A model generated the notes under the pieces. It saw only the letters and a list, made by a program, of their open reading frames with translations, had not been told where the DNA came from and did no database searches. Of a stretch of DNA of 64,000 nucleotides, positions 1 to 64,000 are shown piece after piece. Source of the DNA: Halegenticoccus tardaugens (GTDB lineage Archaea; Halobacteriota; Halobacteria; Halobacteriales; Haloferacaceae); assembly GCF_004116405.1 (NCBI RefSeq), contig NZ_SDIC01000011.1, forward strand, positions 62,001 to 126,000, written 5' to 3'. Both the position numbers and the translations under genes were made by a program. Every line of letters starts with the position of its first letter. The stretch's first letter is position 1.

Positions 1-1401
1 ATCGGCGACACCACGGGCCTCGTCGCCGGGATGCTGATCGGGCTCATCCTCGGGATGCTGTTCGTGAAAGGCAACTGGAAGTACTACGCGGACACGGTGT
101 TCGAGGGGATGACACAGCGGGTCGCCGCGACGGCCATCGTCGCGTGGCTCTGGGCGGGAATGTTCGCCCAGACGCTTCAGGACGGCGGGTTCGTCGACGG
201 CCTCGTCTGGGCCGCCCAGGCGTTCAACGTCGGTGCTGCGCTCTTTCCCGCCGTCACGTTCCTCCTCGCCGCCCTGCTGGCGACGGGTATCGGAACCGGT
301 TACGGCACCGCCATCGCGTTCGTCGGCCTCGTCTTCCCCGCCGGCGTGCTGCTCGGCGCGAACCCGATACTCATGTTCGGCGCGATCCTCTCGGGGGCGG
401 TGTTCGGCGACAACCTCGCGCCGGTGAGCGACACCACCATCGTCAGCGCCGTCACGCAGGAGGCCGACATCGGGGGCGTCGTCGCCTCCCGGTTCAAGTA
501 CGCGATCGTCGCGGCGGTGTTCGCCTTCGCCGCGTATCTGGTCGCCGGAGCCGCGATGCCGGGCGCGAACGTGCAGGGACCGGGCGTGGGCGAATCGGCC
601 ACCGCGCTGGGCCTCGTCCACCTGCTCCCGATCGCCGTCGTCATCGGCACCGCCGTCAGCGGTCGCCACATCATCGAGGCGATCTCGTGGGGGCTCATCG
701 CGGCGGTGGTCCTCAACCTCGCGCTCGGTCTCGCGCCGGCGAGCGCGATGCTGCTCTTCGAGGCCCCGCAGTCCGGACTGACGCGGGCGATCGCCGACGC
801 GCCCGTGATCGGCGCGGTGGTGGAGACGGTTCCGGCCGAGGACGCGGCCGTCGGCGGGAGCATCTACGACGGCGCGGCGGGCTTCTTCTCGCTCATCGTG
901 CTGGTGCTCCTCATCGTCGCCGGCGCGCAGATCATGCGCCGCGGCGGCGCGTTCGACGCGATTCAGGACTTCCTGCTCGACACGGTCGCGACCTCCGTCC
1001 GCCGGGCGGAGACGACGATGGTGCTCGGGACGGCGATCGTCAACGCGACGATCACGATCAACACGGCCGCCGAGATCGCGGTCGCGCCGTACATCCGGAC
1101 GCTCGGCGAGCGGTTCAACATCAACGGCTACCGTCGGGCGAACATCCTCGACGCGAACACCTCCGCGCTCGGGTACATCTTCCCGTGGGGCGGCGGCGTA
1201 CTCGCGGGGTACACCGAGATGCAGGGGCTGCCCGAGCAGTACGAGTGGTTCACGCAGGCGATGGTGGTGAACCCGGCGAGCGTGTGGCCGTACGTCTTCC
1301 ACGGGTGGCTCCTCGTCGCGGTGTTCCTCGTCGCGGCGTGGACCGGTTTCGGCCGGGAGTACGTTCCCGACCGGCGGAGCGAGGAGGTGTCTCGCGTATG
1401 A
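1..1401 (+). CDS. nhaC: Na+/H+ antiporter, NhaC family (5' end outside window)
   Basis: This is the C-terminal part of a polytopic membrane antiporter that would exchange sodium for protons across the cytoplasmic membrane. The frame is open from base 1, so the true start lies upstream and the first Met, at base 31, is internal. About 466 residues are visible, with a long series of hydrophobic segments. The family signature GDNLAPVSDTTIVSA (bases about 406-450) matches the conserved NhaC motif with its charged and Ser/Thr residues inside the membrane. A second conserved polar stretch with NATITINTAAEIA lies near bases 1036-1080. The stop overlaps the next start by the four-base ATGA, so the two genes are probably co-transcribed. 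In haloarchaea such antiporters serve sodium and pH balance; the exact substrate preference cannot be read from sequence. Confidence 0.93.
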   Translation: MGDTTGLVAGMLIGLILGMLFVKGNWKYYADTVFEGMTQRVAATAIVAWLWAGMFAQTLQDGGFVDGLVWAAQAFNVGAALFPAVTFLLAALLATGIGTGYGTAIAFVGLVFPAGVLLGANPILMFGAILSGAVFGDNLAPVSDTTIVSAVTQEADIGGVVASRFKYAIVAAVFAFAAYLVAGAAMPGANVQGPGVGESATALGLVHLLPIAVVIGTAVSGRHIIEAISWGLIAAVVLNLALGLAPASAMLLFEAPQSGLTRAIADAPVIGAVVETVPAEDAAVGGSIYDGAAGFFSLIVLVLLIVAGAQIMRRGGAFDAIQDFLLDTVATSVRRAETTMVLGTAIVNATITINTAAEIAVAPYIRTLGERFNINGYRRANILDANTSALGYIFPWGGGVLAGYTEMQGLPEQYEWFTQAMVVNPASVWPYVFHGWLLVAVFLVAAWTGFGREYVPDRRSEEVSRV

Positions 1402-1655
1402 TCGGGAAGTTCCTCGCGGGCTGGAAGTTCAGGACCAGCACGCCCGCCTACGAACCGGGCGACGAGCTCACGGCGTTCGTGACGGGCGACCGCGGCGGGG
1501 CGGCCGTCGTTCGGGTCGGCGACACGATCATCAGGCTGCCGGACGCGGATCCGTCGCTCGTCGAGCGTCGGATCGAGCTGCGCGTCGTCGAGTTCGACGC
1601 GAAAACGCACGAGGGACGCGGGGAAGTCCTCCGCGTGCTCGACGGGCGGGAGTGA
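1398..1655 (+). CDS. Small conserved haloarchaeal protein (DUF7513-like)
   Basis: This encodes 85 residues in ATGA overlap with the antiporter gene, which fixes the start. The N-terminus (MIGKFLAGWKFRTSTP) is basic and aromatic, followed by a beta-rich stretch with RVGDTIIRLP and a C-terminal segment RIELRVVEFDAKTHEGRGEV, which looks like a small beta-barrel of the TRAM or OB kind. I recall this pattern from haloarchaeal proteins labelled DUF7513, but that label is from memory. No catalytic residues are apparent. The tight overlap suggests co-translation with the antiporter, though a functional link is only inferred. Confidence 0.8.
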   Translation: MIGKFLAGWKFRTSTPAYEPGDELTAFVTGDRGGAAVVRVGDTIIRLPDADPSLVERRIELRVVEFDAKTHEGRGEVLRVLDGRE

Positions 1656-1673
1656 GCGGACCCGTCTATCAGT

Positions 1674-2006
1674 TCAGTTTCGACGGTAGCCGAGCGGCTT
1701 CTTCTGTTCGACTTCGATCTCCACGTGGACGCTGTCGGGGAAGTCCCGGTGGCCGATCTCGCGGGCGATGTGCTCGTTGCCGTGGATCTCGAGCCGGCGC
1801 GAGTACACCGTGTACGACCACGGCGGAAACTCGTCGCCAGGCGAGAGCCGCCGGTACTGCGGCACGATGAGCCGCTCCGGCGGCGAGGAGTGCGGCCCTT
1901 TACACTCCGCGCCCTTGCGTTCGATCAGTCGTTTCAGGTCGTCGACGACGCCGTCCAGGGCGGCTCGATCTCCGCTCTGGAAGCTGAGTTTGGTTACGAA
2001 GGTCAT
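1674..2006 (-). CDS. uS10/mL48 family ribosomal-protein-like protein
   Basis: The 110-residue product starts at the Met MTFVTKLSFQSGDRAAL. A longer in-frame extension of 16 residues upstream is basic and unlike the family, so I reject it. The pattern KLSFQSGDRAALDGVVDDLKRLIERKGAECKGPH followed by PQYRRLSPG and a YSRRLEIHG segment is that of the S10 fold, in which a loop between strands contacts rRNA. Haloarchaea carry a second, divergent S10-like protein beside the canonical S10 in the elongation-factor operon, and this gene is not in that operon. Its role is probably RNA or ribosome associated, but that is inference. It is convergent with the gene on the left and divergent from the Nudix gene on the right. 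Confidence 0.85.
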   Translation of the reverse strand: MTFVTKLSFQSGDRAALDGVVDDLKRLIERKGAECKGPHSSPPERLIVPQYRRLSPGDEFPPWSYTVYSRRLEIHGNEHIAREIGHRDFPDSVHVEIEVEQKKPLGYRRN

Positions 2007-2183
2007 GAGCTGGGTCGTTAGAGAGGGGTGCGGTCGCGAGCCGTAAAAACGCATCTACCGACGGGTGCGGTCGCGACCCGGGCGCGGGTTCGCCCGCTCC
2101 TCCCGAACCGGCGCGTCGCCGCGATTCGCTTGTCCCGCCGGAGGTGGGTGCTACCGGTGGTTGCGCGGCCGTTCTCCGATATT

Positions 2184-2193
2184 CTCTTAACGC
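2184..2193 (+). promoter_or_regulatory. TATA-like element of the Nudix gene
   Basis: The sequence CTCTTAACGC is centred about 26 bases before the ATG at 2214. This is the spacing expected for a leaderless haloarchaeal transcript and it decides the start codon. Confidence 0.55.
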
Positions 2194-2213
2194 ATGACCG
2201 ATTACATCGAGCA

Positions 2214-2678
2214 ATGACGGTCAAAGCGGTCAGCGCTGGGGCCATCCTCTTCCGCGATACCCGCGGCCAACGGGAGTACTTGCTCCTGAAGAGCCGACCG
2301 GGGGACTGGGAGTTCCCCAAAGGCGGGGTCGAGGGGAACGAGGAGCTTCAGCAGACGGCCATCCGTGAAGTCGAAGAGGAGGCGGGGATCGCCGATTTCC
2401 GCCTCGTCGACGGGTTCAGAGAGGACTACGACTACGTGTTCGAGGCGGGCGGGAAGACGATCCACAAGACCGTCCACCTGTTCATCGCGCGCTCGTTCGA
2501 AGCCAGCGCGGAGCTATCCAACGAGCACCGCGACCTCCAGTGGCGCGACTACGAGCAGGCCATAAACACCATCACGCAGGACGGCCCCCGCGACATCCTG
2601 GAGCGGGCGCATGCCTACCTCGACGAACTCGAATCGAAGAGCGAGGACGCCGAGGGCGGTCGAACGTACCTCGCGTAA
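2214..2678 (+). CDS. Nudix hydrolase, diadenosine tetraphosphatase type
   Basis: This is a 154-residue cytoplasmic hydrolase expected to cleave dinucleoside polyphosphates such as Ap4A or related nucleoside diphosphate compounds using a divalent metal. The Nudix box is complete: GGVEGNEELQQTAIREVEEE followed by AGI carries the G-x5-E-x7-R-E-x2-E-E-x-G pattern (residues about 37-59). KSRPGDWEFPKGG immediately before it is typical of the NUDT2/Ap4A branch. The C-terminus contains QWRDYEQAINTIT, which resembles the W/Y region that stacks on the base in Ap4A hydrolases. An upstream open frame exists, but the TATA-like element at 2184-2193 places the transcript start at this ATG. It sits alone, without obvious operon partners. 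Confidence 0.93.
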   Translation: MTVKAVSAGAILFRDTRGQREYLLLKSRPGDWEFPKGGVEGNEELQQTAIREVEEEAGIADFRLVDGFREDYDYVFEAGGKTIHKTVHLFIARSFEASAELSNEHRDLQWRDYEQAINTITQDGPRDILERAHAYLDELESKSEDAEGGRTYLA

Positions 2679-2732
2679 TCCCCCCGCCGTGCGACCTCAC
2701 CCGACGGCCGGCCTTCGACGGGCGGTGAACCC

Positions 2733-3749
2733 GTGAGCGCGCGGTGCCCGGACGATTCGGAGTTCGTCTTCGAACTTCAGACCTGCCGGTGGGCCGAGCG
2801 CGCGTGGCCGCCGGACGGCGAGCGCGACGCCGTCCTCGTCGCCAGACAGCTCGGAACGCGCCGCCGCCGATGGGACACGGTGATCGTCGAGACGAACCCC
2901 GAAGCGCTCGCGGCGCGGGTGCGGTTCGGCCCGCGCGAGCTCGATTCCGACCTGCTGCACGTCGTCAGACACGCGCCCGAGGGGTGGGCGTGGTACCGCG
3001 ACGCGCTGCCGCACCCGGGCTACCCGTGGCGGTACGTCCGCGCCGCCGTCCACCGCGCGGCGGGCCGCGGCGTCGTCGAGAAACGCCGCCGGGGCAATCG
3101 GATCGAGATCCGACGGATCGCGCCGTACCCCGACTGGGTGCGCCGGATCGTCGCCGTCGAGAACAAGCCCGACCTGGACGCGAGCGCCGCGCGCGCGCTC
3201 GCCTCGCAACTCGAACACGACGTGTCGCGGGCGCTCGCGGACGAGGTGTGGGTCGCCACGGCGACGACCGACGCGAGCGTCGAGCCGGCGCTCCTGGAGG
3301 ACATGCCCGTCGAGGTCGGCATCCTGACGATGGACTTCGCCGCCGGGGCCCGGTCGGACGCCGGCGAGGTGCTCTGGTACCCGAGTGGGTTGGAGCCGCC
3401 CGGCGAGGGTGAGAGCGGAGCCGGAACCGACGACCGCACCGGGACGCGGCTTCGGATCGCGGAGCGCGCCTACGGTCGGGGCTGGCGCTCGCACGTCGAG
3501 ACGATGCGGCCGGACTGCCGCCACTTCGAACTCCGTCGCCGCGGGGACGCGCTCCTCCCCCGGTGCGCCGCGAAGGGGAGACACCAGACGGCCGCGGAGT
3601 GCGCCGGGTCGTGCCCGCGGTTCGAACCGGAGCCGCCGGGGTGGCGGACGAAGGGGTGGCCGATCGAGGGGGGGCCCGGAAAGGGGATACAGCGCCTGCT
3701 CGCGGCGCGTCGCGAGTGGGTCCGCGAGCGCGAACTCGGCGGCCGCTGA
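2733..3749 (+). CDS. DUF5787 family protein with nuclease-like motifs
   Basis: This 338-residue haloarchaeal protein starts with GTG. I recognise the family by FELQTCRWAER near the N-terminus, the central VAVENKPDL block and the Cys-rich C-terminus. Residues P133-D134 and E143-N-K145 form a PD-x8-ExK arrangement like that of PD-(D/E)xK nucleases. One Cys near the N-terminus (C18) and four near the C-terminus (C262, C278, C290, C294) recall the Fe-S cluster ligands of Cas4 and RecB-type nucleases. The function is not established, and the nuclease reading is my inference. The gene stands between a Nudix gene on the same strand and convergent sulfatase genes, so neighbours give no help. Confidence 0.8.
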   Translation: MSARCPDDSEFVFELQTCRWAERAWPPDGERDAVLVARQLGTRRRRWDTVIVETNPEALAARVRFGPRELDSDLLHVVRHAPEGWAWYRDALPHPGYPWRYVRAAVHRAAGRGVVEKRRRGNRIEIRRIAPYPDWVRRIVAVENKPDLDASAARALASQLEHDVSRALADEVWVATATTDASVEPALLEDMPVEVGILTMDFAAGARSDAGEVLWYPSGLEPPGEGESGAGTDDRTGTRLRIAERAYGRGWRSHVETMRPDCRHFELRRRGDALLPRCAAKGRHQTAAECAGSCPRFEPEPPGWRTKGWPIEGGPGKGIQRLLAARREWVRERELGGR

Positions 3750-3767
3750 CCGGGGTCGAGAAGCCTC

Positions 3768-5210
3768 TCAGAGACCCAGCGCCTTCGGGGCCCACCCCGC
3801 GATCGTGTCGTCCGTCTCGCGCATCCGCTCGACGAGCCGCCGTTCGAGGCGTCGGCGGACGTCCCTGTACGCCGGGTGGTCGACGAGGTTGGTGAGCTCG
3901 TGGGGGTCCGCGCGCAGGTCGTACAGCTCGTTCCGGTCGGGAACGTTGAACACCAGCTTGTACCTGTGGGTCCGCAGCATCCGCTGGGAGTAGAGTCCGA
4001 ACTCGTCGCCGTGGTACTCCGCGAACGCGTCGTCCGGCCAGTCGTCGGGCGCGTCGCCGCCGAGCAGCGGGCGGAGGCTCCGTCCGTCGAGGTCCGGCAG
4101 CACGTCCGCGCCGCCGACGTCGAGAAGGGTCGGCATCAGGTCGAGCAGGCTCACGAACGACTCGCAGACGCTCCCCGGTTCCGTCACGCCGGGCCACCGG
4201 ACGAAAAGCGGCACCCGGTAGGTGTCCTCGTACATCATCGGGCCCTTGTTGAACTGGCGGTGGTTGCCGACGAAGTCGCCGTGGTCGGACGTGTGGACGG
4301 TCACGGTGGAGTCGGCGAGGCCGAGGTCGGAGAGGGCGGTCAGGATGCGGCCGATCTGCTCGTCGATGAGCGTCATAAAGCCCATGTACTTCGCGACGAG
4401 GCCGGCCCAGTCGTCCCAGTCGAAGCCGGCGACGCCGCGGTAGGCGAGGTACCGCTCGTGCGCGGCGGGCTTGCCCGCGAACGTCTCGGCGTACGTCGGC
4501 CACGGATCGATCTCCGCCGGGTCGTACATCGACGCGTACGGCTCCGGGATCACGTACGGGTGGTGCGGCCCGAGGAAGTCCGACCGGTGGAAGAACGGGC
4601 CCGCCTCGTCCCCCTCGGCGACGGCCTCCAGTCGCTCGATGGTCCGCTCCGCGAGGTAGTACGGCCGCGTCGCCTCCGCCGGCACCGGCGTCGTCGCCGC
4701 GAGGAGCGTCGGGTCGCGTTCGTGTTCCGTGTACACGACGTCTTCGAGTTCGATCCCGTCGGGATCGACGCCGAGCCGCCGCCTGTAGTCGCGGAAGGAC
4801 GATTCGAGCTGCGGGTCGTGGTGGCGGTCGCTCCCTCCGAGGTACTCGAAGCCGAAGTCCGCGGGCCCCTGATCCCGTCCGACGTGCCACTTGCCGAGGT
4901 AGGTGTTCCGGTAGCCCGCCTCGGCGAGGCGCTCCCCGAGCGTCGGCAGGTCAGACGGGAGGTTTCGCAGGATCGCGTCGTCCTCGTGGCAGTTGTTCAA
5001 CATCCCGTGGTTGTGCGGGTACAGCCCCGAAAGGAGCGAGGCGCGCGCGCTGCTGCAGATGCTGATCGGCGTGTACGCCCGTTCGAATCGCAATCCCTCG
5101 TCGGCCAACTCGTCGATCGCCGGCGTCTCCGGGCGGCTCCCGGGGGTCGTGAGGTCGTACCGCTCCTGGTCCGTCAGAAGCAACAGGACGTTGGGTCTCT
5201 CTGCGGGCAT
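3768..5210 (-). CDS. Sulfatase family hydrolase with Cys nucleophile position
   Basis: This encodes 480 residues of the alkaline phosphatase/sulfatase superfamily, expected to hydrolyse sulfate or phosphate esters. Visible family landmarks are the N-terminal strand and metal ligand NVLLLLTDQE (D14), the active-site segment ICSSARASLLSG (C52, R56), LGKWH (K107), HTSDHGDFVGNH (D309, H310) and NKGPMMYEDTYRVP (K322). In most sulfatases the site reads C-x-P/A-x-R, where the Cys is converted to formylglycine; here the third residue is Ser. The start abuts the stop of the neighbouring sulfatase gene directly, so the two form an operon. No signal peptide is seen, so it is probably cytoplasmic. The substrate is unknown. 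Confidence 0.9.
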   Translation of the reverse strand: MPAERPNVLLLLTDQERYDLTTPGSRPETPAIDELADEGLRFERAYTPISICSSARASLLSGLYPHNHGMLNNCHEDDAILRNLPSDLPTLGERLAEAGYRNTYLGKWHVGRDQGPADFGFEYLGGSDRHHDPQLESSFRDYRRRLGVDPDGIELEDVVYTEHERDPTLLAATTPVPAEATRPYYLAERTIERLEAVAEGDEAGPFFHRSDFLGPHHPYVIPEPYASMYDPAEIDPWPTYAETFAGKPAAHERYLAYRGVAGFDWDDWAGLVAKYMGFMTLIDEQIGRILTALSDLGLADSTVTVHTSDHGDFVGNHRQFNKGPMMYEDTYRVPLFVRWPGVTEPGSVCESFVSLLDLMPTLLDVGGADVLPDLDGRSLRPLLGGDAPDDWPDDAFAEYHGDEFGLYSQRMLRTHRYKLVFNVPDRNELYDLRADPHELTNLVDHPAYRDVRRRLERRLVERMRETDDTIAGWAPKALGL

Positions 5211-6683
5211 CTAGAGGTATCCGAGGTCGCGGAGCCTGTTCTGAGTTGCGGCGGTCATCGAGACGGCGTCGCCGTCCCCGTCGACGTTCGAGACGTCGCC
5301 GAACGCCCCCAGCCGCTCTTCCAGCACGGACCGGAGCGACGCGGCGCGCTCGGGTCGAGCGTCGACGAGGTTCCGCGTCTCCCCGGGATCGTCCGAGACG
5401 CGGTACAGCTCCTCCGCGCCGTCGGAGTGCGCGATGAACTTGTACTCGTCGGTTCGGACGGTCCGGATGGATCGGTCGTACCGATACAGCTCCGGCGGCA
5501 GGTCGCCGAACCGCGCCTCGAGCGTCTCGATCGACGGTTGCGGGCGAACGTACTCGGCGAAGACGTGCGCTCGCGGCGGCTCGTCGCTCTCGGGGTGGAA
5601 CGATCGGGCGCGGCCGTCGAACTGCTCGCGCGCGGCCGGATCGTCGATCCCCGCGACGTCGAGCAGCGTCGGCGCGAGGTCGAGCACCTGAACGAGTCGG
5701 TCGGTCCAGCCGCGGCCCGCGAACGGCCCGCCGGAGATCACGAGCGGGACGCGCAACAGCGTGTCGTAGACGCAGTACTGGTGGCCGAGGAAGTCGTGCT
5801 CACCGACGTTCTCGCCGTGGTCGCCGACGACGACGAACACGGTGTCCTCCCACTTGTCGGCGGAGACGAGCGCTCGCCGCAGTTCGTCGATCCGCGCGTC
5901 GAGGTAGGCGATCTCGGCGCGATACAGCCCGCGAAGGACCTCGAACTCCGCGTCGGTGAGATCGAACAGCCCGGCGTCGTACTCTCTGGGTTCTTGTGGC
6001 AGCGCCATCGCCTCCTCGTAGCTCCAGCCGTCGGGGAGAAAGCGCTCCGCGAACGCCCGCGGGGGCCGGTACTGCAGGTGCGGTTCGATGAAGTTCGCGA
6101 AGAGGAAGAACGGCTCGTCGACGCCGTCGAGCCAGCGTTCGATCCACTGGACGGTCCGGTTCGCGCCGTCGTCGCCGTCGAATCGGAGCTGGTCGCAGAC
6201 GGCGTTGACGGCGTTCGCGAGGGGATTCCCGTCGAAGAGGTGGGAGACGAACGTTTCGAGCTTTTGTCGGGTTCCCAGCACGTGCCGGAGTTCGCCGAGG
6301 TCGGCGTCGGTCTGCACGCGCTGCCAGGTGCGGTGGAACGTCTCGAAGCCGCGAGCGAGTCCGAACTCCTCCGTCACCCAGGTGTTGTTCGAGGTGCCGG
6401 CGGTCGCGTAGCCCTCGTCGCGGAACGCCTCCGCGAGCGTCCTGAGTCGGTCGTCGAGCAGCGTGTGGTCACCGTGCGCGCCGTGATCGACGGTGTACGT
6501 GCCGGTGAAAAGAGACGCGTGGGACGGCAGCGTCCACGGGGCGCTGGTGAAGGCCCGCTCGTACCCCGTCCCGGACGCCGCGAGGTCCGCGACCGTCGGC
6601 GCGGTCTCCGGATCGACGTCCACCATCCGAGCCGTGTCCATGACCACGACGACGACGTTCGGACTCGCGGTCGTTCCGGTCAT
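5211..6683 (-). CDS. Sulfatase-superfamily protein with Thr at the nucleophile position
   Basis: The 490-residue product has the sulfatase fold landmarks: VVVVMDTARM (metal ligand D16), the active-site segment WTLPSHASLFTG (T51, H55), and the metal-binding VVVGDHGENVGEHDFLGH. The Cys/Ser of true sulfatases is replaced by Thr and the following Arg by His, the version seen in many haloarchaeal members and in phospho-transferase members of the superfamily. It may therefore act as a phosphodiesterase, phosphatase or transferase rather than a formylglycine sulfatase. It is the first gene of a two-gene operon with the sulfatase downstream. A TATA-like palindrome about 125 bases upstream may be its promoter. 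The C-terminus RLRDLGYL is typical of haloarchaeal members. Confidence 0.9.
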   Translation of the reverse strand: MTGTTASPNVVVVVMDTARMVDVDPETAPTVADLAASGTGYERAFTSAPWTLPSHASLFTGTYTVDHGAHGDHTLLDDRLRTLAEAFRDEGYATAGTSNNTWVTEEFGLARGFETFHRTWQRVQTDADLGELRHVLGTRQKLETFVSHLFDGNPLANAVNAVCDQLRFDGDDGANRTVQWIERWLDGVDEPFFLFANFIEPHLQYRPPRAFAERFLPDGWSYEEAMALPQEPREYDAGLFDLTDAEFEVLRGLYRAEIAYLDARIDELRRALVSADKWEDTVFVVVGDHGENVGEHDFLGHQYCVYDTLLRVPLVISGGPFAGRGWTDRLVQVLDLAPTLLDVAGIDDPAAREQFDGRARSFHPESDEPPRAHVFAEYVRPQPSIETLEARFGDLPPELYRYDRSIRTVRTDEYKFIAHSDGAEELYRVSDDPGETRNLVDARPERAASLRSVLEERLGAFGDVSNVDGDGDAVSMTAATQNRLRDLGYL

Positions 6684-6802
6684 GTTCGTGGCGACGACCG
6701 CGGACGACGGGGGCCTACGTCGCGACGCCGCACCGATCCGGTGTGTGGCTCTGGAGGGGTCACGTTGGAAGCATCGGCGCGTATTCGAAAGAACGTCGAG
6801 GT

Positions 6803-6812
6803 TGTATATACA
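6803..6812 (-). promoter_or_regulatory. TATA-like palindrome upstream of the sulfatase pair
   Basis: TGTATATACA is a perfect 10-bp palindrome in the gap between the end of the DUF5797 gene and the start of the first sulfatase gene. It is the only AT-rich element in that gap and would give an untranslated leader of roughly 100 bases. Confidence 0.4.
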
Positions 6813-6837
6813 GGGTGTTCACGCCAGTTTCGGCCGA

Positions 6838-7344
6838 TCAGACGATCTCGACGTCCACGGCGTCTCGCTCGACGGCCAGCCGGAAGGTCGGCACCGTCCG
6901 GTAGACGACCTCGACGACGCCCTTGCGGCGGAGGCTCTGGAGGGCCCGTCTGACCGCTTCGACGTCGGGATCCGCGTCGAACTCCTCCCGGAGCTTGTTG
7001 AGGACGCTCACGACGCTCTCGGAGCGCTCCTCCGGGCCGGCGACGACCCGAAACACCCGCGCTTCGAGTTCGGGCACGCGGATGACGCTCGGCGTTCCGT
7101 CACCCTCGCCGCCCGCGTCGTCTTCGACGCCGGGTTCGACGTCGACGAGTTCGGCCGCCTCGCTCGTCGCCCGGATGAGGCTGTTGTCGTCGCGGTAGTA
7201 GTACTCCTTGAGGTGTCCTTCGAGGTACCGGTGGACCTCGCTCCCGCTGTCGAGCCCCCACTGCTCCTGCAACTCCTTGTTCTTCGTCGGCTGGAGGCGG
7301 ACGACGTCCGCCAAGCGCCGCGTTTCCTCCTCGGAGAGACTCAT
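6838..7344 (-). CDS. DUF5797 family winged-helix-like protein
   Basis: The product is 168 residues starting at MSLSEEETRRLADVVRLQPTK. A TATA-like CCTATATCGG about 29 bases upstream supports this start over the Met six codons earlier. The N-terminal half (helix, then KNKELQEQWGLDSGSEVHRYLEGHLKEYYYRDDNSLIRAT) has the look of a DNA-binding winged helix, and the C-terminal half has a second helical block ending in RRALQSLRRKGVVEVVYRTVPTFRLA, again wing-like. I recognise the family as haloarchaeal DUF5797. A transcriptional role is plausible but not shown. It is divergent from the enoyl-CoA hydratase gene, which could be a target. Confidence 0.85.
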   Translation of the reverse strand: MSLSEEETRRLADVVRLQPTKNKELQEQWGLDSGSEVHRYLEGHLKEYYYRDDNSLIRATSEAAELVDVEPGVEDDAGGEGDGTPSVIRVPELEARVFRVVAGPEERSESVVSVLNKLREEFDADPDVEAVRRALQSLRRKGVVEVVYRTVPTFRLAVERDAVDVEIV

Positions 7345-7417
7345 GTCCGGGGGTTGGCGCACGACCTATATCGGTGTTCTGGAACCGACGGACTGGGGCG
7401 TGGCTCGCGCCCGAAGC

Positions 7418-7425
7418 GTTATTCC
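7418..7425 (+). promoter_or_regulatory. TATA-like element of the enoyl-CoA hydratase gene
   Basis: GTTATTCC is centred about 26 bases before the ATG at 7447. This favours that ATG over the in-frame GTG at 7438. Confidence 0.5.
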
Positions 7426-7446
7426 CCTCCCGCGTGAGTGCCACCC

Positions 7447-8220
7447 ATGTCATGGGACACCGTCGAACTCGACGTCGAAGACGGGGTGGCGACGCTCACC
7501 GTCGATCGACCGGACAGGCTCAACGCGCTCAACCTGGAAACGCTGGCGGCGATCGAGGAGGCGCTCGCCGCGGCCGAAGACGGGGACGCGCGGGCGCTCG
7601 TGCTGACCGGGGCGGGCGAGAAGGCGTTCGTCGCGGGCGCGGACATCGAGTACATGCGGGATCTCTCGACCCCGGAGGCGCAGGCGTACGCGGAGCTCGG
7701 CCACCGCGTCGCCGACGCCGTCGAGACGTTCCCCGCGCCGGCGATCGCCGCCGTCAACGGCTACGCGTTCGGCGGCGGCTGCGAACTCGCGCTCGCGTGC
7801 GACCTCCGCGTCGCGAGCGAACGGGCCGTCCTCGGACAGACCGAGATCGACCTCGGCATCGTCCCCGGGTGGGGCGGCACCCAGCGGCTGCCGCGGCTCG
7901 TCGGCGACGAGGTCGCCCGGCGGCTGATCTTCTTCGGCGAGCGCGTCGACGCCACCGACGCGCTCGAATACGGTCTCGTCGGCGAAGTGGTCGCGCACGA
8001 CCAGCTCGACGGGTACGTCGCCGAGATGGCCTCGGAGCTCGCTTCGAAGCCCGCGTTCGCCCTCAGGGCCGCCAAGGACGCGTTGAACGCGGCGAACGAG
8101 ACGTCGCAGGCGGCCGGCCTCGCCTACGAGCGTCGCGTCTGGAGCGGCCTGTTCGGCACGCACGACCAGCGCGAGGGGATGGCGGCGTTCGTCGAAAAGC
8201 GCGATCCGGAGTTCGAGTGA
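7447..8220 (+). CDS. Enoyl-CoA hydratase/isomerase family protein
   Basis: This is a 257-residue crotonase-fold enzyme that would hydrate trans-2-enoyl-CoA in beta-oxidation or a related acyl-CoA pathway. The oxyanion-hole and CoA-binding segments are clear: GEKAFVAGADIEYM, and AAVNGYAFGGGCELALACDL. The acidic catalytic positions are present: the second glutamate in GQTEIDLGIVPGWGGTQRLPRLVG, as in true hydratases, and the preceding ELALACD region. The length is normal. It is transcribed alone, divergently from a DUF5797 protein. Acyl-CoA dehydrogenase and methylmalonyl-CoA enzymes lie elsewhere in the window, consistent with a fatty and branched-chain acid degrading lifestyle. The precise substrate chain length cannot be told. 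Confidence 0.93.
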   Translation: MSWDTVELDVEDGVATLTVDRPDRLNALNLETLAAIEEALAAAEDGDARALVLTGAGEKAFVAGADIEYMRDLSTPEAQAYAELGHRVADAVETFPAPAIAAVNGYAFGGGCELALACDLRVASERAVLGQTEIDLGIVPGWGGTQRLPRLVGDEVARRLIFFGERVDATDALEYGLVGEVVAHDQLDGYVAEMASELASKPAFALRAAKDALNAANETSQAAGLAYERRVWSGLFGTHDQREGMAAFVEKRDPEFE

Positions 8221-8362
8221 TCGGCGGTCGTCGGGTGCACGTGCCCGGAGCCGTGCTCCCGCTCGCAGACCGCCTCGGACGGTTCCGGCCGGAGACGCGA
8301 CGACCCGAGTGTCGCGCGTCCGGGGCACTACAGGTAAGTTCTCACACGGCTAATCGTGAGGT

Positions 8363-8620
8363 ATGCCCGAGACGGTCAAGCTCAGCAGGGTCGAATCGCT
8401 GTTCGAACGCCTCGATTACCCGACCACCAGGGACGCCGCCGCCGCGCGATTCGACGACGTCACCGTCCTCTTCGCCGACGGCGAGGCGAACCTGGGTCGG
8501 CTCGTCTCCGAGACGAACAGCGACGCGTTCGACGGACCGGACGAACTCGCCGCCGAGTTGAACAACGCGCTCCCGATCGAGGCCGTCGGCGAGCCGGGGC
8601 AGTCGGAGGGCGACGCCTGA
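8363..8620 (+). CDS. DUF5789 family small protein
   Basis: This encodes 85 acidic residues starting MPETVKLSRVESLFERLDYP. The pattern of a short N-terminal helix, a beta hairpin around VTVLFADGEANLG, and a helix AFDGPDELAAELNNALP matches haloarchaeal DUF5789 proteins, which resemble the DUF2795 family. No catalytic residues are visible and no function is known to me. It lies between the hydratase gene and transcription factor S, with about 77 bases to the latter, so it may have its own promoter. Confidence 0.8.
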   Translation: MPETVKLSRVESLFERLDYPTTRDAAAARFDDVTVLFADGEANLGRLVSETNSDAFDGPDELAAELNNALPIEAVGEPGQSEGDA

Positions 8621-8664
8621 GTCGGTCACGGCGTCGGTTTCTGCGGCCCGGATCGAACCCCCGT

Positions 8665-8673
8665 AGTTAAGTA
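8665..8673 (+). promoter_or_regulatory. TATA-like element of the transcription factor S gene
   Basis: AGTTAAGTA is centred about 29 bases before the ATG at 8698, consistent with a leaderless or very short-leader transcript. Confidence 0.5.
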
Positions 8674-8697
8674 CGTCAGGCGACTGGAGCCAGTAAC

Positions 8698-9015
8698 ATG
8701 GAGTTCTGCGACGAATGCGGTTCGATGATGAAAGCCGAAGACGGCGTCTGGGTGTGCGGTAACTGCGGCTACGAGAAACCGCGCGATTCGGCGAACGAGG
8801 CGGCGATGGTGACGACCCAGGCGCAGGAGGAAAGCGAGATCATCGAATCCGGCGGCGGCTCCAGCGGTCTGCCGACCACCGACGCGCGCTGCCCCGAGTG
8901 CGGCAACGACAGGGCCTACTGGTACATGCAGCAGATCCGCTCCGCGGACGAGTCCGAGACGCGATTTTTCGTCTGTACCGAGTGCGAACACAAGTGGCGA
9001 GAGGACGACCACTGA
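8698..9015 (+). CDS. tfs: Transcription factor S (TFS)
   Basis: The 105-residue product is the archaeal homologue of TFIIS and RPB9. It would enter the secondary channel of RNA polymerase and stimulate cleavage of backtracked transcripts. Two zinc ribbons are visible: CDECG...CGNCG (residues about 4-23) and CPECG...CTECE (about 66-100). Between the last two Cys pairs lies QIRSADESETRFF, with the conserved Asp-Glu tip that supplies the catalytic acidic pair. Length and architecture are normal. The stop codon abuts the start of the next gene without a gap, so the downstream unknown gene is probably co-transcribed. Confidence 0.96.
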   Translation: MEFCDECGSMMKAEDGVWVCGNCGYEKPRDSANEAAMVTTQAQEESEIIESGGGSSGLPTTDARCPECGNDRAYWYMQQIRSADESETRFFVCTECEHKWREDDH

Positions 9016-9597
9016 ATGCCGTCGCCGCCGGCGGTCCCGGACGACCGGCTCGCCGGCTGGCGGCGGATCGAACGGTCGACCGACACGCCGTTCGACGTCG
9101 GATTCTTTCGGATCACCGCGCACACGGTCGTCTACGAAGATGCCGACCTCCGGGCGGCGATCGGCGAGCGCGCCGGCACCGACCGCACGTGGCGGATTTT
9201 TCTCGCGAGCCGGCTGGTTCTTTCCCCGCCGCTGCCGCTTTCGCCCCCCCTGTCCCGGCTCATCGCCGACAGAGCCGCGGAGGGATTCGCGGACCGGCTC
9301 CGCGACCGCGGCTTCGTCGGCGTCGCGGAGACGGAGACGGGATCGCTCGACATCGACGGGGAACGCGCGCGCCTCACGGGCTACGAGGCCACCTGTCAGT
9401 CGGGCGGAGTGACGCTGGCGGTCGAGGGGTGGATCGCTCGCTGGCGATCCGACGGGCAGTTCCTCCTCGCCGGCGGCGCGTATCCGACGGCGGTGCGCGG
9501 CGCGGCGGACGACGGGACGGCGGCGGCGGTGCGCGAGACGCTGCGGCCGGAGGCGTTCCGCGACGAGTTGTTCGAGCTGATCCGCGCGACGGGGTAG
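9016..9597 (+). CDS. Conserved hypothetical protein downstream of TFS
   Basis: I do not recognise this 193-residue protein. It begins directly after the TFS stop codon, which supports the start and an operon. The sequence has an N-terminal RLAGWRRIERSTDTPFDVGFFRI segment, beta-rich stretches (VTLAVEGWIARWRSDGQFLLAGGAYP) and a C-terminal helix RPEAFRDELFELIRATG. No signal peptide, lipobox or membrane helix is seen, and no obvious metal-binding cluster. It could be a soluble alpha/beta protein; some features recall haloarchaeal DUF6517 proteins, but I cannot confirm that. Confidence 0.75.
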   Translation: MPSPPAVPDDRLAGWRRIERSTDTPFDVGFFRITAHTVVYEDADLRAAIGERAGTDRTWRIFLASRLVLSPPLPLSPPLSRLIADRAAEGFADRLRDRGFVGVAETETGSLDIDGERARLTGYEATCQSGGVTLAVEGWIARWRSDGQFLLAGGAYPTAVRGAADDGTAAAVRETLRPEAFRDELFELIRATG

Positions 9598-9681
9598 CGT
9601 CGTTCCCCCGGTCGCCGGCGCGTCCGTTCGGCCGCCGGCACGTTCGCCGCGGTTCGGCGAACCGGTCCAGCGAACGCCGTC

Positions 9682-10032
9682 TCACCCCCGCCGCCGGGAG
9701 ATCATCGCGAGAAGCACACCGCAGGCCGACACTCGCGCGGGCGCGACGCCGAGCAGCCGGGAGACGACGCCCGGTTCGACGCCGCGGCCGATCCGAGCGA
9801 CGCTCCCCCCGCGCACCCTGACGTCGACCGCCGGCCCCGACTCGGCGACCTGTCGCGGCGCGGCGGACGGAATCGGGAGGGAAAAAGCGCCGCGAAGCAG
9901 CGACCGCGCGACGCCGAGCGTCGGCGCGTCGACCACGACGAGGTCGCCGTAGCCGCGGACCCGGACGTCGGCCTCCTCGATCGTCAAATCGAGGTCGGCG
10001 TCGATCGCGAGGCGTCGGCCGCGCTCGGTCAC
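9682..10032 (-). CDS. Small protein with internal duplication, unknown function
   Basis: This 116-residue product starts with GTG in a four-base GTGA overlap with the preceding gene, which I take as the real start; the long in-frame extension further upstream is an out-of-frame shadow of that gene. Two halves look alike: VRVRGYGDLVVVDAPTLGVA followed by RSLLRG, and DVRVRGGSVARIGRGVEPGV followed by VSRLLG. That suggests a tandem beta-strand plus helix unit. No Cys cluster or catalytic motif is seen. The end is convergent with the gene downstream of TFS. No family name comes to mind. Confidence 0.65.
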   Translation of the reverse strand: MTERGRRLAIDADLDLTIEEADVRVRGYGDLVVVDAPTLGVARSLLRGAFSLPIPSAAPRQVAESGPAVDVRVRGGSVARIGRGVEPGVVSRLLGVAPARVSACGVLLAMISRRRG

Positions 10033-10250
10033 TTTTCGGAATCGCGCGTCCTGATCCGGAGCGTGCCGTTCAGCCGCCAGTGGGCGTACTCGGCGTCGTC
10101 GCCCGTTTTGTTCGGCACGTCGACCTCCATGTCCTCGAACTCGTACGTGATCTCCGCGCCCCGGCCGGTCAGCCGCTCGTACAGCCCCATGGCGAGTTCC
10201 GGCCACGTGCGCGTCTCTTCGACCTCCGGGACCGCGTCGTCGGCGCTCAT
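10029..10250 (-). CDS. Small acidic conserved protein, unknown function
   Basis: The product is 73 residues, beginning MSADDAVPEVEETRTWPELA. The body MGLYERLTGRGAEITYEFED followed by VDVPNKTGDDAEYAHWRLNGTLRIRT looks like an amphipathic helix followed by a beta-hairpin sheet. It overlaps the next gene by GTGA, so the two products are probably made together. I know similar short proteins from other haloarchaea but no function for them. Confidence 0.72.
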   Translation of the reverse strand: MSADDAVPEVEETRTWPELAMGLYERLTGRGAEITYEFEDMEVDVPNKTGDDAEYAHWRLNGTLRIRTRDSEK

Positions 10251-10317
10251 TTCGAACGGACGGTTGGGCCGCGACGCTCAAAGAAGTTCGCGCTCGGCGG
10301 GCGAAACACGGGAGCGG

Positions 10318-11037
10318 TTACTCGTGGCGGGCGAACGTCAGGTAGCCGGTGTGACCCACGCCGGCCGTCGCGGGCCGCGACCCGCGGTCGCCGAAGTCCA
10401 TGCGACGCTGGATCGTCTCGTAGGTTTCGATCCCCGAGAGGCCCCCCTCGCGGGCCGCTTCGACCGCGGCGCGGGAGCCTTCGACGAACGGCGAGTAGAC
10501 GGCGACGAACCCGCCGGGGACGAGCACGTCGGGCGCGCGCTCGACGACCGCCGGCGCGTCCTCGGTGTCGAGGGTGACGAGGTCGAAGCCCGACAGCGAG
10601 TCCAGCCGTTCTGTGAGGTCGTCGGTTCGGACCTCCACGCGGTCGCTCACGCCGGCGAGTTCCATGTTTTCGCGGGCGACCGCCGCGAACGACGGCTCGC
10701 GCTCGAAGGTGAGGACCGACGCGCCGATCCGTCCGAGGTAGGCGGCCAGCACGCCCGTTCCGGTGCCGGCGTCGAGGACTCGGTCGGTCGCGGACGCGCC
10801 GGTGTGGCCGACGATGAGGCCCACGTCCCGCGGCATCATCGGCGCGCCGGTGCGCTCGAAGTGGTTGAACAGGTCCGGGCCGCGCGGCTCGCGGACGACG
10901 AACTCCTCGCCGAGGTGCGTCTCCAGCCGCTGCCCCGGCGACGCGTCCTCCGGGACGTCGAGCACCCCGAGGTCGGTCTGTAGCTCGTCGCCCGGCGCGA
11001 GGAGGTACTCGCGGTCGCCGTGGACGAGGAGGATCAC
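10318..11037 (-). CDS. trmI: tRNA (adenine-N1)-methyltransferase TrmI-like
   Basis: This is a 239-residue SAM-dependent methyltransferase of the TrmI family, which makes m1A at positions 57/58 of the tRNA T-loop in archaea. The SAM-binding motif [16 protein letters not shown] follows the substrate-side block [20 protein letters not shown], which corresponds to the MxPRxxqxIypkD region of TrmI proteins. Further motifs are [17 protein letters not shown] (acidic residue binding the ribose) and [11 protein letters not shown]. The GTG start overlaps the NAC stop by four bases. The pairing of NAC with this methyltransferase is common in archaea. Confidence 0.9.
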
Positions 11038-11423
11038 TCCAGTCGGGCGATCGCCGCCGCCAGGTCGCCGTTCTCGGCTTCGAGCGCGTCGCGAGCCTCG
11101 TCTTCGGGTACCCCGGCTCGCTGGGCGACGATCTGGACGTCCGAGTCCGGGATGTCGTCGCCGGCGCTCGCTTCCGGTCCGGAGTCGGCTTCGACCTCGC
11201 CTGCCGCCTCGCTTCCGGCGTCGCGCGTCTCGGGCTCGCCGACGATCTGGTAGGTCATCTGCCCCTGCGCGTCCATGCGCGTCACCTGCGCGTCCGTGAA
11301 CACGAGCTCCTCGTCGCCGGTTCGGATGACGACCTCCTCGGCGTCGAGTTCGGTGACGTCGATGCCCATCTGCTTCATCATCTGTTTCATCTTCCGCGGG
11401 TTGAGTCCGCCGCCTCCAAACAT
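11034..11423 (-). CDS. nac: Nascent polypeptide-associated complex protein (archaeal NAC)
   Basis: This encodes 129 residues of archaeal NAC, a homodimeric ribosome-associated factor that contacts emerging chains. The N-terminus [20 protein letters not shown] is the typical basic ribosome-binding tail. The NAC beta-barrel follows ([20 protein letters not shown], then QMTYQIVG), then an acidic linker and a C-terminal UBA domain ([20 protein letters not shown] onward, ending AAAIARLE). The start is the Met before FGGGG; a Met nine codons upstream lacks the family pattern. AAAAGTA about 27 bases upstream is a plausible TATA element. Confidence 0.95.
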
Positions 11424-11732
11424 ACCCTGTGGGTCGCGGTCCGGCGGCAAAAGTATGGCGAAGCCCGCGGGACGACCGGTGGCGTCGACGACGCGTTTTC
11501 GTTTCGCGGTTCCGACCGGCGGGCGTGAGTCAGGTTGTATGCTGTTCTCTGGCCGAAATTATTTCGTGTCTTCGTGATAATCTTACTTTGATCACTATTC
11601 AATGCTCATCGATGATCGGGATTCCACCGACGAGACGGCGCGCGATTCGCTTCCGGGGAACCGTCGTGACGGCCGCCGATCGGCGAGATCCGCGGACCTC
11701 GACGAACCGGATTGGATCGGAGGCGGGGACGG
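11424..11732. other. Intergenic region between NAC and the DUF4397 lipoprotein gene
   Basis: I see no gene here. It holds the NAC promoter at its left end (AAAAGTA near 11449-11455, read on the minus strand) and an AT-rich tract around 11555-11605. That tract includes the small inverted repeat CGAAA-TTA-TTTCG at 11554-11566 and probably contains the promoter of the lipoprotein gene, giving it a leader of about 100 bases. Confidence 0.5.
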
Positions 11733-12581
11733 ATGACACGAGGGGATCGACGGTCGATGCTGAAGGCGTTCGGAAGTCTCGCGCTCGTCGGCGGACTCGC
11801 CGGGTGTGCCGGCGGAAGCGGCGACGAGGATTCCGAACCGAACGCGACCGAGACGACCGAGGCGACCGAGGCGACCGAGAACGCTCACACGAGCGAAACC
11901 CCGGCGGAGACCGACACGCCGGCCGACGAGGAGACTGAAACCGAAGCCGACGACGAGCCGTCCGAGGGCGGCGGCGCGCGCGTCGAGTTCGTGCACGCCT
12001 CGCCCGACGCGCCGGACGTGGTCGCACTGGTCGACGGTTCGGCGGCGACGAAGGACCTCACGTTCGGTGACGTCGGCGACGCCGTCGATCTCGAACCGGG
12101 GTCGCACGACGTCCGGATCGTCGAAGCGACGGACGGCGACGCCGTTCTGTTCGAGGAGGAGGTGACTCTCGACGGAGCGGAGTACACGGCGGTCGCGCTC
12201 GGCGAAGTGGCGGAGGGAGCGTCGAACCCGTTCGCCGTGGAGTTTCTAGAGGACGAGACCGGCGGCCTCGGCGACGGCGAAAGTCGGCTCCGGATCGTCC
12301 ACGCGTCGCCCGACGCGCCGGCTGTCGACGTGACCGAAGACGGCGGCGACGTGTTGTTCGAGGACGTCTCCTTCGGCGACGCGCCGGACACCGAACTCGC
12401 CGCGGACGAATACTCGCTGGAGGTGCGTCGGGCGACGAGCGGAAACGACGGGACCGTCGCCGAGACGTACGACGTCGACGTGTCGGAGCCGGGCGCGTAC
12501 ACCGCGTTCGCGCTGGGGTATCTCATGCCGGGCGGTGGCGGCGAGTCGTTCGACCTGAACGTCGTGCGCGACGACGGCTGA
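11733..12581 (+). CDS. Tat-exported DUF4397 lipoprotein
   Basis: The 282-residue product begins MTRGDRRSMLKAFGSLALVG and has a twin-arginine motif followed by the lipobox LAGC, so it should be exported folded and lipid-anchored outside the membrane. A long acidic, Thr/Glu-rich linker separates the anchor from two DUF4397 repeats, each opening with a (V/I)xHASPDAPxV signature (near residues 90 and 187 of the mature frame). DUF4397 domains are beta-sandwiches found in archaeal and bacterial surface proteins; the function is unknown. It is the first of three predicted Tat lipoproteins in a row in this region. Confidence 0.9.
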   Translation: MTRGDRRSMLKAFGSLALVGGLAGCAGGSGDEDSEPNATETTEATEATENAHTSETPAETDTPADEETETEADDEPSEGGGARVEFVHASPDAPDVVALVDGSAATKDLTFGDVGDAVDLEPGSHDVRIVEATDGDAVLFEEEVTLDGAEYTAVALGEVAEGASNPFAVEFLEDETGGLGDGESRLRIVHASPDAPAVDVTEDGGDVLFEDVSFGDAPDTELAADEYSLEVRRATSGNDGTVAETYDVDVSEPGAYTAFALGYLMPGGGGESFDLNVVRDDG

Positions 12582-12751
12582 ACGCGTCCGACGCTCGCCG
12601 CGGCCGACGCGAGCGTCTCGGAGCGTCCGACGGGCCGCGACGGCCGATCGCGAAGACGGACCGTGACGACCGATCACGATGACCGACGGACCACCGACCG
12701 ACGCCGAGACCACGGGGGCCGATGCGACAGTCCGGAGGGAATGTAGTGGAG

Positions 12752-12759
12752 TTTATATC
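12752..12759 (+). promoter_or_regulatory. Candidate promoter of the oligopeptide-binding protein gene
   Basis: TTTATATC is the clearest TATA-like box in the 274-base gap before the substrate-binding protein gene. It would give a leader of roughly 75-80 bases. Confidence 0.45.
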
Positions 12760-12855
12760 CGCGGTCGTCTCAGATCGACGCAGCGCGGAAAACCGGCGGA
12801 CTGCAGAGACACGTGCGTTCGCGATGACGTTCGCGTCGACCGCCACGTCGAACAC

Positions 12856-14625
12856 ATGACACGACACAGTAAAACGATCTCCCGACGCGACGCGCTTCGG
12901 ACGGTCGGCGGCCTCGCGACCGGGTTCGCGCTCGCCGGATGTGCGAGCGCGCCGCAGGGTGAGTCCACCCCGGCCGACCGGACGTTTCGGATGATCGGTC
13001 AGCCGCTCCGGACGCTCGACCCGGCGCAGTCGATCGACACGGCGTCCGCCCGCGTCGTCACCCAGTTGTACGACGGGCTGACCTACTACCCCAAGGGAAA
13101 TCCGACGCCCGAACTCCTCCTCGCCGAGGACCTCTCGGTGTCGGACGACGGCACCGAGTACACGTTCGCGCTGAAGCGCGACGTGACGTTCACAGACGGG
13201 TCGACGCTCGGTGCGGCCGACGTCGTCTACACCTTCGAGCGGCTCGCGGCCTCGCCGAACTCCAGCTGGGCGTCGACGCTCCTCGATCTCGTCGGCGTCG
13301 AACACGAGCGGCGCGACGCCGACTCCGGGGGCGACGGCGAGTACGTTCCGGGCAGCCTCGGCGTCGAGGCGCTCGACGAGCGCACCGTCCGGATACGCCT
13401 GTCGTCGCCGTTTCACGCCACGACGGCCGTCCTCGCGCACCCGTCGTTCGGCATCGTCCCCGAGGGCGTCGTCGGCGACGTCGAGGGCCACGACGGTCGA
13501 CTCTCACAGGAGGAGTTCGCGACGGATCGACCGGTGGGCGCGGGACCGTTCGAACTCGACTACTGGAACCAGGGCACCGAGTACCGCGTGAAGGCGCGCG
13601 AGGACTACCACGGCCACGGGCCGGTGTCCGCCGGCGTCCACTGGCAGGTGATAAGCGAACCGACGAGCGCGTTCGAGTACGCGCTGAACGGCAACGCGGA
13701 CGCCTTCTGGACCCCCGACTCCGAGTTCGACCCCGGCTCGGTTTCGATCGAATCCGAGGACGAACAGGGCCGCAAGATCGGGTCGTACGGTCCGCTGGAG
13801 GGCAGCGGCGACACCGTCCGGTACCTGCAGGTTCCGCAGGCGGCGACGATGTACCTCGGCTTCAACGCCGAGCGCGTCCCGAAACCCGTCCGCAGGGCGG
13901 TCGCGTACGCGCTGAACCAGGACCAGCAACTCCGGGACATCCACAAAGGGCGAGGGGTCGCCGCGGCGCACCTGACGCCGCCGAACCTCTTTCCGGGCGG
14001 TCCGGAGGGGTACGACCGACACGTCCGCGAGGAATACCCCTACGGAATCGGCGAGACGCGCCTCGACGCCGCCGAACGGGTGCTGCGAGGGGCGGGCTAC
14101 GCGCCGGACGACCCCGCCGAAGTGACGTTCACGACGTACGAGGGCGACAACTGGCGCTCCACGGGCGAACTCCTGCGCGATCAGCTCACCGCCGTCGGCG
14201 TCGAACTCACGATCGAGGAAGCGCCGTTCTCGGCGCTCGCGAAGCGCCGCGAGAGCGGCGCGCTGGAGATGTTCTCGTTCGGCTGGGCGATGGACTACGC
14301 GGCCGCGGAGAACTTCCTCCAGCTCCTCTCTCCGACGACCGACGCCTCACAGCACCGGTGGGAGGGCACGGACGCGTCGGCGCGCGCGGCCGACGCCTGG
14401 GAACGGATCGAAGACCACCGAACCGCCTCCGACGCCGACCGCCGGGCGCGACGACGGGCCTGCCTCGAACTGGAGCGCGCGAACTGGGAGGACGCCGTCC
14501 TCGTCCCGAAGTACCACCCCGTCGGCGAGGGCTTCTACTACCGCTGGGTCGACGTGCCGAAGACGGGGGCCGCCGGGTTCGACAAGCACAAGTACAACCA
14601 CGTCCGGATCGGCCGGCGCTCGTGA
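12856..14625 (+). CDS. ABC-type peptide transporter substrate-binding lipoprotein (SBP family 5)
   Basis: This encodes 589 residues. The leader carries a twin-arginine motif (SRRDALRTVGG) and lipobox LAGC, so the protein would be Tat-exported and lipid-anchored to bind peptides or similar ligands outside the cell. The body shows family 5 landmarks: FRMIGQPLRTLDPAQSIDTA, LTYYPKGNPTPELLLAEDLS, YTFALKRDVTFTDGSTLGAA with DVVYTFERL, and a C-terminal region with LEMFSFGWAMDYA. The start is the Met just before TRHSK; the longer in-frame extension has no leader. No permease or ATPase genes adjoin it, so it is an orphan binding protein here, or its partners lie elsewhere. Confidence 0.93.
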   Translation: MTRHSKTISRRDALRTVGGLATGFALAGCASAPQGESTPADRTFRMIGQPLRTLDPAQSIDTASARVVTQLYDGLTYYPKGNPTPELLLAEDLSVSDDGTEYTFALKRDVTFTDGSTLGAADVVYTFERLAASPNSSWASTLLDLVGVEHERRDADSGGDGEYVPGSLGVEALDERTVRIRLSSPFHATTAVLAHPSFGIVPEGVVGDVEGHDGRLSQEEFATDRPVGAGPFELDYWNQGTEYRVKAREDYHGHGPVSAGVHWQVISEPTSAFEYALNGNADAFWTPDSEFDPGSVSIESEDEQGRKIGSYGPLEGSGDTVRYLQVPQAATMYLGFNAERVPKPVRRAVAYALNQDQQLRDIHKGRGVAAAHLTPPNLFPGGPEGYDRHVREEYPYGIGETRLDAAERVLRGAGYAPDDPAEVTFTTYEGDNWRSTGELLRDQLTAVGVELTIEEAPFSALAKRRESGALEMFSFGWAMDYAAAENFLQLLSPTTDASQHRWEGTDASARAADAWERIEDHRTASDADRRARRRACLELERANWEDAVLVPKYHPVGEGFYYRWVDVPKTGAAGFDKHKYNHVRIGRRS

Positions 14626-14677
14626 GCGCACCCGATCGACGTCTTCGAATCGCGTCGGGAGGCACGCACGGAGTCGA

Positions 14678-15205
14678 TTACGGCGTCTTGATGTACGCGT
14701 AGCCGTCTTTCGCCTGCAGCTTCGTGAGTTCACCGACGCCGGCCGGGACCGTCTCGACGCCGTCGATGAGGTCGTCGTCGGTCAGGTCGCGGGCAGCCAT
14801 CGTGTTCTCACAGGCGCGGATCGAGACGCCCTCGTCGAGGAGCCGCGTCACCTCGTCGGGGAACGCGGAGGTCTCTTCGAGGACGAGATCGAGGCCGCGC
14901 GAGTTGACGACGAGGACGACCCGCTCCGTGTCCGTCGTCCCGTCTTCGAGGAGGTTCGACACGTTCGAGATCGCCCGTTCCTGATTCGATTCGCCTTCCG
15001 TCGTGAAGTGAAACACCGTGCTCATGCGTCCGTCCTCGTTCGCGCCGGATTCGTCCTCCGTCCGCTTTCGATCCGTCGATTCGGTCCGCTCCGTGGCCGG
15101 TCCGTCGGCCGTCGCCTCCGAGTCGGCACCGCCCAGACAGCCGGCGAGCGCCAGCCCGGTGCCGACGCCGGCGAGTTCGAGGAAGCGACGTCGGGTTCGA
15201 CTCAT
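14678..15205 (-). CDS. DsrE-like domain on a Tat lipoprotein leader
   Basis: The 175-residue product begins MSRTRRRFLELAGVGTGLAL with lipobox AGC at residues 21-23, so it is predicted to be Tat-exported and lipid-anchored. After an acidic linker, a DsrE/DsrF-like domain starts exactly at an internal Met (residue 61, MSTVFHFTTEGESNQERAI). It carries the family features VVLVVNSRGLDLVL, GVSIRACENTMAARDL with a conserved Cys (C132), and the ending AKDGYAYIKTP. DsrE-like proteins are normally cytoplasmic and some carry sulfur on that Cys, so an exported version is unusual. It is divergent from the methylmalonyl-CoA mutase gene across a palindromic promoter region. Confidence 0.88.
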   Translation of the reverse strand: MSRTRRRFLELAGVGTGLALAGCLGGADSEATADGPATERTESTDRKRTEDESGANEDGRMSTVFHFTTEGESNQERAISNVSNLLEDGTTDTERVVLVVNSRGLDLVLEETSAFPDEVTRLLDEGVSIRACENTMAARDLTDDDLIDGVETVPAGVGELTKLQAKDGYAYIKTP

Positions 15206-15228
15206 CGTCTGATCGGAGGGTTCCCGAC

Positions 15229-15241
15229 GGCGTTATTATTG
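15229..15241 (-). promoter_or_regulatory. TATA-like element of the DsrE lipoprotein gene
   Basis: Read on the minus strand, the sequence CGTCAATAATAAC is centred about 30 bases before the start codon at 15205. Confidence 0.5.
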
Positions 15242-15257
15242 ACGTGCTAACGCCCGT

Positions 15258-15277
15258 ACGTGTTCGATCGAACACGT
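15258..15277. promoter_or_regulatory. Perfect 20-bp palindrome, candidate operator
   Basis: ACGTGTTCGATCGAACACGT is its own reverse complement over all 20 bases. Its centre (15267.5) lies about 33 bases from the centre of each of the two TATA-like elements that serve the divergent DsrE lipoprotein and methylmalonyl-CoA mutase genes. A dimeric regulator bound here could act on both promoters; that role is inference. Confidence 0.7.
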
Positions 15278-15296
15278 GTTCTGCGTCGAATCAAAC

Positions 15297-15304
15297 GCTT
15301 AAGG
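15297..15304 (+). promoter_or_regulatory. TATA-like element of the methylmalonyl-CoA mutase gene
   Basis: GCTTAAGG is centred about 28 bases before the ATG at 15329. This selects that ATG over an in-frame Met-like codon 23 codons upstream. Confidence 0.55.
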
Positions 15305-15328
15305 TCGGCCATACCCTCACGTTCGACC

Positions 15329-17011
15329 ATGTTCGATCGGGACGACCTGGAGGAGATACGCTCCGCGAAGGAAGCGTGGGAAGCGGAGACGCTCGGACCG
15401 ACGCTGGAGCGCTTCGGCGAGCGGGAGGACCGCTTTACGACCGACACGGGCGGCCAGGAGGTGAAGCGGCTCTACACGCCGGCGGACGTCTCGGATCTCG
15501 ACTACCGCGACGATCTCGGCTTCCCCGGCGAGGAGCCGTACGCGCGCGGGGTCTACCCGACGATGTACCGCGGGCGCACGTGGACCATGCGCCAGTACGC
15601 CGGCTTCGGCACGGCGGAGGAGACCAACGATCGGTACCACTACCTCATCGACAACGGTCAGACCGGCCTCTCCGTCGCGTTCGACCTGCCGACGCAGATG
15701 GGCTACGACTCCGACGCCGCGATGGCGGCGGGCGAGGTCGGAAAGTCCGGGGTCGCCATCGACTCGCTGCGCGACGCGGAGACGCTCTTCGAGGGCATCC
15801 CGCTGGACGAGGTGTCGACGAGCATGACGATCAACGCGCCCGCCTCGGTCCTGCTCGCGATGTACGTCGCCGTCGGCGACCAGCAGGGCGTCCCCCGCGA
15901 GGAGCTGCGGGGGACCGTCCAGAACGACATCATGAAGGAGTACATCGCGCGCAACCTCTACATCTACCCGCCGGAGCCGTCGATGCGGCTCATCACGGAC
16001 ATCTTCGAGTTCTGTGCCGCCGAGACGCCGAAGTTCAACACGATCTCCATTTCCGGGTACCACATCCGCGAGGCCGGTTCGACGGCGGCGCAGGAGGTCG
16101 CGTTCACCCTCGGTAACGGCATCGAGTACGTGCAGGCGGCCGTCGACGCCGGCCTCGACGTGGACGGGTTCGCCCCGCAGCTTTCCTTCTTCTTCAACGC
16201 GCACAACAACGTGCTGGAGGAGGTGGCGAAGTTCCGCGCGGCCCGGCGGATGTGGGCGAAGATCATGGAGGAGCGATTCGGCGCGGAGAGCGCGAAGGCG
16301 AAGCAGCTGAAGTTCCACACCCAGACCGGCGGGTCGACGCTCACGGCCCAACAGGTCGAGAACAACGTGGTCCGGGTCGCTTACCAGGCGCTCGCGGCGG
16401 TCCTCGGCGGGACCCAGAGCCTGCACACCAACGGCAAGGACGAGGCGCTGTCGCTTCCCACGGAGGAGAGCGTCCGGACGGCGCTCCGGACGCAGCAGAT
16501 CCTCGCCCACGAGTCGGGCGCGGCCGACACCATCGACCCGCTCGCCGGCAGCTACTACGTCGAGGCGCTGACCGACGAGATCGAGGCGGAGGCGTTCGAG
16601 ATCATAGACGACGTCGACCGACGCGGGGGGATGCTCGAAGCGGTCAAGGATCAGTGGGTCCAGCGGCAGATCCAGGAGGTCGCCTTCGAGCGCCAACGGG
16701 AGATCGAAACGGGCGAGCGGATCATCGTCGGCGTCAACGAGTACCAGGTCGACGAGGAGGCCGACATCGACGTGGAGGAGGTCACGGAGGAGGACGAGCG
16801 CCGACAGGTCGAGCGACTCGAATCGCTCCGCGCCGAGCGCGACGACGAGGCCGTCGACGCCGCGCTCGCGGCGCTGCGCGACACCGCCCGCGGCGACGGA
16901 AACCTCGTGCCGCCGATCGTCGACGCGGTGAAGGCGTACGCGACGATCGGCGAGATCTGCGGCGTCCTCCGCGAGGAGTTCGGCGAGTACCACCCGTCGA
17001 GCGCCGTGTGA
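15329..17011 (+). CDS. mcmA: Methylmalonyl-CoA mutase, large (catalytic) subunit
   Basis: This encodes 560 residues of the mutase TIM-barrel chain that interconverts methylmalonyl-CoA and succinyl-CoA with coenzyme B12. The acyl-CoA binding and barrel landmarks are clear: [82 protein letters not shown], and [10 protein letters not shown] with [15 protein letters not shown]. The chain ends without the C-terminal B12-binding domain, as in archaea where that domain is a separate small subunit, which is not in this window. It would finish the degradation of odd-chain, propionate or branched-chain carbon. The epimerase gene is 2.7 kb downstream. Confidence 0.96.
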
Positions 17012-17123
17012 CTTTCGCCTCGCCTCGCCCCCTCGGCCCACACCGCGGTAACCGCCCCCGGTAACCCGACGGTTAGCGAAGGTACATACGATCCGGACGG
17101 GCAGGGGAGATCGGGGGAGGAAA

Positions 17124-17867
17124 GTGGATTACGAGGACGCACCCGCGTATTCGACGCAGGCGTCGGCTCGCGCGCGGCCGGGCCGACCGGACCGCCCGGC
17201 CGCCGGATCGATCGCGGTCGACGCGACGTCGACGCCCGAGGGGGGGACACGATCGGAGGTGGCGTCGACCGCAGCGCACCTCGCGGAGCAGCTCTGCCGA
17301 GGGTTCGTCGCGCACGACGACCGCGACTGGGGGGCGGCGGTCCGCGCGTTCTACGAGGTGGATCGCCGGCAGTTCGCCCACCTCACCGGCGCCGAGGCGT
17401 ACGAGGCGGCGCGAGCGTACGCGGCCGCGCTGTGGGAGAAAGACGACGTCGAAGCGCCGCACGTCTCGTCGGACGGCGGGGTCGACCGGGAGGGACTCTC
17501 GGCGGCGGATTGGACACCCGTCGAGGCGCGACTCGCCCGCCGGGCGTCGATCGTCGGCATGGAGCGCACCTACGCGACGGAGACGACCGCGGCGTGGCGC
17601 GAGCACAAGATCGGCGGGGACTACTGGACGCCGACGATGCGCGCACAGCGGATCGAGATTCGGGCCGCGATCGGATGCGGGGAGCACCCGGAGAAGCCGA
17701 GATTCGGGCGATCGGGGTTCGGCCACCTCGCGGCGTACTACCTCGCGGGTACCGAACTGCACGACATGCACACGCGACGCCACTGGGTGCGGGCGGCGCG
17801 GATCATGGCGCACTACTTCGAGGAGATTCTCGTTCGTCGGGCGGAAGCTAGCCGCGAGACTGCGTGA
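17124..17867 (+). CDS. Hypothetical protein, unknown family
   Basis: I do not recognise this 247-residue protein. The GTG start at 17124 is tentative. The first 45 residues are low-complexity and basic; the rest is helical, acidic and rich in Trp, His and Tyr, with segments such as GAEAYEAARAYAAALWEKDD, GGDYWTPTMRAQRIEIRAAI and LAAYYLAGTELHDMHTRRHW. No membrane helix or metal-binding cluster stands out, though the HDMHTRRHW stretch is rich in possible ligands. It lies between the mutase gene and a convergent histidine kinase gene. Confidence 0.65.
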   Translation: MDYEDAPAYSTQASARARPGRPDRPAAGSIAVDATSTPEGGTRSEVASTAAHLAEQLCRGFVAHDDRDWGAAVRAFYEVDRRQFAHLTGAEAYEAARAYAAALWEKDDVEAPHVSSDGGVDREGLSAADWTPVEARLARRASIVGMERTYATETTAAWREHKIGGDYWTPTMRAQRIEIRAAIGCGEHPEKPRFGRSGFGHLAAYYLAGTELHDMHTRRHWVRAARIMAHYFEEILVRRAEASRETA

Positions 17868-17913
17868 GGTCGAGGGGGTTCCGAGCCACCGAGGTCGTGC
17901 CGGGCGGGCGCAC

Positions 17914-19533
17914 TCAATCGTCGTCGGATCTCGCGCGCACGGCCGTCGCGTCGGACGCGGCGGGGAGGGTGAAGAAGAACGTCGAACCCTCGTCGGGCTC
18001 GGACTCGACCCAGATCTCGCCGCCGTGGCGCTCGACGATCCGCTTGCAGGTCGCGAGACCGATGCCGGTTCCGCCCCCCTCGCCGGAGAAGAGATCGAAG
18101 ATTCGGTCCCGTTTCTCCCGCGGGATGCCGACGCCGTCGTCGGCGACGGCGAACAGGTACGCCTCGCCGCGCTCCCCGTCGCACCCCTCCTCGCGCGGCT
18201 CCGCCCGGATTCGGATTCGGGGGGGTTCGTCCCCGGCGTACGCGAGCGCGTTGCCGACGAGGTTCTGAAACAGTAACACGAGAAGCGTCTCCATGCCGAC
18301 GACCGTCGGCAGCGAGTCCACGACGATCTCCGCGTCGGTTCGGCGGACCGCGACCTGCACGTTGTCCAGCACCGTCCGCACCACCGCGTCGCAATCGACC
18401 GGCGCGCGCGGCTCCTCCCGACGGCTGACTCGCGAGTAGCGGAGCAGGTCGTCGATCATCTCGCGCATCCGATCGGCACCGTCGACGGCGGCGGCGACGA
18501 ACTCCCGGGCGTCCGCGTCGAGGTCGTCCCCGTACCGCCGGTCAAGCAGCCCGAGGTAGCTCGACACCATCCGCAGCGGCTCCTGTAGGTCGTGTGACGC
18601 GGCCGATGCGAACCGTTCGAGTTCGGCGTTCGAGCGCTCCAGCTCGGCGTTCTTCCGGTCGAGTTCGGCGTTCTTCCGGTCGAGCTCCTCCCGCTTGCGG
18701 CGGAGCTGTCTCTCCCGGCGCTTCCGTCCGGAGATGTCGCGACCGATGCCGCAGACGTACCGCGGTTCGCCCGACGCGCCGCGGACGAGCGAACCGACGA
18801 ACTCGTACGGCACGAGCGTCCCGTCGCGCGTTTCGATCCGGATCTCCTCGGTCGCCTCCCCGGTCGAGAGGACCTCGGACACCGCGGCCGCAGCCCGCTC
18901 CGCGTCCTCGTCGGCCATGAGGTCGAACGGGCTCATTCGGGCGATCTCCTCGCTCTCGTAGCCGGTGACCTCGCTCACGCGCTCGTTCCACCTGACGAAC
19001 TCGGCGTCGGCGTTCATCACGAAGAACACGTCCGTCAGGTTGTCGAGGACGTCGTCGACGAACGCTCGCTCGCGTTCGAGCGCGCGCAGCGCTCCCTCCC
19101 GCGCCGTGGCGCGTCGCCCGTCGGTCGATCGATCGGGGCGGAGGTGACGCTCGACGGCGGCGAGGAGCGCGCGGCCGTCGTCGACGCCGTCGAAGCCGTC
19201 CGGTTCCTTCCTCCCGCTCTCGTCCGAATCGACCCTCGACACGGATTCGTCGTACAGCCCCGACGAGACGCCGCGGTCGGCCGAAGGGTCGGCGGTTCGC
19301 AGGACGACCGGCACGTCCGGGACGACCTCCTGGACGAACCGGAGAAAGTCGGCGGCGCCCTCGTGCGGGGTGAGACGGTCGTAGACGAGACAGTCGATCG
19401 GACCGGCGAGCAGCTCCGCCGTCGCGGCGTCCGTCTCGGTCGCGGCGACGACGATCGCGTCGGACGGCCCGGACGAGAGCAGGCCGGGAAGCCGGGCGTC
19501 CCGTCCGACGTACAGGACGCGAGGGACGGTCAT
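17914..19533 (-). CDS. PAS-domain sensor histidine kinase
   Basis: The product from this start is 539 residues. The first 110 residues (VPRVLYVGRDARLPGLLSSG, DCLVYDRLTP, VPVVLRTADPS) resemble a receiver-like domain. A PAS domain follows (LDNLTDVFFVMNADAEFVRW onward, then SGRKRRE), then a heptad-patterned coil with the repeated unit ELDRKNA. The kinase core follows: H-box ASHDLQEPLRMVSSYL, N-box NLVGNALAYAG, VADDGVGIP and GTGIGLATCKRIVERHGG, with all catalytic motifs intact. No membrane segment is seen, so it is cytoplasmic. A longer start at 19650 is possible, but the only TATA-like box lies too close to it for a leader, so I prefer the Met at 19533. No response regulator gene is adjacent. 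Confidence 0.88.
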   Translation of the reverse strand: MTVPRVLYVGRDARLPGLLSSGPSDAIVVAATETDAATAELLAGPIDCLVYDRLTPHEGAADFLRFVQEVVPDVPVVLRTADPSADRGVSSGLYDESVSRVDSDESGRKEPDGFDGVDDGRALLAAVERHLRPDRSTDGRRATAREGALRALERERAFVDDVLDNLTDVFFVMNADAEFVRWNERVSEVTGYESEEIARMSPFDLMADEDAERAAAAVSEVLSTGEATEEIRIETRDGTLVPYEFVGSLVRGASGEPRYVCGIGRDISGRKRRERQLRRKREELDRKNAELDRKNAELERSNAELERFASAASHDLQEPLRMVSSYLGLLDRRYGDDLDADAREFVAAAVDGADRMREMIDDLLRYSRVSRREEPRAPVDCDAVVRTVLDNVQVAVRRTDAEIVVDSLPTVVGMETLLVLLFQNLVGNALAYAGDEPPRIRIRAEPREEGCDGERGEAYLFAVADDGVGIPREKRDRIFDLFSGEGGGTGIGLATCKRIVERHGGEIWVESEPDEGSTFFFTLPAASDATAVRARSDDD

Positions 19534-19654
19534 CGGCGACGGGACGATCCGATCGGCGAACCGAGGCCCGTCCGCCGGCGAGGCGACCGCTCGACCGAAG
19601 CGCTCGAAGTGATCATTTTTCGTCGTATCCGTCCGATGACTCGTAAACATTTAG

Positions 19655-19665
19655 ATAAATATTTT
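19655..19665 (-). promoter_or_regulatory. AT-rich promoter candidate of the histidine kinase gene
   Basis: Read on the minus strand, AAAATATTTAT is a strong TATA-like tract in otherwise GC-rich DNA. With normal spacing, transcription would begin near 19632, inside the longest possible reading frame, which argues for the start at 19533. Confidence 0.5.
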
Positions 19666-19703
19666 CTGTTCGGGCGGTCGATCGGACCGCCGCGACGGGG
19701 AGA

Positions 19704-19712
19704 GGTTTATCC
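19704..19712 (+). promoter_or_regulatory. TATA-like element of the epimerase gene
   Basis: GGTTTATCC is centred about 28 bases before the ATG at 19736. Confidence 0.55.
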
Positions 19713-19735
19713 GGCGGGCGGCCGAGACGCCGCAC

Positions 19736-20119
19736 ATGCAGTTCGACCACGTCGGGATCGCGACGCCGGACGCCGCGGCGCTCGCCGACCTGTTCAGCGA
19801 CCTCTTCGATGCCCCGATCGCGCACGAAGAGCGGTTCGAGGGGATGACGGTCCTCTTTCTCGAACTGGAGGACGGCTACTTCGAACTCCTCGAACCCCAC
19901 GAGGGCGGCGCGATCGCGCGCTACCTCGACGGCCACGGTCCGGGGATCCACCACGTCGCGCTCGCCACCGACGACGTCGAGGCCGCGCTCGCCGCGGCCC
20001 ACGACCTGGACGTCGCGCTGATCGACGAGGAGCCGCGACCCGGGGCGTGGGGCCACGAGGTCGCCTTCCTGCACCCGAAATCGACCGGGGGCGTCCTCGT
20101 CGAGTTCGTCCAGCACTGA
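19736..20119 (+). CDS. mce: Methylmalonyl-CoA epimerase
   Basis: This 127-residue glyoxalase-fold protein would interconvert the (R) and (S) forms of methylmalonyl-CoA, feeding the mutase. The fold's metal ligands are visible: FDHVGIATPDAAAL (His), LELEDGYFELLEP (Glu), GIHHVALATDDVEAAL (His) and the terminal GVLVEFVQH (Glu). Length is normal for the family. It is monocistronic, divergent from the histidine kinase gene. It belongs functionally with the mutase large subunit at 15.3-17.0 kb. Confidence 0.95.
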   Translation: MQFDHVGIATPDAAALADLFSDLFDAPIAHEERFEGMTVLFLELEDGYFELLEPHEGGAIARYLDGHGPGIHHVALATDDVEAALAAAHDLDVALIDEEPRPGAWGHEVAFLHPKSTGGVLVEFVQH

Positions 20120-20152
20120 GCGGCGGCGACCGTCGTCGACCGCCGCCTCCCG

Positions 20153-21568
20153 TCAGTCGCCCTCCGACGACTCGCCCTCCGCGTCGCCATCGTCGCTGCG
20201 CCCGGTCGCCCTCGGGTCGCGGCGGATCGAGACGGGTCGGCGGAGGCCGACGCGCCACGGCGACCAGTACAGTTCGAGGCCGAGCCACAGCGCGGCGACG
20301 CCGAGCGCGAACGCGAGCGTCAGCGCGTCGGCCATCCCCATCCACGCCGGAAGGACGAAGCCCACGGCCAGCACGATCTCGCCGGGAACGACGGCGTAGA
20401 CGATCGATCCGAGCGAGAGGTCGTCCCCGCCGCGGTTCGCCCTGGTCGAAGGGAGGTCCGCGCGGTCGGCGCTCGGGCCGCCGGCGCTTTCGGGACCGGT
20501 GCCGAGGCGCTCGGCCTCGTACGGCAGCGTCAGGTCGAGCGTCCAGACGACCTCGCCCTCCTCGTTCACCTCGACGACGCGCCCGCCGTTCGAGTCGGTG
20601 ACGAGCGTGTGACCGTTGGGAAGGCGGTCGGCGTCGCGCGGCCACTCCAATCGGCTGTCGTTCCACGACCACGTCCGGTTCCACGCCCCGTCCTCGCGGC
20701 CGTACTCGACGACGCGGTTGTTGTGGGAGTCGGCGACGAGCACCGCCGGGCCGCCGTTTTCGGGCGGGATGTAGTCCGGGTTGTGCTGCTCGTAGAGCGT
20801 GTCGTAGTCGTCTTCGCTCCCGAGCGTCCACCCCTCTTCCAGCCCCGTCTCGGGGTCGAGGAAGACGACCTGATCCTGGTTCCGGAGGCTCACCATGATG
20901 CGGCCGTCGGGCAGCACCTCCACGTCGTTGAGGTGGGTCCAGTCGTGCGGGTACGGCCCGCCACCCGACGTCGGGTAGTCGCTCTGGGCGTCCCACTCCC
21001 ACTCGATCACCTCCGTCTCGGTGTTGACGACGAACACCCGATCGCGGTGGATGTCGGCGACGACGAGTCGTTTTCCGTCGTATCGGTCGACGTCGTGCCA
21101 GCGGATCGTCTTCCCGTTCGGGACGATCCGCGAGTACACCTCGGTCGTCTCGCCCGTCGAGAGGTTCGTTCGTTCGACGACGTTCCGGTAACACTCGGTC
21201 TCCGCGCCGCACTCGTCGGTCGACAGGTGTTCGGAGGCGACGTACATCACCGTCCGGTCGCCCTCGGGGCTCGGGTCGACGTCCCAGTAGCTGTCGTACT
21301 CGTCGTCGTAGTAGAGCACGTCCCCCCTCTCGTCGACGGCGACCAGTTCACCCGGGCTGTCGCCGGTGAACCGCAGGTGCCAGCCCTTCGCGCCGAACCC
21401 CTGCGTCGCGACGACGGTCGCGCCGTCCGCGGGCGGGGCGACGGACCCGCCGGCGGCGACGCGCTCGGGGAACGACGGCGGCGCGGCGAGGTAGCCGGCG
21501 ACGAGCGAGCCGACCGCGAGGACGAGGAGGGCGGCGAACGCGACCCGGAGGATGCGCCGTTCGTCCAT
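20153..21568 (-). CDS. Arylsulfotransferase (ASST)-like membrane protein
   Basis: This encodes 471 residues. A single N-terminal membrane helix (VAFAALLVLAVGSLVAGYLA) is followed by a large extracytoplasmic beta-propeller-like region, then two C-terminal membrane segments (IVYAVVPGEIVLAVGFVLPA and ALTLAFALGVAALWLGLELY) and an acidic tail. Repeated blades such as LNDVEVLPDGRIMVSLRNQD, VADSHNNRVVEYG and DADRLPNGHTLVTDSNGGRV are the pattern of arylsulfotransferase (PF05935/PF14269-type) proteins. Whether it transfers sulfate or is a structural relative cannot be told. The start chosen is the Met before DERRILRV; an upstream extension lacks any leader character. It ends convergent with the epimerase gene. 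Confidence 0.82.
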   Translation of the reverse strand: MDERRILRVAFAALLVLAVGSLVAGYLAAPPSFPERVAAGGSVAPPADGATVVATQGFGAKGWHLRFTGDSPGELVAVDERGDVLYYDDEYDSYWDVDPSPEGDRTVMYVASEHLSTDECGAETECYRNVVERTNLSTGETTEVYSRIVPNGKTIRWHDVDRYDGKRLVVADIHRDRVFVVNTETEVIEWEWDAQSDYPTSGGGPYPHDWTHLNDVEVLPDGRIMVSLRNQDQVVFLDPETGLEEGWTLGSEDDYDTLYEQHNPDYIPPENGGPAVLVADSHNNRVVEYGREDGAWNRTWSWNDSRLEWPRDADRLPNGHTLVTDSNGGRVVEVNEEGEVVWTLDLTLPYEAERLGTGPESAGGPSADRADLPSTRANRGGDDLSLGSIVYAVVPGEIVLAVGFVLPAWMGMADALTLAFALGVAALWLGLELYWSPWRVGLRRPVSIRRDPRATGRSDDGDAEGESSEGD

Positions 21569-21745
21569 TTGGTCTACTGTCCGAGGAGGGGAGGATGAAA
21601 CTACCGATGCGACGACACGAGAGCCTCGGCGCGCCGACGGGATGAAGACGCGCCCGATGCGCTGCACGTCGGAGTCAGGGTGTCGTATTAACGACATTTA
21701 TCGCCGATGCAAAGACAGTAGTGTGCCCGTGTCGATGAGCGGGTA

Positions 21746-23404
21746 ATGGACGACTGGCTCACCCACAGGGCGCGGGCGACGCCGGACGTGACCGCCCTCG
21801 TCGACGCCGACGCGGGATCGGAGTGGGACTACGCCGCCCTCGACGCCGAGGTCGACGAGACCGCGGGACGACTGGCCGCGCTCGGGATCGAAGCCGGCGA
21901 CCACCTCGGGACGCTCCTCCCGACCGGCGTTCCGGCGGTTCGGTTAGTCCACGCGGCCATGCGCCTCGGGGCGACGCTCGTCCCGCTCTCGGACCGCCTG
22001 ACGCCGGTCGAACTGGCCGCGCAGATCGAGGCGACCGACCTGACCGCGCTCGTCTGCGGGGACGGGACCGAAGGCACCGCGGTCGAGGCGGCCGAGACCC
22101 TCGACGGACTCGTCGGCGTGCCGATCGCGTCCGTCGACGAACCCGACCGGAGGGGCGTCGAGGCGCTGTCGGCGGCGGAGCCGATCGCGGTCGATCCCGC
22201 GACGTGGGAGCGCGACGATCCGCTCGCGATGCTCTTCACCTCCGGAACGACCGGCGCGCCCAAGGCGGTCGTCCTCACGATGGGCAACGTCTTTTCGAGC
22301 GCCGTCGCGTCCGCGTTCCGACTCGGCGTCCTCCCGGACGACCGCTGGCTGGTCGCGCTTTCGCTGGCCCACATGGGCGGCCTCGCGCCGCTGTACCGGT
22401 CGACGCTGTACGGCACGGCGGTCGTCCTGCGGTCGTCGTTCGATCCGGGGGCCGCCGCCGACGACGTCGGAACGTACGGCGCGACCGGTATCTCGCTCGT
22501 GCCGACGATGCTCCGGCGGATGCTCGACAGCCGCGGCACGCTCTCCGATCCGCTCCGGTTCGTCCTGCTCGGCGGCGCGCCGGCCTCCCGGGAGCTGATT
22601 CGGCGCTGTCGGGACTACTCGGTTCCGGTGTACCCCACCTACGGGATGACCGAGACGGCCTCGCAGGTCGCCACCGCCGCGCCCGCGGAGGCGTTCGAGT
22701 TCGAGGGGACGGTCGGACGGCCGCTCCTGTGGACGGAGGTCGCCGTGCTCGACGACGACGGCGAGGCGGTCGAACCGGGCGAAACCGGCGAGATCGTCGT
22801 GTCCGGTCCCACCGTCTCGCCCGGGTACTACGGGAATCCAGAGGCGACCGAGGCGGCGTTCGGTCCGCGGGGCCTCCGGACGGGGGACGTGGGCTACCGC
22901 GACGAGGTCGGCCGGCTGTACGTGCTCGGGCGGACGGACGACCGGATCATCACCGGCGGGGAGAACGTCGACCCCGGCGAGGTCGTCGAGGCGCTGCGCG
23001 ATCACCCCGACGTGGCCGACGCCGCCGTCGTCGGACTCCCCGACGACGAGTGGGGCGAACGCGTCGCGGCGCTTCTCGTCCCGGCGAACCCGGACGCGCG
23101 CCCGACGGCCGCGGAGATCGACGCGCACTGCCGGGAGCGGCTGGCGGGCTACAAACTCCCTCGAACGATCGCGTTCGCCGACGATCTCCCGCGGACGGCC
23201 TCCGGAACCGTCGCGCGCGAGGCGACGAGAGAGCGGATTCGAGCGTTCGAGGCGGCCGAAAAAGACGGGGACGAAAAAGCCGACGAGGCCGGCGACGACG
23301 AGTCGGACGCGTCGGAGATCGATCGGGACGAAGACGATGGGGGCGGCGAAACCGTCCGCGATGACGCGGAGGGACGGGTCGAGGAGCCCGACGGGCCCGA
23401 GTAA
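21746..23404 (+). CDS. menE: o-Succinylbenzoate--CoA ligase (MenE)
   Basis: The 552-residue product is an AMP-forming acyl-CoA synthetase of the MenE type, which activates o-succinylbenzoate in menaquinone synthesis. Motifs in order are the ATP loop LFTSGTTGAPKAVVLT, SLAHMGGLAPLYRSTLYG, LLGGAPASRELI, YPTYGMTETASQVATAAPAE, RTGDVGYRDEVGRLYVLGRT with DDRIITGGENVDPGEV, and the final catalytic Lys region LPRTASGTVARE, where Lys is not obvious. The last 60 residues are an acidic, low-complexity tail beyond the usual length. Other men genes are not in the window, so the assignment rests on similarity to haloarchaeal MenE as I recall it; another aryl or acyl-CoA ligase is possible. Confidence 0.88.
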   Translation: MDDWLTHRARATPDVTALVDADAGSEWDYAALDAEVDETAGRLAALGIEAGDHLGTLLPTGVPAVRLVHAAMRLGATLVPLSDRLTPVELAAQIEATDLTALVCGDGTEGTAVEAAETLDGLVGVPIASVDEPDRRGVEALSAAEPIAVDPATWERDDPLAMLFTSGTTGAPKAVVLTMGNVFSSAVASAFRLGVLPDDRWLVALSLAHMGGLAPLYRSTLYGTAVVLRSSFDPGAAADDVGTYGATGISLVPTMLRRMLDSRGTLSDPLRFVLLGGAPASRELIRRCRDYSVPVYPTYGMTETASQVATAAPAEAFEFEGTVGRPLLWTEVAVLDDDGEAVEPGETGEIVVSGPTVSPGYYGNPEATEAAFGPRGLRTGDVGYRDEVGRLYVLGRTDDRIITGGENVDPGEVVEALRDHPDVADAAVVGLPDDEWGERVAALLVPANPDARPTAAEIDAHCRERLAGYKLPRTIAFADDLPRTASGTVAREATRERIRAFEAAEKDGDEKADEAGDDESDASEIDRDEDDGGGETVRDDAEGRVEEPDGPE

Positions 23405-23436
23405 ACGCGAGTTCCGCGACCCCGAGTTCCACGAGC

Positions 23437-23445
23437 TATTTTACC
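23437..23445 (+). promoter_or_regulatory. TATA-like element of the acyl-CoA dehydrogenase gene
   Basis: TATTTTACC is centred about 27 bases before the ATG at 23467. Confidence 0.55.
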
Positions 23446-23466
23446 GCGGCCCGCGGACGAAACGCC

Positions 23467-24615
23467 ATGGACTTACTGGACGACAGCATCGTCCCGGCGC
23501 ACGCCCGCGAGGTCAAGGCGGCGGCTCGGGAGTTCGCGGCGGAGCACATCGCCCCGAACGCGTCGGCGCACTTTCGCACCGGCGAGTACCCGTGGGAGGT
23601 GCTCGAAGCCGGACAGGACGCCGGTCTCGTCGCGCAGGACATCGGCGAGGAGCACGGCGGGAAGGGGTACGACCTCCAGCAGATCCTCGCCATCGCGGAG
23701 GAGTTCTACCGCGCCGACGCCGGGATCGCGCTGACGCTGCAACTCGCGAGCTTCGGCTGCGAGATCGTCGAGACGTACGGCTCCGAGGAGCAGAAGGAAA
23801 CCTACCTCCGGCCCGTCGCGGAGTGCGAGGAGATCTCCGGGCTCGCCGTCTCCGAGCCCGAAACCGGCAGCGACCTCGCCGGGATGACGACGGCCGCGGA
23901 GAAGACGGAAGACGGGTACGTCCTGAACGGCGAGAAGTACTGGGTCGGCAACGCCGTCGAAGCCGACTGGCTCACCGTCTACGCGAAGACCGGCGACGGG
24001 GAGGACCGGTACTCGAACTACTCGATGTTCGTCGTTCCCACGGACGCCGAGGGGTACGAGGCCGAACACATCCCCGAGAAGATGGGCATGCGCGCGTCGA
24101 AGCAGGGCCACATCGTCTTCGACGACTGCGCGGTCCCGGAGGAGAACCTCGTCGGCGCGGAGGGCGGCGGCTTCTACATGCTCGCGGACTTCTTCAACCA
24201 CGGCCGCGTCGTCGTCGGCGGCCACGGTCTCGGACTCGCCGCGGCGGCCATCGAGGAGGCGTGGGAGTTCGTCCACGACCGCGAGGCGTTCGGTCGAGGG
24301 GTCGCGGAGTTCCAGGCGGTCCAGCACGCGCTCGCCGACATGCGCACGGAGTTCGAGGCCGCCCGCGCGCTGAACTGGCGAGCCGCGGAGAAGGTCGCCT
24401 CGGGCGAGGACGCCGGCTTCTGGGCCGCGATGGCGAAGACGAAGTCGACCGAGACGGCGACCTTCTGCGCCGAACGCGGGATGCAGCTGCACGGCGGCCG
24501 CTCGATCCTCGACGAGCGGCGCATCGCCCGCGTGTACCGCGACGTGCGGATCCCCGTCATCTACGAGGGCGCGAACGAGATCCAGCGGAACCTGATCTAC
24601 CGGCAGTCGCGGTGA
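23467..24615 (+). CDS. Acyl-CoA dehydrogenase
   Basis: This 382-residue flavoenzyme would catalyse alpha,beta-dehydrogenation of an acyl-CoA, passing electrons to electron transfer flavoprotein. Family landmarks include AVSEPETGSDLAGMTTAAEK, VLNGEKYWVGNA, KMGMRASKQGHIVFDDCAVP, and the C-terminal ERGMQLHGGRSILDERRIAR with DVRIPVIYEGANEIQRNLI, which holds the usual catalytic Glu (in YEGANEIQ). Length is normal. It follows menE by about 60 bases but has its own TATA-like element, so it may be transcribed separately. The substrate class (short-chain, branched or glutaryl) cannot be decided. Confidence 0.95.
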   Translation: MDLLDDSIVPAHAREVKAAAREFAAEHIAPNASAHFRTGEYPWEVLEAGQDAGLVAQDIGEEHGGKGYDLQQILAIAEEFYRADAGIALTLQLASFGCEIVETYGSEEQKETYLRPVAECEEISGLAVSEPETGSDLAGMTTAAEKTEDGYVLNGEKYWVGNAVEADWLTVYAKTGDGEDRYSNYSMFVVPTDAEGYEAEHIPEKMGMRASKQGHIVFDDCAVPEENLVGAEGGGFYMLADFFNHGRVVVGGHGLGLAAAAIEEAWEFVHDREAFGRGVAEFQAVQHALADMRTEFEAARALNWRAAEKVASGEDAGFWAAMAKTKSTETATFCAERGMQLHGGRSILDERRIARVYRDVRIPVIYEGANEIQRNLIYRQSR

Positions 24616-24668
24616 ACGAGGCGACCGTTCGTCGACCCGCGATTCTCTGCGGCGGTCGCCGAACCGGG

Positions 24669-24677
24669 GTTTATCTC
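24669..24677 (+). promoter_or_regulatory. TATA-like element of the metallo-beta-lactamase-fold gene
   Basis: GTTTATCTC is centred about 27 bases before the ATG at 24699. It fixes the start of this gene inside a much longer open frame. Confidence 0.55.
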
Positions 24678-24698
24678 TTCGCCGTCCCAACCTCCGCC

Positions 24699-25499
24699 AT
24701 GGCAGACGTCAGTGTCCACCTCCTCGACCGCGGGCGCGTCAGGGCGGACGCGAACTACGTCGTCGACGGGTACGCGATGGCGAGCGCGTCGAACCCGCGT
24801 CCGGAGCACGAGATCCGCGAGTTCGTCGTCTGGAACGCCGTCATCGACCACCCGGAGGCGACGATCCTCTGGGACACCGGCTCCCACCCGGACGCGGGGG
24901 ACGGCTACTGGCCCGCACCCCTCTACGACGCCTTCGAGCACGTCGACGCCGACGAGCACCGCCTGGAGGACGATCTCGACGCCGCGGGCTACGCGCTCTC
25001 GGACGTCGACGCCGTGGTGACGAGTCACCTGCACCTCGACCACGCGGGCGGGCTGTACGAGTTCGAGGGGAGCGACGTCCCCGTGTACGTCCACGAGGAG
25101 GAACTCAAGTACGCCTACTTCAGCGCCAAGACGGACGAGGGCTCCGTCGCCTACCTCGCGCCGGACTTCGACCGGGACCTGAACTGGGAAGTGGTCCGCC
25201 GCGACCGGCGGACGCTCGCCGGAGGCGTCGAACTCCTCCACCTGCCGGGCCACACGCCGGGGCTCCTCGGGGCGCGCATCGACCGCGACGACGGGTCGGT
25301 GCTCCTCGCCGGCGACGCCGCGTACGTCGACGCCAACTACGCGGACGAGGTGCCGATGGGGCCGGGGCTCGTCTGGTGCGAGCGGCGGTGGCTCGACAGC
25401 GTCCGGACGCTGAAGGAGGAGGCGCGCGTTCACGGCGCGGACATGCTGTACGGACACGATCTGGAGCGGTTCGAGTCGTTCGGCGACGGGTGGACGTGA
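24699..25499 (+). CDS. N-acyl homoserine lactonase-like metallo-hydrolase
   Basis: The 266-residue product is a metallo-beta-lactamase-fold enzyme of the AHL lactonase (AiiA-like) group. The dinuclear zinc site is complete: SHLHLDHAGG (HxHxDH), LLHLPGHTPG (third His), AGDAAY (bridging Asp) and the late His in LYGHDLE. ILWDTGSHPD near residue 50 is typical of the family. In bacteria such enzymes open the lactone ring of acyl-homoserine lactones, but many members act on other lactones or esters, so the substrate is open. It follows an acyl-CoA dehydrogenase gene with its own promoter. Confidence 0.92.
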   Translation: MADVSVHLLDRGRVRADANYVVDGYAMASASNPRPEHEIREFVVWNAVIDHPEATILWDTGSHPDAGDGYWPAPLYDAFEHVDADEHRLEDDLDAAGYALSDVDAVVTSHLHLDHAGGLYEFEGSDVPVYVHEEELKYAYFSAKTDEGSVAYLAPDFDRDLNWEVVRRDRRTLAGGVELLHLPGHTPGLLGARIDRDDGSVLLAGDAAYVDANYADEVPMGPGLVWCERRWLDSVRTLKEEARVHGADMLYGHDLERFESFGDGWT

Positions 25500-25649
25500 T
25501 CGAACAGCCGGGTCGATCCACGCGGAGTCGAGGATGACATTTCCCACAGTTATTCGACCATCTGTGGCCATTCGATCGGTCGAATTCGATAAATTGCATC
25601 ATCTGGTCACCGTGCGGTTTACCTGCGACGAGCACGTACGATACTCACG

Positions 25650-25889
25650 GTGAAGAAGAACGAATTGGTCCACCTTCACGCACTGCTTGCGACCATCGCG
25701 GAGGACTACGTCGAACGCGGCGTCGCGGCGCGGGAGGACTTCGAGCCGTATCGGGAGCTGGGGATCACGCCGATGACGCTCACCGCCTCCCGCGACCGGC
25801 ACGAGGAAGCGGTGATGGCGCTCCTGCGCGTTCTCGCCGCGCGATCCGCGGGGGAACCCACGGCGCGCCCCGAACTCGTCGAAGGGTGA
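25650..25889 (+). CDS. UPF0058 family protein
   Basis: This encodes 79 residues starting with GTG (KKNELVHLHALLATIAEDYV). The helical pattern with HLHALLATIAEDYVERG and YRELGITPMTLTASRDRHEE matches the archaeal UPF0058 family, whose function is unknown. Its small, helical, charged make-up would suit a nucleic-acid or protein-binding role. GGTTTACCTG about 30 bases upstream may be its TATA element. It is isolated between the lactonase-like gene and an AT-rich intergenic region. Confidence 0.9.
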   Translation: MKKNELVHLHALLATIAEDYVERGVAAREDFEPYRELGITPMTLTASRDRHEEAVMALLRVLAARSAGEPTARPELVEG

Positions 25890-26236
25890 GCCCGGTTCCT
25901 CGATCGGACGATTCGCCCGACGACGTCGCGCGCGTCCGACGCGACTTTTCGCGACGAGACGGTTCTCGAGTGACGACGCGTGAACTCGGGATCATACGCT
26001 GAATACCATGTATCGACAAATGATAATTTGACGATATTAGTACTATTTTGTCTATATTGAGCATATATCAGGCGGATGCGACCCGTCGATATATCCTTGA
26101 ACGAGGCGTTTAACCGGCCAAATCACGCGTTCGACTGACGGCAGACGTAATAACAGCCAGTTATTTTCACGGTGAAATCAGTACGACAATGTTATCAGAT
26201 TTATAACTATTATCCGCCGTGGGAGACGGAGGGACG
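25890..26236. other. AT-rich intergenic region before the membrane/ATP-grasp gene
   Basis: No gene is visible. From about 25985 to 26215 the DNA is strikingly AT-rich compared with the rest of the window and contains several possible TATA boxes and a small inverted repeat (AATAAC-AGCCA-GTTATT at 26149-26165). This may be a complex regulated promoter or a relic of inserted DNA. Confidence 0.55.
26200..26208 (+). promoter_or_regulatory. TATA-like element of the membrane/ATP-grasp gene
   Basis: TTTATAACT would place the transcript start near 26229, just upstream of the ATG at 26237. This argues against the GTG at 26219 as the start. Confidence 0.5.
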
Positions 26237-28087
26237 ATGGCAACCGAAGCCGGCACCGCAACCGGGCGAAGCCCGTCCGCGTGGCGGTCCCGAACGACCG
26301 AGCTGTACGCGAAACACTATCCGCTCGTCGGATTACTCCTGATCGTCCTGTTCTCGGGGGTTCTCCTCCGTGGGCAACTCGACATGAGCCAGCGGCCGCT
26401 GGCGCAGTACCGGCTCTTCTTCGAGCTGATGCTCGCCGGATTCGTCATCACGCTGCTCAGGAGCAAGGTGGGGCTCGTCACGTACGGCATGTTCGGCCCG
26501 ATAATCATCTCGTACATCCTCCTCGCCAGCGGGCCGCTCTGGGGGACCGTGCTCTTCGTGAACCTGTTTCTCATCGCGCTCACGACGTTCCTGATCCTCG
26601 AACCGTTCCGGCTGGGGACGGCCCACCGGATCGGCGCGCTCGTCATGACCGTCGGCGTCGCGATCACCGTCTTTCACGTGCTGGCCGACCAGCGGGTTCT
26701 CCCCGCCGCGCTCGACTCGTTGCAGGTGTTCTTCCCGGCGATCATCACCGGCTGGTACGCCGATCGATTCGCGCGCGACCTCTCGGAACGGGGGTGGCGA
26801 GCGCCGGCGATCCGGTTCGTCTGGACGCTCGTCGCGATACTCGTGGCGTACGCGATCCTGTCGCGCGACGCGCTCGTGAGCTGGTTCGTCCACACCCCGG
26901 AGGCGTGGGCCGCGATCATCGGGCTCAACGTCTGGCTCGGCACGACCGGCGCGATTCGGGTGAAAGAGTACCTCCGTTTTTCGAACGTCTTCCGGGGCTC
27001 GCCGTGGAGCGCAGCCCTGAGCGCCGCGGAGACCTCGCTGCACAACGCGAAGGCGCGCGCGGTCAACGCGCTCGGCGGTTCCGCGTCGTACCGCAATGGG
27101 AGCGACGTGCTCGCGATGAACCGCCGAAACGCGTACATCAAACGGTACAACCCGACGCACCTCTTCCCGGAACTCGACAAGGCGTCGATGAAGCGCGCCT
27201 TCCACGGGACGGGCGTCTCGACGCCGGACACCTACCTCCTCGTCGAGCGGCTCGGGCAGATCGGGCGGGCGGAGGCGCTGTTCGACGCCCGCGACGAGTT
27301 CGTCATCAAGCCCGACAGCGGATACGGCGGCGAGGGGATCGTCGTCGTCACCGGACGCACCGACGACGGCGAACGGTTCGAAACCTCGAAGGGCGAGCGG
27401 ACGCCCGAGCAACTGCTCGCCCACGTCCGCTCCGTCGTCGAGGGGCACTACTCCCCGATGGGGCTCGACGGCGTCGCGATCGTCGAGGAGCTCGTCCACC
27501 CCGACGACTTCCTCCGCTCCCGCGCGGGGCAGGGCGTCCCGGACATCCGCGTGATGGTGTTCAAGGGCTTCCCGATCATGGCGATGACGCGGCTGCCGAC
27601 CGAGGAGTCCGACGGCGCGGCGAACCTCCACATGGGGGCGATCGGGGTCGGGCTGACCGTCGCCGAGGGGCGGGCGCTCGGCGGCTACCGGAGCACCAAC
27701 CAGTGGCACGACGAACACCCCGACACGGGGGCGGACCTGCGCGACTTCACCGTCCCGAACTGGGACGAGGTCCTCGCCACCGCCGTCCACGCCGCGGAGG
27801 TCTCCCGGCTCGGGTACGCCGGCGTCGACGTTGTCGTGGACGAGGAGAAGGGGCCGGTCGTCCTCGAAGTGAACGCCCGCCCCGGGCTGGGAATCCAGAA
27901 CTCGACGTTCGACGGGCTGCTCAGGCGGCTCGATTTCGTCGAATCGCTGCCCGACGACTACGACCTGAAGCCGCCATCGGAGAAGATTCGGCTCGCGAGG
28001 CGATGGGACGAAGCGGACTGGGAGACGGACGCGACGGGGACGGACGCGATGGAACCGAAAACGAGGGGAAGCGAGCCGGATGAATAG
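26237..28087 (+). CDS. Seven-TM-type membrane domain fused to an ATP-grasp ligase
   Basis: The 616-residue product has about seven hydrophobic segments in residues 28-240, then a cytoplasmic ATP-grasp domain from about 290 to 580. The ligase part opens with VLAMNRRNAYIKRYNPTHLF, then shows FVIKPDSGYGGEGIVVV (nucleotide loop), VPDIRVMVFKGFPIMAMTRL and VVLEVNARPGLGIQNS (metal ligands). This matches the alpha-L-glutamate ligase-like group related to RimK (PF14397 type). In bacteria that ligase is usually a separate gene next to an inactive transglutaminase with seven membrane helices; here the membrane part and the ligase are one chain and the transglutaminase part is absent. It should ligate an amino acid to some acceptor at the membrane, but no substrate is known. 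A small membrane protein gene overlaps its 3' end. Confidence 0.88.
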   Translation: MATEAGTATGRSPSAWRSRTTELYAKHYPLVGLLLIVLFSGVLLRGQLDMSQRPLAQYRLFFELMLAGFVITLLRSKVGLVTYGMFGPIIISYILLASGPLWGTVLFVNLFLIALTTFLILEPFRLGTAHRIGALVMTVGVAITVFHVLADQRVLPAALDSLQVFFPAIITGWYADRFARDLSERGWRAPAIRFVWTLVAILVAYAILSRDALVSWFVHTPEAWAAIIGLNVWLGTTGAIRVKEYLRFSNVFRGSPWSAALSAAETSLHNAKARAVNALGGSASYRNGSDVLAMNRRNAYIKRYNPTHLFPELDKASMKRAFHGTGVSTPDTYLLVERLGQIGRAEALFDARDEFVIKPDSGYGGEGIVVVTGRTDDGERFETSKGERTPEQLLAHVRSVVEGHYSPMGLDGVAIVEELVHPDDFLRSRAGQGVPDIRVMVFKGFPIMAMTRLPTEESDGAANLHMGAIGVGLTVAEGRALGGYRSTNQWHDEHPDTGADLRDFTVPNWDEVLATAVHAAEVSRLGYAGVDVVVDEEKGPVVLEVNARPGLGIQNSTFDGLLRRLDFVESLPDDYDLKPPSEKIRLARRWDEADWETDATGTDAMEPKTRGSEPDE

Positions 28088-28319
28088 AGCGACGCTCGGA
28101 TCGCTGTTCGTCCTCGGCGGACTCCTTCCGGGGTTGCTGTTCGTCGGCACGCTGGACGCGCGAGTCCCCGCGCCGCCGGTTCTCGGACGCTATCTCCCGG
28201 CGGACGGCGGCGCAATCGGCGCGCCCGAACTGCTCTTCGTCGCGATCCCGGTCGCGTTCGTGGTCTTCGTGGTGTACGAGTCGCTCGGCCACTACCGGAA
28301 CCGGAAACCGCCGTCCTGA
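28080..28319 (+). CDS. Two-helix small membrane protein
   Basis: The 79-residue product overlaps the ligase gene by eight bases, so both are probably translated together. Two hydrophobic helices are evident (LGSLFVLGGLLPGLLFVGTL and LLFVAIPVAFVVFVVYESLG), joined by a Pro-rich loop and followed by a short basic tail. I do not recognise a family. Its position suggests it could be a partner or assembly subunit for the membrane-bound ligase, which is inference. Confidence 0.8.
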   Translation: MNRATLGSLFVLGGLLPGLLFVGTLDARVPAPPVLGRYLPADGGAIGAPELLFVAIPVAFVVFVVYESLGHYRNRKPPS

Positions 28320-28411
28320 ACGACTGGGCGGGACCCGTCGTTCAGCGGCGTTCGGCTCGGGCTCGCCGAGCAACCGGCAACCACTAAGTCCGTCCCCCGA
28401 AAGCGTCGGGT

Positions 28412-30142
28412 ATGCGACTGGAGGAGTACTGGGGCGTCGGACCGAAGACGAGCGAGCGTCTCCGGGAGTCGCTCGGCGCGGAGCGGGCGGTCGAGGCGAT
28501 CGAATCGGCCGACGTCCGCGCGCTCACGGAGGCCGGCATTTCGCGCGGCCGGGCGACGCGCATCCTCCGCCGGGCGAACGGCGGAGACGGGATGGCGATG
28601 CTCGGCACGCGGGACGCGCGGAACGTCTACGACGAGCTGCTCTCGCGCGCCGCGTCGCACGCGGTCACGCGCCACGCGGCCGACCGGATCCGGGTGTTGA
28701 CGCCGCTTTCGGACCGCGACGAGGCGGACGAGCGCCTCGACGAGGTGCTCGACGCGCGGGACGCGTGGCGAGCCCTCGACGACGACGCCCGCGAAGCCGT
28801 CCGCGACGCGTTCGAGACCTACGACGAGGCGGGGGGCACCGAACGGGCGTCGGTCCGCGCCGCGCTGGCGCTCCGCGACGCCGGCCTCGGCGAGGAGTTC
28901 GACGCGCTCTACGGCCTCGACGACGACGCCCTCCGCGAGGCGCTCCGCGCGCTGGGGCGCGTGACCGACGGATCGGTCGGGGCGGGGGCGGACGAACGGC
29001 TCGACCGACTCCGAAGTCGGCTCGAAGACGCACGGCGGCTCGAACGCGGCGCGTTCGACGTGCTCGACGAGGTCCGAGACGCCGGGGTTCGGAGCCTCGA
29101 AGATTTCGAGGGGGCCGTCGTCGAGTACGTCGCCCGCGAGACGGACCTCACCCGCGACGACGTCCGGGCGGCCGCGGCCGACGACGTCGTGGACGCGGCG
29201 GACTTCGTGAGCGCGACCCTCAGGGCGCTCGCCGCCGACCTCCAATCGCGCGCCGCCGACCGTGAGGCGACGGTGGCGGCCGAACTGGAGGCGTCGATCG
29301 AGGCGGCCAGATCGGACGTCGACGCCGCCGTCGCGGCCGTCGACGAGGTCGCCTTCGTCCTCTCGCTCGCTCGCTTCACCGACGCGTACGACCTCTCCCG
29401 ACCGGAACTCGTCGAGGACGGTCTCGCCGTCGAGGGGGCGCGGAACCTCTCGCTGGACGGGGCGGTCCAGCCGATCACTTACGCAGTCGGCGACCACTCT
29501 CTCGGCGTCGGCGAACTCCCGTCCGGCGACCGCGTGACGGTCCTCACCGGCGCGAACTCCGGCGGCAAGACGACCCTGCTCGAAACGCTCTGTCAGGTGA
29601 CGCTGCTCGCCTCGATGGGGCTGCCCGTCCCCGCCGACCGCGCGCAGGTCGGCCGCTTCGACGCGGTAGTGTTCCACCGTCGACACGCGAGCTTCAACGC
29701 CGGCGTGCTCGAATCGACGCTGCGCTCCATTGTCCCCCCGCTGACCGGCGAGGGCCGGGCGCTCATGCTCGTCGACGAGTTCGAAGCCATCACGGAACCG
29801 GGTCGGGCCGCCGACCTGCTCAACGGGCTGGTCCAGTTGACGGTCGATCGGGGGGCGCTCGGGGTGTACGTCACGCACCTCGCGGACGACCTCAGCCCGC
29901 TGCCGTCGCAGGCGCGGACCGACGGCATCTTCGCGGAGGGACTGACGCAGGAACTCGAACTCCGGGTGGACTACCAGCCCCGGTTCGGGACCGTCGGAAA
30001 GTCGACGCCCGAGTTCATCGTTTCGCGACTCGTCGCCAACGCCGGGAGCAGGGCCGAACGCGGCGGGTTCGAGGCGCTGGCGGCGGCCGTCGGCGAGGAG
30101 GCCGTCCAGCGAACCCTGTCGGACGCGCGGTGGCGATCGTAG
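28412..30142 (+). CDS. MutS-like ATPase with N-terminal helix-hairpin-helix
   Basis: This 576-residue protein belongs to the MutS superfamily of DNA-binding ABC-type ATPases. The N-terminus EYWGVGPKTSERLRESLGAE is a helix-hairpin-helix DNA-binding motif. A helical lever/clamp region follows, then the ATPase: Walker A GANSGGKTTLLETLCQ (residues 380-395), Walker B LMLVDEFEAI (451-460) and ALGVYVTHLADDL with the conserved His. The mismatch-recognition domain and its Phe-x-Glu motif are absent, so it is not a classical mismatch sensor. Haloarchaea carry several such paralogues. A role in recombination or branched-DNA processing is likely but inferred. It is monocistronic. Confidence 0.9.
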   Translation: MRLEEYWGVGPKTSERLRESLGAERAVEAIESADVRALTEAGISRGRATRILRRANGGDGMAMLGTRDARNVYDELLSRAASHAVTRHAADRIRVLTPLSDRDEADERLDEVLDARDAWRALDDDAREAVRDAFETYDEAGGTERASVRAALALRDAGLGEEFDALYGLDDDALREALRALGRVTDGSVGAGADERLDRLRSRLEDARRLERGAFDVLDEVRDAGVRSLEDFEGAVVEYVARETDLTRDDVRAAAADDVVDAADFVSATLRALAADLQSRAADREATVAAELEASIEAARSDVDAAVAAVDEVAFVLSLARFTDAYDLSRPELVEDGLAVEGARNLSLDGAVQPITYAVGDHSLGVGELPSGDRVTVLTGANSGGKTTLLETLCQVTLLASMGLPVPADRAQVGRFDAVVFHRRHASFNAGVLESTLRSIVPPLTGEGRALMLVDEFEAITEPGRAADLLNGLVQLTVDRGALGVYVTHLADDLSPLPSQARTDGIFAEGLTQELELRVDYQPRFGTVGKSTPEFIVSRLVANAGSRAERGGFEALAAAVGEEAVQRTLSDARWRS

Positions 30143-30177
30143 CCGGACGATCCGTCGATTCCGCCCTCCTCAGCCCC

Positions 30178-30402
30178 TCAGCGCATCTCTTCGAGGCCGA
30201 CGAACGCCCCGTGGTTCGCCGTGAGCCACGACTCGACCCGCTCGTGGCTCTTCTTCCGGCGGGGGTAGATCGTGCACCGATCCGGGCCGTCCTCGTAGCT
30301 GACGACCACGCTATGGAGATCGTAGTCGCGCCCGTCGATCCGCCGCTCCGGCCCACACTCGTAGCCCGTTCTCGTCCCGGCGTCGGCGTCGAGTCCTGAC
30401 AT
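30178..30402 (-). CDS. DUF7511-like small protein
   Basis: The 74-residue product starts MSGLDADAGTRTGYECGPER. The body RRIDGRDYDLHSVVVSYEDG followed by PDRCTIYPRRKKSHERVESWL is a beta-strand pair followed by a basic helix. I recognise this arrangement from haloarchaeal proteins of the DUF7511 type; function unknown. Two Cys are present but do not form a CxxC cluster. Its end is convergent with the MutS-like gene. Confidence 0.75.
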   Translation of the reverse strand: MSGLDADAGTRTGYECGPERRIDGRDYDLHSVVVSYEDGPDRCTIYPRRKKSHERVESWLTANHGAFVGLEEMR

Positions 30403-30713
30403 GGCTTCCGTCAAGTACGTAGAAGCATTCCTGGATACATAACGGCTGCTAAGAGCGCTCCATAGCCCCACGTATCGGTCGTGATCGGTCGTGCGTGCGG
30501 AGCCGAGAGCCGAGGTGCGGGCCTCAGACACCGACGCTCGTTCGGATGGTTTTCTATATATTTTATTCGCGGCTGAGAGTCGAGGAGGACGACGACCGCA
30601 CGGCGCGCTTATGCCGCCGGAACGCCTCTCTCCCGATAGCGAGGCCCGAGAGACCACGGCCGCGCGTCGGAGGCGGGTTCGTGGGTTCGGTCGGGCGCTC
30701 GGAGGAGAGCAAC
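30403..30713. other. Intergenic region between DUF7511 and luciferase-domain genes
   Basis: No gene is evident. The most striking element is the AT tract CTATATATTTTA at about 30554-30565, a good TATA candidate that would give the downstream gene a leader of about 130 bases. A purine-rich GGAGGAG at 30701-30707 lies before its ATG and looks like a ribosome-binding site, which fits a leadered transcript. Confidence 0.5.
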
Positions 30714-31166
30714 ATGACGACGAAGGCGAGAGCCGGTTCGGAACGGTACGTCGGACGGATCGTCGACGAGGTGACGGCGTGGGACGGGATCGTCGCCCAG
30801 CCGCATCGGTTCGGCGGGACCGAGTTCCTGCTCGGGCCGCGGGAGGTCGGCCACGTTCACCGGGTCGGGATCGTCGACATCAACTTCCCGAAGCGGATGC
30901 GCGATCACCTCGTGGCCGAGGGACGGACCGGCGAGCACCACGTCGTCCCCGAGTCGGGGTGGACGACGCTGTACGTCGAAACGGAGGGCGACGTCGACCG
31001 CGCGCTGTGGCTGTTCCGCCTCTCGTACCTGTACCTGGCGCTGACGATGAAGGAAAAATCGGCGGGGAGGGCGGCGCTCGCCGGACTCGACGTCGACGCG
31101 GAACTCGACGAACTCGAACCGAACGAGGACCTCCGGGCGATGATCGAACGGGTCCGTGCGCGGTAG
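30714..31166 (+). CDS. Luciferase domain-containing protein (DUF5519 type)
   Basis: The product is 150 residues, beginning MTTKARAGSERYVGRIVDEV. The sequence GGTEFLLGPREVGHVHRVGI, then DINFPKRMRDHLVAEGRTGE, HHVVPESGWTTLYVE and DRALWLFRLSYLYLA is the pattern of the short domain annotated in databases as luciferase domain (PF17648-like). That name comes from a fungal luciferase relationship; no light production is implied. The conserved His residues suggest a ligand or metal site. It is one of few genes here with a recognisable GGAGG-type ribosome-binding site. Confidence 0.82.
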   Translation: MTTKARAGSERYVGRIVDEVTAWDGIVAQPHRFGGTEFLLGPREVGHVHRVGIVDINFPKRMRDHLVAEGRTGEHHVVPESGWTTLYVETEGDVDRALWLFRLSYLYLALTMKEKSAGRAALAGLDVDAELDELEPNEDLRAMIERVRAR

Positions 31167-31237
31167 CGCGCGTCGCCTCGTCACAACTGCCGACGAAGAG
31201 GGATTCAAGTGAGACGGGGGAAGTAGATGCAGGAAGA

Positions 31238-31423
31238 ATGGTAGACCCCACATCGGATCTCGGCGACGACGTAGACGAGAGCACCGCCCCGGAGTGTGCG
31301 ACCTGTGGGGAGAAGATCGTCCAGTCGCCGACGCACCGCGTCACGCCGTGGCTCGATGGCGGTCGGGTACGGCACCGTCACTTCTGCAGCGACGAGTGCC
31401 GAGCCGACTGGAACGAGGGGTGA
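31238..31423 (+). CDS. Small zinc-finger protein (DUF7576-like)
   Basis: This encodes 61 residues. After an acidic N-terminus (MVDPTSDLGDDVDESTAPEC), it carries CATCGEKI, then HRHFCSDECRADW: a C-x2-C ... H/C-x3-C pattern that should bind one zinc ion, like MYM/TRASH-type treble-clef fingers. Haloarchaea encode many such tiny zinc fingers, usually of unknown function. Its end is convergent with the large helicase gene. Confidence 0.8.
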   Translation: MVDPTSDLGDDVDESTAPECATCGEKIVQSPTHRVTPWLDGGRVRHRHFCSDECRADWNEG

Positions 31424-31429
31424 GATCGA

Positions 31430-33826
31430 TCAGTCGTCCGACCGATGCGTCTTCCAGAACTGCTCTAAACCGAAGGACAGCATGTCCGGGCTCACCGGCC
31501 GGAACTCTTCGCGTTCCCCCTCGGGGAAGTACTCCCTGACGTCGTCCCACGACTCGCGCGCGTACCGCGCGTCGACGAACACCCTGACTCCTACCTCGTC
31601 CGGGCCGCGGATCACGCGCCCGATCGCCTGTCTGGCTTTCCGAACGGCGGGCACCGTCAGCGCCGTCTCGAACCCGCTCCGGGAGCCGTCTCGCGGGCCG
31701 TCGGACCGCCGTCCGGAGGCGGAGCCGAAGGCCCTGTCGTACGCGGTTCGAACGGCCTTCGTCCGCGGGCTCGACGTGTTGATGATGGGCACGCCGCAGA
31801 CGACGGCGGCGCTCAATCGGTCGCCGCGGTAGTCGACTCCCTCGGTCAGCGTCCCGCGGAGGCTCGTCACGAGGACCTTCTCGCCCCCGCCGAAGAAGTC
31901 GGTCTTGAGCGACTCGGTCGCACCGTCGTCGCTGGATTCGTCGAGGAGCACGGGTTTTTCGAGCCGGCGCTCCAGCACGCCCGCGATCCACTCCGCCTCG
32001 CCGTAACTCGGCATCCCGACGAGGACGTTGCCGGGGCTCTTCGCCACCGCGACGACCGCGTCGGCGTGGGCCCGCCGCGTCTCGTTGTCGGCCCCCGGCG
32101 GGCCGCGGTTCCCGTAGGTGAACTTCGGCGCGTCGACGGCGAAGCTCGCGCGGTTCGCCGCCGGAAACGACAGCCCGTACGTCCGCTCGACGACCGGACG
32201 GCCCCGCTCTCGGAGGTAGTCGAGCCCCGTCACCGTCCGGAACACGTCCAGTGGGGCGAGCGTCGCGCTCATCAGCACGCCCCCGCCGAACTCGGCCAGC
32301 CGCTCGCCGATGGCCTCGCTCGGCACGCAGTTGTGCAGGGCGAGGCGGGCGTTGTACGCCCGTCGCCACGAATCCGGCGGCTCCGTCTCGTCCCACGTCC
32401 GTTCGAGTTCGATCTCCCGGAAGTACCGCTCGTGGTCCCGCCGGTACCACTCGCCGAGCACGCGACCCGCCGCGGGGGCGGCGCGCCGCCTGTCTTCGCC
32501 CTCGACCGCGTTCAGAACCCGGGCGACGACCGCGCCGACCGCCTCCGACCGGACCCACGAGCCGCCGTCGTATCCCGCCTCCGTGGCCCACTCGGACAGT
32601 TCGTCCGGTTCCGGACGCTCGGGGTCCCTGAGCGGCAGTTCGGCGTCCTCCAGCGCCGAGAGGTCGGCACGCCAATCCGGCCGGACGCGGTCGAGGTGCG
32701 CGGTGACGCGGCGGTCGAGCTCCTCGCGGACGTCGCGGACGAACCGCCGCGTCTCCTTCAGCTCCGCGAGCGTCACGTCGCTGTCGGCGAGTTCGGCACG
32801 GATCTCGTCGGCCCCCGCGGCCGTCCGCCCGCCGTCGTCGAATTCGAGCGGCTGGACGACGCGGGTGAGCTCCGCCTCCGCGTCGCGGAGCGTCTCGTCG
32901 CCGACGCCGTCGCTGACGAGGTCGCGGACGCGGGGTTCGAGCATGTGCGCCTCGTCGCAGATCACGAACGTCGACTCGTCGAGCAGCGCGCCGGTGAACG
33001 TCGCCGCGGTGGTCGGATCGAACACGTGGTAGTAGTTGCCGACGACGACGTCGACGTGCGGCAAGAGCGCGCCCATGATCGAGTGCGGGCACGCCCCGTG
33101 GCCGGCCGCGAGCGCGACGAGGTCGGACGGTTCGAGCAGTCCGCGGTCCTCGAAGTCGAACGGGACGGCCTCGATCGGATCGCCGTCCTCGGGCAGGTCG
33201 TCGAGAAACCCCGCGTAGAACGGGCAGTACTCGACGTCGCCGTGCGTCGGCGTCTCCGGAAGGTACGGCGTCGGCTCGCCGGCGGTTTCGAGGTACGACG
33301 GGCCGCCGCGTCCCGAATCAGCGAGCCCCGTCTGCGCGCGTCGGGCGCGGGAGACGAGCGCGCCCGTCGTCGTCTCGCCCCCTTCGCCCGTCAGGTTCCG
33401 GGTGCGTTCGCGGAGACCCTCACAGCGGTCGTACACCGTCGACTCGTCGATCCCGGCGGTCCGCTCTCTGCTATACGGGCAAACGTCGGCCTTGCCGACG
33501 AGCGTCAGCCCCGAGACCGTCCGCCAGTCGTCGGGCAGGTTCTCGTTGATCGTCCGGAGGTCCGCTTCGAACTGGCGGAGCTGTTGCTTGACGCTCGTCA
33601 GGACGAACACGCGTTCGTACGCCGATTCCGGATCCCGAACCCGGTCGATCCCCGCCGAGAGCGCCAGCATCGTCTTGCCGGTCCCGCACGCCCCCTCGAT
33701 GACGGTGAATCCGCCCGACTCGGCGGTTTCGACGGCCGTCTCGACGCCGTCGGCTTGCTCCGGGTACGGCTCGTCGTGTCCGAAGACGTCGCGCCAACTC
33801 ACGTTCGTTCTCTCGCTCTCGCCCAC
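31430..33826 (-). CDS. Iron-sulfur DNA helicase of the XPD/DinG (Rad3) family
   Basis: The 798-residue product is a superfamily 2 helicase. In order: Walker A EGACGTGKTMLALSAG, then four Cys that would hold a 4Fe-4S cluster (ADVCPYS, YDRCEGL, VEYCPFY, HGACPHS), the DEAH box VICDEAHML, and the C-terminal motor domain with VLVTSLRGTLTEGVDYRGDR and the motif VI block AVRKARQAIGRVIRG. This family unwinds DNA 5' to 3' in repair or replication-linked processes. A clear TATA element lies about 38 bases upstream of the ATG. It is followed by a subtilase-like gene cluster with no apparent link. Confidence 0.95.
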   Translation of the reverse strand: MGESERTNVSWRDVFGHDEPYPEQADGVETAVETAESGGFTVIEGACGTGKTMLALSAGIDRVRDPESAYERVFVLTSVKQQLRQFEADLRTINENLPDDWRTVSGLTLVGKADVCPYSRERTAGIDESTVYDRCEGLRERTRNLTGEGGETTTGALVSRARRAQTGLADSGRGGPSYLETAGEPTPYLPETPTHGDVEYCPFYAGFLDDLPEDGDPIEAVPFDFEDRGLLEPSDLVALAAGHGACPHSIMGALLPHVDVVVGNYYHVFDPTTAATFTGALLDESTFVICDEAHMLEPRVRDLVSDGVGDETLRDAEAELTRVVQPLEFDDGGRTAAGADEIRAELADSDVTLAELKETRRFVRDVREELDRRVTAHLDRVRPDWRADLSALEDAELPLRDPERPEPDELSEWATEAGYDGGSWVRSEAVGAVVARVLNAVEGEDRRRAAPAAGRVLGEWYRRDHERYFREIELERTWDETEPPDSWRRAYNARLALHNCVPSEAIGERLAEFGGGVLMSATLAPLDVFRTVTGLDYLRERGRPVVERTYGLSFPAANRASFAVDAPKFTYGNRGPPGADNETRRAHADAVVAVAKSPGNVLVGMPSYGEAEWIAGVLERRLEKPVLLDESSDDGATESLKTDFFGGGEKVLVTSLRGTLTEGVDYRGDRLSAAVVCGVPIINTSSPRTKAVRTAYDRAFGSASGRRSDGPRDGSRSGFETALTVPAVRKARQAIGRVIRGPDEVGVRVFVDARYARESWDDVREYFPEGEREEFRPVSPDMLSFGLEQFWKTHRSDD

Positions 33827-33860
33827 GTTTATCGGTGTCGGAGACTGGTTCCGTCTTCGG

Positions 33861-33867
33861 ATATAAA
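33861..33867 (-). promoter_or_regulatory. TATA-like element of the helicase gene
   Basis: ATATAAA on the plus strand reads TTTATAT on the minus strand. It would start transcription about ten bases before the helicase ATG. Confidence 0.6.
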
Positions 33868-33899
33868 CGCTCGGACCACCGTCGCCGGGCGCGCCGGCC

Positions 33900-35354
33900 T
33901 CAGCACGCGCTCGCCGGCGCGGTCGCTTCGGTTCCCTCGTCGCCGACCGCGTTCGCTCCCGTGCCGATCGACGCGGGTTCCGATCCGCTCGGATCGACCG
34001 CCGCGTCCCCGTCCGATGCGGCTCGAACGGCCGCGAGCGCGTCGAGCCGTTTCGTGCCGTGGGACTCGTCCGCGGTCCGACGGAGGATCCGTCGCGTCTC
34101 CGCAGGCGACAGGTCGTCGGCGTTGGACGTCATCAGCGCCGCGGTACCCGCGACGAACGGTGCGGCCGCCGAAGTGCCGTAGAAGCGCCCGGAGACGGCG
34201 GTCTCGACGCCGTCGGGTGCGCCGATGTCGACGCTCGCGCCGCCGACCGTCCCGCCGCGGGAGCTGTACGCGCGGACGGCTCCGCTCTCGGCGTCGAACG
34301 CGCCGACCGCGATGACGCTCTCCCCCGTCGCCGGGGCGACGAAGCTACCCTCCGGCGTGGCGTAGCCGAGCGACTGGTGCGCGGAGAACAGCCGGAGCGT
34401 GGCGTCGTTCGCGATCCCCTCGTGGGCGTGGATCGCGACGTAGTACGTGCCCCGGGGGACGCCGACGTCGATCGATTCGGAGGTCGGCGCGCTGTCGTTC
34501 TCCGCCTGCCGACGGATCGACTTGGCGACCACCGGATCGCTCCGATCCGGGACGTGTCGGTAGAGATAAAGGTCGTAATCAGCCGGCGAGTCCCAGTACA
34601 ATCGAATCGCGACGCGTCCCTCGACGGCGGCGCCGCCGTCGAGCGGATTCGCCTCGACACCGGAGTCGAACGCCACCCATCCCCCGTCGTCCGCGCTCCC
34701 GGCCCAGTGGCGATCTGCGTAGTTCCCCGCGGAGGTGACGAACACGACGCCCTCGTCGGCGGCGTCGTCGGCCGCGTCGGCGATCTCCTCCATCCCCTCC
34801 ATCGTCGGCGGGAAGTAGCTCCCGGAGTCGACGATCACGTCGACGTCGTTCGCCACGAGCCATTCGACGGCCTCGGCGTACTGCCCGGGCGCCGGTTCCG
34901 TGCCGACGCTCACGAGGTACAGGTCGGCGTCGGGTGCGGTTCGGGTCACGACCTCGGCGACGGCGGTGTCGTGGGCGGTTTCGCTCGATCCGTCCGCGCT
35001 CGCGCCGGTTCGTCGGTGCGTCGTGACGTTCTCGCCGATCGACCAGTGTTCGGGCGCGAAACCGCTTCCGATGACGCCGACCGCGGCTCCGTCGCCGGTG
35101 ACGCCGCGCTCGTGCAGTTCCGTCGCTCGAATCGAGTCGAGGCCGGCCGCGAGCCGCTCCCGTCGCTGGTCGGATGGTCCAGAATCCGCGTTCGCGCCGC
35201 TCCCTTCGGCACGATCCGGTTCGAACGGATCGCGAAGGTCGATCCAATCGGCGGCGTGACGACCCTGCGGGGCGACGCCGTCAAGCCCCGGTACCGCGGC
35301 GAGCGCGACGGCGAACGCGACGACGAGAGCGACGGACGCACGTCGGCGGCTCAT
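33900..35354 (-). CDS. Exported subtilase (S8) homologue lacking the catalytic Asp
   Basis: The 484-residue product has an N-terminal hydrophobic signal segment (VALVVAFAVALAAVPGL). The subtilase fold is recognisable: His site ETAHDTAVAEVV (H128), oxyanion Asn VVFVTSAGNY (N211) and Ser site YGTSAAAPFVAGTAAL (S395). The Asp motif reads AAVGVIGSGF, with Gly96 (codon GGA at 35067-35069) where a catalytic Asp is expected, so the triad seems incomplete. A beta-rich insert at about residues 245-325 (RLYWDSPADYDLYLYRHVPD, GTYYVAIHAHEG) resembles a pre-peptidase C-terminal-type domain. The chain ends in Cys. It follows an HTH-membrane protein gene by 49 bases with no promoter between, so they form an operon. 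It may be a pseudoenzyme or binding protein. Confidence 0.88.
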   Translation of the reverse strand: MSRRRASVALVVAFAVALAAVPGLDGVAPQGRHAADWIDLRDPFEPDRAEGSGANADSGPSDQRRERLAAGLDSIRATELHERGVTGDGAAVGVIGSGFAPEHWSIGENVTTHRRTGASADGSSETAHDTAVAEVVTRTAPDADLYLVSVGTEPAPGQYAEAVEWLVANDVDVIVDSGSYFPPTMEGMEEIADAADDAADEGVVFVTSAGNYADRHWAGSADDGGWVAFDSGVEANPLDGGAAVEGRVAIRLYWDSPADYDLYLYRHVPDRSDPVVAKSIRRQAENDSAPTSESIDVGVPRGTYYVAIHAHEGIANDATLRLFSAHQSLGYATPEGSFVAPATGESVIAVGAFDAESGAVRAYSSRGGTVGGASVDIGAPDGVETAVSGRFYGTSAAAPFVAGTAALMTSNADDLSPAETRRILRRTADESHGTKRLDALAAVRAASDGDAAVDPSGSEPASIGTGANAVGDEGTEATAPASAC

Positions 35355-35403
35355 CGCGTCCTCTGTGCGTCGGATCTGACGGTCCGCGATGGTCGTTGGC
35401 GGG

Positions 35404-36006
35404 TCACGAACGGGCGTAGTGCCACGCGCTCACGAGCGCCAGCACGAGGAGTCCGCCGGCGAAGAACGCCGCGCCGGGCGGCAGCAACCCCAACACCGGC
35501 TCCGGACCTGCGCCGAAACCGTCTCCGATGCGCGGGGCCGTTCCGGGCCCGCCGAGGTCGACCACGCCGGTCCCGAACGCCAGCTGGACGGCGAAGCTCG
35601 CGAGGCCGAGTACGCCGACCGCACCGACGAGCCGCTGCAGCGAATCGAGAAACGTCGACCGGTCGTCCTGCCGGCCGACGCAGACCACGAGCGAATCGTC
35701 GGTCGGCGCGTAGACGTTCATCTCGCGTCCCTTCACCGAGTATCGCGTGTCGACGATCTGAACGAGTCTCGCCTCCCACAAGTTATTCACGTGGTGGCGG
35801 ATGTTCTGTACCGACGTGTCGACCACCTCGGAGAGTTCGGAAGCGGTCGCGGGGTGATCGTGGAGCGTGGTGAGGATAGACCGGGCTGTGTCCGACGACA
35901 ACGAGGTGATGAGCTGCTCGGACTCCTCGTCGTCGAGCCAGAGCACGCGGAGATCGCCACCTCGGGGCTGGGTGATTTCCGTGTCAGATGGTAGCAGCCC
36001 TGACAT
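35404..36006 (-). CDS. Winged-helix regulator with C-terminal membrane helices
   Basis: The 200-residue product starts MSGLLPSDTEITQPRGGDLR. Residues about 35-105 form an ArsR-like winged helix (ARSILTTLHDHPATASELSE, then VVDTSVQNIRHHVNNLWEAR), followed by a small sensing segment (YSVKGREMNVYAPTDDSLVV) and two membrane helices (LVGAVGVLGLASFAVQLAFG and FFAGGLLVLALVSAWHYA). The DNA-binding part would lie on the cytoplasmic face of the membrane. The Met chosen fits a TATA-like element about 27 bases upstream. It precedes the subtilase homologue in one operon, so it could sense a state at the membrane and control that gene or others. Confidence 0.88.
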   Translation of the reverse strand: MSGLLPSDTEITQPRGGDLRVLWLDDEESEQLITSLSSDTARSILTTLHDHPATASELSEVVDTSVQNIRHHVNNLWEARLVQIVDTRYSVKGREMNVYAPTDDSLVVCVGRQDDRSTFLDSLQRLVGAVGVLGLASFAVQLAFGTGVVDLGGPGTAPRIGDGFGAGPEPVLGLLPPGAAFFAGGLLVLALVSAWHYARS

Positions 36007-36027
36007 ATTTATTCGTTTCGCTGAGGG

Positions 36028-36036
36028 ATAGTAAAC
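36028..36036 (-). promoter_or_regulatory. TATA-like element of the HTH-subtilase operon
   Basis: On the minus strand this reads GTTTACTAT, centred about 27 bases before the ATG at 36006. Confidence 0.5.
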
Positions 36037-36091
36037 CCTTCGGAAAGGTGTCCCTCTCCGCAACAAAACGTCGGCGATTTCGGGAACGAAG

Positions 36092-37291
36092 TCACGGATC
36101 CACGCCGGGAGCCGTTCTGGCGAGGCGGTCGGCCTCCAACCTTCCGGCGAGATACAGCCCCGCCACGACGGCGAACACGACGATCAGACCCACAGCGAAC
36201 GCTCGAAAGATCGCCTCGAACGCGAGACCCGACCCCCGGAGCGCACCGACCGCGCCGCTGCCGTTCGCTTCGATGAGCAGGGAAAGCCCGCTGAAGACGG
36301 CGTAGGCGGCTCCGCGGTTCGCGTCCGGTAGCGATTCGAGCAGGTAGGTGTCGAGGGCGGGAAAGAGGCTGTGGATAGCGTACCCGAGCGCCGCGGTCAC
36401 GACCGCCACGGCGAGAAACGAGGAGACCGCCGTGAGCGCGACCAGGCAGGCGATGAACGCGGCGTGGATCGCCAGTATGTACGGCACGTGAGGAAAGCGA
36501 TCCACGAACCGACCGCTGACCCAGAACGCCGGAACGCCGGCGGCGAAGACGACGGTCAGGAGCGTCCCCGCCGCCGACGTCGACAGGCCCTTGCTCTCGA
36601 CCAAGTACGACACGTAGAAGTTGAAGAGGCCTTGCCAGACGAAGCCGAACGCGCTGATCATCAGCAGTCCGACGAGGATGAGCCGCCAGTGTGCGAGCGC
36701 GCCGAGGAAGTCGCGGTCGACGCCGACCGACGACGAGGGGATCCCTCTGCGCGAGCGCAACACGACGACCATGGCGACCGTGAGAAGCGCCGCGGCGACG
36801 GCGAGAAACCAGAACACGGCCCGCCAAGAGTGCGCCCCGAGGGCGAACACGACGGCCGGGGGCGCGGCGACGGCCGCCAGTTGGCTCGCGGTGCCGTGGA
36901 CGCCGATCGCCCGTCCGAGGGCCTCGGGGTAGAGTTCGCCCACGAGCGGGACGGCGGCGACGAAGTACGCGCCGGAGGCGACGCCGATGGCGAACGCGCC
37001 GACGCAGAGGGTCGAAAGCGACGTCGACGACGCGGTGAATCCGGCCGCCGCGGCGAGGAGCGCGCCGGTGCCGAGGACGACGAGGTGGCGGGGGACGCGA
37101 GTCAGGAGGTATCCGACCGGGATGCGCGGGACGGCCGTCCCGACCCACACCAGCGTCGTGACGACGCCGACGGCGGCGGGTCCGACGCCGAACGTCGTCT
37201 CGAACGTCTCGATCAGGGGCGCGAACGCGGTTCGACCGAAGTTGACGAGGAAGACGAGTCCGCAGAGCGTCCCGAAGAGTCGGCGTGTCAC
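36092..37291 (-). CDS. MFS transporter
   Basis: This encodes about 399 residues with twelve predicted membrane helices, a major facilitator of the sugar-phosphate or oligosaccharide/nitrate-type superfamily. Typical MFS features are the loop 2-3 motif PVGYLLTRVPRHLVVLGTGA and its weaker repeat VSGRFVDRFPHVPYILAIHA in the second half. I chose the GTG before TRRLFGTL because the 29 residues upstream of it (to an ATG at 37378) are Pro-rich and unlike a transporter start; the longer form is possible. The substrate cannot be predicted. It is divergent from the nnr gene. Confidence 0.87.
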   Translation of the reverse strand: MTRRLFGTLCGLVFLVNFGRTAFAPLIETFETTFGVGPAAVGVVTTLVWVGTAVPRIPVGYLLTRVPRHLVVLGTGALLAAAAGFTASSTSLSTLCVGAFAIGVASGAYFVAAVPLVGELYPEALGRAIGVHGTASQLAAVAAPPAVVFALGAHSWRAVFWFLAVAAALLTVAMVVVLRSRRGIPSSSVGVDRDFLGALAHWRLILVGLLMISAFGFVWQGLFNFYVSYLVESKGLSTSAAGTLLTVVFAAGVPAFWVSGRFVDRFPHVPYILAIHAAFIACLVALTAVSSFLAVAVVTAALGYAIHSLFPALDTYLLESLPDANRGAAYAVFSGLSLLIEANGSGAVGALRGSGLAFEAIFRAFAVGLIVVFAVVAGLYLAGRLEADRLARTAPGVDP

Positions 37292-37380
37292 CACCGGGGG
37301 TTCGGGGACCGGCGGCTCAAGGGTTGCGATCCGAACGGGCGCGCCCGCGTTTCCGTCGGTCGAGCGACAGAGCCCCATAG

Positions 37381-37386
37381 GTTAAC
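37381..37386 (+). promoter_or_regulatory. TATA-like element of the nnr-moaC operon
   Basis: GTTAAC is centred about 27 bases before the ATG at 37411. Confidence 0.5.
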
Positions 37387-37410
37387 ACCCGATCGGGCGA
37401 ACCACGACGT

Positions 37411-38850
37411 ATGATCAGTTCGAAACGCATGGCCGCGGTCGACGAGAACGCCGCGGCGCTCGGCGTCCCGCGCAAACAGCTCATGGAGTCGAGCGGCAAC
37501 GCGGTCGCGCGCGCCGTCCGCGAGGCGGCCGAGCCCGGCGCGAGCGTCGCCGTCGTCGCCGGACGCGGCAACAACGGCGGCGACGCGTTCGTCGCCGCGC
37601 GATTTCTCGACGGGTACGACCTGACCGTCCACCTGCTCGGCAGGCCCGAGACGATCTCGACGACCATCGCCGAGGAGAACTGGGACGCGCTGGAAGCGGC
37701 GGACTACGACGCGCGAACCGTCACGGACTCGCGAGCCCTCGATCTCGGGAATCCCGACGTCGTCGTTGACGCGGTTCTCGGGACGGGGGTCACGGGATCG
37801 CTCCGCGACCCCGAAGCCAGCGCGGTCGGAGCGATCAACGACGCCGACGCAGTCGTCGTCTCGGTCGACGTCCCGACCGGCGTCGACGCCGACACCGGCG
37901 AGTCGGACGGGATCGCGGTCGAAGCCGACCGCGTCGTCACGTTCCACGACGCGAAGCCCGGTCTCGCCGATCTCGACGCGGACGTGGTCGTCGCCGACAT
38001 CGGCATTCCGAAAGCCGCCGAGCTGTTCGTCGGCCCCGGCGACCTGCGGCTGGTCGGCCGCGAGGCGGAGAGCCACAAGGGGGAAAACGGCGACGTGCTC
38101 GTCGTCGGCGGCGGGCCGTTCTCCGGCGCGCCGGCGTTGTCCGGCATGGCCGTTCTCCGCACCGGCGGCGACCTGGCGAACGTCGCGTGCCCCGCGTCGG
38201 TCGCGGAGGCGATCAAGGGGTACGAACCGGACCTCATCGTCCAGCCGCTCGACGGGGATCACCTCGAACCGGACCACGTCGGGGACCTCCTGTCGATGGC
38301 CGAGGGGAAGACCGCGATCGTGATCGGACCCGGACTGGGCGACGCGGACGAGACGCTGGAGGCCGTGCGCGAGTTCCTCTCGGCGTTCGACGGCACGGCG
38401 ATCGTCGACGCCGACGCGCTCCGTGCCGTTCCGGAGGTCGACACCGACGCGACCCTGATATGCACGCCGCACCAGGGCGAATTCGCCGAGATGGGCGGCG
38501 AGACGAGCGACGACTGGCGCGAGCGGGCGGATCTCGTCGAGGAGTTCGCGGGGGATCTCGGGCACGTGCTCTTGGTCAAGGGCGCGCACGACGTGATCTC
38601 CGACGGCGAACGGACGCGCGTCTCGCGATCGGGAAATCCGGGGATGACCGTCGGGGGGACCGGCGACGTGCTCGCCGGCGCGACGGCCGCACTGGCGTCG
38701 GTGTGCGATCCGTTCGAGGCGGCGACCATCGCCGCCTACGCTAACGGCCGGGCGGGCGATCTGCTGTTCGAAGCGCGCGGGTACGGTTTCACGGCGTCGC
38801 AGATGCTGAGCGAGCTTCCGCTCGCACTCAGGAGCGACACCGATGTCTGA
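37411..38850 (+). CDS. nnr: Bifunctional NAD(P)H-hydrate epimerase and dehydratase
   Basis: The 479-residue enzyme repairs damaged NAD(P)H. The N-terminal epimerase domain (about 1-215) shows VVAGRGNNGGDAFVAARFL and VVVDAVLGTGVTG. The C-terminal ADP-dependent dehydratase domain (about 220-475) shows HKGENGDVLVVGGGPFSGAP, IVIGPGLGDADETL, ICTPHQGEFAEMGG, LLVKGAHDVI and NPGMTVGGTGDVLAGATAAL, the ribokinase-like nucleotide site. Fusion of both activities is usual in archaea and bacteria. The stop overlaps the moaC start by eight bases, giving an operon. Both products act in cofactor metabolism. Confidence 0.96.
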   Translation: MISSKRMAAVDENAAALGVPRKQLMESSGNAVARAVREAAEPGASVAVVAGRGNNGGDAFVAARFLDGYDLTVHLLGRPETISTTIAEENWDALEAADYDARTVTDSRALDLGNPDVVVDAVLGTGVTGSLRDPEASAVGAINDADAVVVSVDVPTGVDADTGESDGIAVEADRVVTFHDAKPGLADLDADVVVADIGIPKAAELFVGPGDLRLVGREAESHKGENGDVLVVGGGPFSGAPALSGMAVLRTGGDLANVACPASVAEAIKGYEPDLIVQPLDGDHLEPDHVGDLLSMAEGKTAIVIGPGLGDADETLEAVREFLSAFDGTAIVDADALRAVPEVDTDATLICTPHQGEFAEMGGETSDDWRERADLVEEFAGDLGHVLLVKGAHDVISDGERTRVSRSGNPGMTVGGTGDVLAGATAALASVCDPFEAATIAAYANGRAGDLLFEARGYGFTASQMLSELPLALRSDTDV

Positions 38851-39349
38851 GGAGTCCCCCGAGTCCTCGTCGGACGCGGAGCTCACGCACACGGACGAGC
38901 GCGGTGACGTCCAGATGGTCGACGTCGGCGCGAAACCGGACGTCGCCCGCCGGGCGGTCGCCCGCGGAGAGATCCGCCTTCGGTCGTCGACGATCGACGC
39001 GATTCGGGAGGACGCCGTGAAGAAGGGCGACGTGCTCGCCACGGCCCGCGTCGGCGCGGTACAGGCCGTAAAGCACACGTGGGAGACGATCCCGATGTGT
39101 CACGGGATCCCCATCACGAACGTCGACACGGCGTTCGACGTGCGCGACGATCGGGTGGTTCTCACCGTCGCGGTCGAGACGACCGGAAAGACCGGTTGCG
39201 AGATGGAGGCGCTGGAAGGCGTCACGACCGGTCTGAACGTCGTCTGGGACATGGTGAAGGCGGCCGAGAAGGACGAGGAGGGGCAGTACCCCGGCACGCG
39301 GATCTCGGACGTCGAGGTCGTGGAGAAGACAAAGCGGACCTCGAAGTGA
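38843..39349 (+). CDS. moaC: Cyclic pyranopterin monophosphate synthase (MoaC)
   Basis: This encodes 168 residues. MoaC completes the first step of molybdenum cofactor synthesis, converting the MoaA product from GTP to cyclic pyranopterin monophosphate. Conserved blocks are MVDVGAKPDVARRAVARG, KKGDVLATARVGAVQAVKHT, WETIPMCHGIPITNVDTAF, TTGKTGCEMEALEGVTTGLN and VWDMVKAAEKD, which include the active-site Lys, His and Asp residues. It overlaps the 3' end of nnr. Other moa genes are not in this window. Confidence 0.96.
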   Translation: MSEESPESSSDAELTHTDERGDVQMVDVGAKPDVARRAVARGEIRLRSSTIDAIREDAVKKGDVLATARVGAVQAVKHTWETIPMCHGIPITNVDTAFDVRDDRVVLTVAVETTGKTGCEMEALEGVTTGLNVVWDMVKAAEKDEEGQYPGTRISDVEVVEKTKRTSK

Positions 39350-39599
39350 TCCGTCCGCTCCCGCCGTCGAAACGCAAAACCCGTCCAGCTTCCGACGGAT
39401 GTGAGTGCGAACAGACGGCACTCGGCGCGCGCGCGAAGCGGCGTGCCGTGCTCCCGCGGAACGCTTCGCAGCTGCGGTCAGCGCACGAACCCGAGTGGTC
39501 CCGTCTTCGTATTTGAAGGTTCGTGCGCCTCCGTAGGGCTCGTCGCGCGTTTCGCGAACGAAGCCGAGGGAGTTCAAAAAGGCCGGTGCGTCCGCCCGA

Positions 39600-40901
39600 C
39601 TACGTCGGCTCCGCCGGCGTCAACTCGGCCGCCTTCGCCCGCGCCTTCTCGACGATCGCCGGACGCGCTTCGAACTCGACGAGCACGTGGTCGCCCTCGT
39701 ACTCCTCGCGCTCGACGTGGCCGTGGTCGTGCACCCACGACACGACGCTCATCGCCTCGTCGCTCATCGGGAGCAGGAGCCGTTCCTCCCGCCAGGGAGG
39801 CAGTTCCGCCTCGATGCGGGCGCTCAACTCCTCGACGTTCTCGCCGGTCAGCCCCGACACCGCGACGGGGTTCGGCGCCAGCGCCGTGAGCGCGGCCTTC
39901 TTCTCCGCCAGCTCCTCGTCGTCGATCTCGTCCACCTTGTTGAACACGGTCACGAGCGGGGCCTCGTTGCGCTCGTAGAGGGTGTCGTGGCACGTCACGA
40001 GCTTCTCGCGCATCTCCTCGACCGGCTCGCTCGCGTCGACGACGAGCAGCACGAGGTCCGCGCGGTACACGGAATCCAGCGTGGACTTGAACGACTCGAC
40101 GAGCCAGTGTGGGAGGTCCGAGACGAAGCCGACGGTGTCCGTGAGAAGCACGTTGCGCTTGCCGGTGTCCGCACGGCGGGTGGTCGTCCCGAGCGTCGTG
40201 AAGAGCCGATCCTCCGACTCGGCCGTCGCGTCGAGGTCCGGGTGGAGGTCCTCGTTCTCCTCCACGTCGAGGTCGGCCGCGAGCCGGCGCAGGAGCGTCG
40301 ACTTCCCGGCGTTCGTGTAGCCCGCGAGCGCGACGAGGTCGAAACCGGACTCCCGGCGCTGCTCGCGTCTCGTCTCCTCTTTTTCGGCGATGGCGTCCAG
40401 TTCGCGTTTGATGTTCGCGATCTGCGCTTTGATGTCCTCCTCGCGGCTCTCGTCGTACTCGCCGAGACCCATAAAGCCCGGCCGCTCGTCGCGCTTCGCG
40501 AGGCTCGCCTTCGCCTCCGCGCGCGGGAGCTCGTACCGCAGTTCGGCGAGTTCGACCTGCAGTTGCGCCTTTCGCGTCCGCGCGCGCTGACCGAAGATGT
40601 CGAGGATAAGCGTGAACCGGTCGATCACCTCCCGCCCCTCCGGGAGCTTCTGCCCGATGTTGTACGTCTGGTACGGGCCGAGCCGGTCGTCGACGATCAC
40701 GCAGTCGGCGTCGAGGTCGGCCGCGAGCGTCACGAGTTCGTCGACCTTTCCCTCCCCGAAGTAGTACGCGCCGTCCTCTTCGCGGGACTGCGTCAGCTCG
40801 CCGACGACGTCGTACCCCGCGGCGCGCGCGAGGTCGGCGATCTCGTCCAGGTCGGCGTCGCCGAAGTCGACCCGCTTTGCGACGATCGCTCTCTCGGTCA
40901 C
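39600..40901 (-). CDS. hflX: GTPase HflX
   Basis: This 433-residue GTPase associates with the large ribosomal subunit and, in other organisms, rescues stalled or damaged ribosomes. The HflX N-terminal domain (AAGYDVVGELTQSREEDGAY, then YFGEGKVDEL and DCVIVDDRLGPYQTYNIGQK) is followed by the coiled segment RARTRKAQLQVELAELRYEL and the G domain: G1 GYTNAGKSTL, G2 TTLGTTTR, G3 DTVGFVSDLP, G4 NKVD. The GTG start (VTERAIVAKRVDF) agrees with the family; a longer upstream frame is basic and unrelated. The 5' flank up to the FUN14 gene is noncoding. Confidence 0.95.
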   Translation of the reverse strand: MTERAIVAKRVDFGDADLDEIADLARAAGYDVVGELTQSREEDGAYYFGEGKVDELVTLAADLDADCVIVDDRLGPYQTYNIGQKLPEGREVIDRFTLILDIFGQRARTRKAQLQVELAELRYELPRAEAKASLAKRDERPGFMGLGEYDESREEDIKAQIANIKRELDAIAEKEETRREQRRESGFDLVALAGYTNAGKSTLLRRLAADLDVEENEDLHPDLDATAESEDRLFTTLGTTTRRADTGKRNVLLTDTVGFVSDLPHWLVESFKSTLDSVYRADLVLLVVDASEPVEEMREKLVTCHDTLYERNEAPLVTVFNKVDEIDDEELAEKKAALTALAPNPVAVSGLTGENVEELSARIEAELPPWREERLLLPMSDEAMSVVSWVHDHGHVEREEYEGDHVLVEFEARPAIVEKARAKAAELTPAEPT

Positions 40902-41374
40902 GGCGCCTGCCTCCGGCGGTGTCGAGGGGCGTTCTCGGCGAAGCGTGTGATTCGCGTCGAACCGCGCTCGCCGCTCTCTGTGCGTGTGGTGTCGGAGTGA
41001 AGTTCGGGTGTCACTGTCGGTGCTGATCGATCGCGGGGGTCGCCCCACCCGGCCGCGGCGGGCGCGTCGGGTCTCTGAGACGACACGCCGACGACCGCGA
41101 CGGCGGACGACGTCTCGTTGCCCTCAGGGATGGGGATCCTTCACCTCGCGCTGCATGATCGGGGGTAGAACACGAACGCTCTTGAACGTTCCTGCGAAGC
41201 TCCGGAGGGACGATCGAAACGTCCTCTGTCCCGGATTTTGCCGGTCGATTTTACGATCGAGGTTCTACGAATTATATCTTTCACGTCACTTTATAACCGA
41301 GTTACTGAACCGTGTCTTACGTTCGTCTGACAGTCAGAGAAACATTCATATCACGTGGTGAGTATCGTGATCGT
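40902..41374. other. Long divergent intergenic region between hflX and the FUN14 gene
   Basis: I see no protein gene or tRNA. The half next to FUN14 becomes AT-rich, with three TATA-like boxes: TTATATC near 41272, TTTATAAC near 41290 and TTCATATCAC at 41344-41353. The last has the right spacing for FUN14. The others could serve alternative starts or a small RNA. Confidence 0.45.
41344..41353 (+). promoter_or_regulatory. TATA-like element of the FUN14 gene
   Basis: TTCATATCAC is centred about 27 bases before the ATG at 41375. Confidence 0.5.
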
Positions 41375-41716
41375 ATGTTCGATACGACCGTCCCTGCGCT
41401 CGCGACCCTCGACGTCCGCCAACTCGGCGTCGAGGCCGGATCCGGAGCGGTCGTCGGCGCGATCGTCGGGTTCGCCGCGAAGAAGGTCGCCAAGGTCGTC
41501 GCGGTCCTCGTGGGACTCGAACTCGCGCTGTTCAAGTTCCTCGAAGCGCGCGGCATCCTTTCGGTCGACTGGGAGCGCCTCACCGCCGGCCTCGCGAAGA
41601 CGAAAGACGGGGCCGCGGCCGGCGCGCCGCCCGATTGGGCGATGACGATCCTCTCGACGCTCTCCATCTCGGGGGGCTTCACGGCGGGCTTCCTGCTCGG
41701 GTTCAAAAAGGGATGA
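41375..41716 (+). CDS. FUN14 family membrane protein
   Basis: The 113-residue product starts MFDTTVPALATLDVRQLGVE. It has two or three short membrane segments (SGAVVGAIVGFAAKKVAKVV, VAVLVGLELALFKFLEARG and TLSISGGFTAGFLLGFKKG) with the Gly-rich FUN14 pattern. In eukaryotes the family sits in the mitochondrial outer membrane; the archaeal role is not known. The C-terminal GFKKG is typical. Its end is convergent with the SBDS gene. Confidence 0.9.
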   Translation: MFDTTVPALATLDVRQLGVEAGSGAVVGAIVGFAAKKVAKVVAVLVGLELALFKFLEARGILSVDWERLTAGLAKTKDGAAAGAPPDWAMTILSTLSISGGFTAGFLLGFKKG

Positions 41717-41734
41717 CCGCCCTCTCGACGGGCG

Positions 41735-42460
41735 CTATCGCTTCCGCAGTTCGTCCTTGTCCTTGACGATCCGCGTCTCGGCCTCGCCGCTCGTGAGTTC
41801 GTTCACGAGGTCGTAGAAGTCGTTCTGCATCCCGGCGGGGAACGTCAGCACGCCGACCCACGAGCCGTCGTTCTGCCACTCCTCGCGGTCGAGGTCGCCG
41901 AACGTTCGGACGCGAGCCTGGGCGCTGCCGGCGTACTCGGCCGGCAGCTGGACGGCGATCGTGACCTCCGAAAAGCGGATCGGGATGACGGGGCGAAGCG
42001 CGTCGAGCGCGTCGTCGACCTGCGATTCGACCGGCTCCATCGGGTCGACCCGAAAGCCAGCCTCCTCCAGCGCCCGTTCGATGCGCTCCGGCGGGTGCGG
42101 CGCGTCGTCCATCTGCGGGTTGACCGCGTTTCGGGTGATCCGGTTTATGAGCTGTCTCCGCTTTTGCTCCTGCATCTCGCGGCGCTGCTCGGCCGTGATC
42201 TGGATCTCCCCCCGCGTCACGACCTCGGGGATGATCTCCATCGGGTCGGTCGTGCCGAACACCTTCTCAAGGTCGTTCTCCGCCGGACGGTCGCCGCGCG
42301 AGGCGTCCTCGAACACGTCCTCCGCGGCGATCACGTCCTCCAGTTCGCCGTCGAACTCGTCGCGTTTTATCGCCAGCGCCGCGTCGGGGTCGATGAGCAC
42401 TTCGAACCGCGCGCCGTGCGATTCGAGCCGAGCCGTCACGGCCTCGTCGAGCGAAATCAT
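41735..42460 (-). CDS. Ribosome maturation factor SBDS
   Basis: This 241-residue protein is the archaeal SBDS (Sdo1) homologue, which with elongation factor 2-like GTPases helps release anti-association factors from new large ribosomal subunits. The three domains are visible: the N-terminal FYSH domain ([40 protein letters not shown]), the helical middle ([56 protein letters not shown]) and the C-terminal ferredoxin-like domain ([20 protein letters not shown]). The start fits a TATA element about 27 bases upstream. It is divergent from the NifU-like gene. Confidence 0.96.
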
Positions 42461-42482
42461 ACGCCGGGATACCACCTCCGAC

Positions 42483-42490
42483 CTTAAAAG
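42483..42490 (-). promoter_or_regulatory. TATA-like element of the SBDS gene
   Basis: CTTAAAAG on the plus strand reads CTTTTAAG on the minus strand and is centred about 27 bases before the ATG at 42460. Confidence 0.5.
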
Positions 42491-42587
42491 CCCTCCCCGA
42501 CGCCGAGCGGACGCGTCGGGCGGCGGATCGACGCGTCGGCCGACCGACCGGCGCGCCCGTGCCGGTGAAACCGTTCCGAAAGGAAGC

Positions 42588-42596
42588 GCTATATCC
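42588..42596 (+). promoter_or_regulatory. TATA-like element of the NifU-like gene
   Basis: GCTATATCC is centred about 26 bases before the ATG at 42618, matching a leaderless transcript. Confidence 0.55.
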
Positions 42597-42617
42597 GCCG
42601 ATCGCCAGGTGACGGGT

Positions 42618-42935
42618 ATGAGCACGACCGCCGAAAGGGGCCTGGAGGAGCGCATCGAGCTGTTCATGGCGCGGAACTTCCCGCAGATTCAGATGCACGG
42701 CGGCAGCGCCGGTATCGACGCCATCGACGAGGAAGCCGGCGAGGTGTGGATCTCGCTCGCGGGCGCGTGCTCGGGGTGCGGCATCTCCCCGATGACGATC
42801 CAGGCGCTCGAGGCCCGAATGGTCGCGGAGTTCGACGAAATCGACGTCGTCCACGCCTCGACCGGGATAGATGGATACGGTCACGGGTACGGATCCGACG
42901 CCGACGCCGACGACTTCTCGGACGTGCCGTTCTAA
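42618..42935 (+). CDS. NifU C-terminal domain protein (Nfu-type Fe-S carrier)
   Basis: The 105-residue product is a stand-alone NifU C-terminal domain. It would bind and hand on a 4Fe-4S cluster through the CSGCG motif in [20 protein letters not shown]. The preceding helix and strand ([20 protein letters not shown]) match the Nfu fold. The C-terminal 20 residues are Gly/Asp-rich ([17 protein letters not shown]), a haloarchaeal adornment. It is monocistronic and divergent from SBDS. Confidence 0.93.
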
Positions 42936-43015
42936 CGTGAACTGAGTGAACTACCCCATAGTGGGTTCTTAACTACGGACGAGCACGCGGCCGAGCGGAG
43001 ACACGGGGTGGCGTT

Positions 43016-43039
43016 CGCCCGGATCGAGTAGTCCGGGCG
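43016..43039. repeat. Perfect hairpin upstream of the IMPase-family gene
   Basis: The arms CGCCCGGA and TCCGGGCG are exact reverse complements around an eight-base loop. It lies 36 bases before the start codon of the inositol monophosphatase-like gene and just before its presumed TATA region. It could be an operator, or a terminator of the NifU-like transcript. Confidence 0.6.
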
Positions 43040-43075
43040 TAAGATTTTGGGTCGCGGCCCGCCGAATAACGGGCC

Positions 43076-43882
43076 ATGGACGATTCCGAGGGCAGGCTGT
43101 CGGTTCTCCTCGACGCGGCTCGGGGCGGCGGGAGGGTCGCGCTCGATTCCTTCAGGACGGCGATCCCGGTCGAGACGAAGGACGGACCGCTCGATCCCGT
43201 CACGGAGGCCGATCGCGCGGCGCAGCGGCGGGTCGCGGAGCGAATCGGCGAGTCGTACCCGGACGATCCGGTCGTCGGGGAGGAGGACGACGCCGAAAAG
43301 CGCGTTCCACCGGAGGGATCGTCGTGGATCGTCGATCCCATCGACGGGACGAACAACTACGTCGCCGGCAACCGCCGGTGGGCGACGAGCGTCGCCGCCG
43401 TTCGGGACGGGGAGCCGGTCGCGGCGGTGAATCACCTCCCGGCCCTCGGCGACACCTACGCCGCGGACGCGGACGGGACGACGCGGAACGGCGAGTCCGT
43501 GTCCGTGAGCGACCGCGACGCGCCCGAGGAGTTCACGGTGAACGCGATCTTCGGGATGGACCCGGGCTCGCGCGGGCGGCTGTCGCGCGTGACGAGCACC
43601 ATCGTCGAGGCGTTCGGCGACCTCCGACACGTCGGCAGCGGCCAGTCGGCGCTCTCGATGGTGGCCGATGGCGAGCTCGACGCCGTCGTGTCGACCGTCC
43701 CGCTCGACCCGTGGGACACCGTCGCCGGTGCGCACCTCGTCCGTCGGGCCGGCGGCACGGTCACGGACGTCCGCGGGAACCGGTGGCGGCACGACTCGAC
43801 GGGGATCGTCGCCTCGAACGGGCGGGCGCACGACGCGCTCGTCGAGGCGTTCGGCGACGGAAAAAGCGTCCGGGATGCTTAG
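43076..43882 (+). CDS. Inositol monophosphatase family phosphatase
   Basis: This encodes 268 residues of the lithium-sensitive phosphatase superfamily, which in archaea often acts as an inositol-1-phosphatase or fructose-1,6-bisphosphatase. Metal-binding motifs are intact: PVTEADRAAQRRVAERIGES, GEEDD (Glu), WIVDPIDGTNNYVAGNRRWA and DPWDTVAGAHLVRRAGGTVT. The usual DGTxNF appears as DGTNNY. Substrate choice cannot be read. The stop overlaps the convergent thioredoxin stop by three bases. Confidence 0.93.
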   Translation: MDDSEGRLSVLLDAARGGGRVALDSFRTAIPVETKDGPLDPVTEADRAAQRRVAERIGESYPDDPVVGEEDDAEKRVPPEGSSWIVDPIDGTNNYVAGNRRWATSVAAVRDGEPVAAVNHLPALGDTYAADADGTTRNGESVSVSDRDAPEEFTVNAIFGMDPGSRGRLSRVTSTIVEAFGDLRHVGSGQSALSMVADGELDAVVSTVPLDPWDTVAGAHLVRRAGGTVTDVRGNRWRHDSTGIVASNGRAHDALVEAFGDGKSVRDA

Positions 43883-44220
43883 TCGGAGAGCCGTTCGACG
43901 ATCGCCGCGAGGTCGGCCTCGTCCTGCACGCCGATGACGCGCTCCGCCTCCTCGCCGTCCGCGTAGAACTGGAGCGTCGGAACGCTGCGGACGCCCTCCG
44001 CGCGCGCGAGGTCCTGCAGTTCGTCGATGTCGACCTTCAGGACCGCCGCGTCGGTCTCGGCCGCGAGCGACTCGACGGTCGGTTCGAGCATCTTGCACGG
44101 CCCACACCAGTCGGCGTAGTAGTCCACGAGGACGACGTCGTGTTCGGCGACGAGCGCTTCCATGTGGTCCGCGCTCTCGACGTGGATCGGCTCGCTCGCC
44201 TTCGCTTCGGGCGTGCTCAT
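43879..44220 (-). CDS. trxA: Thioredoxin
   Basis: The 113-residue product has the thioredoxin fold and active site DYYADWCGPCKMLEPTVESL, with cis-Pro in RSVPTLQFYADGEEAERVIG. It would reduce disulfides in cytoplasmic proteins. A short acidic N-terminal extension (MSTPEAKASEPIHVES) precedes the core, as in other haloarchaea. The TATA-like GCTTAACTA lies about 27 bases upstream. Further upstream a perfect 25-bp palindrome separates it from the riboflavin-pathway reductase gene on the same strand. Confidence 0.96.
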   Translation of the reverse strand: MSTPEAKASEPIHVESADHMEALVAEHDVVLVDYYADWCGPCKMLEPTVESLAAETDAAVLKVDIDELQDLARAEGVRSVPTLQFYADGEEAERVIGVQDEADLAAIVERLSD

Positions 44221-44242
44221 ACCCCTCGTAGCGGGGGGACCG

Positions 44243-44251
44243 GCTTAACTA
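44243..44251 (-). promoter_or_regulatory. TATA-like element of the thioredoxin gene
   Basis: GCTTAACTA reads TAGTTAAGC on the minus strand and is centred about 27 bases before the ATG at 44220. Confidence 0.5.
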
Positions 44252-44314
44252 TTGATCAGCTATGCCCGCCGCGCGCACGACCGCCGTGCGGAGTGGTTTC
44301 GCACCTCACGGTCG

Positions 44315-44339
44315 GTGAGCGCGATCGGATCGCGCTCAC
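44315..44339. repeat. Perfect 25-bp palindrome spanning the end of the arfC gene
   Basis: The arms GTGAGCGCGATC and GATCGCGCTCAC are exact reverse complements around a single central G. The right arm covers the stop codon of the reductase gene (44336-44338). It could form a strong RNA hairpin at the 3' end of that transcript or serve as a protein-binding site upstream of the thioredoxin promoter. Confidence 0.65.
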
Positions 44340-45001
44340 TCTCCCGTCGCGTACCGGAGGAGTACCCCGTCGTCGACGCGTTCGACGCCGGTGAGTGAGA
44401 GCCGCGGAAATTCGTCGACGAACCCCTCGCCGTCGGCGAGCGTCGGCGCGTCCCGACCGCCGATCACCACGGGGCCGACGTAGACAGAGAGTTCGTCGAC
44501 GAGATCGGCGGCGAAGAGCGAGAAGATCAGTTCGCCGCCGCCTTCGACCATCAGGCGGTCGATCCCCGCCGCTTCGAGCGACCGCAGTCCGGAGCCGAGA
44601 TCGACGCGGTCGTCGCCCGCGACGACGACGTTCGCGCCCGCCTCTCGGAGCGTCCGCCGGCGTTCGGCGGACGCGGTTTCAGCCACGAGCACGTACGTTT
44701 CGGCCTCGCCGTCGAGGATCCGCGCGTCCGCTGGGGTCCGACCCCGGGAGTCGGCGATCACGCGGGCGGGGTTGCCGGGGCGGCCGTTTCGGAGCCGCTG
44801 TACCCGGCGGTCGCCGACGTCGAGCGTCAGGTGCGGATCGTCCGCGAGGACGGTCCCGACGCCGACCATCACCGCGTCTGCGGCCGCCCGGAGGCGATCC
44901 ACGCGGTCGAAGTCGTCGGGTCCGCTGATCCGAACCTGTTCGCGACGGCGCGAGGAGAGCTTCCCGTCCGCGCTCATCGCGGCGTTGACGACGACGTGCA
45001 T
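44336..45001 (-). CDS. arfC: 2,5-diamino-6-(ribosylamino)pyrimidinone 5'-phosphate reductase
   Basis: The 221-residue product is the archaeal RibD-C/RIB7-type reductase of riboflavin and coenzyme F420 biosynthesis, which reduces the ribosyl side chain of the pyrimidine intermediate with NAD(P)H. Motifs are VVVNAAMSADGKLSSRRREQ, ADAVMVGVGTVLADDPHLTL, RVIADSRGRTPADARIL, RLMVEGGGELIFSLFAADLV and LSVYVGPVVIGGRDAPTLAD. It stands alone rather than fused to a deaminase, as usual in archaea. It is divergent from the glycosyltransferase gene. Confidence 0.94.
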   Translation of the reverse strand: MHVVVNAAMSADGKLSSRRREQVRISGPDDFDRVDRLRAAADAVMVGVGTVLADDPHLTLDVGDRRVQRLRNGRPGNPARVIADSRGRTPADARILDGEAETYVLVAETASAERRRTLREAGANVVVAGDDRVDLGSGLRSLEAAGIDRLMVEGGGELIFSLFAADLVDELSVYVGPVVIGGRDAPTLADGEGFVDEFPRLSLTGVERVDDGVLLRYATGE

Positions 45002-45077
45002 GCGTTAGTCGTCGGGTCGGCGGGCCGGGAAATGGGGCTTTCGGTGCGCTCGTCGGGGCGACTCGCGGGCGGCAAGC

Positions 45078-45083
45078 CATAAG
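45078..45083 (+). promoter_or_regulatory. TATA-like element of the glycosyltransferase gene
   Basis: CATAAG within CCATAAGTA is centred about 28 bases before the ATG at 45109. Confidence 0.45.
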
Positions 45084-45108
45084 TAGTCCCTCACGAAATT
45101 TCACGCTC

Positions 45109-46161
45109 ATGCCACCGAGAGTTCTCATGCTGGGATGGGGGTTTCCGCCGAACGTCACGGGCGGGTTGGACACGCACGTCGGCGAACTGTTCGACGGGTT
45201 GCGCGAGCGGGGCGTCGACGTCGAACTCGTTCTCCCGGCCGAGTACGCGCCCGAGGAACGCGAGGGGATCGAGGGCGTTCCGACCGGCGACGGAGACATC
45301 GTCACCCGGATCGGCCGAATCAGCAAGCGGTTCGCCGAGCGCGCCGGCGAGTTCGACGTCGTCCACACGCACGACTGGTTCGGCTACGGGCCGGGTTCGC
45401 GGGCGAAGTCGAACGCCGACGTGCGGTGGATAACGTCCTTTCACTCGCTCAGCACCGACCGAAACGTCACGCCCCCCCAGCGAGAACTCGAAACCGAGCG
45501 TCGCGTCGTCGAGCGCTCGGACTACCTCATCTCCGTGAGCCACCTGCTCGCTCACAACCTGTACGAGCAGTACGGCGGCGAGTCCCACGTGATCCACAAC
45601 GGCTTCTCGACGCCGATCATCACCGGCCGCGACGTGAAGGCGGAACTCGGCATCGAGGGGTCGATGCTGTTTTTCGTGGGCCGTCACACCGATCAAAAGG
45701 GGATCACCCACCTTTTGTACGCGATGAAGAAGCTCCGCGATCCGAGCGTGACGCTCGTCGTCGGCGGCAAGGGTCACCTGACGAGACAGCTGGAGAAGTT
45801 CGTCGAACTGCTGGGCGTCGAGGACCGCGTCGAGTTCGTCGGGTACATCCCGGAGGAGGAACTGGGCGACTACTACGCCTCCGCGGACGCGTTCGTCTCC
45901 CCGTCGCTGTCGGAGCCGTTCGGCATCACGATCACGGAGGCGCTGGCGGCGGGAACGCACGTCGTCGCCACCCCCTGCGGCGTCGCGGAGTGCCTCCCGG
46001 ACGGCCTCATCGTCGAAGTCGAACCCGACTCCGACTCGATCGCCGACGGCATCAGGGAGGTGCTCGCCCGCGAGGAGCCGCCGAAGTACGAACCGAGAAC
46101 GTGGGAGCAGGTCGTCGACGAGACCGTGTACGTGTACGAGACGGTCGTCGACGGGGAGTAG
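45109..46161 (+). CDS. Glycosyltransferase family 4 protein
   Basis: This 350-residue GT-B fold enzyme would transfer a sugar from a nucleotide donor. The N-terminal acceptor domain opens MPPRVLMLGWGFPPNVTGGL with the Gly-rich loop, and has DVVHTHDWFGYGPGSRAK. The C-terminal donor domain shows LFFVGRHTDQKGITHLLYAM, VTLVVGGKGHLTRQLEKFVE, RVEFVGYIPEEELGDYYASA and the E-x7-E-type motif PSLSEPFGITITEALAAGTH. The pattern is close to glycogen/trehalose-synthase-like and surface-glycan GT4 enzymes. No other glycan genes adjoin it, so the product is unknown. Confidence 0.92.
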   Translation: MPPRVLMLGWGFPPNVTGGLDTHVGELFDGLRERGVDVELVLPAEYAPEEREGIEGVPTGDGDIVTRIGRISKRFAERAGEFDVVHTHDWFGYGPGSRAKSNADVRWITSFHSLSTDRNVTPPQRELETERRVVERSDYLISVSHLLAHNLYEQYGGESHVIHNGFSTPIITGRDVKAELGIEGSMLFFVGRHTDQKGITHLLYAMKKLRDPSVTLVVGGKGHLTRQLEKFVELLGVEDRVEFVGYIPEEELGDYYASADAFVSPSLSEPFGITITEALAAGTHVVATPCGVAECLPDGLIVEVEPDSDSIADGIREVLAREEPPKYEPRTWEQVVDETVYVYETVVDGE

Positions 46162-46216
46162 TCGAGACGCGCCGTCGCTTACGCCTCGACGATCGCGCGA
46201 GGCGTCGGGGGCGCGC

Positions 46217-46558
46217 TCACCGGAACACCTGAAACTCGGATACCGCCTCGGGGTGGACGATTCGAAAGCCTCCCTGCGTCATCGTGACGCCCGGGCTGCG
46301 CGCGAGCGATTGATAGGGACTGTCGTCGCGGGCGGACTGGTACGGACTGTCGCTGCTGGCGGACTGGTAGGGGCTGTCGTCGCGGGCGGACTGGTACGGG
46401 CTGTCGGCGTCGAGGTCGCGGTCGAACCCCTCCGGGGGAAGGTAGATGCGCTCGCCGGACGCCGAGCGGACGACGACCGCCACCTCCCGGGAGCCGGAGA
46501 CGGTGATCTCGGTGCGATCGTCTTCGACGTGTGCCGTACAGTCTAACTCCTCGGTCAT
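46217..46558 (-). CDS. DUF7510-like protein with four nine-residue repeats
   Basis: The 113-residue product has an N-terminal beta-rich part (TEITVSGSREVAVVVRSASG, then ERIYLPPEGFDRDLD), four tandem copies of the unit DSPYQSARD or close variants (residues 52-87), and a short C-terminal tail ending EAVSEFQVFR. The repeats are rich in Ser, Tyr, Gln and Asp and probably disordered or able to form repeated contacts. I know proteins with SPYQS repeats from other haloarchaea (DUF7510), with no function assigned. The gene is preceded by a TATA-like element about 27 bases upstream and ends convergent with the glycosyltransferase gene. Confidence 0.85.
   Translation of the reverse strand: MTEELDCTAHVEDDRTEITVSGSREVAVVVRSASGERIYLPPEGFDRDLDADSPYQSARDDSPYQSASSDSPYQSARDDSPYQSLARSPGVTMTQGGFRIVHPEAVSEFQVFR
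46298..46405 (-). repeat. Four 27-bp in-frame tandem repeats
   Basis: Each unit encodes DSPYQS followed by three variable residues (ARD, ASS, ARD, LAR). The third-codon differences between copies show some age, while the amino acids DSPYQS are identical in all four, suggesting selection on the peptide. Confidence 0.9.
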
Positions 46559-46964
46559 AGAGAGTGTGAGCCGCGTCGCTACTTAGTTTTCCCGCACGTT
46601 CGCGAACGGATCAGGCCGGGCGGATCCAACCAGCTGAAACGGATGGATATCATTCACAAACGTTCACGAACGCGTATCCGTCGAGTACTCGACGCCGAAA
46701 CCGTCCCAACGGTTTCGTTGTCTCGACGCTTTCGTTCGCCAGTACGTACGTGACCCGTGGGATAAGAATCCGATAAGTTACGAATATCATTGAATGATCG
46801 TTTCAGAGCCTTTTTTACGGTTCGGTCCCGCCGTGCAATCGGGTTCCGCCAACAAGGCTGAATAACGGGGCACGTGAATCCACGCGACGAAGCGGACGGC
46901 GCGAATACGGGACGGCGGGTCGAACAGACGACAAACGCTCGGTCATCGGTACGTAATACGTGAC
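46559..46964. other. Divergent intergenic region with palindromic motifs
   Basis: No gene is visible in these 406 bases. It contains the DUF7510 promoter (ACTTAGTTTT at 46581-46590, minus strand), two related 12-base motifs (CGTTCGCGAACG at 46597-46608 and CGTTCACGAACG at 46661-46672), a small perfect palindrome ATCATT-G-AATGAT at 46786-46798 and a T-tract at about 46811-46817. Confidence 0.55.
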
Positions 46965-48347
46965 ATGACGGACGATCCCTTCGGTCAGAATCGGAATCGG
47001 CTCGGATGGTGGATACTCACGATCGCCCTGCTCGCGGTGCTGCTCTACGTCGGGTTCGCGTTCCTCGGGACGTTCGTGCTCGGTCTGTTCGTCTACTACG
47101 CGACGCGTCCCGTGTACGAGCGGATCGACGAGCGAATCCGCCCGCGAAGCCTGCGCGTGTTCCTCGCGCTGTTTCTCGTCGCGCTCCCCGTGCTCGTGCT
47201 CATCGCGTACACGGTCGCCGTCGGCGTCCGCGAGTTCGCGACGATCGCCGGAACCGACATCGAGAGCTACCAGCGGTTCGTCCAGCCGTACGTCGATCTC
47301 TCGGCGGCGAGCGACCCCCAGCGGTTGCTCTCGTCGATCCGGAGCGGCTCCGGACAGTTCGGCGACATCGGGAACACCGACACCGCCCAGCGCGTCCTCG
47401 AAGCCGCCGGCTCGTACCTCGGGGCGCTCGTGTCGGGGCTTCTCCAGCTCTTTATCGCCTTCACGTTCGCCTTCTACCTCCTCCGCGACGACCACAGGCT
47501 CGCCGCCTGGGTGCGGGCGGCCGTCAACGACGAAAACGACGTGCTGTACGCGTACGGGAAGGCGGTCGACCGGGACCTGAAGACGATCTACTTCGGCAAC
47601 ATCCTGAACGCCTTCGTCGTCGCGGTGGTCGCGGCCCTCTCGTACAGCCTCCTCGATCTCGTCGCGCCGCCCGGACTCTCGATCCCGGTCTCCGCCCTCC
47701 TCGGCCTCCTCACCGGGGCGGCGAGCCTCATCCCCGTCGTCGGGATGAAACTCGTGTACGTTCCCGTCGCTGCCTACCTCTTCGCGCTCGCGCTGTTGAA
47801 CGACCCGGGCTCGATCTGGTATCCCGTCACCTTCCTCGCCGTCGCGCTCGTCGTGATCGACGGGGTGACCGAGATCCTCCTGCGTCCGTACATCTCCGGG
47901 CGGAACCTCCACGTCGGGATGGTGCTCTTCGCGTACATCATCGGCCCGATCCTCTTCGGGTGGTACGGCCTGTTCCTCGGGCCGCTCCTGCTCGTGTTGA
48001 TCGTCCACCTCGCGCGGATCGTCGTTCCCGACCTCCTCGGCGGAACGCCGCTCACGCCGACGGCGCTCGGTGCGGATCCGATCCCGGATCTCAACGGCGA
48101 CGCCGACGTCGAGGGTGGCGATGGGATCGACGACGCTGCGGACGACCGGAGCGACGCGGCTGATGCGGTGAACGCGGACGGCGCGGGTGCGCCGGACGGA
48201 CCGACGGCGGAGCCGGACCGAGAATCGGCCTCGGACCGAGACGAACGAGTCGCGGAAGGGGGGTCGCAGGCGTCCGTGGACGGCGAAGAAGTCGACGACG
48301 CGAGCGATCCCGCGTCCGAGGGGACGTCCGACGAAACGACTCGGTAG
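46965..48347 (+). CDS. AI-2E family transporter
   Basis: The 460-residue product has about seven or eight membrane helices and belongs to the PF01594 permease family, whose members include autoinducer-2 exporters and sodium/proton antiporters. Recognisable parts are the N-terminal pair WILTIALLAVLLYVGFAFLG and FVLGLFVYYATRPVYERI, and the conserved C-terminal block LIPVVGMKLVYVPVAAYLFA, then EILLRPYISGRNLHVGMVLF. The last 110 residues are an acidic low-complexity cytoplasmic tail, common in haloarchaea. Actual cargo is unknown. It is followed on the same strand by an LtrA gene about 108 bases later. Confidence 0.93.
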   Translation: MTDDPFGQNRNRLGWWILTIALLAVLLYVGFAFLGTFVLGLFVYYATRPVYERIDERIRPRSLRVFLALFLVALPVLVLIAYTVAVGVREFATIAGTDIESYQRFVQPYVDLSAASDPQRLLSSIRSGSGQFGDIGNTDTAQRVLEAAGSYLGALVSGLLQLFIAFTFAFYLLRDDHRLAAWVRAAVNDENDVLYAYGKAVDRDLKTIYFGNILNAFVVAVVAALSYSLLDLVAPPGLSIPVSALLGLLTGAASLIPVVGMKLVYVPVAAYLFALALLNDPGSIWYPVTFLAVALVVIDGVTEILLRPYISGRNLHVGMVLFAYIIGPILFGWYGLFLGPLLLVLIVHLARIVVPDLLGGTPLTPTALGADPIPDLNGDADVEGGDGIDDAADDRSDAADAVNADGAGAPDGPTAEPDRESASDRDERVAEGGSQASVDGEEVDDASDPASEGTSDETTR

Positions 48348-48455
48348 TCCGAACGTCGACGCGGTCGCCCGCCCGTCGACGAGCGCCGAGCGCCCGATCG
48401 CGGCGACCGCCGGCCCGGCGGCAACGCTAACCTCGACGCCGACCTCAACGTCGGC

Positions 48456-49658
48456 ATGGGAGCGTTCGGCGGGTGGCTTCGGCCGCCGCGACTGCGAAGC
48501 GGCGCGGACGGGGAGACGGACCGGCACGCGACGTGGCTCGAACTCTTCTTCGACCTCGTGTTCGTCGTCGCGGTCGCACAACTCGCGTACGTCCTGGCCG
48601 GCGACGTGACGCCGACGGGCGCGCTCCGGTTCGTCGCGCTGTTCGTGCCGGTGTGGTGGGCGTGGATCGGCTCGACGTTCTACGCGACGCGCTTCGACAC
48701 CGACGACGTGGAGTACCGCCTCCTCACCGCCGTCGAGATGTTCGGCGTCGTCGCGCTGGCGGTCAACATCCCCGACGGGTTCGGAGCGTCGTCGAGCGGC
48801 TTCGCGCTGGCGTACGCCGGGATTCGCGGCGTCCTCGTGTTCAAGTACTACCGGGCGGTGCGGCACGTCCCCGAGGCCCGCCCGCTCACGACGCGCTTCG
48901 CTCGGGGGTTCGGACTCGCCGCCCTCGTCTGGTTCGTTTCGGCGTTCGTGCCGCCACCCTTCCGGTTCCTCCTCTGGGCGCTCGGGCTCGCGATCGACTT
49001 CGGGACGCCCATCACGGCGGGCACCCTCCACGCCGAACTCCCGCCCCATCCCTCGCACCTGCCCGAGCGGTTCGGCCTGTTCACGATCATCGTTCTCGGG
49101 GAAGCCATCATCGGTGTGGTCTCCGGCATCGCCGCGCAGGAGTGGACCGCGGCGTCGGTGCTGGTCGGCGCGTTCGGGACGGCGATCGCCTTCTGTCTCT
49201 GGTGGATCTACTTCGACGACCACGACGGCTCCGCGGTCCGAGCGGCGCAGGCGGAGGGTCGCATCTGGACGTACCAGGCGTGGCTCTACCTCCACCTGCC
49301 GCTCGTCGTCGGGCTCACCGCAGCCGGGGTGGGCGTGCTCCGCGTCCTCACGGGCGATCTGTCGACGCCGCTGCCGGCAGCGGAGCGATGGCTGCTCTGC
49401 GGGTCGCTCGCGCTGTGTCTCGTCGCCATGGGACTCCTCCACCGGACGACGCTCGCGTGCGCCGGGCGACGCGCCGCGCGGAGGAACGGGGTCGCCTCGC
49501 GGTTCGGCACCGGCGCGCTGATCGTCGCCGTCGCCGCCGTCGGCGCGGAACTCCCGGCCGTCGTCCTGGTCGGTCTGCTCGCGATCGCGTGCGCCGCGCA
49601 GGTCGGCGTCGACCTCCGGGCTCGCGGTCCCGACTCGTTCCCGTCGGAGGCGGATTGA
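48456..49658 (+). CDS. Low temperature requirement protein A (LtrA)
   Basis: This encodes 400 residues with about ten membrane helices. The LtrA signature is clear in RHATWLELFFDLVFVVAVAQ, then LFVPVWWAWIGSTFYATRFD, LPERFGLFTIIVLGEAIIGV and FCLWWIYFDDHDGSAVRAAQ. LtrA proteins were named from a bacterial cold-sensitivity phenotype; the molecular activity is unknown. The start is the Met before GAFGGWLRPPRL. It is followed by the RPA operon, which has its own promoter. Confidence 0.93.
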   Translation: MGAFGGWLRPPRLRSGADGETDRHATWLELFFDLVFVVAVAQLAYVLAGDVTPTGALRFVALFVPVWWAWIGSTFYATRFDTDDVEYRLLTAVEMFGVVALAVNIPDGFGASSSGFALAYAGIRGVLVFKYYRAVRHVPEARPLTTRFARGFGLAALVWFVSAFVPPPFRFLLWALGLAIDFGTPITAGTLHAELPPHPSHLPERFGLFTIIVLGEAIIGVVSGIAAQEWTAASVLVGAFGTAIAFCLWWIYFDDHDGSAVRAAQAEGRIWTYQAWLYLHLPLVVGLTAAGVGVLRVLTGDLSTPLPAAERWLLCGSLALCLVAMGLLHRTTLACAGRRAARRNGVASRFGTGALIVAVAAVGAELPAVVLVGLLAIACAAQVGVDLRARGPDSFPSEAD

Positions 49659-49689
49659 TCCCCCTCGTCGCGCGAACCGCGTGCAACGC

Positions 49690-49697
49690 TTTTTAAC
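49690..49697 (+). promoter_or_regulatory. TATA-like element of the rpa operon
   Basis: TTTTTAAC is centred about 27-28 bases before the second ATG of the rpa gene (49721) but only 21 before the first (49715). It hints that translation begins at the second Met of the MVMQVDD start. Confidence 0.55.
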
Positions 49698-49714
49698 GGA
49701 AGAGGGCCAACGGC

Positions 49715-51007
49715 ATGGTGATGCAGGTAGACGACCATGCCGAGGAACTCGCCTCCGACCTCGGCGTAGACAAGGAGGAGGTCAAACGCGACCTACAGAA
49801 CCTACTGCAGTACAGCGTCCCCATCGAGGAAGCGAAACAGAGCGTCCGACGCAAGCACGGCGGCGGGGGCGGCGGGAGCGCCGCCCCGACGACGAAGGAC
49901 GTCGCGGACGTGACGCCAGACGGCGGCAACGTCACCGTCACCGCGCGCGTGCTCACCGTCGGCGAACGCTCCATCCGCTACCAGGGCGAAGAGCGCGTCA
50001 TCCGGGAGGGCGAACTCGCCGACGCCACGGGGAAGATCTCCTACACGGCGTGGCAGGACTTCGGCTTCGAGCCGGGGGACTCGGTCACCGTCGGCAACGC
50101 CTCCGTCCGCGAGTGGGATGGCAAGCCCGAGCTCAACCTCGGCGAGAGCACCTCCGTCGCGATGGAGGCGGAGCCGGTCGAGGTCGAGTACGACGTCGGC
50201 GGCGACTCGACGCTCCTCGACCTCGAACCGGGCGACCGCGGCCGAAACGTCGAGGTCCGGGTACTGGAGGTCGAACGGCGGACCATCGACGGCCGCGACG
50301 GCGAGACGGAGATCCTCTCCGGCGTCCTCGCCGACGGCACGGCGCGGCTTCCCTTCACCGACTGGGACCCCCGCGACGAGGTGGTCGAGGGGGCCGACCT
50401 GCGCTTCGAAAACGTGTACGTCCGCGAATTCCGCGGCGTCCCATCCGTGAACCTCTCGGAGTTCACGACCGTTTCTGTGCTCTCGGAGCCGGTCGCGGTC
50501 CGCGACTCGGCACCCCGCCTGTCCGTCGCGGCGGCCGTCGGCAGCGGCGGCATGTTCGACGTGGAACTCGTCGGCAACGTCCTCGAAGTCCGCGACGGAT
50601 CCGGGCTCATCGAGCGCTGCCCGGAGTGCGGACGCGTCATCCAGAACGGCCAGTGTCGGAGTCACGGGGCGGTCGACGGCGAGGACGACCTCCGGGTGAA
50701 GGCGATCTTCGACGACGGCACTGACACCGTCACGGTCGTCCTCGACGACGGCCTCACCGAGGAGGTGTACGGCGGGACCCTCGCGGACGCCAAGGAGGCG
50801 GCCCGCGAGGCGATGAACAAGGAGGTCGTCACCGACGACGTCGCCGAGACGCTCGTCGGTCGGGAGTTCCGCGTCCGCGGCAACCTCTCGGTCGACGAGT
50901 ACGGCGCGAACCTCGACGCGACGGAGTTCGAGGAGACCGAGGACGACCCGGCTGAGCGGGCGCGCGACGCGCTCGACTCGGTCGGCGACGAGGGGGTGAG
51001 CGCGTGA
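49715..51007 (+). CDS. rpa1: Replication protein A, single-stranded DNA-binding subunit
   Basis: The 430-residue protein binds single-stranded DNA in replication and repair. Several OB folds are visible: around NVTVTARVLTVGERSIRYQG, RGRNVEVRVLEVERRTIDGR, and FDVELVGNVLEVRDGSGLIE. The third is followed by a zinc finger, CPECGRVIQNGQCRSHG (C-x2-C-x8-C-x2-H), and a further OB-like segment. The short Gly-rich linker KHGGGGGGSA follows an N-terminal helical domain. The stop overlaps the next gene by GTGA. This gene order matches the rpa1-rpap1-rpe operon described in Haloferax volcanii. The start may be the Met two codons downstream, judging by promoter spacing. Confidence 0.95.
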   Translation: MVMQVDDHAEELASDLGVDKEEVKRDLQNLLQYSVPIEEAKQSVRRKHGGGGGGSAAPTTKDVADVTPDGGNVTVTARVLTVGERSIRYQGEERVIREGELADATGKISYTAWQDFGFEPGDSVTVGNASVREWDGKPELNLGESTSVAMEAEPVEVEYDVGGDSTLLDLEPGDRGRNVEVRVLEVERRTIDGRDGETEILSGVLADGTARLPFTDWDPRDEVVEGADLRFENVYVREFRGVPSVNLSEFTTVSVLSEPVAVRDSAPRLSVAAAVGSGGMFDVELVGNVLEVRDGSGLIERCPECGRVIQNGQCRSHGAVDGEDDLRVKAIFDDGTDTVTVVLDDGLTEEVYGGTLADAKEAAREAMNKEVVTDDVAETLVGREFRVRGNLSVDEYGANLDATEFEETEDDPAERARDALDSVGDEGVSA

Positions 51008-52596
51008 GCGCCGACGACGGCGGTCCGGGACGCCGGGAGGTGGCCTACCGCCTCTTCGCCGCCGAGTACGACGACGCCTCGCTGTCGTACTCCGAGAGCG
51101 ACGAGGAGCGCGCGCCGAATTACGTCGTCACGCCGACGGGACTGCGCGTGAACCGCCTGTTCGCGGTCGGCGTCCTGACGGAGGTCGAACGCGTGAACGA
51201 CGACGTGCTCCGCGGCCGGATCGCCGATCCGACCGGTGCGTTCGTCACCTACGCCGGGCAGTACCAGCCCGACGCCGCTGCGTTCTTCGAGCGGACGGCC
51301 CCGCCGGCGTTCGTCTCGCTGACGGGGAAGGCGCGGACCTTCGAGCCGGAGGACTCCGACCGCGTCTACACGTCCGTCAGGCCGGAGAGCGTCAACGTCG
51401 TCGACGCCGACACGCGCGATCGGTGGGTCGTCTCGACGGCCGAGGCGACGCTCCGCCGGGTGGGCGTCTTCGCCGAGGCGCTCGAAACGGACGTGCGCGG
51501 CGACGACCTCCGAGAGGCGCTGCTCGAAAGCGGCGCGAATCCCGCGCTCGCCGCCGGAATTCCGCTCGCCATCGACCACTACGGGACGACGACAGCGTAC
51601 CTCGAAGCGGTCCGACGGCTCGCGGTCGACGCGCTCGAAGTCGTCGCCGGCGACCGGGATGGGGTCAGGCCGCTCGATCTCGCGCCCGGCGAGGGCGGCG
51701 AGGCGACGCTCGGGCCGCTCCCCGGCGACGGCTTCGAGATCGACGCGGGCGCGGCGACAGAAGAGCGGGCGGCCGTCGCAACGACGGACGCGACTTCCGA
51801 GCCGGAATCGGCGAGGATGAGGGACTCAACGGAGTCGGCAGAATCGGCGGAAGCGGCGGCGAACGACGACGTCTCGACCGACGAAGCAGAGGCCGAGGCG
51901 ACGTCCGCGTCCGACGCCGACGGCGATCTCTCCGATAGAGAGGCCGGTTCGACTCCCGATCTCTCCGGCGACGAGACGGATTCGACCTCTGCACTCGGCG
52001 ATTTCGACGACGACTCGACGTCCGATCTCTCCGGCGATGAAGCCGGTTCGACTCCCGATCTCTCCGGCGACAGTGCCGGTTCGACTACCAACGTCGACGA
52101 GTTGGACGAGGAGGGCCTCTACGAACTGGACGAGGAAGAACGCCGCGAGGTCGAAGAGGAGTTCGGAACGGAGTTCACCACCGGTTCGTCCGTCGACGCG
52201 CCCGGCGAGGCCGGAATCGACGTCCCCGACGCCGACGAACTCGCGGACGAAACGAACGAGACGAACGGTGCCGAGGGAGACCCCGCCGGATCGTCGACGG
52301 ACGAACCCGCCGCCGCGTCGACGGACGAATCGACCGGGTCCGAACCGGAGTCGGAGTCGGAACCGGAAACGGAGCCCAAATCCGACCCGGAGGCTGCCGA
52401 CGTCAACCTCGAAGCTGCGGCCGTCGCGACGATGGAGGAGTTGGACGCGGGCGACGGCGCAGAGCGCGATCGGGTCGTCGCCGCCGTCGTCGACGAGCAC
52501 GGCGCGGACCCCGACGCGGTCGAGGACGCGATCCAGGACGCGCTGATGAGCGGCCAGTGCTACGAACCGGACGAGGGGCGCCTCAAGGCGATCTGA
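51004..52596 (+). CDS. rpap1: RPA-associated protein (COG3390) with acidic repeat insert
   Basis: The 530-residue product starts with GTG overlapping rpa1. Residues about 1-225 form the conserved core with an OB fold (REVAYRLFAAEYDDASLSYS, PTGLRVNRLFAVGVLTEVER, AFVTYAGQYQPDAAAFFERT), known in Haloferax to bind its partner RPA. A very acidic Ser/Thr/Asp-rich linker of roughly 240 residues follows, holding repeats of SGDEAGSTPDLSGD type, then a small C-terminal winged-helix-like domain (AAAVATMEELDAGDGAERDR, VVAAVVDEHGADPDAVEDAI, LMSGQCYEPDEGRLKAI). The last domain resembles that of eukaryotic RPA32. The linker is longer than I expect for the family. Confidence 0.93.
   Translation: MSADDGGPGRREVAYRLFAAEYDDASLSYSESDEERAPNYVVTPTGLRVNRLFAVGVLTEVERVNDDVLRGRIADPTGAFVTYAGQYQPDAAAFFERTAPPAFVSLTGKARTFEPEDSDRVYTSVRPESVNVVDADTRDRWVVSTAEATLRRVGVFAEALETDVRGDDLREALLESGANPALAAGIPLAIDHYGTTTAYLEAVRRLAVDALEVVAGDRDGVRPLDLAPGEGGEATLGPLPGDGFEIDAGAATEERAAVATTDATSEPESARMRDSTESAESAEAAANDDVSTDEAEAEATSASDADGDLSDREAGSTPDLSGDETDSTSALGDFDDDSTSDLSGDEAGSTPDLSGDSAGSTTNVDELDEEGLYELDEEERREVEEEFGTEFTTGSSVDAPGEAGIDVPDADELADETNETNGAEGDPAGSSTDEPAAASTDESTGSEPESESEPETEPKSDPEAADVNLEAAAVATMEELDAGDGAERDRVVAAVVDEHGADPDAVEDAIQDALMSGQCYEPDEGRLKAI
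51943..52070 (+). repeat. 29-bp identical repeats inside the rpap1 linker
   Basis: The same 29 bases (GCCGGTTCGACTCCCGATCT and nine more) occur at 51943-51971 and 52042-52070, exactly 99 bases apart and in frame. Between them lie degenerate copies of the same Asp/Ser-rich unit. The exact identity suggests recent duplication within the linker. Confidence 0.85.
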
Positions 52597-53393
52597 TGGC
52601 GACGGTCGAGCCGGTTCCCGGCGAACCGGCTGCCGTCGCCGAACCCTCGGCGCTGGAGGGCGAGGGAGGAGAGGGCGACGACGCGGAGCGCGCGCTCGTG
52701 ATCGCGGACTACCACGCCGGCATCGAGGCCGCCCTCCGCTACGAGCGCGGCGTCGAACTGGCGAGCAACGCCGACCGCCGACGCGAGCGACTGCTCTCGC
52801 TCCTCGATCGGACCGGCGCGGATCGCGTGATCGTCCTCGGCGACCTCGGCCACCGCATCGGCGAGCCGAAGGGCGCAGAGCGCGAGGAACTCGCGGCGCT
52901 CGTCGACGCCGTGACCGAGCGCGTTCCGCTGACGCTCGTCAAGGGGAACCACGACGGCGCCGTCGCGGAGGCGTTCGGCGACCGGATCGACGTGACGCCG
53001 GGCGACGGCGCGCGGTTCGGCGACGTGGGGGTTCTCCACGGCCACACGTGGCCCGCGGCGGACGTGCTCGCGGCCCGGACGGTCTGCGTCGGACACGAAC
53101 ACCCGGCGGTGAAACTGACCGACGTCGTCGGCGGCAGTCGCGTCGAACCGGCGTGGCTCCGCGGATCCCTCCGACGTGACGCGTTCGCGGACGCGCTCGG
53201 CGTCGGCGCGTCCGCGCTGGCGTGGAACGATCCGGAGCTCGTCGTGTTCCCCGCGTTCAACGAGCGCTCCGGCGGGACGTGGATCAACGTCGACGGACAG
53301 GGCTTCCTTTCGCCGTTTCTCCCGGACGGGCTCGCCGACGGGGAGGCGTACCTGCTCGACGGGACGCGGCTCGGTGACTACCGGACCGTGTGA
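52596..53393 (+). CDS. rpe: RPA-operon metallophosphoesterase
   Basis: The 265-residue product is a calcineurin-like phosphoesterase of the COG1407 type. Metal-binding motifs are VIADYHAGIEAALRYERG (D-x-H), VIVLGDLGHRIGEP (GDxxH), LTLVKGNHDGAVAEAFGD (GNHD), VLHGHTWP (GHT) and CVGHEHPAVKL (GHxH). Its start overlaps the rpap1 stop (TGATG), so all three genes form one operon, as in Haloferax. A role on DNA ends or nucleotides connected with RPA is likely but inferred. Confidence 0.95.
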   Translation: MATVEPVPGEPAAVAEPSALEGEGGEGDDAERALVIADYHAGIEAALRYERGVELASNADRRRERLLSLLDRTGADRVIVLGDLGHRIGEPKGAEREELAALVDAVTERVPLTLVKGNHDGAVAEAFGDRIDVTPGDGARFGDVGVLHGHTWPAADVLAARTVCVGHEHPAVKLTDVVGGSRVEPAWLRGSLRRDAFADALGVGASALAWNDPELVVFPAFNERSGGTWINVDGQGFLSPFLPDGLADGEAYLLDGTRLGDYRTV

Positions 53394-53470
53394 GCTCCGT
53401 CGGCCGTCCCCCGTCGGCCGTCCCTCGTCGATCACCCGCCGTCGATCGTTCCCTCTGTCCGTTCCCCCGT

Positions 53471-53761
53471 TCACCGCGGGGCTGTTCCGACGACCACGGC
53501 GTCGATGACCTCCCCGACCGGCGCCCAGTCTTCGGTCGGCTCTTCCAGCGTCGATCGCTGGAGGTGCGCCGCGTGCCACCCGTCCGCCAGCCGGTTCGCC
53601 GTCACCTTCAGCCTGCCGTCGAGCGCGGCCGATTCGAGGGCGACGCGGAGCCGTTCGTCGGGCACGCGATCGACGTCGTCGACGCGCGCTTCGACCGTGT
53701 CGCCGGTGTCGAGCGTGAGCCGCACCGTGTCGAAAGGTCGCAGTCGAAGGAGTACGGCCAT
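53471..53761 (-). CDS. Small hypothetical protein
   Basis: This encodes 96 residues starting MAVLLRLRPFDTVRLTLDTG. It looks like a small beta-barrel with strands TVEARVDDVDRVPDERLRVA and GRLKVTANRLADGWHAAHLQ. I do not recognise a family. A Met three codons earlier is also possible. It lies on the strand opposite to its neighbours, convergent with rpe and divergent from lhr. Confidence 0.7.
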   Translation of the reverse strand: MAVLLRLRPFDTVRLTLDTGDTVEARVDDVDRVPDERLRVALESAALDGRLKVTANRLADGWHAAHLQRSTLEEPTEDWAPVGEVIDAVVVGTAPR

Positions 53762-53815
53762 TACCGACATGCTAACCGAGCGGCACGACGCCGCGGGGCA
53801 TCAATCTCCAGATCG

Positions 53816-53832
53816 GTTCGGTCGCACCGAAC
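53816..53832. repeat. Short perfect inverted repeat between the small gene and lhr
   Basis: GTTCGGT and ACCGAAC flank a three-base centre. It lies in the 250-base divergent gap that otherwise holds only the promoters. Confidence 0.45.
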
Positions 53833-53982
53833 GAAGCCACGGCGACTGCCGACCGCGAACGGATCGCAAATGTCGCTCCACTCACGGTCCGGCCGCAATC
53901 CGACCGGTGGCGAACGCACCCGGCGACATCATCACGGGGGTGTTCGGTCCCGAGAGGCGCGCTCGCGCGTCGAGAGCGGTGT

Positions 53983-53990
53983 CCTTAATC
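53983..53990 (+). promoter_or_regulatory. TATA-like element of the lhr gene
   Basis: CCTTAATC is centred about 28 bases before the ATG at 54014 and selects that start within a much longer open frame. Confidence 0.55.
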
Positions 53991-54013
53991 CGCTCGCGCC
54001 GGTAGGGGAGACG

Positions 54014-56887
54014 ATGCCGAACAGCGAGCCCGCGTCGGGGGCGGCGGCGTTCGCCAGCCTCGGCGATCGGGTCCGCGACGCGCTCTCCGAACGCGGTTTC
54101 TCGACGCCGACCGAGCCGCAGCGCCGCGCGATCCCGCCGCTCGCCGCCGGGACCAACGCCCTCGTAATCGCGCCCACCGGGACCGGCAAGACCGAGACGG
54201 CGATGCTCCCGGTGTTCGACTCGATCGTGGAGGCGGAGCCGCGGTTCGGGATCTCCGCGCTCTACGTCACCCCACTGCGGGCGCTCAACCGCGATATGCG
54301 CGAGCGACTGGAGTGGTGGGGCGAACACCTCGACGTCGACATCGGCGTCAGGCACGGCGACACGACGCAGTACCGGCGGCAGCGGCAGGCCGAGGAGCCG
54401 CCGGACGTGCTCGTGACGACGCCCGAGACGCTGCAGGCGATGCTGACAGGGAAGAAGCTCCGGAAGGCGCTCTCCGACGTGGAACACGTCGTCGTCGACG
54501 AGGTGCACGAACTCGCCTCGTCGAAGCGCGGGGCCCAGTTGACGGTCGCGCTGGAGCGGTTGCGGTCGCTCGCGGGACCCTACCAGCGGATCGGCCTGTC
54601 GGCGACGGTCGGATCCCCCGAGGAGGTCGCCCGGTTCCTCACGGGCCATCGGGACGGGCTCCCGCCGGCGGAGGCGAGAGAGCGCGCGTTCGAGATCGTC
54701 GAGATCGACGTCGGCAGCAGGGTCGATTTCACCGTCGCGCGGCCGCGGGTGACGGAGGCGGACGAGCGGCTCGCCGGGACGCTGGCGACCGATCCCGAGA
54801 TCGCGAGTCACGTCCGCGCCATCCGGGATCTCGTCCGCGAGAACACGTCGACGCTCGTGTTCGTCAACACCAGACAAACCGCCGAGGCGCTCGGCTCGCG
54901 ATTCAAGAAACTCGGCGAGCCCGTCGGCGTCCACCACGGGTCCCTGTCGAAGGAGGCCCGGATCGACGTCGAGGACCGGTTCAAGGCCGGCGAGATCGAC
55001 GGGCTCATCTGCACGTCGTCGATGGAGCTCGGAATCGACGTGGGCCGCGTCGATCACGTCGTCCAGTACAACAGCCCGCGGGAGGTCGCCCGCCTGCTCC
55101 AGCGTGTCGGCCGCGCCGGTCACAGAGCCGGCGTCACGAGCGAGGGGACGATCGTCACGAGCCACCCCGACGACACGCTCGAAGCGCTGGCGATCGCCCG
55201 TCGCGCGGCCGCGGGCGAGGTCGAACCCGCCAGCATCCACCACGGCAGCCTCGACGTCGTGGCGAACCAGATCGTCGGCGTCGTGATGGATCGCGGCGAG
55301 GTGAGCGCCCGGGAGGCGTACGAACTCGTCACGAGCGCGTACCCGTTCCGCGAGTTGACCGAGGAGGGGTTCAAAGCGGTCGTCCGCGAGCTGTCGGGCA
55401 ACCGCCTGCTGTGGCTCGACGAGGAGAAGGACCTCCTGGAGAAGTCGGGCGGAACGTGGCAGTACTTCTACGCCAACCTCTCCATGATCCCCGACGAGGA
55501 GACGTACGAGGTCCACGACATGTCCTCGCGGAATAGAATCGGCACGCTCGACGAGCGGTTCGTCGTCAACTTCGCGGAGCCGGGGGAGGTGTTCGTCCAG
55601 CGCGGCGAGATGTGGCGGATCAACGACATCGACGAGGAGGAGGCGCGCGTCAACGTCGCTCCCATCGAGGATCCCGGCGGCGAGGTGCCGTCGTGGGTGG
55701 GCCGGGAGATTCCGGTTCCCGAGCCGGTCGCGCAGGAGGTCGGCGAGATGCGGGCCGTCGCGGCGGCCCAGTTCGAGGCGGGCGCGGACGCCGCGTCGGT
55801 CGCCCGCGAGTTCGCCGGCCGCTACCCGGCCGACGCGGACGCGATCCGGAACGCGCTGGAGCCGATCGAGCGCCAGGTCGAGGTCGGCGCGCCGGTGCCG
55901 ACCGACGAGCGGATCGTCGTCGAAGGGCGGGGGCGGACGGTCGTCGTCAACGCGTGCTTCGGTCACAAGACCAACGAGACGCTCGGTAGACTCCTGTCGG
56001 CGCTCATCGGCCAGCGGACCGGATCGTCGGTGGGGATGGAGGTCGACCCCTACCGGATCGAGTTCGAGGTGCCGCCGAAGGTGAGCGTCGCGACGTTCGT
56101 CGAGGCGCTGGAGACGACGCGGCCGGAGCACGTCGAAGGGCTGCTCGAACTGGCGCTCAAGAACTCCGACTCGCTCAAGTTCACGCTGGCGCAGGTCGCG
56201 GAGAAGTTCGGCGCGCTCAAGCGCTATCAGGGCAACGGTCGCTTCGGCGCGGACAGACTGCTCGCGGCGCTCTCCGACACGCCGGTCTACGACGAGGCGG
56301 TCCGCGAGGTGTTCCACCGCGATCTCGCGGTCGACGCGGCTGCGGATGCACTCCGACGGATTCGACGCGGCGACCTCGAACTCGCGACCGCGCGCGAGCG
56401 GACGCCGATCGGCACCGGCGGGCGGTCGAGCGGCAGGGAGCTACTGGTCCCGGAGAACGCGGACGCGAGCGTCATCGAAGCGATCAGGGAGCGCATCAGA
56501 AACGACCGGGTCATCCTCCTGTGTCTGCACTGTGCGAAGTGGACGCGGAAGACGAAGGTGCGTCGGGTTCCGGACCGACCGGAGTGCCCCGAGTGCGGGT
56601 CGACGCGGATCGCCGCGCTGAACCCGTGGGACGAGGAGACGGTGAAGGCGGTCCGGTCGCGGGACAAAGACGAGGAGCAAGAGCGGCTGACCCGCCGGGC
56701 GTACCGCGCCGCGAACCTCGTCCAGAGCCACGGGAAGCAGGCCGTGATCGCGATGGCGGCGCGCGGCGTCGGGCCGCAGAACGCCGCGCGCATCATCGCG
56801 AAGCTCCGCGAGGACGAGGACGACTTCTACCGGGACATCCTGGCGCAGGAGCGTCAGTACGCCCGGACGCAGTCTTTCTGGGACTGA
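54014..56887 (+). CDS. lhr: Lhr-type DEAD/DEAH box helicase
   Basis: The 957-residue protein is a superfamily 2 helicase of the Lhr family, which unwinds DNA with 3' to 5' polarity in repair and possibly transcription-linked processes. Motor motifs: IAPTGTGKTETAMLPVFDSI (Walker A), LLVTTPETL-type strand VLVTTPETLQAML, VVVDEVHELASSKRGAQLTV (DEVH box), GLSATVGSPEEVARFL, LVFVNTRQTAEALGSRFKKL, and ICTSSMELGIDVGRVDHVVQ with RLLQRVGRAGHRAG (motif VI). The Lhr C-terminal core follows with a winged-helix and beta region, and near the end a zinc-like C4 cluster (CLHCAK, CPECGS). The frame is much longer upstream but lacks family similarity. Confidence 0.95.
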   Translation: MPNSEPASGAAAFASLGDRVRDALSERGFSTPTEPQRRAIPPLAAGTNALVIAPTGTGKTETAMLPVFDSIVEAEPRFGISALYVTPLRALNRDMRERLEWWGEHLDVDIGVRHGDTTQYRRQRQAEEPPDVLVTTPETLQAMLTGKKLRKALSDVEHVVVDEVHELASSKRGAQLTVALERLRSLAGPYQRIGLSATVGSPEEVARFLTGHRDGLPPAEARERAFEIVEIDVGSRVDFTVARPRVTEADERLAGTLATDPEIASHVRAIRDLVRENTSTLVFVNTRQTAEALGSRFKKLGEPVGVHHGSLSKEARIDVEDRFKAGEIDGLICTSSMELGIDVGRVDHVVQYNSPREVARLLQRVGRAGHRAGVTSEGTIVTSHPDDTLEALAIARRAAAGEVEPASIHHGSLDVVANQIVGVVMDRGEVSAREAYELVTSAYPFRELTEEGFKAVVRELSGNRLLWLDEEKDLLEKSGGTWQYFYANLSMIPDEETYEVHDMSSRNRIGTLDERFVVNFAEPGEVFVQRGEMWRINDIDEEEARVNVAPIEDPGGEVPSWVGREIPVPEPVAQEVGEMRAVAAAQFEAGADAASVAREFAGRYPADADAIRNALEPIERQVEVGAPVPTDERIVVEGRGRTVVVNACFGHKTNETLGRLLSALIGQRTGSSVGMEVDPYRIEFEVPPKVSVATFVEALETTRPEHVEGLLELALKNSDSLKFTLAQVAEKFGALKRYQGNGRFGADRLLAALSDTPVYDEAVREVFHRDLAVDAAADALRRIRRGDLELATARERTPIGTGGRSSGRELLVPENADASVIEAIRERIRNDRVILLCLHCAKWTRKTKVRRVPDRPECPECGSTRIAALNPWDEETVKAVRSRDKDEEQERLTRRAYRAANLVQSHGKQAVIAMAARGVGPQNAARIIAKLREDEDDFYRDILAQERQYARTQSFWD

Positions 56888-56900
56888 GCGGAATCCGCCG

Positions 56901-57293
56901 TCACTCGTCGACCATCCAGTTTCCCAGCACCTCCGTCACCGCCGCCGACAGCGCCTCGAAGTCCTGCATCGTGATGCCGTCCGTGGTCACGAACACGCCC
57001 GTGTCCTCGGTGGTGATGCGGACGAGGTACCCGTTGTCGAAGACGCGGATCGTGTAGCGGTAGTCGCCGAGCTCCGACCCGCGGTAGGCGTCCTGCGTGG
57101 TCTTGAAGTCGTGCCACTCGTTGCCGATGAAGGAACTGAGGTCGGCGTCCTGCCGGAGGTCCTCCCGGAGGTAGACCTGCTCGTAGTCGAACCGGTTGAA
57201 GTAGGTGAGCGATCGGAGGCTGTCGCCGGCGGCGGTGCGGCACACGGTCGTGAGTCGGTCCCTCGCCTGAGGGGTCAGCAAGCCGTCGTCCAT
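56901..57293 (-). CDS. DUF7522-like protein
   Basis: The product is 130 residues, starting MDDGLLTPQARDRLTTVCRT. Recognisable segments are GDSLRSLTYFNRFDYEQVYL, REDLRQDADLSSFIGNEW and YRYTIRVFDNGYLVRITTED. The pattern fits haloarchaeal DUF7522 proteins, with an alpha/beta fold; the function is not known. A TATA-like element (TATAAC, plus strand, at 57321-57326) lies about 30 bases upstream. It ends convergent with lhr and is divergent from citrate synthase. Confidence 0.8.
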   Translation of the reverse strand: MDDGLLTPQARDRLTTVCRTAAGDSLRSLTYFNRFDYEQVYLREDLRQDADLSSFIGNEWHDFKTTQDAYRGSELGDYRYTIRVFDNGYLVRITTEDTGVFVTTDGITMQDFEALSAAVTEVLGNWMVDE

Positions 57294-57320
57294 CGTCCGT
57301 GTGGGCGCGACCCACCCACA

Positions 57321-57326
57321 TATAAC
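57321..57326 (-). promoter_or_regulatory. TATA-like element of the DUF7522-like gene
   Basis: TATAAC within CATATAACC is centred about 30 bases before the ATG at 57293 when read on the minus strand. Confidence 0.45.
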
Positions 57327-57409
57327 CGAGGGGGAAAACGGCGACCGCGATCGAAGAAGCGAAAGCCGACCCGCGCAAGCGATTTGACGGTCCGGCGTCG
57401 AGAGACGCC

Positions 57410-58606
57410 ATGGGAACCGACGAACTCAGGGCGGGGCTGGAGAACGTCGTCGTCGCGGAGACGCGGCTCAGCTCGGTCGACGGCGAGGCCGGCGAACTGC
57501 TCGTCGCAGGCTATCCGATCGAAGAACTCGCGCCGAACGCGTCGTTCGAGGAGACGCTGTACCTGCTCCGCAACGGCCGCCTGCCGACCGCGGACGAACT
57601 CGACGACTTCCGCGAGAAGCTCGCGTCGCGTCGATCGATCCCGGACGCCACGATCGACCTGCTCCGCGCCGCCGCCGAAGACGACGGCCAGTCGGCGATG
57701 GACGCCCTCCGGATGGGCGCGGCGACGCTGAGCCTCGGGGCGGCCGACGGAAGGGGCGGCGAGGGTGAGCGGGAGCGAGAGGACGAAAGCGGGCCGGTCG
57801 GCGGCGACCCCGATCGGGACTCGCTCTCGCTCGTCGCCGCGTTTCCGACGGTCGTCGCCGCATACTGGCGGCTTCGGAGCGGCGAGGAGCCCGTCGACCC
57901 GCGGCCGGACCTCCGGCACGCGGCGAACTACCTCCGCATGCTGACCGGCGAACTGCCGACCGAGGCGGAGACGTGGGGGCTGGAGACGTACCTGAACGCG
58001 GTCGTCGACCACGGGCTGAACGCCTCGACGTTCACCGCGCGGACGATCGCCTCGACCGAGTCGGACCTCGTCTCGGCGATCACCGGCGCGGTCGGGGCGC
58101 TGAAGGGGCCGCTTCACGGCGGCGCGCCGGGACCGGTGCTGGCGATGCTCCTCGACGTGGACGAGTCGGGCGACGCCGAGGGGTACCTCCGGGAGAAACT
58201 CGACGCGGGCGAGCGGATCATGGGCTTCGGCCACCGGGTGTACCGGGTTCGCGACCCGCGCGCCGCGGTCCTCTCCGACGCCGCGGAGCGGTTCTACGCG
58301 GCCGAATCCGGCGGCGACGAGGCGTTCTTCGAGTCGGCGCGGACGTTCGAGGGGACCGCCGTCGACCTCCTCGCGGAGTACAAGCCGGGGCGAAACCTGG
58401 AGACGAACGTCGAGTTCTACACGGCGGTCCTCCTCCACGGGGTCGGGGTCCCGCAGGAGCTGTTCTCCGCGACGTTCGGCGTCGCCCGAGTCGGCGGCTG
58501 GACGGCGCACTGCCTCGAACAGCTGGACGACAACCGTCTCATCCGCCCCCGCTCGCGCTACGTCGGCGCGAGGGGGAGGGAGTGGACGCCGATCGAGGAT
58601 CGGTGA
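57410..58606 (+). CDS. citZ: Citrate synthase / 2-methylcitrate synthase
   Basis: This 398-residue enzyme condenses acetyl-CoA (or propionyl-CoA) with oxaloacetate. The short N-terminal domain (LRAGLENVVVAETRLSSVDG, LLVAGYPIEELAPNASFEET) and catalytic residues are visible: DHGLNASTFTARTIASTESD (His), IMGFGHRVYRVRDPRAAVLS (His) and LETNVEFYTAVLLHGVGVPQ (Asp/Glu region ahead of the final Arg in TAHCLEQLDDNRLIRPRSRY). An acidic insert of about 25 residues near position 115 is unusual. It is convergent with the CDC48 gene. Given the methylmalonyl-CoA genes in the window, methylcitrate synthase activity is possible, but simple citrate synthase is more likely. Confidence 0.95.
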   Translation: MGTDELRAGLENVVVAETRLSSVDGEAGELLVAGYPIEELAPNASFEETLYLLRNGRLPTADELDDFREKLASRRSIPDATIDLLRAAAEDDGQSAMDALRMGAATLSLGAADGRGGEGEREREDESGPVGGDPDRDSLSLVAAFPTVVAAYWRLRSGEEPVDPRPDLRHAANYLRMLTGELPTEAETWGLETYLNAVVDHGLNASTFTARTIASTESDLVSAITGAVGALKGPLHGGAPGPVLAMLLDVDESGDAEGYLREKLDAGERIMGFGHRVYRVRDPRAAVLSDAAERFYAAESGGDEAFFESARTFEGTAVDLLAEYKPGRNLETNVEFYTAVLLHGVGVPQELFSATFGVARVGGWTAHCLEQLDDNRLIRPRSRYVGARGREWTPIEDR

Positions 58607-58655
58607 TCTCGGTCGACGGCCGCACACCCGCACATCCGCACACGCGCCGATGCGC

Positions 58656-60884
58656 TCACCCCAGCGTCGCCCCGACGGTCTCCAGCGCCGCCTCGAAGTG
58701 CTCGGGGCGGAGCACCACCTCGTCGGCCCGCTCGTTCGCCTCCTCGGGGTCGTACGCCTCCGCGACCTCCCGGATGGCGAGCACCGCGGCCTCCCGACAG
58801 ACCGCCGTGAGGTCGGCCCCGGAGTAGCCGTCGGTCCGCGCGGCGAGGTCGTCGAGGTCGACGTCCGACGCGAGCGGCTTCTCGCGGGTGTGCACCCCGA
58901 GGATCGCCCGCCGGGCCGCCTCGTCCGGCGCGGGGACCTCGACGTGCGATTCGAGGCGGCCGGGGCGCAACAGCGCCGGATCGAGCGCACCGCGTCGGTT
59001 CGTCGCCGCGAGCACGACGAGGTTCGGGTTGTCGGCCGCGTTGTCGAGTTCGGTGAGCAGCTGGGAGACGACGCGCTCGCCGACGCCGGAGTCGCCGCCC
59101 GCCGCGTCCCGGTTCCCGGCGATCGCGTCGATCTCGTCGAAGAAGACGATCGCCGGGGCGGCCTGGCGGGCGCGCTCGAACACCTCGCGGACCGCCTTTT
59201 CGGACTCGCCGACGTAGCGGTCGAGCAGTTCGGGGCCGGCGACGTGGATGAAGTTGACCTCGCTCTCGCCGGCGATGGCGCGCGCGAGGAGCGTCTTGCC
59301 GGTCCCGGGCGGGCCGTACAGGAGCACGCCGGACGGCGGGGCGGCGTTCGCCGCCTCGAACAGCGGGCCGTAGGCGAGCGGCCACGTGACCGCCTGCTCC
59401 AGCGTCGCCTTCGCGTCGGTCAATCCGCCGACGTGCTCGAAGGTCGTCGTCGGCTGCTCGGCGACGTACTCGCGCATCGCGCTCGGCTCGACGGCCGCGA
59501 GCGCCGCCTCGACGTCCGCGCGGGTCACTTCGAGGTCGTCGAGCGAGACCCGCTCGCCCTCCCTGCGGCTGCGTCGCAGGGCGGTCATCGCGGCTTCCTT
59601 CGCCAGCGATTCGAGGTCGGCCCCGACGAAGCCGTGGGTGCGCGAGGCGACGCGTCCGAGGTCGACGTCCGACGCGAGCGGCATGTTCCGCGTGTGAACG
59701 TCGAGGATTTCGCGTCGTCCCCTCTCGTTCGGGACGCCGATCTCGATCTCGCGGTCGAACCGCCCCCCGCGCCGCAGCGCCGGGTCCAGCACGTCGACGC
59801 GGTTCGTCGCGCCGATGACGATAACCTCGCGGCGGGCGTCCAGCCCGTCCATAAGTGTGAGAAGCTGCCCGACGACGCGGTTCTCCACGTCGCCGCCGTC
59901 GTCGCGCTTTCCGGCGATCGAGTCGATCTCGTCGAAGAAGACGATCGCCGGGGCGTTCGACGCCGCCTCCTCGAACCGTTCCCTGAGCTTCTCCTCGCTT
60001 TCTCCCTTGAACTTCGAGATGATCTCCGGGCCGGAGATGGTGATGAACGTCGCGTCCACCTCGTTCGCGACGGCCTTCGCGATGAGCGTCTTGCCGGTCC
60101 CGGGCGGCCCGTGCAGGAGGACGCCCTTCGGCGGTTCGATGCCGAGCCGGGCGAACACCTCCGGTTCCGAGAGCGGGAGTTCGATCATCTCGCGGACGAG
60201 GTCGAGTTCGTCGTCTAGACCGCCGATGTCCTCGTAGGTGACGCCGGTCCGCACGTCCGCCGTCGACCCGCCGACCGTCACCCGAACGCCGTCGTCCGCC
60301 GGTTCCGCGCCGACGTCGTCGATTCGGTCGCGCCCCGTCCCGCCGCGCTCGTTCCCGCGGCGCTTCGTCCCGTCGCGCTCGCGCATCGAGACGGTCACCC
60401 TCGTGTCGTCCGTGACGCGGACGGTTCCGTCCGGCGTCGTCGCGGCGACGACGAACGCGCCGCCGCCGAGCCGTTCGAGGTGTACCTGCTCGCCCTCGTG
60501 GACCGGGCGGTCGAGCAGATCGCGCTTCGCCGCCTCGACGATCGTCTCGCGGTCCACGTCGGCGGCTTCGAGACCGGGCGGCGCGGCGATCGTCACGGCC
60601 GTCGCCTCGCGGACGGAAACCTTCGACACGCGGACGGTTTCGCCGATCTTGACGCCGGCGTTGGCCCGCGTGTCGGCGTCGACCTGTATCGTGCCGGCGG
60701 GCACGCCGCCCCGGGCGGGCCACACCTTGGCGACCGTCTCGCGCCCCCCGGCGATGACGACGGTGTCGCCGCTCAGGACGCCGAGCCGTCGCCGCGCCGC
60801 TTCGGGGAGGCGGGCGATACCGCGACCCGCGTCGCGCTTTTCCGCGCTTCGAACCGCGAGTTCGAGGCCCGTCTCGTCGCTCAT
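58656..60884 (-). CDS. cdc48: AAA+ ATPase CDC48 (p97/VAT type)
   Basis: The 742-residue protein is an unfoldase with an N-domain and two AAA+ modules. N-domain: [20 protein letters not shown] and [20 protein letters not shown]. First module: Walker [21 protein letters not shown], Walker [42 protein letters not shown]. Second module: [58 protein letters not shown]. The two pore loops are of the aromatic or small type in [19 protein letters not shown] and [17 protein letters not shown]. It would extract and unfold proteins for the proteasome. Haloarchaea have several paralogues; which this is cannot be said. It is convergent with citrate synthase. Confidence 0.96.
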
Positions 60885-60976
60885 GTCGTCGCCTTGGTTC
60901 GGGCCCGCCTTTACGCTTCCTCAGCCGACGTCCCCCCGTTGTCGGTCCCGGCGCGCAGCCCGCGACCGGAGTAACC

Positions 60977-60984
60977 GATATATT
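60977..60984 (+). promoter_or_regulatory. TATA-like element of the small zinc-finger gene
   Basis: GATATATT is centred 26-27 bases before the ATG at 61007. The good spacing supports the reality of this very short gene. Confidence 0.6.
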
Positions 60985-61006
60985 CCGTGGTATCCCATCA
61001 CACGCC

Positions 61007-61141
61007 ATGGTGACCGCCACGCAGCGCGAGGAGGGGACCTGGTACGAGTGCGAAAAGTGCGGACTGCTGTTCGACGATCGCGAGGACGCGGCGCAGCACG
61101 AGGAGAACTGCGACACCGACTCGCCGTCGTACCTGCAGTAG
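61007..61141 (+). CDS. Very small zinc-finger protein (DUF7128-like)
   Basis: The product is only 44 residues: MVTATQREEGTWYECEKCGL and on to the C-terminus SPSYLQ. The sequence CEKCGLLFDDREDAAQHEENC places Cys-x2-Cys and His-x4-Cys exactly as in a C2H2/C2HC zinc finger. Haloarchaeal genomes hold many such one-finger proteins, and I recall DUF7128 as the matching label. A TATA-like element at the correct spacing supports expression. Its neighbours (CDC48 divergent, DUF7508-like convergent) give no function. Confidence 0.85.
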   Translation: MVTATQREEGTWYECEKCGLLFDDREDAAQHEENCDTDSPSYLQ

Positions 61142-61224
61142 CGTCGGCACGGTTCGGGAGCGCGGACGGGGATCGACGGCCGAACCGCCGCCGTCGACGT
61201 GGAATGCGACCGGGTGGGGACGGA

Positions 61225-61458
61225 CTACCGATGCTCCTCCGCCAGCCGCTCCGCGTGCGCCTTCGACGCCGCCTCCTCCCATCGAACCTTCGTCGCGGTG
61301 CCGTACGCGAGCGCCTCCTTCAGTTCGTCGCGCAGCGGCCCGACGCCGAGTTCGACGACCTCACCGTCGGCGTCGCCGAGTTCGTACACGCCGTAGCGGG
61401 TCGGCGCGCGCGCGACCGTCTCCCTGTCGAGGGTCCGCCAGCGCTTCCGGAGGCTCAT
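61225..61458 (-). CDS. DUF7508-like small protein
   Basis: The 77-residue product starts MSLRKRWRTLDRETVARAPT in ATGA overlap with the preceding DUF5796 gene. The segment RYGVYELGDADGEVVELGVG followed by PLRDELKEALAYGTATKVRW resembles the GIY-YIG-like fold core in miniature (GVYELGD at the strand), but the catalytic residues are not evident. I recall haloarchaeal DUF7508 proteins with this look. It forms a two-gene operon with DUF5796. Confidence 0.82.
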   Translation of the reverse strand: MSLRKRWRTLDRETVARAPTRYGVYELGDADGEVVELGVGPLRDELKEALAYGTATKVRWEEAASKAHAERLAEEHR

Positions 61459-61952
61459 TCGTCGCCGTCGTCTCCGTCGGCGCGGTCGCCCTCGTCTCCG
61501 TCGGCGTTCTCGCCGTCGGCGTTCGGGTCGCTCACGAACTCGAAGCTCTCCTCGCCCCAGTCGTCCTCGACGAAGACGAAGACCCGCCCGCGGGCGATCT
61601 CGGGGTCGGCCTCGATCTCGTTTCGCTGGCCGCCCGCCCGGCGGACGGTCACGCCGGGGAACACCTCCTCCTCCTCGCCCGGTTGGAGGATGATCCGACC
61701 GACGCCGGTGTCTTCGAGGATGTCGTCGTGGGTCTTGAGATCGTTGACGTACAGCATCACGCCCTCCGTCTCGGTCGGGTCGGTGACGAGGACGTGCGTC
61801 TCCTTGCCGGGACCGGTCGTGAGGGCGTCCGTCACCGTCTTCGGGACGCCGCGGTACACCGTCCGCCGACCGTCGAGGTACTCCACCTGCACGCCGTACT
61901 CGAGGAGTTCGATCCCGAGGGTGCTCGGGGCGACGTCGTTGCGCGCGCTCAT
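61455..61952 (-). CDS. DUF5796 family protein
   Basis: This encodes 165 acidic residues starting MSARNDVAPSTLGIELLEYG. Beta-rich segments VQVEYLDGRRTVYRGVPKTV, HVLVTDPTETEGVMLYVNDL and GRVFVFVEDDWGEESFEFVS are characteristic of haloarchaeal DUF5796, with a very acidic tail. The function is unknown. It is the first gene of an operon with the DUF7508-like gene and is divergent from shikimate kinase. Confidence 0.88.
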   Translation of the reverse strand: MSARNDVAPSTLGIELLEYGVQVEYLDGRRTVYRGVPKTVTDALTTGPGKETHVLVTDPTETEGVMLYVNDLKTHDDILEDTGVGRIILQPGEEEEVFPGVTVRRAGGQRNEIEADPEIARGRVFVFVEDDWGEESFEFVSDPNADGENADGDEGDRADGDDGDE

Positions 61953-62056
61953 GGTCGTCCACTACCGGCGGCGGTGGGAAAAGGCTCGCGTCTCGGCGGC
62001 GGGGGAAACGAAGGGACGGCGGGAGGGATCGAGCGAAATCCGCGCGGACCGGCACA

Positions 62057-62064
62057 CCTAAACG
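62057..62064 (+). promoter_or_regulatory. TATA-like element of the aroK-chorismate mutase operon
   Basis: CCTAAACG is centred about 25-26 bases before the ATG at 62086. Confidence 0.5.
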
Positions 62065-62085
62065 CCTCCTCGTCCGTCACCCCGT

Positions 62086-62982
62086 ATGCACGGCCGCGCG
62101 GCCGCCCTCGGGGCGGGGACCGTCCTGAACGCCCTCGCGACCGGCGTCGGCTCCGCGTTCGCCATCGACGCGGAGACGCGGGCGACCGTCGAACTGGATC
62201 CGACCGGCGACGTCACCGGCGAGGTCGACGGGGCACCGGACGCCGACACGCGCCTCGTCGAGCGGTGCGTCTCGCTCGTCACGGAGACGTACGGCGACGG
62301 CGAGGGCGGTCACGTCCGGACCGAGAGCGACCTCCCCATGGCCGCAGGGCTCAAGAGTTCGAGCGCCGCGGCGAACGCGACGGTGCTGGCGACCCTCGAC
62401 GCGCTCGGGATCGCGGTCGCCGGCGCGGACGACGCGCCCACCGCTGCCGACGACGAACCCGCGATCGTCACCCGCGAGGGGGCGTGTCGGCTCGGCGTCC
62501 GGGCCGCCCGGGACGTCGGGGTGACCGTGACGGGTGCGTTCGACGACGCGACGGCGAGCATGCTCGGCGGCGTCACCGTCACCGACAACCGCGAGGACGA
62601 ACTCCTGCGCCGCGAAGCGGTCGATTGGAACGCACTCGTGTGGACTCCGCCGGAGCGGGCGTTCACCGCCGACGCCGACGTCTCGCGCTGCGAGCGCGTC
62701 GCGCCGATGGCCCATCTCGTCGCCGAGCTGGCGCTCGACGGCCGGTACGGCGAGGCGATGACCGTGAACGGCCTCGCCTTCTCTGCGGCGCTCGGGTTCC
62801 CGACCGATCCGGCGGTCGAGGCCATGCCCGACGCGACGGGCGTCTCCCTGTCCGGGACCGGCCCGAGCGTCGTCGCCGTCGGCGAACGGGACGATCTGGC
62901 GCGGGTGCGGAACCGCTGGGATGAGCGACCGGGGACGACGTGGCTGACCGAGACGCGGAACGACGGAGCACGAATCCTATGA
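62086..62982 (+). CDS. aroK: Shikimate kinase, archaeal GHMP type
   Basis: The 298-residue enzyme phosphorylates shikimate in aromatic amino acid synthesis. It belongs to the GHMP kinase superfamily, the archaeal replacement for the bacterial P-loop enzyme. The ATP-binding motif is seen as DLPMAAGLKSSSAAANATVL, the N-terminal GAGTVLNALATGVGSAFAID and the C-terminal GVSLSGTGPSVVAVGE. Length is normal. The chorismate mutase gene follows 31 bases after the stop, a conserved haloarchaeal pair. Confidence 0.96.
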   Translation: MHGRAAALGAGTVLNALATGVGSAFAIDAETRATVELDPTGDVTGEVDGAPDADTRLVERCVSLVTETYGDGEGGHVRTESDLPMAAGLKSSSAAANATVLATLDALGIAVAGADDAPTAADDEPAIVTREGACRLGVRAARDVGVTVTGAFDDATASMLGGVTVTDNREDELLRREAVDWNALVWTPPERAFTADADVSRCERVAPMAHLVAELALDGRYGEAMTVNGLAFSAALGFPTDPAVEAMPDATGVSLSGTGPSVVAVGERDDLARVRNRWDERPGTTWLTETRNDGARIL

Positions 62983-63013
62983 ACGGACGAACACGAACGC
63001 GAGGACGAGGCGC

Positions 63014-63310
63014 ATGAGCGAGGATCGACCGACGCCCGAGGGCATGACGCTCGACGAACTGCGCGAGGAGATCGAGGAGATCGACCGGGACATCGTCGAA
63101 CTGATCGCCCGACGGACGTACGTCGCCGACACCATCGCGCGGGTGAAAGCGGAACGCGACCTCCCGACGACCGACGAGTCGCAGGAAGCGCAGGTGATGG
63201 AACGGGCGGGCGAAAACGCCGAGCGGTTCGAGGTCGACGCGAACCTCGTGAAGGCGATCTTCCGGCTGTTGATCGAGTTGAACAAGGTCGAGCAAAGGAA
63301 CCAGAGATAG
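63014..63310 (+). CDS. Chorismate mutase
   Basis: This 98-residue AroQ-class helical enzyme would rearrange chorismate to prephenate for Phe and Tyr synthesis. The family pattern LDELREEIEEIDRDIVELIA, with ARRTYVADTIARVKAERDLP and ERAGENAERFEVDANLVKAI, includes the conserved Arg, Lys and Glu/Gln of the active site. It is the last clearly chromosomal gene of the window and is transcribed with shikimate kinase. Confidence 0.95.
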   Translation: MSEDRPTPEGMTLDELREEIEEIDRDIVELIARRTYVADTIARVKAERDLPTTDESQEAQVMERAGENAERFEVDANLVKAIFRLLIELNKVEQRNQR

Positions 63311-63483
63311 CTGAATTCGGCATCCTCAGCCACTATAAGCCGATGATTGAATATCTTCCGGTTGCTGTTCAGATAACCCCCATTGAAGCTGGCTGGCGTC
63401 GGTGACTCTACAGAGGCTAATCAAGCCAGCGTGTGAGAAACTATTAGGCCAGAGGGTCAACCTCTATCAAGGGTAAAGATTCG
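63311..63483. other. Junction with lower-GC flank
   Basis: No gene is seen in this gap. Base composition shifts here from very GC-rich to moderate. A short inverted repeat is present (GCTGGCT at 63388-63394 and AGCCAGC at 63424-63430). Confidence 0.4.
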
Positions 63484-63579
63484 ATGACCAAACCTCCCGA
63501 CGACCCGACTAACCAACTGACGGACGAGGAGCGGCCCACCGTTCGCATTCCCGAGTATATGAGTGGTATGAGGTCGTGA
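63484..63579 (+). CDS. Short hypothetical peptide, possibly a decayed gene
   Basis: The frame encodes 31 residues, MTKPPDDPTNQLTDEERPTV and then RIPEYMSGMRS, and ends in a GTGA overlap with the next frame. The hydrophilic, Asp/Glu/Pro-rich composition is haloarchaeal. It may be a real micro-protein co-translated with the next gene, or the front part of a gene broken by a frameshift. Confidence 0.4.
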   Translation: MTKPPDDPTNQLTDEERPTVRIPEYMSGMRS

Positions 63580-63842
63580 GTTGGTCGGAGGTCGATGCCG
63601 AGTGGTGGGAACACGTACAGACAGCACGGCGTGTCCACGCACAGGTCGTCGAAGAGTATGCGGATTCGCCCGGAGTGGTGTACATCGAGCGGTCACGAGG
63701 CGATTCAGAGATTGCGGGCTATGCAACTACCGTTATCACGATTATAGTTGAAGAGGATGCCCCAGTGTTGGACGTTCCTGATGAAATCGAAGGAATCCCG
63801 ATTAGCATAGAAGTCGGAGAAATCAAAGATACAATCAACTGA
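63576..63842 (+). CDS. Small hypothetical protein in the lower-GC flank
   Basis: The 88-residue product starts with GTG (SWSEVDAEWWEHVQTARRVH). The C-terminal half, GYATTVITIIVEEDAPVLDV followed by PDEIEGIPISIEVGEI, resembles the short N-terminal module found in some haloarchaeal trypsin-like or hypothetical proteins, where a beta hairpin ends in an IPDxIxGIPVxVE motif; that likeness is from memory. Codon use is less GC-rich than the rest of the window. No catalytic residues are visible. Confidence 0.6.
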   Translation: MSWSEVDAEWWEHVQTARRVHAQVVEEYADSPGVVYIERSRGDSEIAGYATTVITIIVEEDAPVLDVPDEIEGIPISIEVGEIKDTIN

Positions 63843-63973
63843 ATGACGTTTCAGTAGCCAAATTCCCTGTTACGAGTTGCTTCTCGTGAAACGAGTCACC
63901 GTGAGTTGACGGTCTCGCTTCGAAATCGTTGATACCGTAAGACACAGTATTCTGTGTTTCTATAGATATACAC

Positions 63974-64000
63974 ATGCCCACCATCACTGTGAATGTGGAC
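63974..64000 (+). CDS. Start of a gene cut by the window end
   Basis: An ATG preceded by the AT-rich CTATAGATATACAC opens a frame reading MPTITVNVD, nine residues long before the window ends. Such a beginning is common in haloarchaeal antitoxin-like or ribbon-helix-helix proteins, but nine residues are too few to call it. Confidence 0.4.

Follow-up and report, generated by a model that had tools for sequence, protein, structure and literature searches.

A laterally mobile haloarchaeal gene pair with an apparent fusion of RloB-type membrane helices to an RloC-type ATP-grasp ligase

In the 64,000-nucleotide stretch of Halegenticoccus tardaugens DNA analysed here (the window), one open reading frame joins membrane helices to an ATP-grasp ligase and is followed by a very small membrane gene. 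The locus thus raised the question of whether it is a compact archaeal form of a bacterial system, as proposed in the initial annotation, and of what such a system could make.

The presence of the membrane part and the ligase in one polypeptide was borne out by Pfam searches, in which PF14402 (7TM_transglut) and PF14397 (ATPgrasp_ST) were both detected in the same 616-aa ORF (Table 1). The former scored 66.8 bits against a curated cut-off of 25 and covered model positions 55-246 of 248, and the latter was matched over its full length with 212.7 bits against a cut-off of 31.4. Both domains are said to come from a 2009 amidoligase paper by Iyer. The transglutaminase part had been described as missing, and indeed a Pfam search of the fused protein for the inactive transglutaminase domain PF14400 gave no match. 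An alignment of relatives revealed that the 7TM part has strictly conserved motifs of its own (R75, FGP, GTAHR, FFP..T.W.A.R and RF). The ATG at 26237, preceded by a probable archaeal promoter and a Shine-Dalgarno-like site, was taken as the start of the gene over an in-frame GTG at 26219, which was rejected because it lies too close to the TATA-like box at 26200.

Table 1. Positions of the fused gene, its parts, its small partner and the block shared between two other genomes (window positions, unless a locus label is given)
Feature	Position	Strand	Basis or remark
TATA-like TTTATA (26200-26205) and Shine-Dalgarno-like GGAGG	26200..26232	+	read from sequence; probable
Fused 7TM / ATP-grasp ligase gene, 616 aa	26237..28087	+	single ORF, Pfam
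First helix, residues 13-47	26273..26377	+	AlphaFold model
Short loop, residues 48-53	26378..26395	+	stands where bacterial RloB has the inactive transglutaminase domain
7TM_transglut domain PF14402, residues 57-250	26405..26986	+	Pfam, E 2.6e-18
Linker from membrane domain to ligase, 41 aa (14-45 aa in relatives)	26984..27106	+	
RimK-like ATP-grasp ligase domain PF14397, residues 296-569	27122..27943	+	Pfam, E 7.7e-63
Two-helix membrane partner, 79 aa	28080..28319	+	two hydrophobic segments; conserved beside the ligase
Shared 2,384-bp block	L043:8585-10968 and L044:8960-11343	+	loci turned; fused gene on +

The bacterial halves had been expected to lie in separate neighbouring genes. The order retropepsin, inactive transglutaminase-7TM protein and ligase was found in Legionella adelaidensis and Aeromonas caviae, with genes that abut or overlap. 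This arrangement is that of rloABC, an osmotic-stress operon of Pseudomonas aeruginosa (mBio 2025; PMC12239564). In the Aeromonas RloB (512 residues), PF14400 spans residues 24-182 and precedes the same membrane helices. Since the bacterial operons keep the same gene order, with abutting or overlapping genes, domain comparison identifies the archaeal protein as the C-terminal membrane part of RloB fused to RloC. The description as a compact archaeal form thus holds, because what is one chain here is encoded by neighbouring genes in the same order in bacteria. The archaeal form has the rloABC arrangement of a 7TM module immediately followed by a ligase module, and shares with RloB-RloC of P. 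aeruginosa (PMC12239564) the PF14402 and PF14397 modules, their order and the combination of a membrane part with a cytosolic ligase. It differs in being a single polypeptide without the transglutaminase ectodomain and without an adjacent RloA retropepsin, and in its additional two-helix partner, which was not found in the bacterial loci checked. The NCBIfam model for bacterial alpha-L-glutamate ligase-like, RloC-like proteins (TIGR02291) was matched almost over its full length, but the score of 256.8 bits fell short of the cut-off, 314.2, and the model for RloB (NF052267) gave 34.9 bits against a cut-off of 900, which does not reach family level. Being below both cut-offs, the fused protein is therefore regarded as a divergent homologue and not as an equivalog.

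In Pseudomonas, osmotic tolerance, cell shape, biofilm and antibiotic response are influenced by this operon. Its secreted RloA cuts runs of at least 8 glutamates, and an RloA-triple mutant, which dies under hypo-osmotic conditions, is rescued when rloB or rloC is lost (PMC12239564). Because of the cleavage of glutamate runs and this rescue, the simplest reading is that RloBC would put a polyglutamate-like product outside the cytoplasm, which RloA would trim. A PF05618 search of the cassette-bearing genomes revealed no stand-alone retropepsin RloA, so the polyglutamate clue comes from the bacterial system. The matches obtained in 22 cassette genomes (the own genome and 21 others) all lay in frames at least 450 codons long; two of these frames were read throughout and turned out to be RimK-retropepsin fusions, and such matches occur in cassette-free genomes too. 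RloB was reported to be 96% proteobacterial and archaea are not mentioned in the text of that paper (PMC12239564); for this reason, the archaeal branch appears to be undescribed in the literature searched.

An AlphaFold model of the fused protein built with 21 homologues (pLDDT 79.7, pTM 0.73) predicted a helix at residues 13-47, seven membrane helices between 54 and 236 (54-78, 86-98, 100-124, 128-151, 162-185, 188-208 and 222-236) and then the ligase, with residues 48-53 as the sole connection from the first helix to the 7TM domain. From its position, helix 13-47 probably corresponds to the helix that anchors bacterial RloB at its N-terminus, and the archaeal protein looks as if the anchor helix had been kept and the ectodomain lost. 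When the whole model was compared with the PDB by Foldseek, the nearest fold was that of RimK, a poly-alpha-glutamate synthetase (5zct, E 2.3e-8), and further ligases of the RimK and LysX/ArgX types came next. The best 50 matches all fell on the ligase and none on the membrane part, so a transport role finds no support in this structural comparison. D531, E544 and N546, as well as lysines K315 and K358, were invariant in an alignment of 21 relatives, and the GVD and EVN motifs of the fused ligase fell on the same positions in an alignment with RimK. In RimK, these positions hold the metal ligands; K315 and K358 are taken as the ATP lysines. Given these invariant residues and their positions in RimK, the ligase is probably active, and an ATP-dependent ligation would follow from fold and conserved residues as its type of reaction. 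The literature searched contained no measured substrate for any ligase of this subfamily.

The small ORF had been claimed to overlap the 3' end of the ligase gene by eight bases, and its overlap with the ligase stop indeed amounts to exactly 8 bases, ATGAATAG. No family was matched by its product in Pfam or NCBIfam. Nevertheless, the small gene lies directly behind the fused gene in 21 of the 22 intact loci, with overlaps of 1 to 11 bases, and it evolves under purifying selection, with dN/dS values of about 0.06-0.43 in ten pairwise comparisons, although the identity of its product to the window copy drops to about 17-20% across Halobacteria, where the pattern F...P..F..F is kept. This conservation and the low dN/dS argue against a chance ORF. 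A profile of the small protein gave 23 strong matches over 394 Halobacteria genomes, all of them at the fused locus and two beside broken ligases, whereas no strong orphan copy was found away from it; a 24th match (4e-5), in an unrelated frame, was treated as due to chance. The pairing of both genes is thus near-obligate. The same profile found nothing at the split-type loci. In one locus (L051:10499-11248), the C-terminus of the two-helix protein bears two DUF1508 domains.

The exception among the intact loci is L045 (genome G353), which has no separate small gene and whose ligase protein bears an in-frame C-terminal hydrophobic tail. Outside the family, this tail was what the small-protein profile matched best, although weakly (E 3.5e-4), and it is likely a natural fusion of the small protein in which the second helix is covered best. 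A MAFFT alignment of the separate small proteins onto the tail was discarded because it put them on the wrong helices, and a model of this triple fusion, with the tail modelled without the separate small proteins, placed the tail with low confidence. Conservation of the small gene beside the ligase, which the initial annotation had made a point to be checked over Halobacteria, therefore stands in 21 of the 22 loci as a gene and in the other as a fused tail.

The search of the 394 Halobacteria genomes for the fused gene at E 1e-10 gave matches in 30 genomes, five of which were weak, ligase-only matches (31-33% identity), leaving the fused gene or a remnant of it in 25 of 394. Four broken loci were examined together with the 22 intact ones, of which 21, counting that of the own genome, come from the sample and one from a named record; all 22 are fused. 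In a ligase-domain tree, the 22 fused forms grouped in one clade (100/100) that excluded three split homologues, so that a single fusion event is likely, as far as a tree with few outgroups and long branches indicates. The window gene groups next to those of Natrialbaceae, yet its genome belongs to another family, which suggests that it reached its genome by transfer. Beyond the small gene, no neighbour of the pair was shared across genera in the neighbourhood survey, and no viral relative was confirmed in IMG/VR.

Signs of transfer also came from a plasmid of Halobacterium sp. DL1 and a chromosome from another family, which share a block with just the two genes that is 99.9% identical (Table 1). 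The block runs from 70 bases before the ATG to 281 bases past the small gene, with two positions that differ, and its flanks show no match between both genomes. Because it is near-identical in two families while the flanks are unrelated, sequence comparison reveals the pair as a complete mobile unit transferred as a cassette. The 281-bp tail behind the small gene has short stretches in common with the flanks of neighbouring transposase genes in L043, a likeness that may explain the mobility. Broken copies of the fused gene were also detected (L008:7830-8726, L057:9288-10933 and L058:9000-10560, turned), some of them with the small gene still readable. As the cassette is patchily distributed and several copies have decayed, it is dispensable. 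In L049:9011-11259 (turned; genome G121), the linker contains a tandem duplication of 92 bp, by which the fused gene is split again into two complete ORFs, one for the membrane part and one, starting at an ATG of its own, for the ligase; this would be either a natural un-fusion or a recent break.

The reading that we tentatively prefer, and regard as a serious possibility, is a laterally mobile haloarchaeal version of RloB-RloC, in which a membrane-tethered ligase makes an acidic chain and the membrane part exports or anchors it. The cytosolic ATP-grasp domain would turn a carboxylate into an acyl phosphate, which then reacts with an amino group; most likely, as with RimK, L-glutamate would be added to an oligopeptide, and the product would be an acidic chain, perhaps polyglutamate. 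The membrane half, consisting of one anchor helix and seven helices and completed by the two-helix partner, would hold the ligase at the membrane and export or anchor the acidic product at the cell surface. The partner would help the membrane part, perhaps through physical contact, and a role in envelope or osmotic physiology could be expected. A broader proposal, possible but somewhat unlikely, is that the pair is a self-contained mobile two-gene synthase-exporter of an amino-acid polymer on the haloarchaeal surface, the 7TM-ligase being the working core of the Rlo system and the transglutaminase and retropepsin replaceable parts.

The same architecture could instead belong to a membrane-tethered protein modifier that attaches glutamate, or a different residue, to some protein of the cytosol or the membrane, with helices that only place the enzyme at the membrane or sense the osmotic or membrane state. 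RimK, the nearest solved fold, does modify a protein C-terminus, that of ribosomal protein S6, and post-translationally polyglutamylated proteins were also considered as RloA substrates by the authors of the Pseudomonas study (PMC12239564). However, we find this rather unlikely, as the conserved 7TM motifs exceed the needs of an anchor and a cassette that crosses families without other genes would require its target protein in each recipient. Decoration of an envelope glycan or lipid, in which the membrane domain would flip a sugar or lipid intermediate that has received an amino acid from the ligase, is suggested by the name of PF14397 (sugar-transfer associated ATP-grasp), but becomes improbable given that the small gene is the sole neighbour conserved across genera, and hence no glycan or lipid pathway travels with the cassette.

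The near-obligate pairing and translational overlap, the lengthening of a protein C-terminus by RimK and a small-protein tail, RERKPPS, that is almost invariant in the Natrialbaceae group would also fit a small protein that is itself the substrate, its cytosolic C-terminus being extended by the ligase. This is very improbable in view of tails that vary among clades (YAGQG, LGYA, GASRSR and others) or bear the two DUF1508 domains, and of the L045 tail fused to the ligase. Finally, almost no weight is left for N-terminal helices unrelated to the bacterial 7TM domain and an incidental small ORF. Identity between bacterial and archaeal sequences is low and the small gene lacks a Pfam or NCBIfam match, but the first half of this alternative is already refuted by PF14402 (E 2.6e-18, and 4.9e-20 to 5.4e-23 in two divergent relatives), which relates these helices to the seven-TM domain, and the second half by the co-occurrence with the ligase and the purifying selection.

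With regard to the preferred RloB-RloC version, the analysis goes beyond the initial annotation in naming the bacterial system together with its phenotype (RloABC, PMC12239564) and in revealing the mobility of the archaeal pair as a cassette. In the fused form, the bacterial Rlo system is cut down to one enzyme and a 79-residue partner, with no peptidoglycan, transglutaminase or protease interfering. Since a 2-kb cassette suffices to transfer these two genes to a host without them, such as Haloferax volcanii, where a control search for PF14402 gave no match, the question of the product is directly testable.

Other systems share parts of this design. On an archaeal contig (L070:7405-9738, genome G655), a 7TM protein is followed by a ligase 6 bases downstream, as two genes and without a detected small partner, unlike the archaeal fusion; a thermosome gene lies on the same contig. 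The N-terminal part of this 7TM protein, of about 220 aa, has no PF14400 match and contains a long acidic Asp-Thr/Asp-Ser repeat. The missing transglutaminase is thus not unique to the fused form, as judged from this other N-terminal part, and because the L070, bacterial and fused forms differ in the part outside, the membrane helices and the ligase are the constant core. RimK shares with the fused ligase the ATP-grasp fold and metal-binding positions, but is itself soluble. The window genome also encodes two RimK-like ligases fused to a retropepsin domain (L059:1450-2844, - strand; L060:139-1728, + strand), which lack a membrane part; in the bacterial RimK/RimB system, ligase and retropepsin are separate proteins. 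The poly-gamma-glutamate synthase PgsB-PgsC (CapBC) combines a cytosolic amide ligase with a membrane protein and, in some bacteria, a tiny membrane peptide. The ligase fold of PgsB/CapB is of the Mur-ligase type and thus different, so that the likeness is an analogy in the way of working only. CapC is absent from the window genome and its distribution does not track the cassette.

Regarding the surroundings of the cassette, the next gene downstream in the window (28412-30142) encodes a helix-hairpin-helix protein with a weak match to MutS domain V, and is not a conserved neighbour of the cassette. A secreted protein of the HEYVH peptidase type follows the cassette in only two loci, which are related to each other but come from different families, with an HEYVH motif in L045:11286-12686 and a weak M61 match in L042:10586-12136 (both turned); this follower is perhaps a stand-in for the bacterial protease RloA. 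In L045, a second, truncated ligase-like ORF (7884-8810, turned) was also found just upstream of the fused gene.
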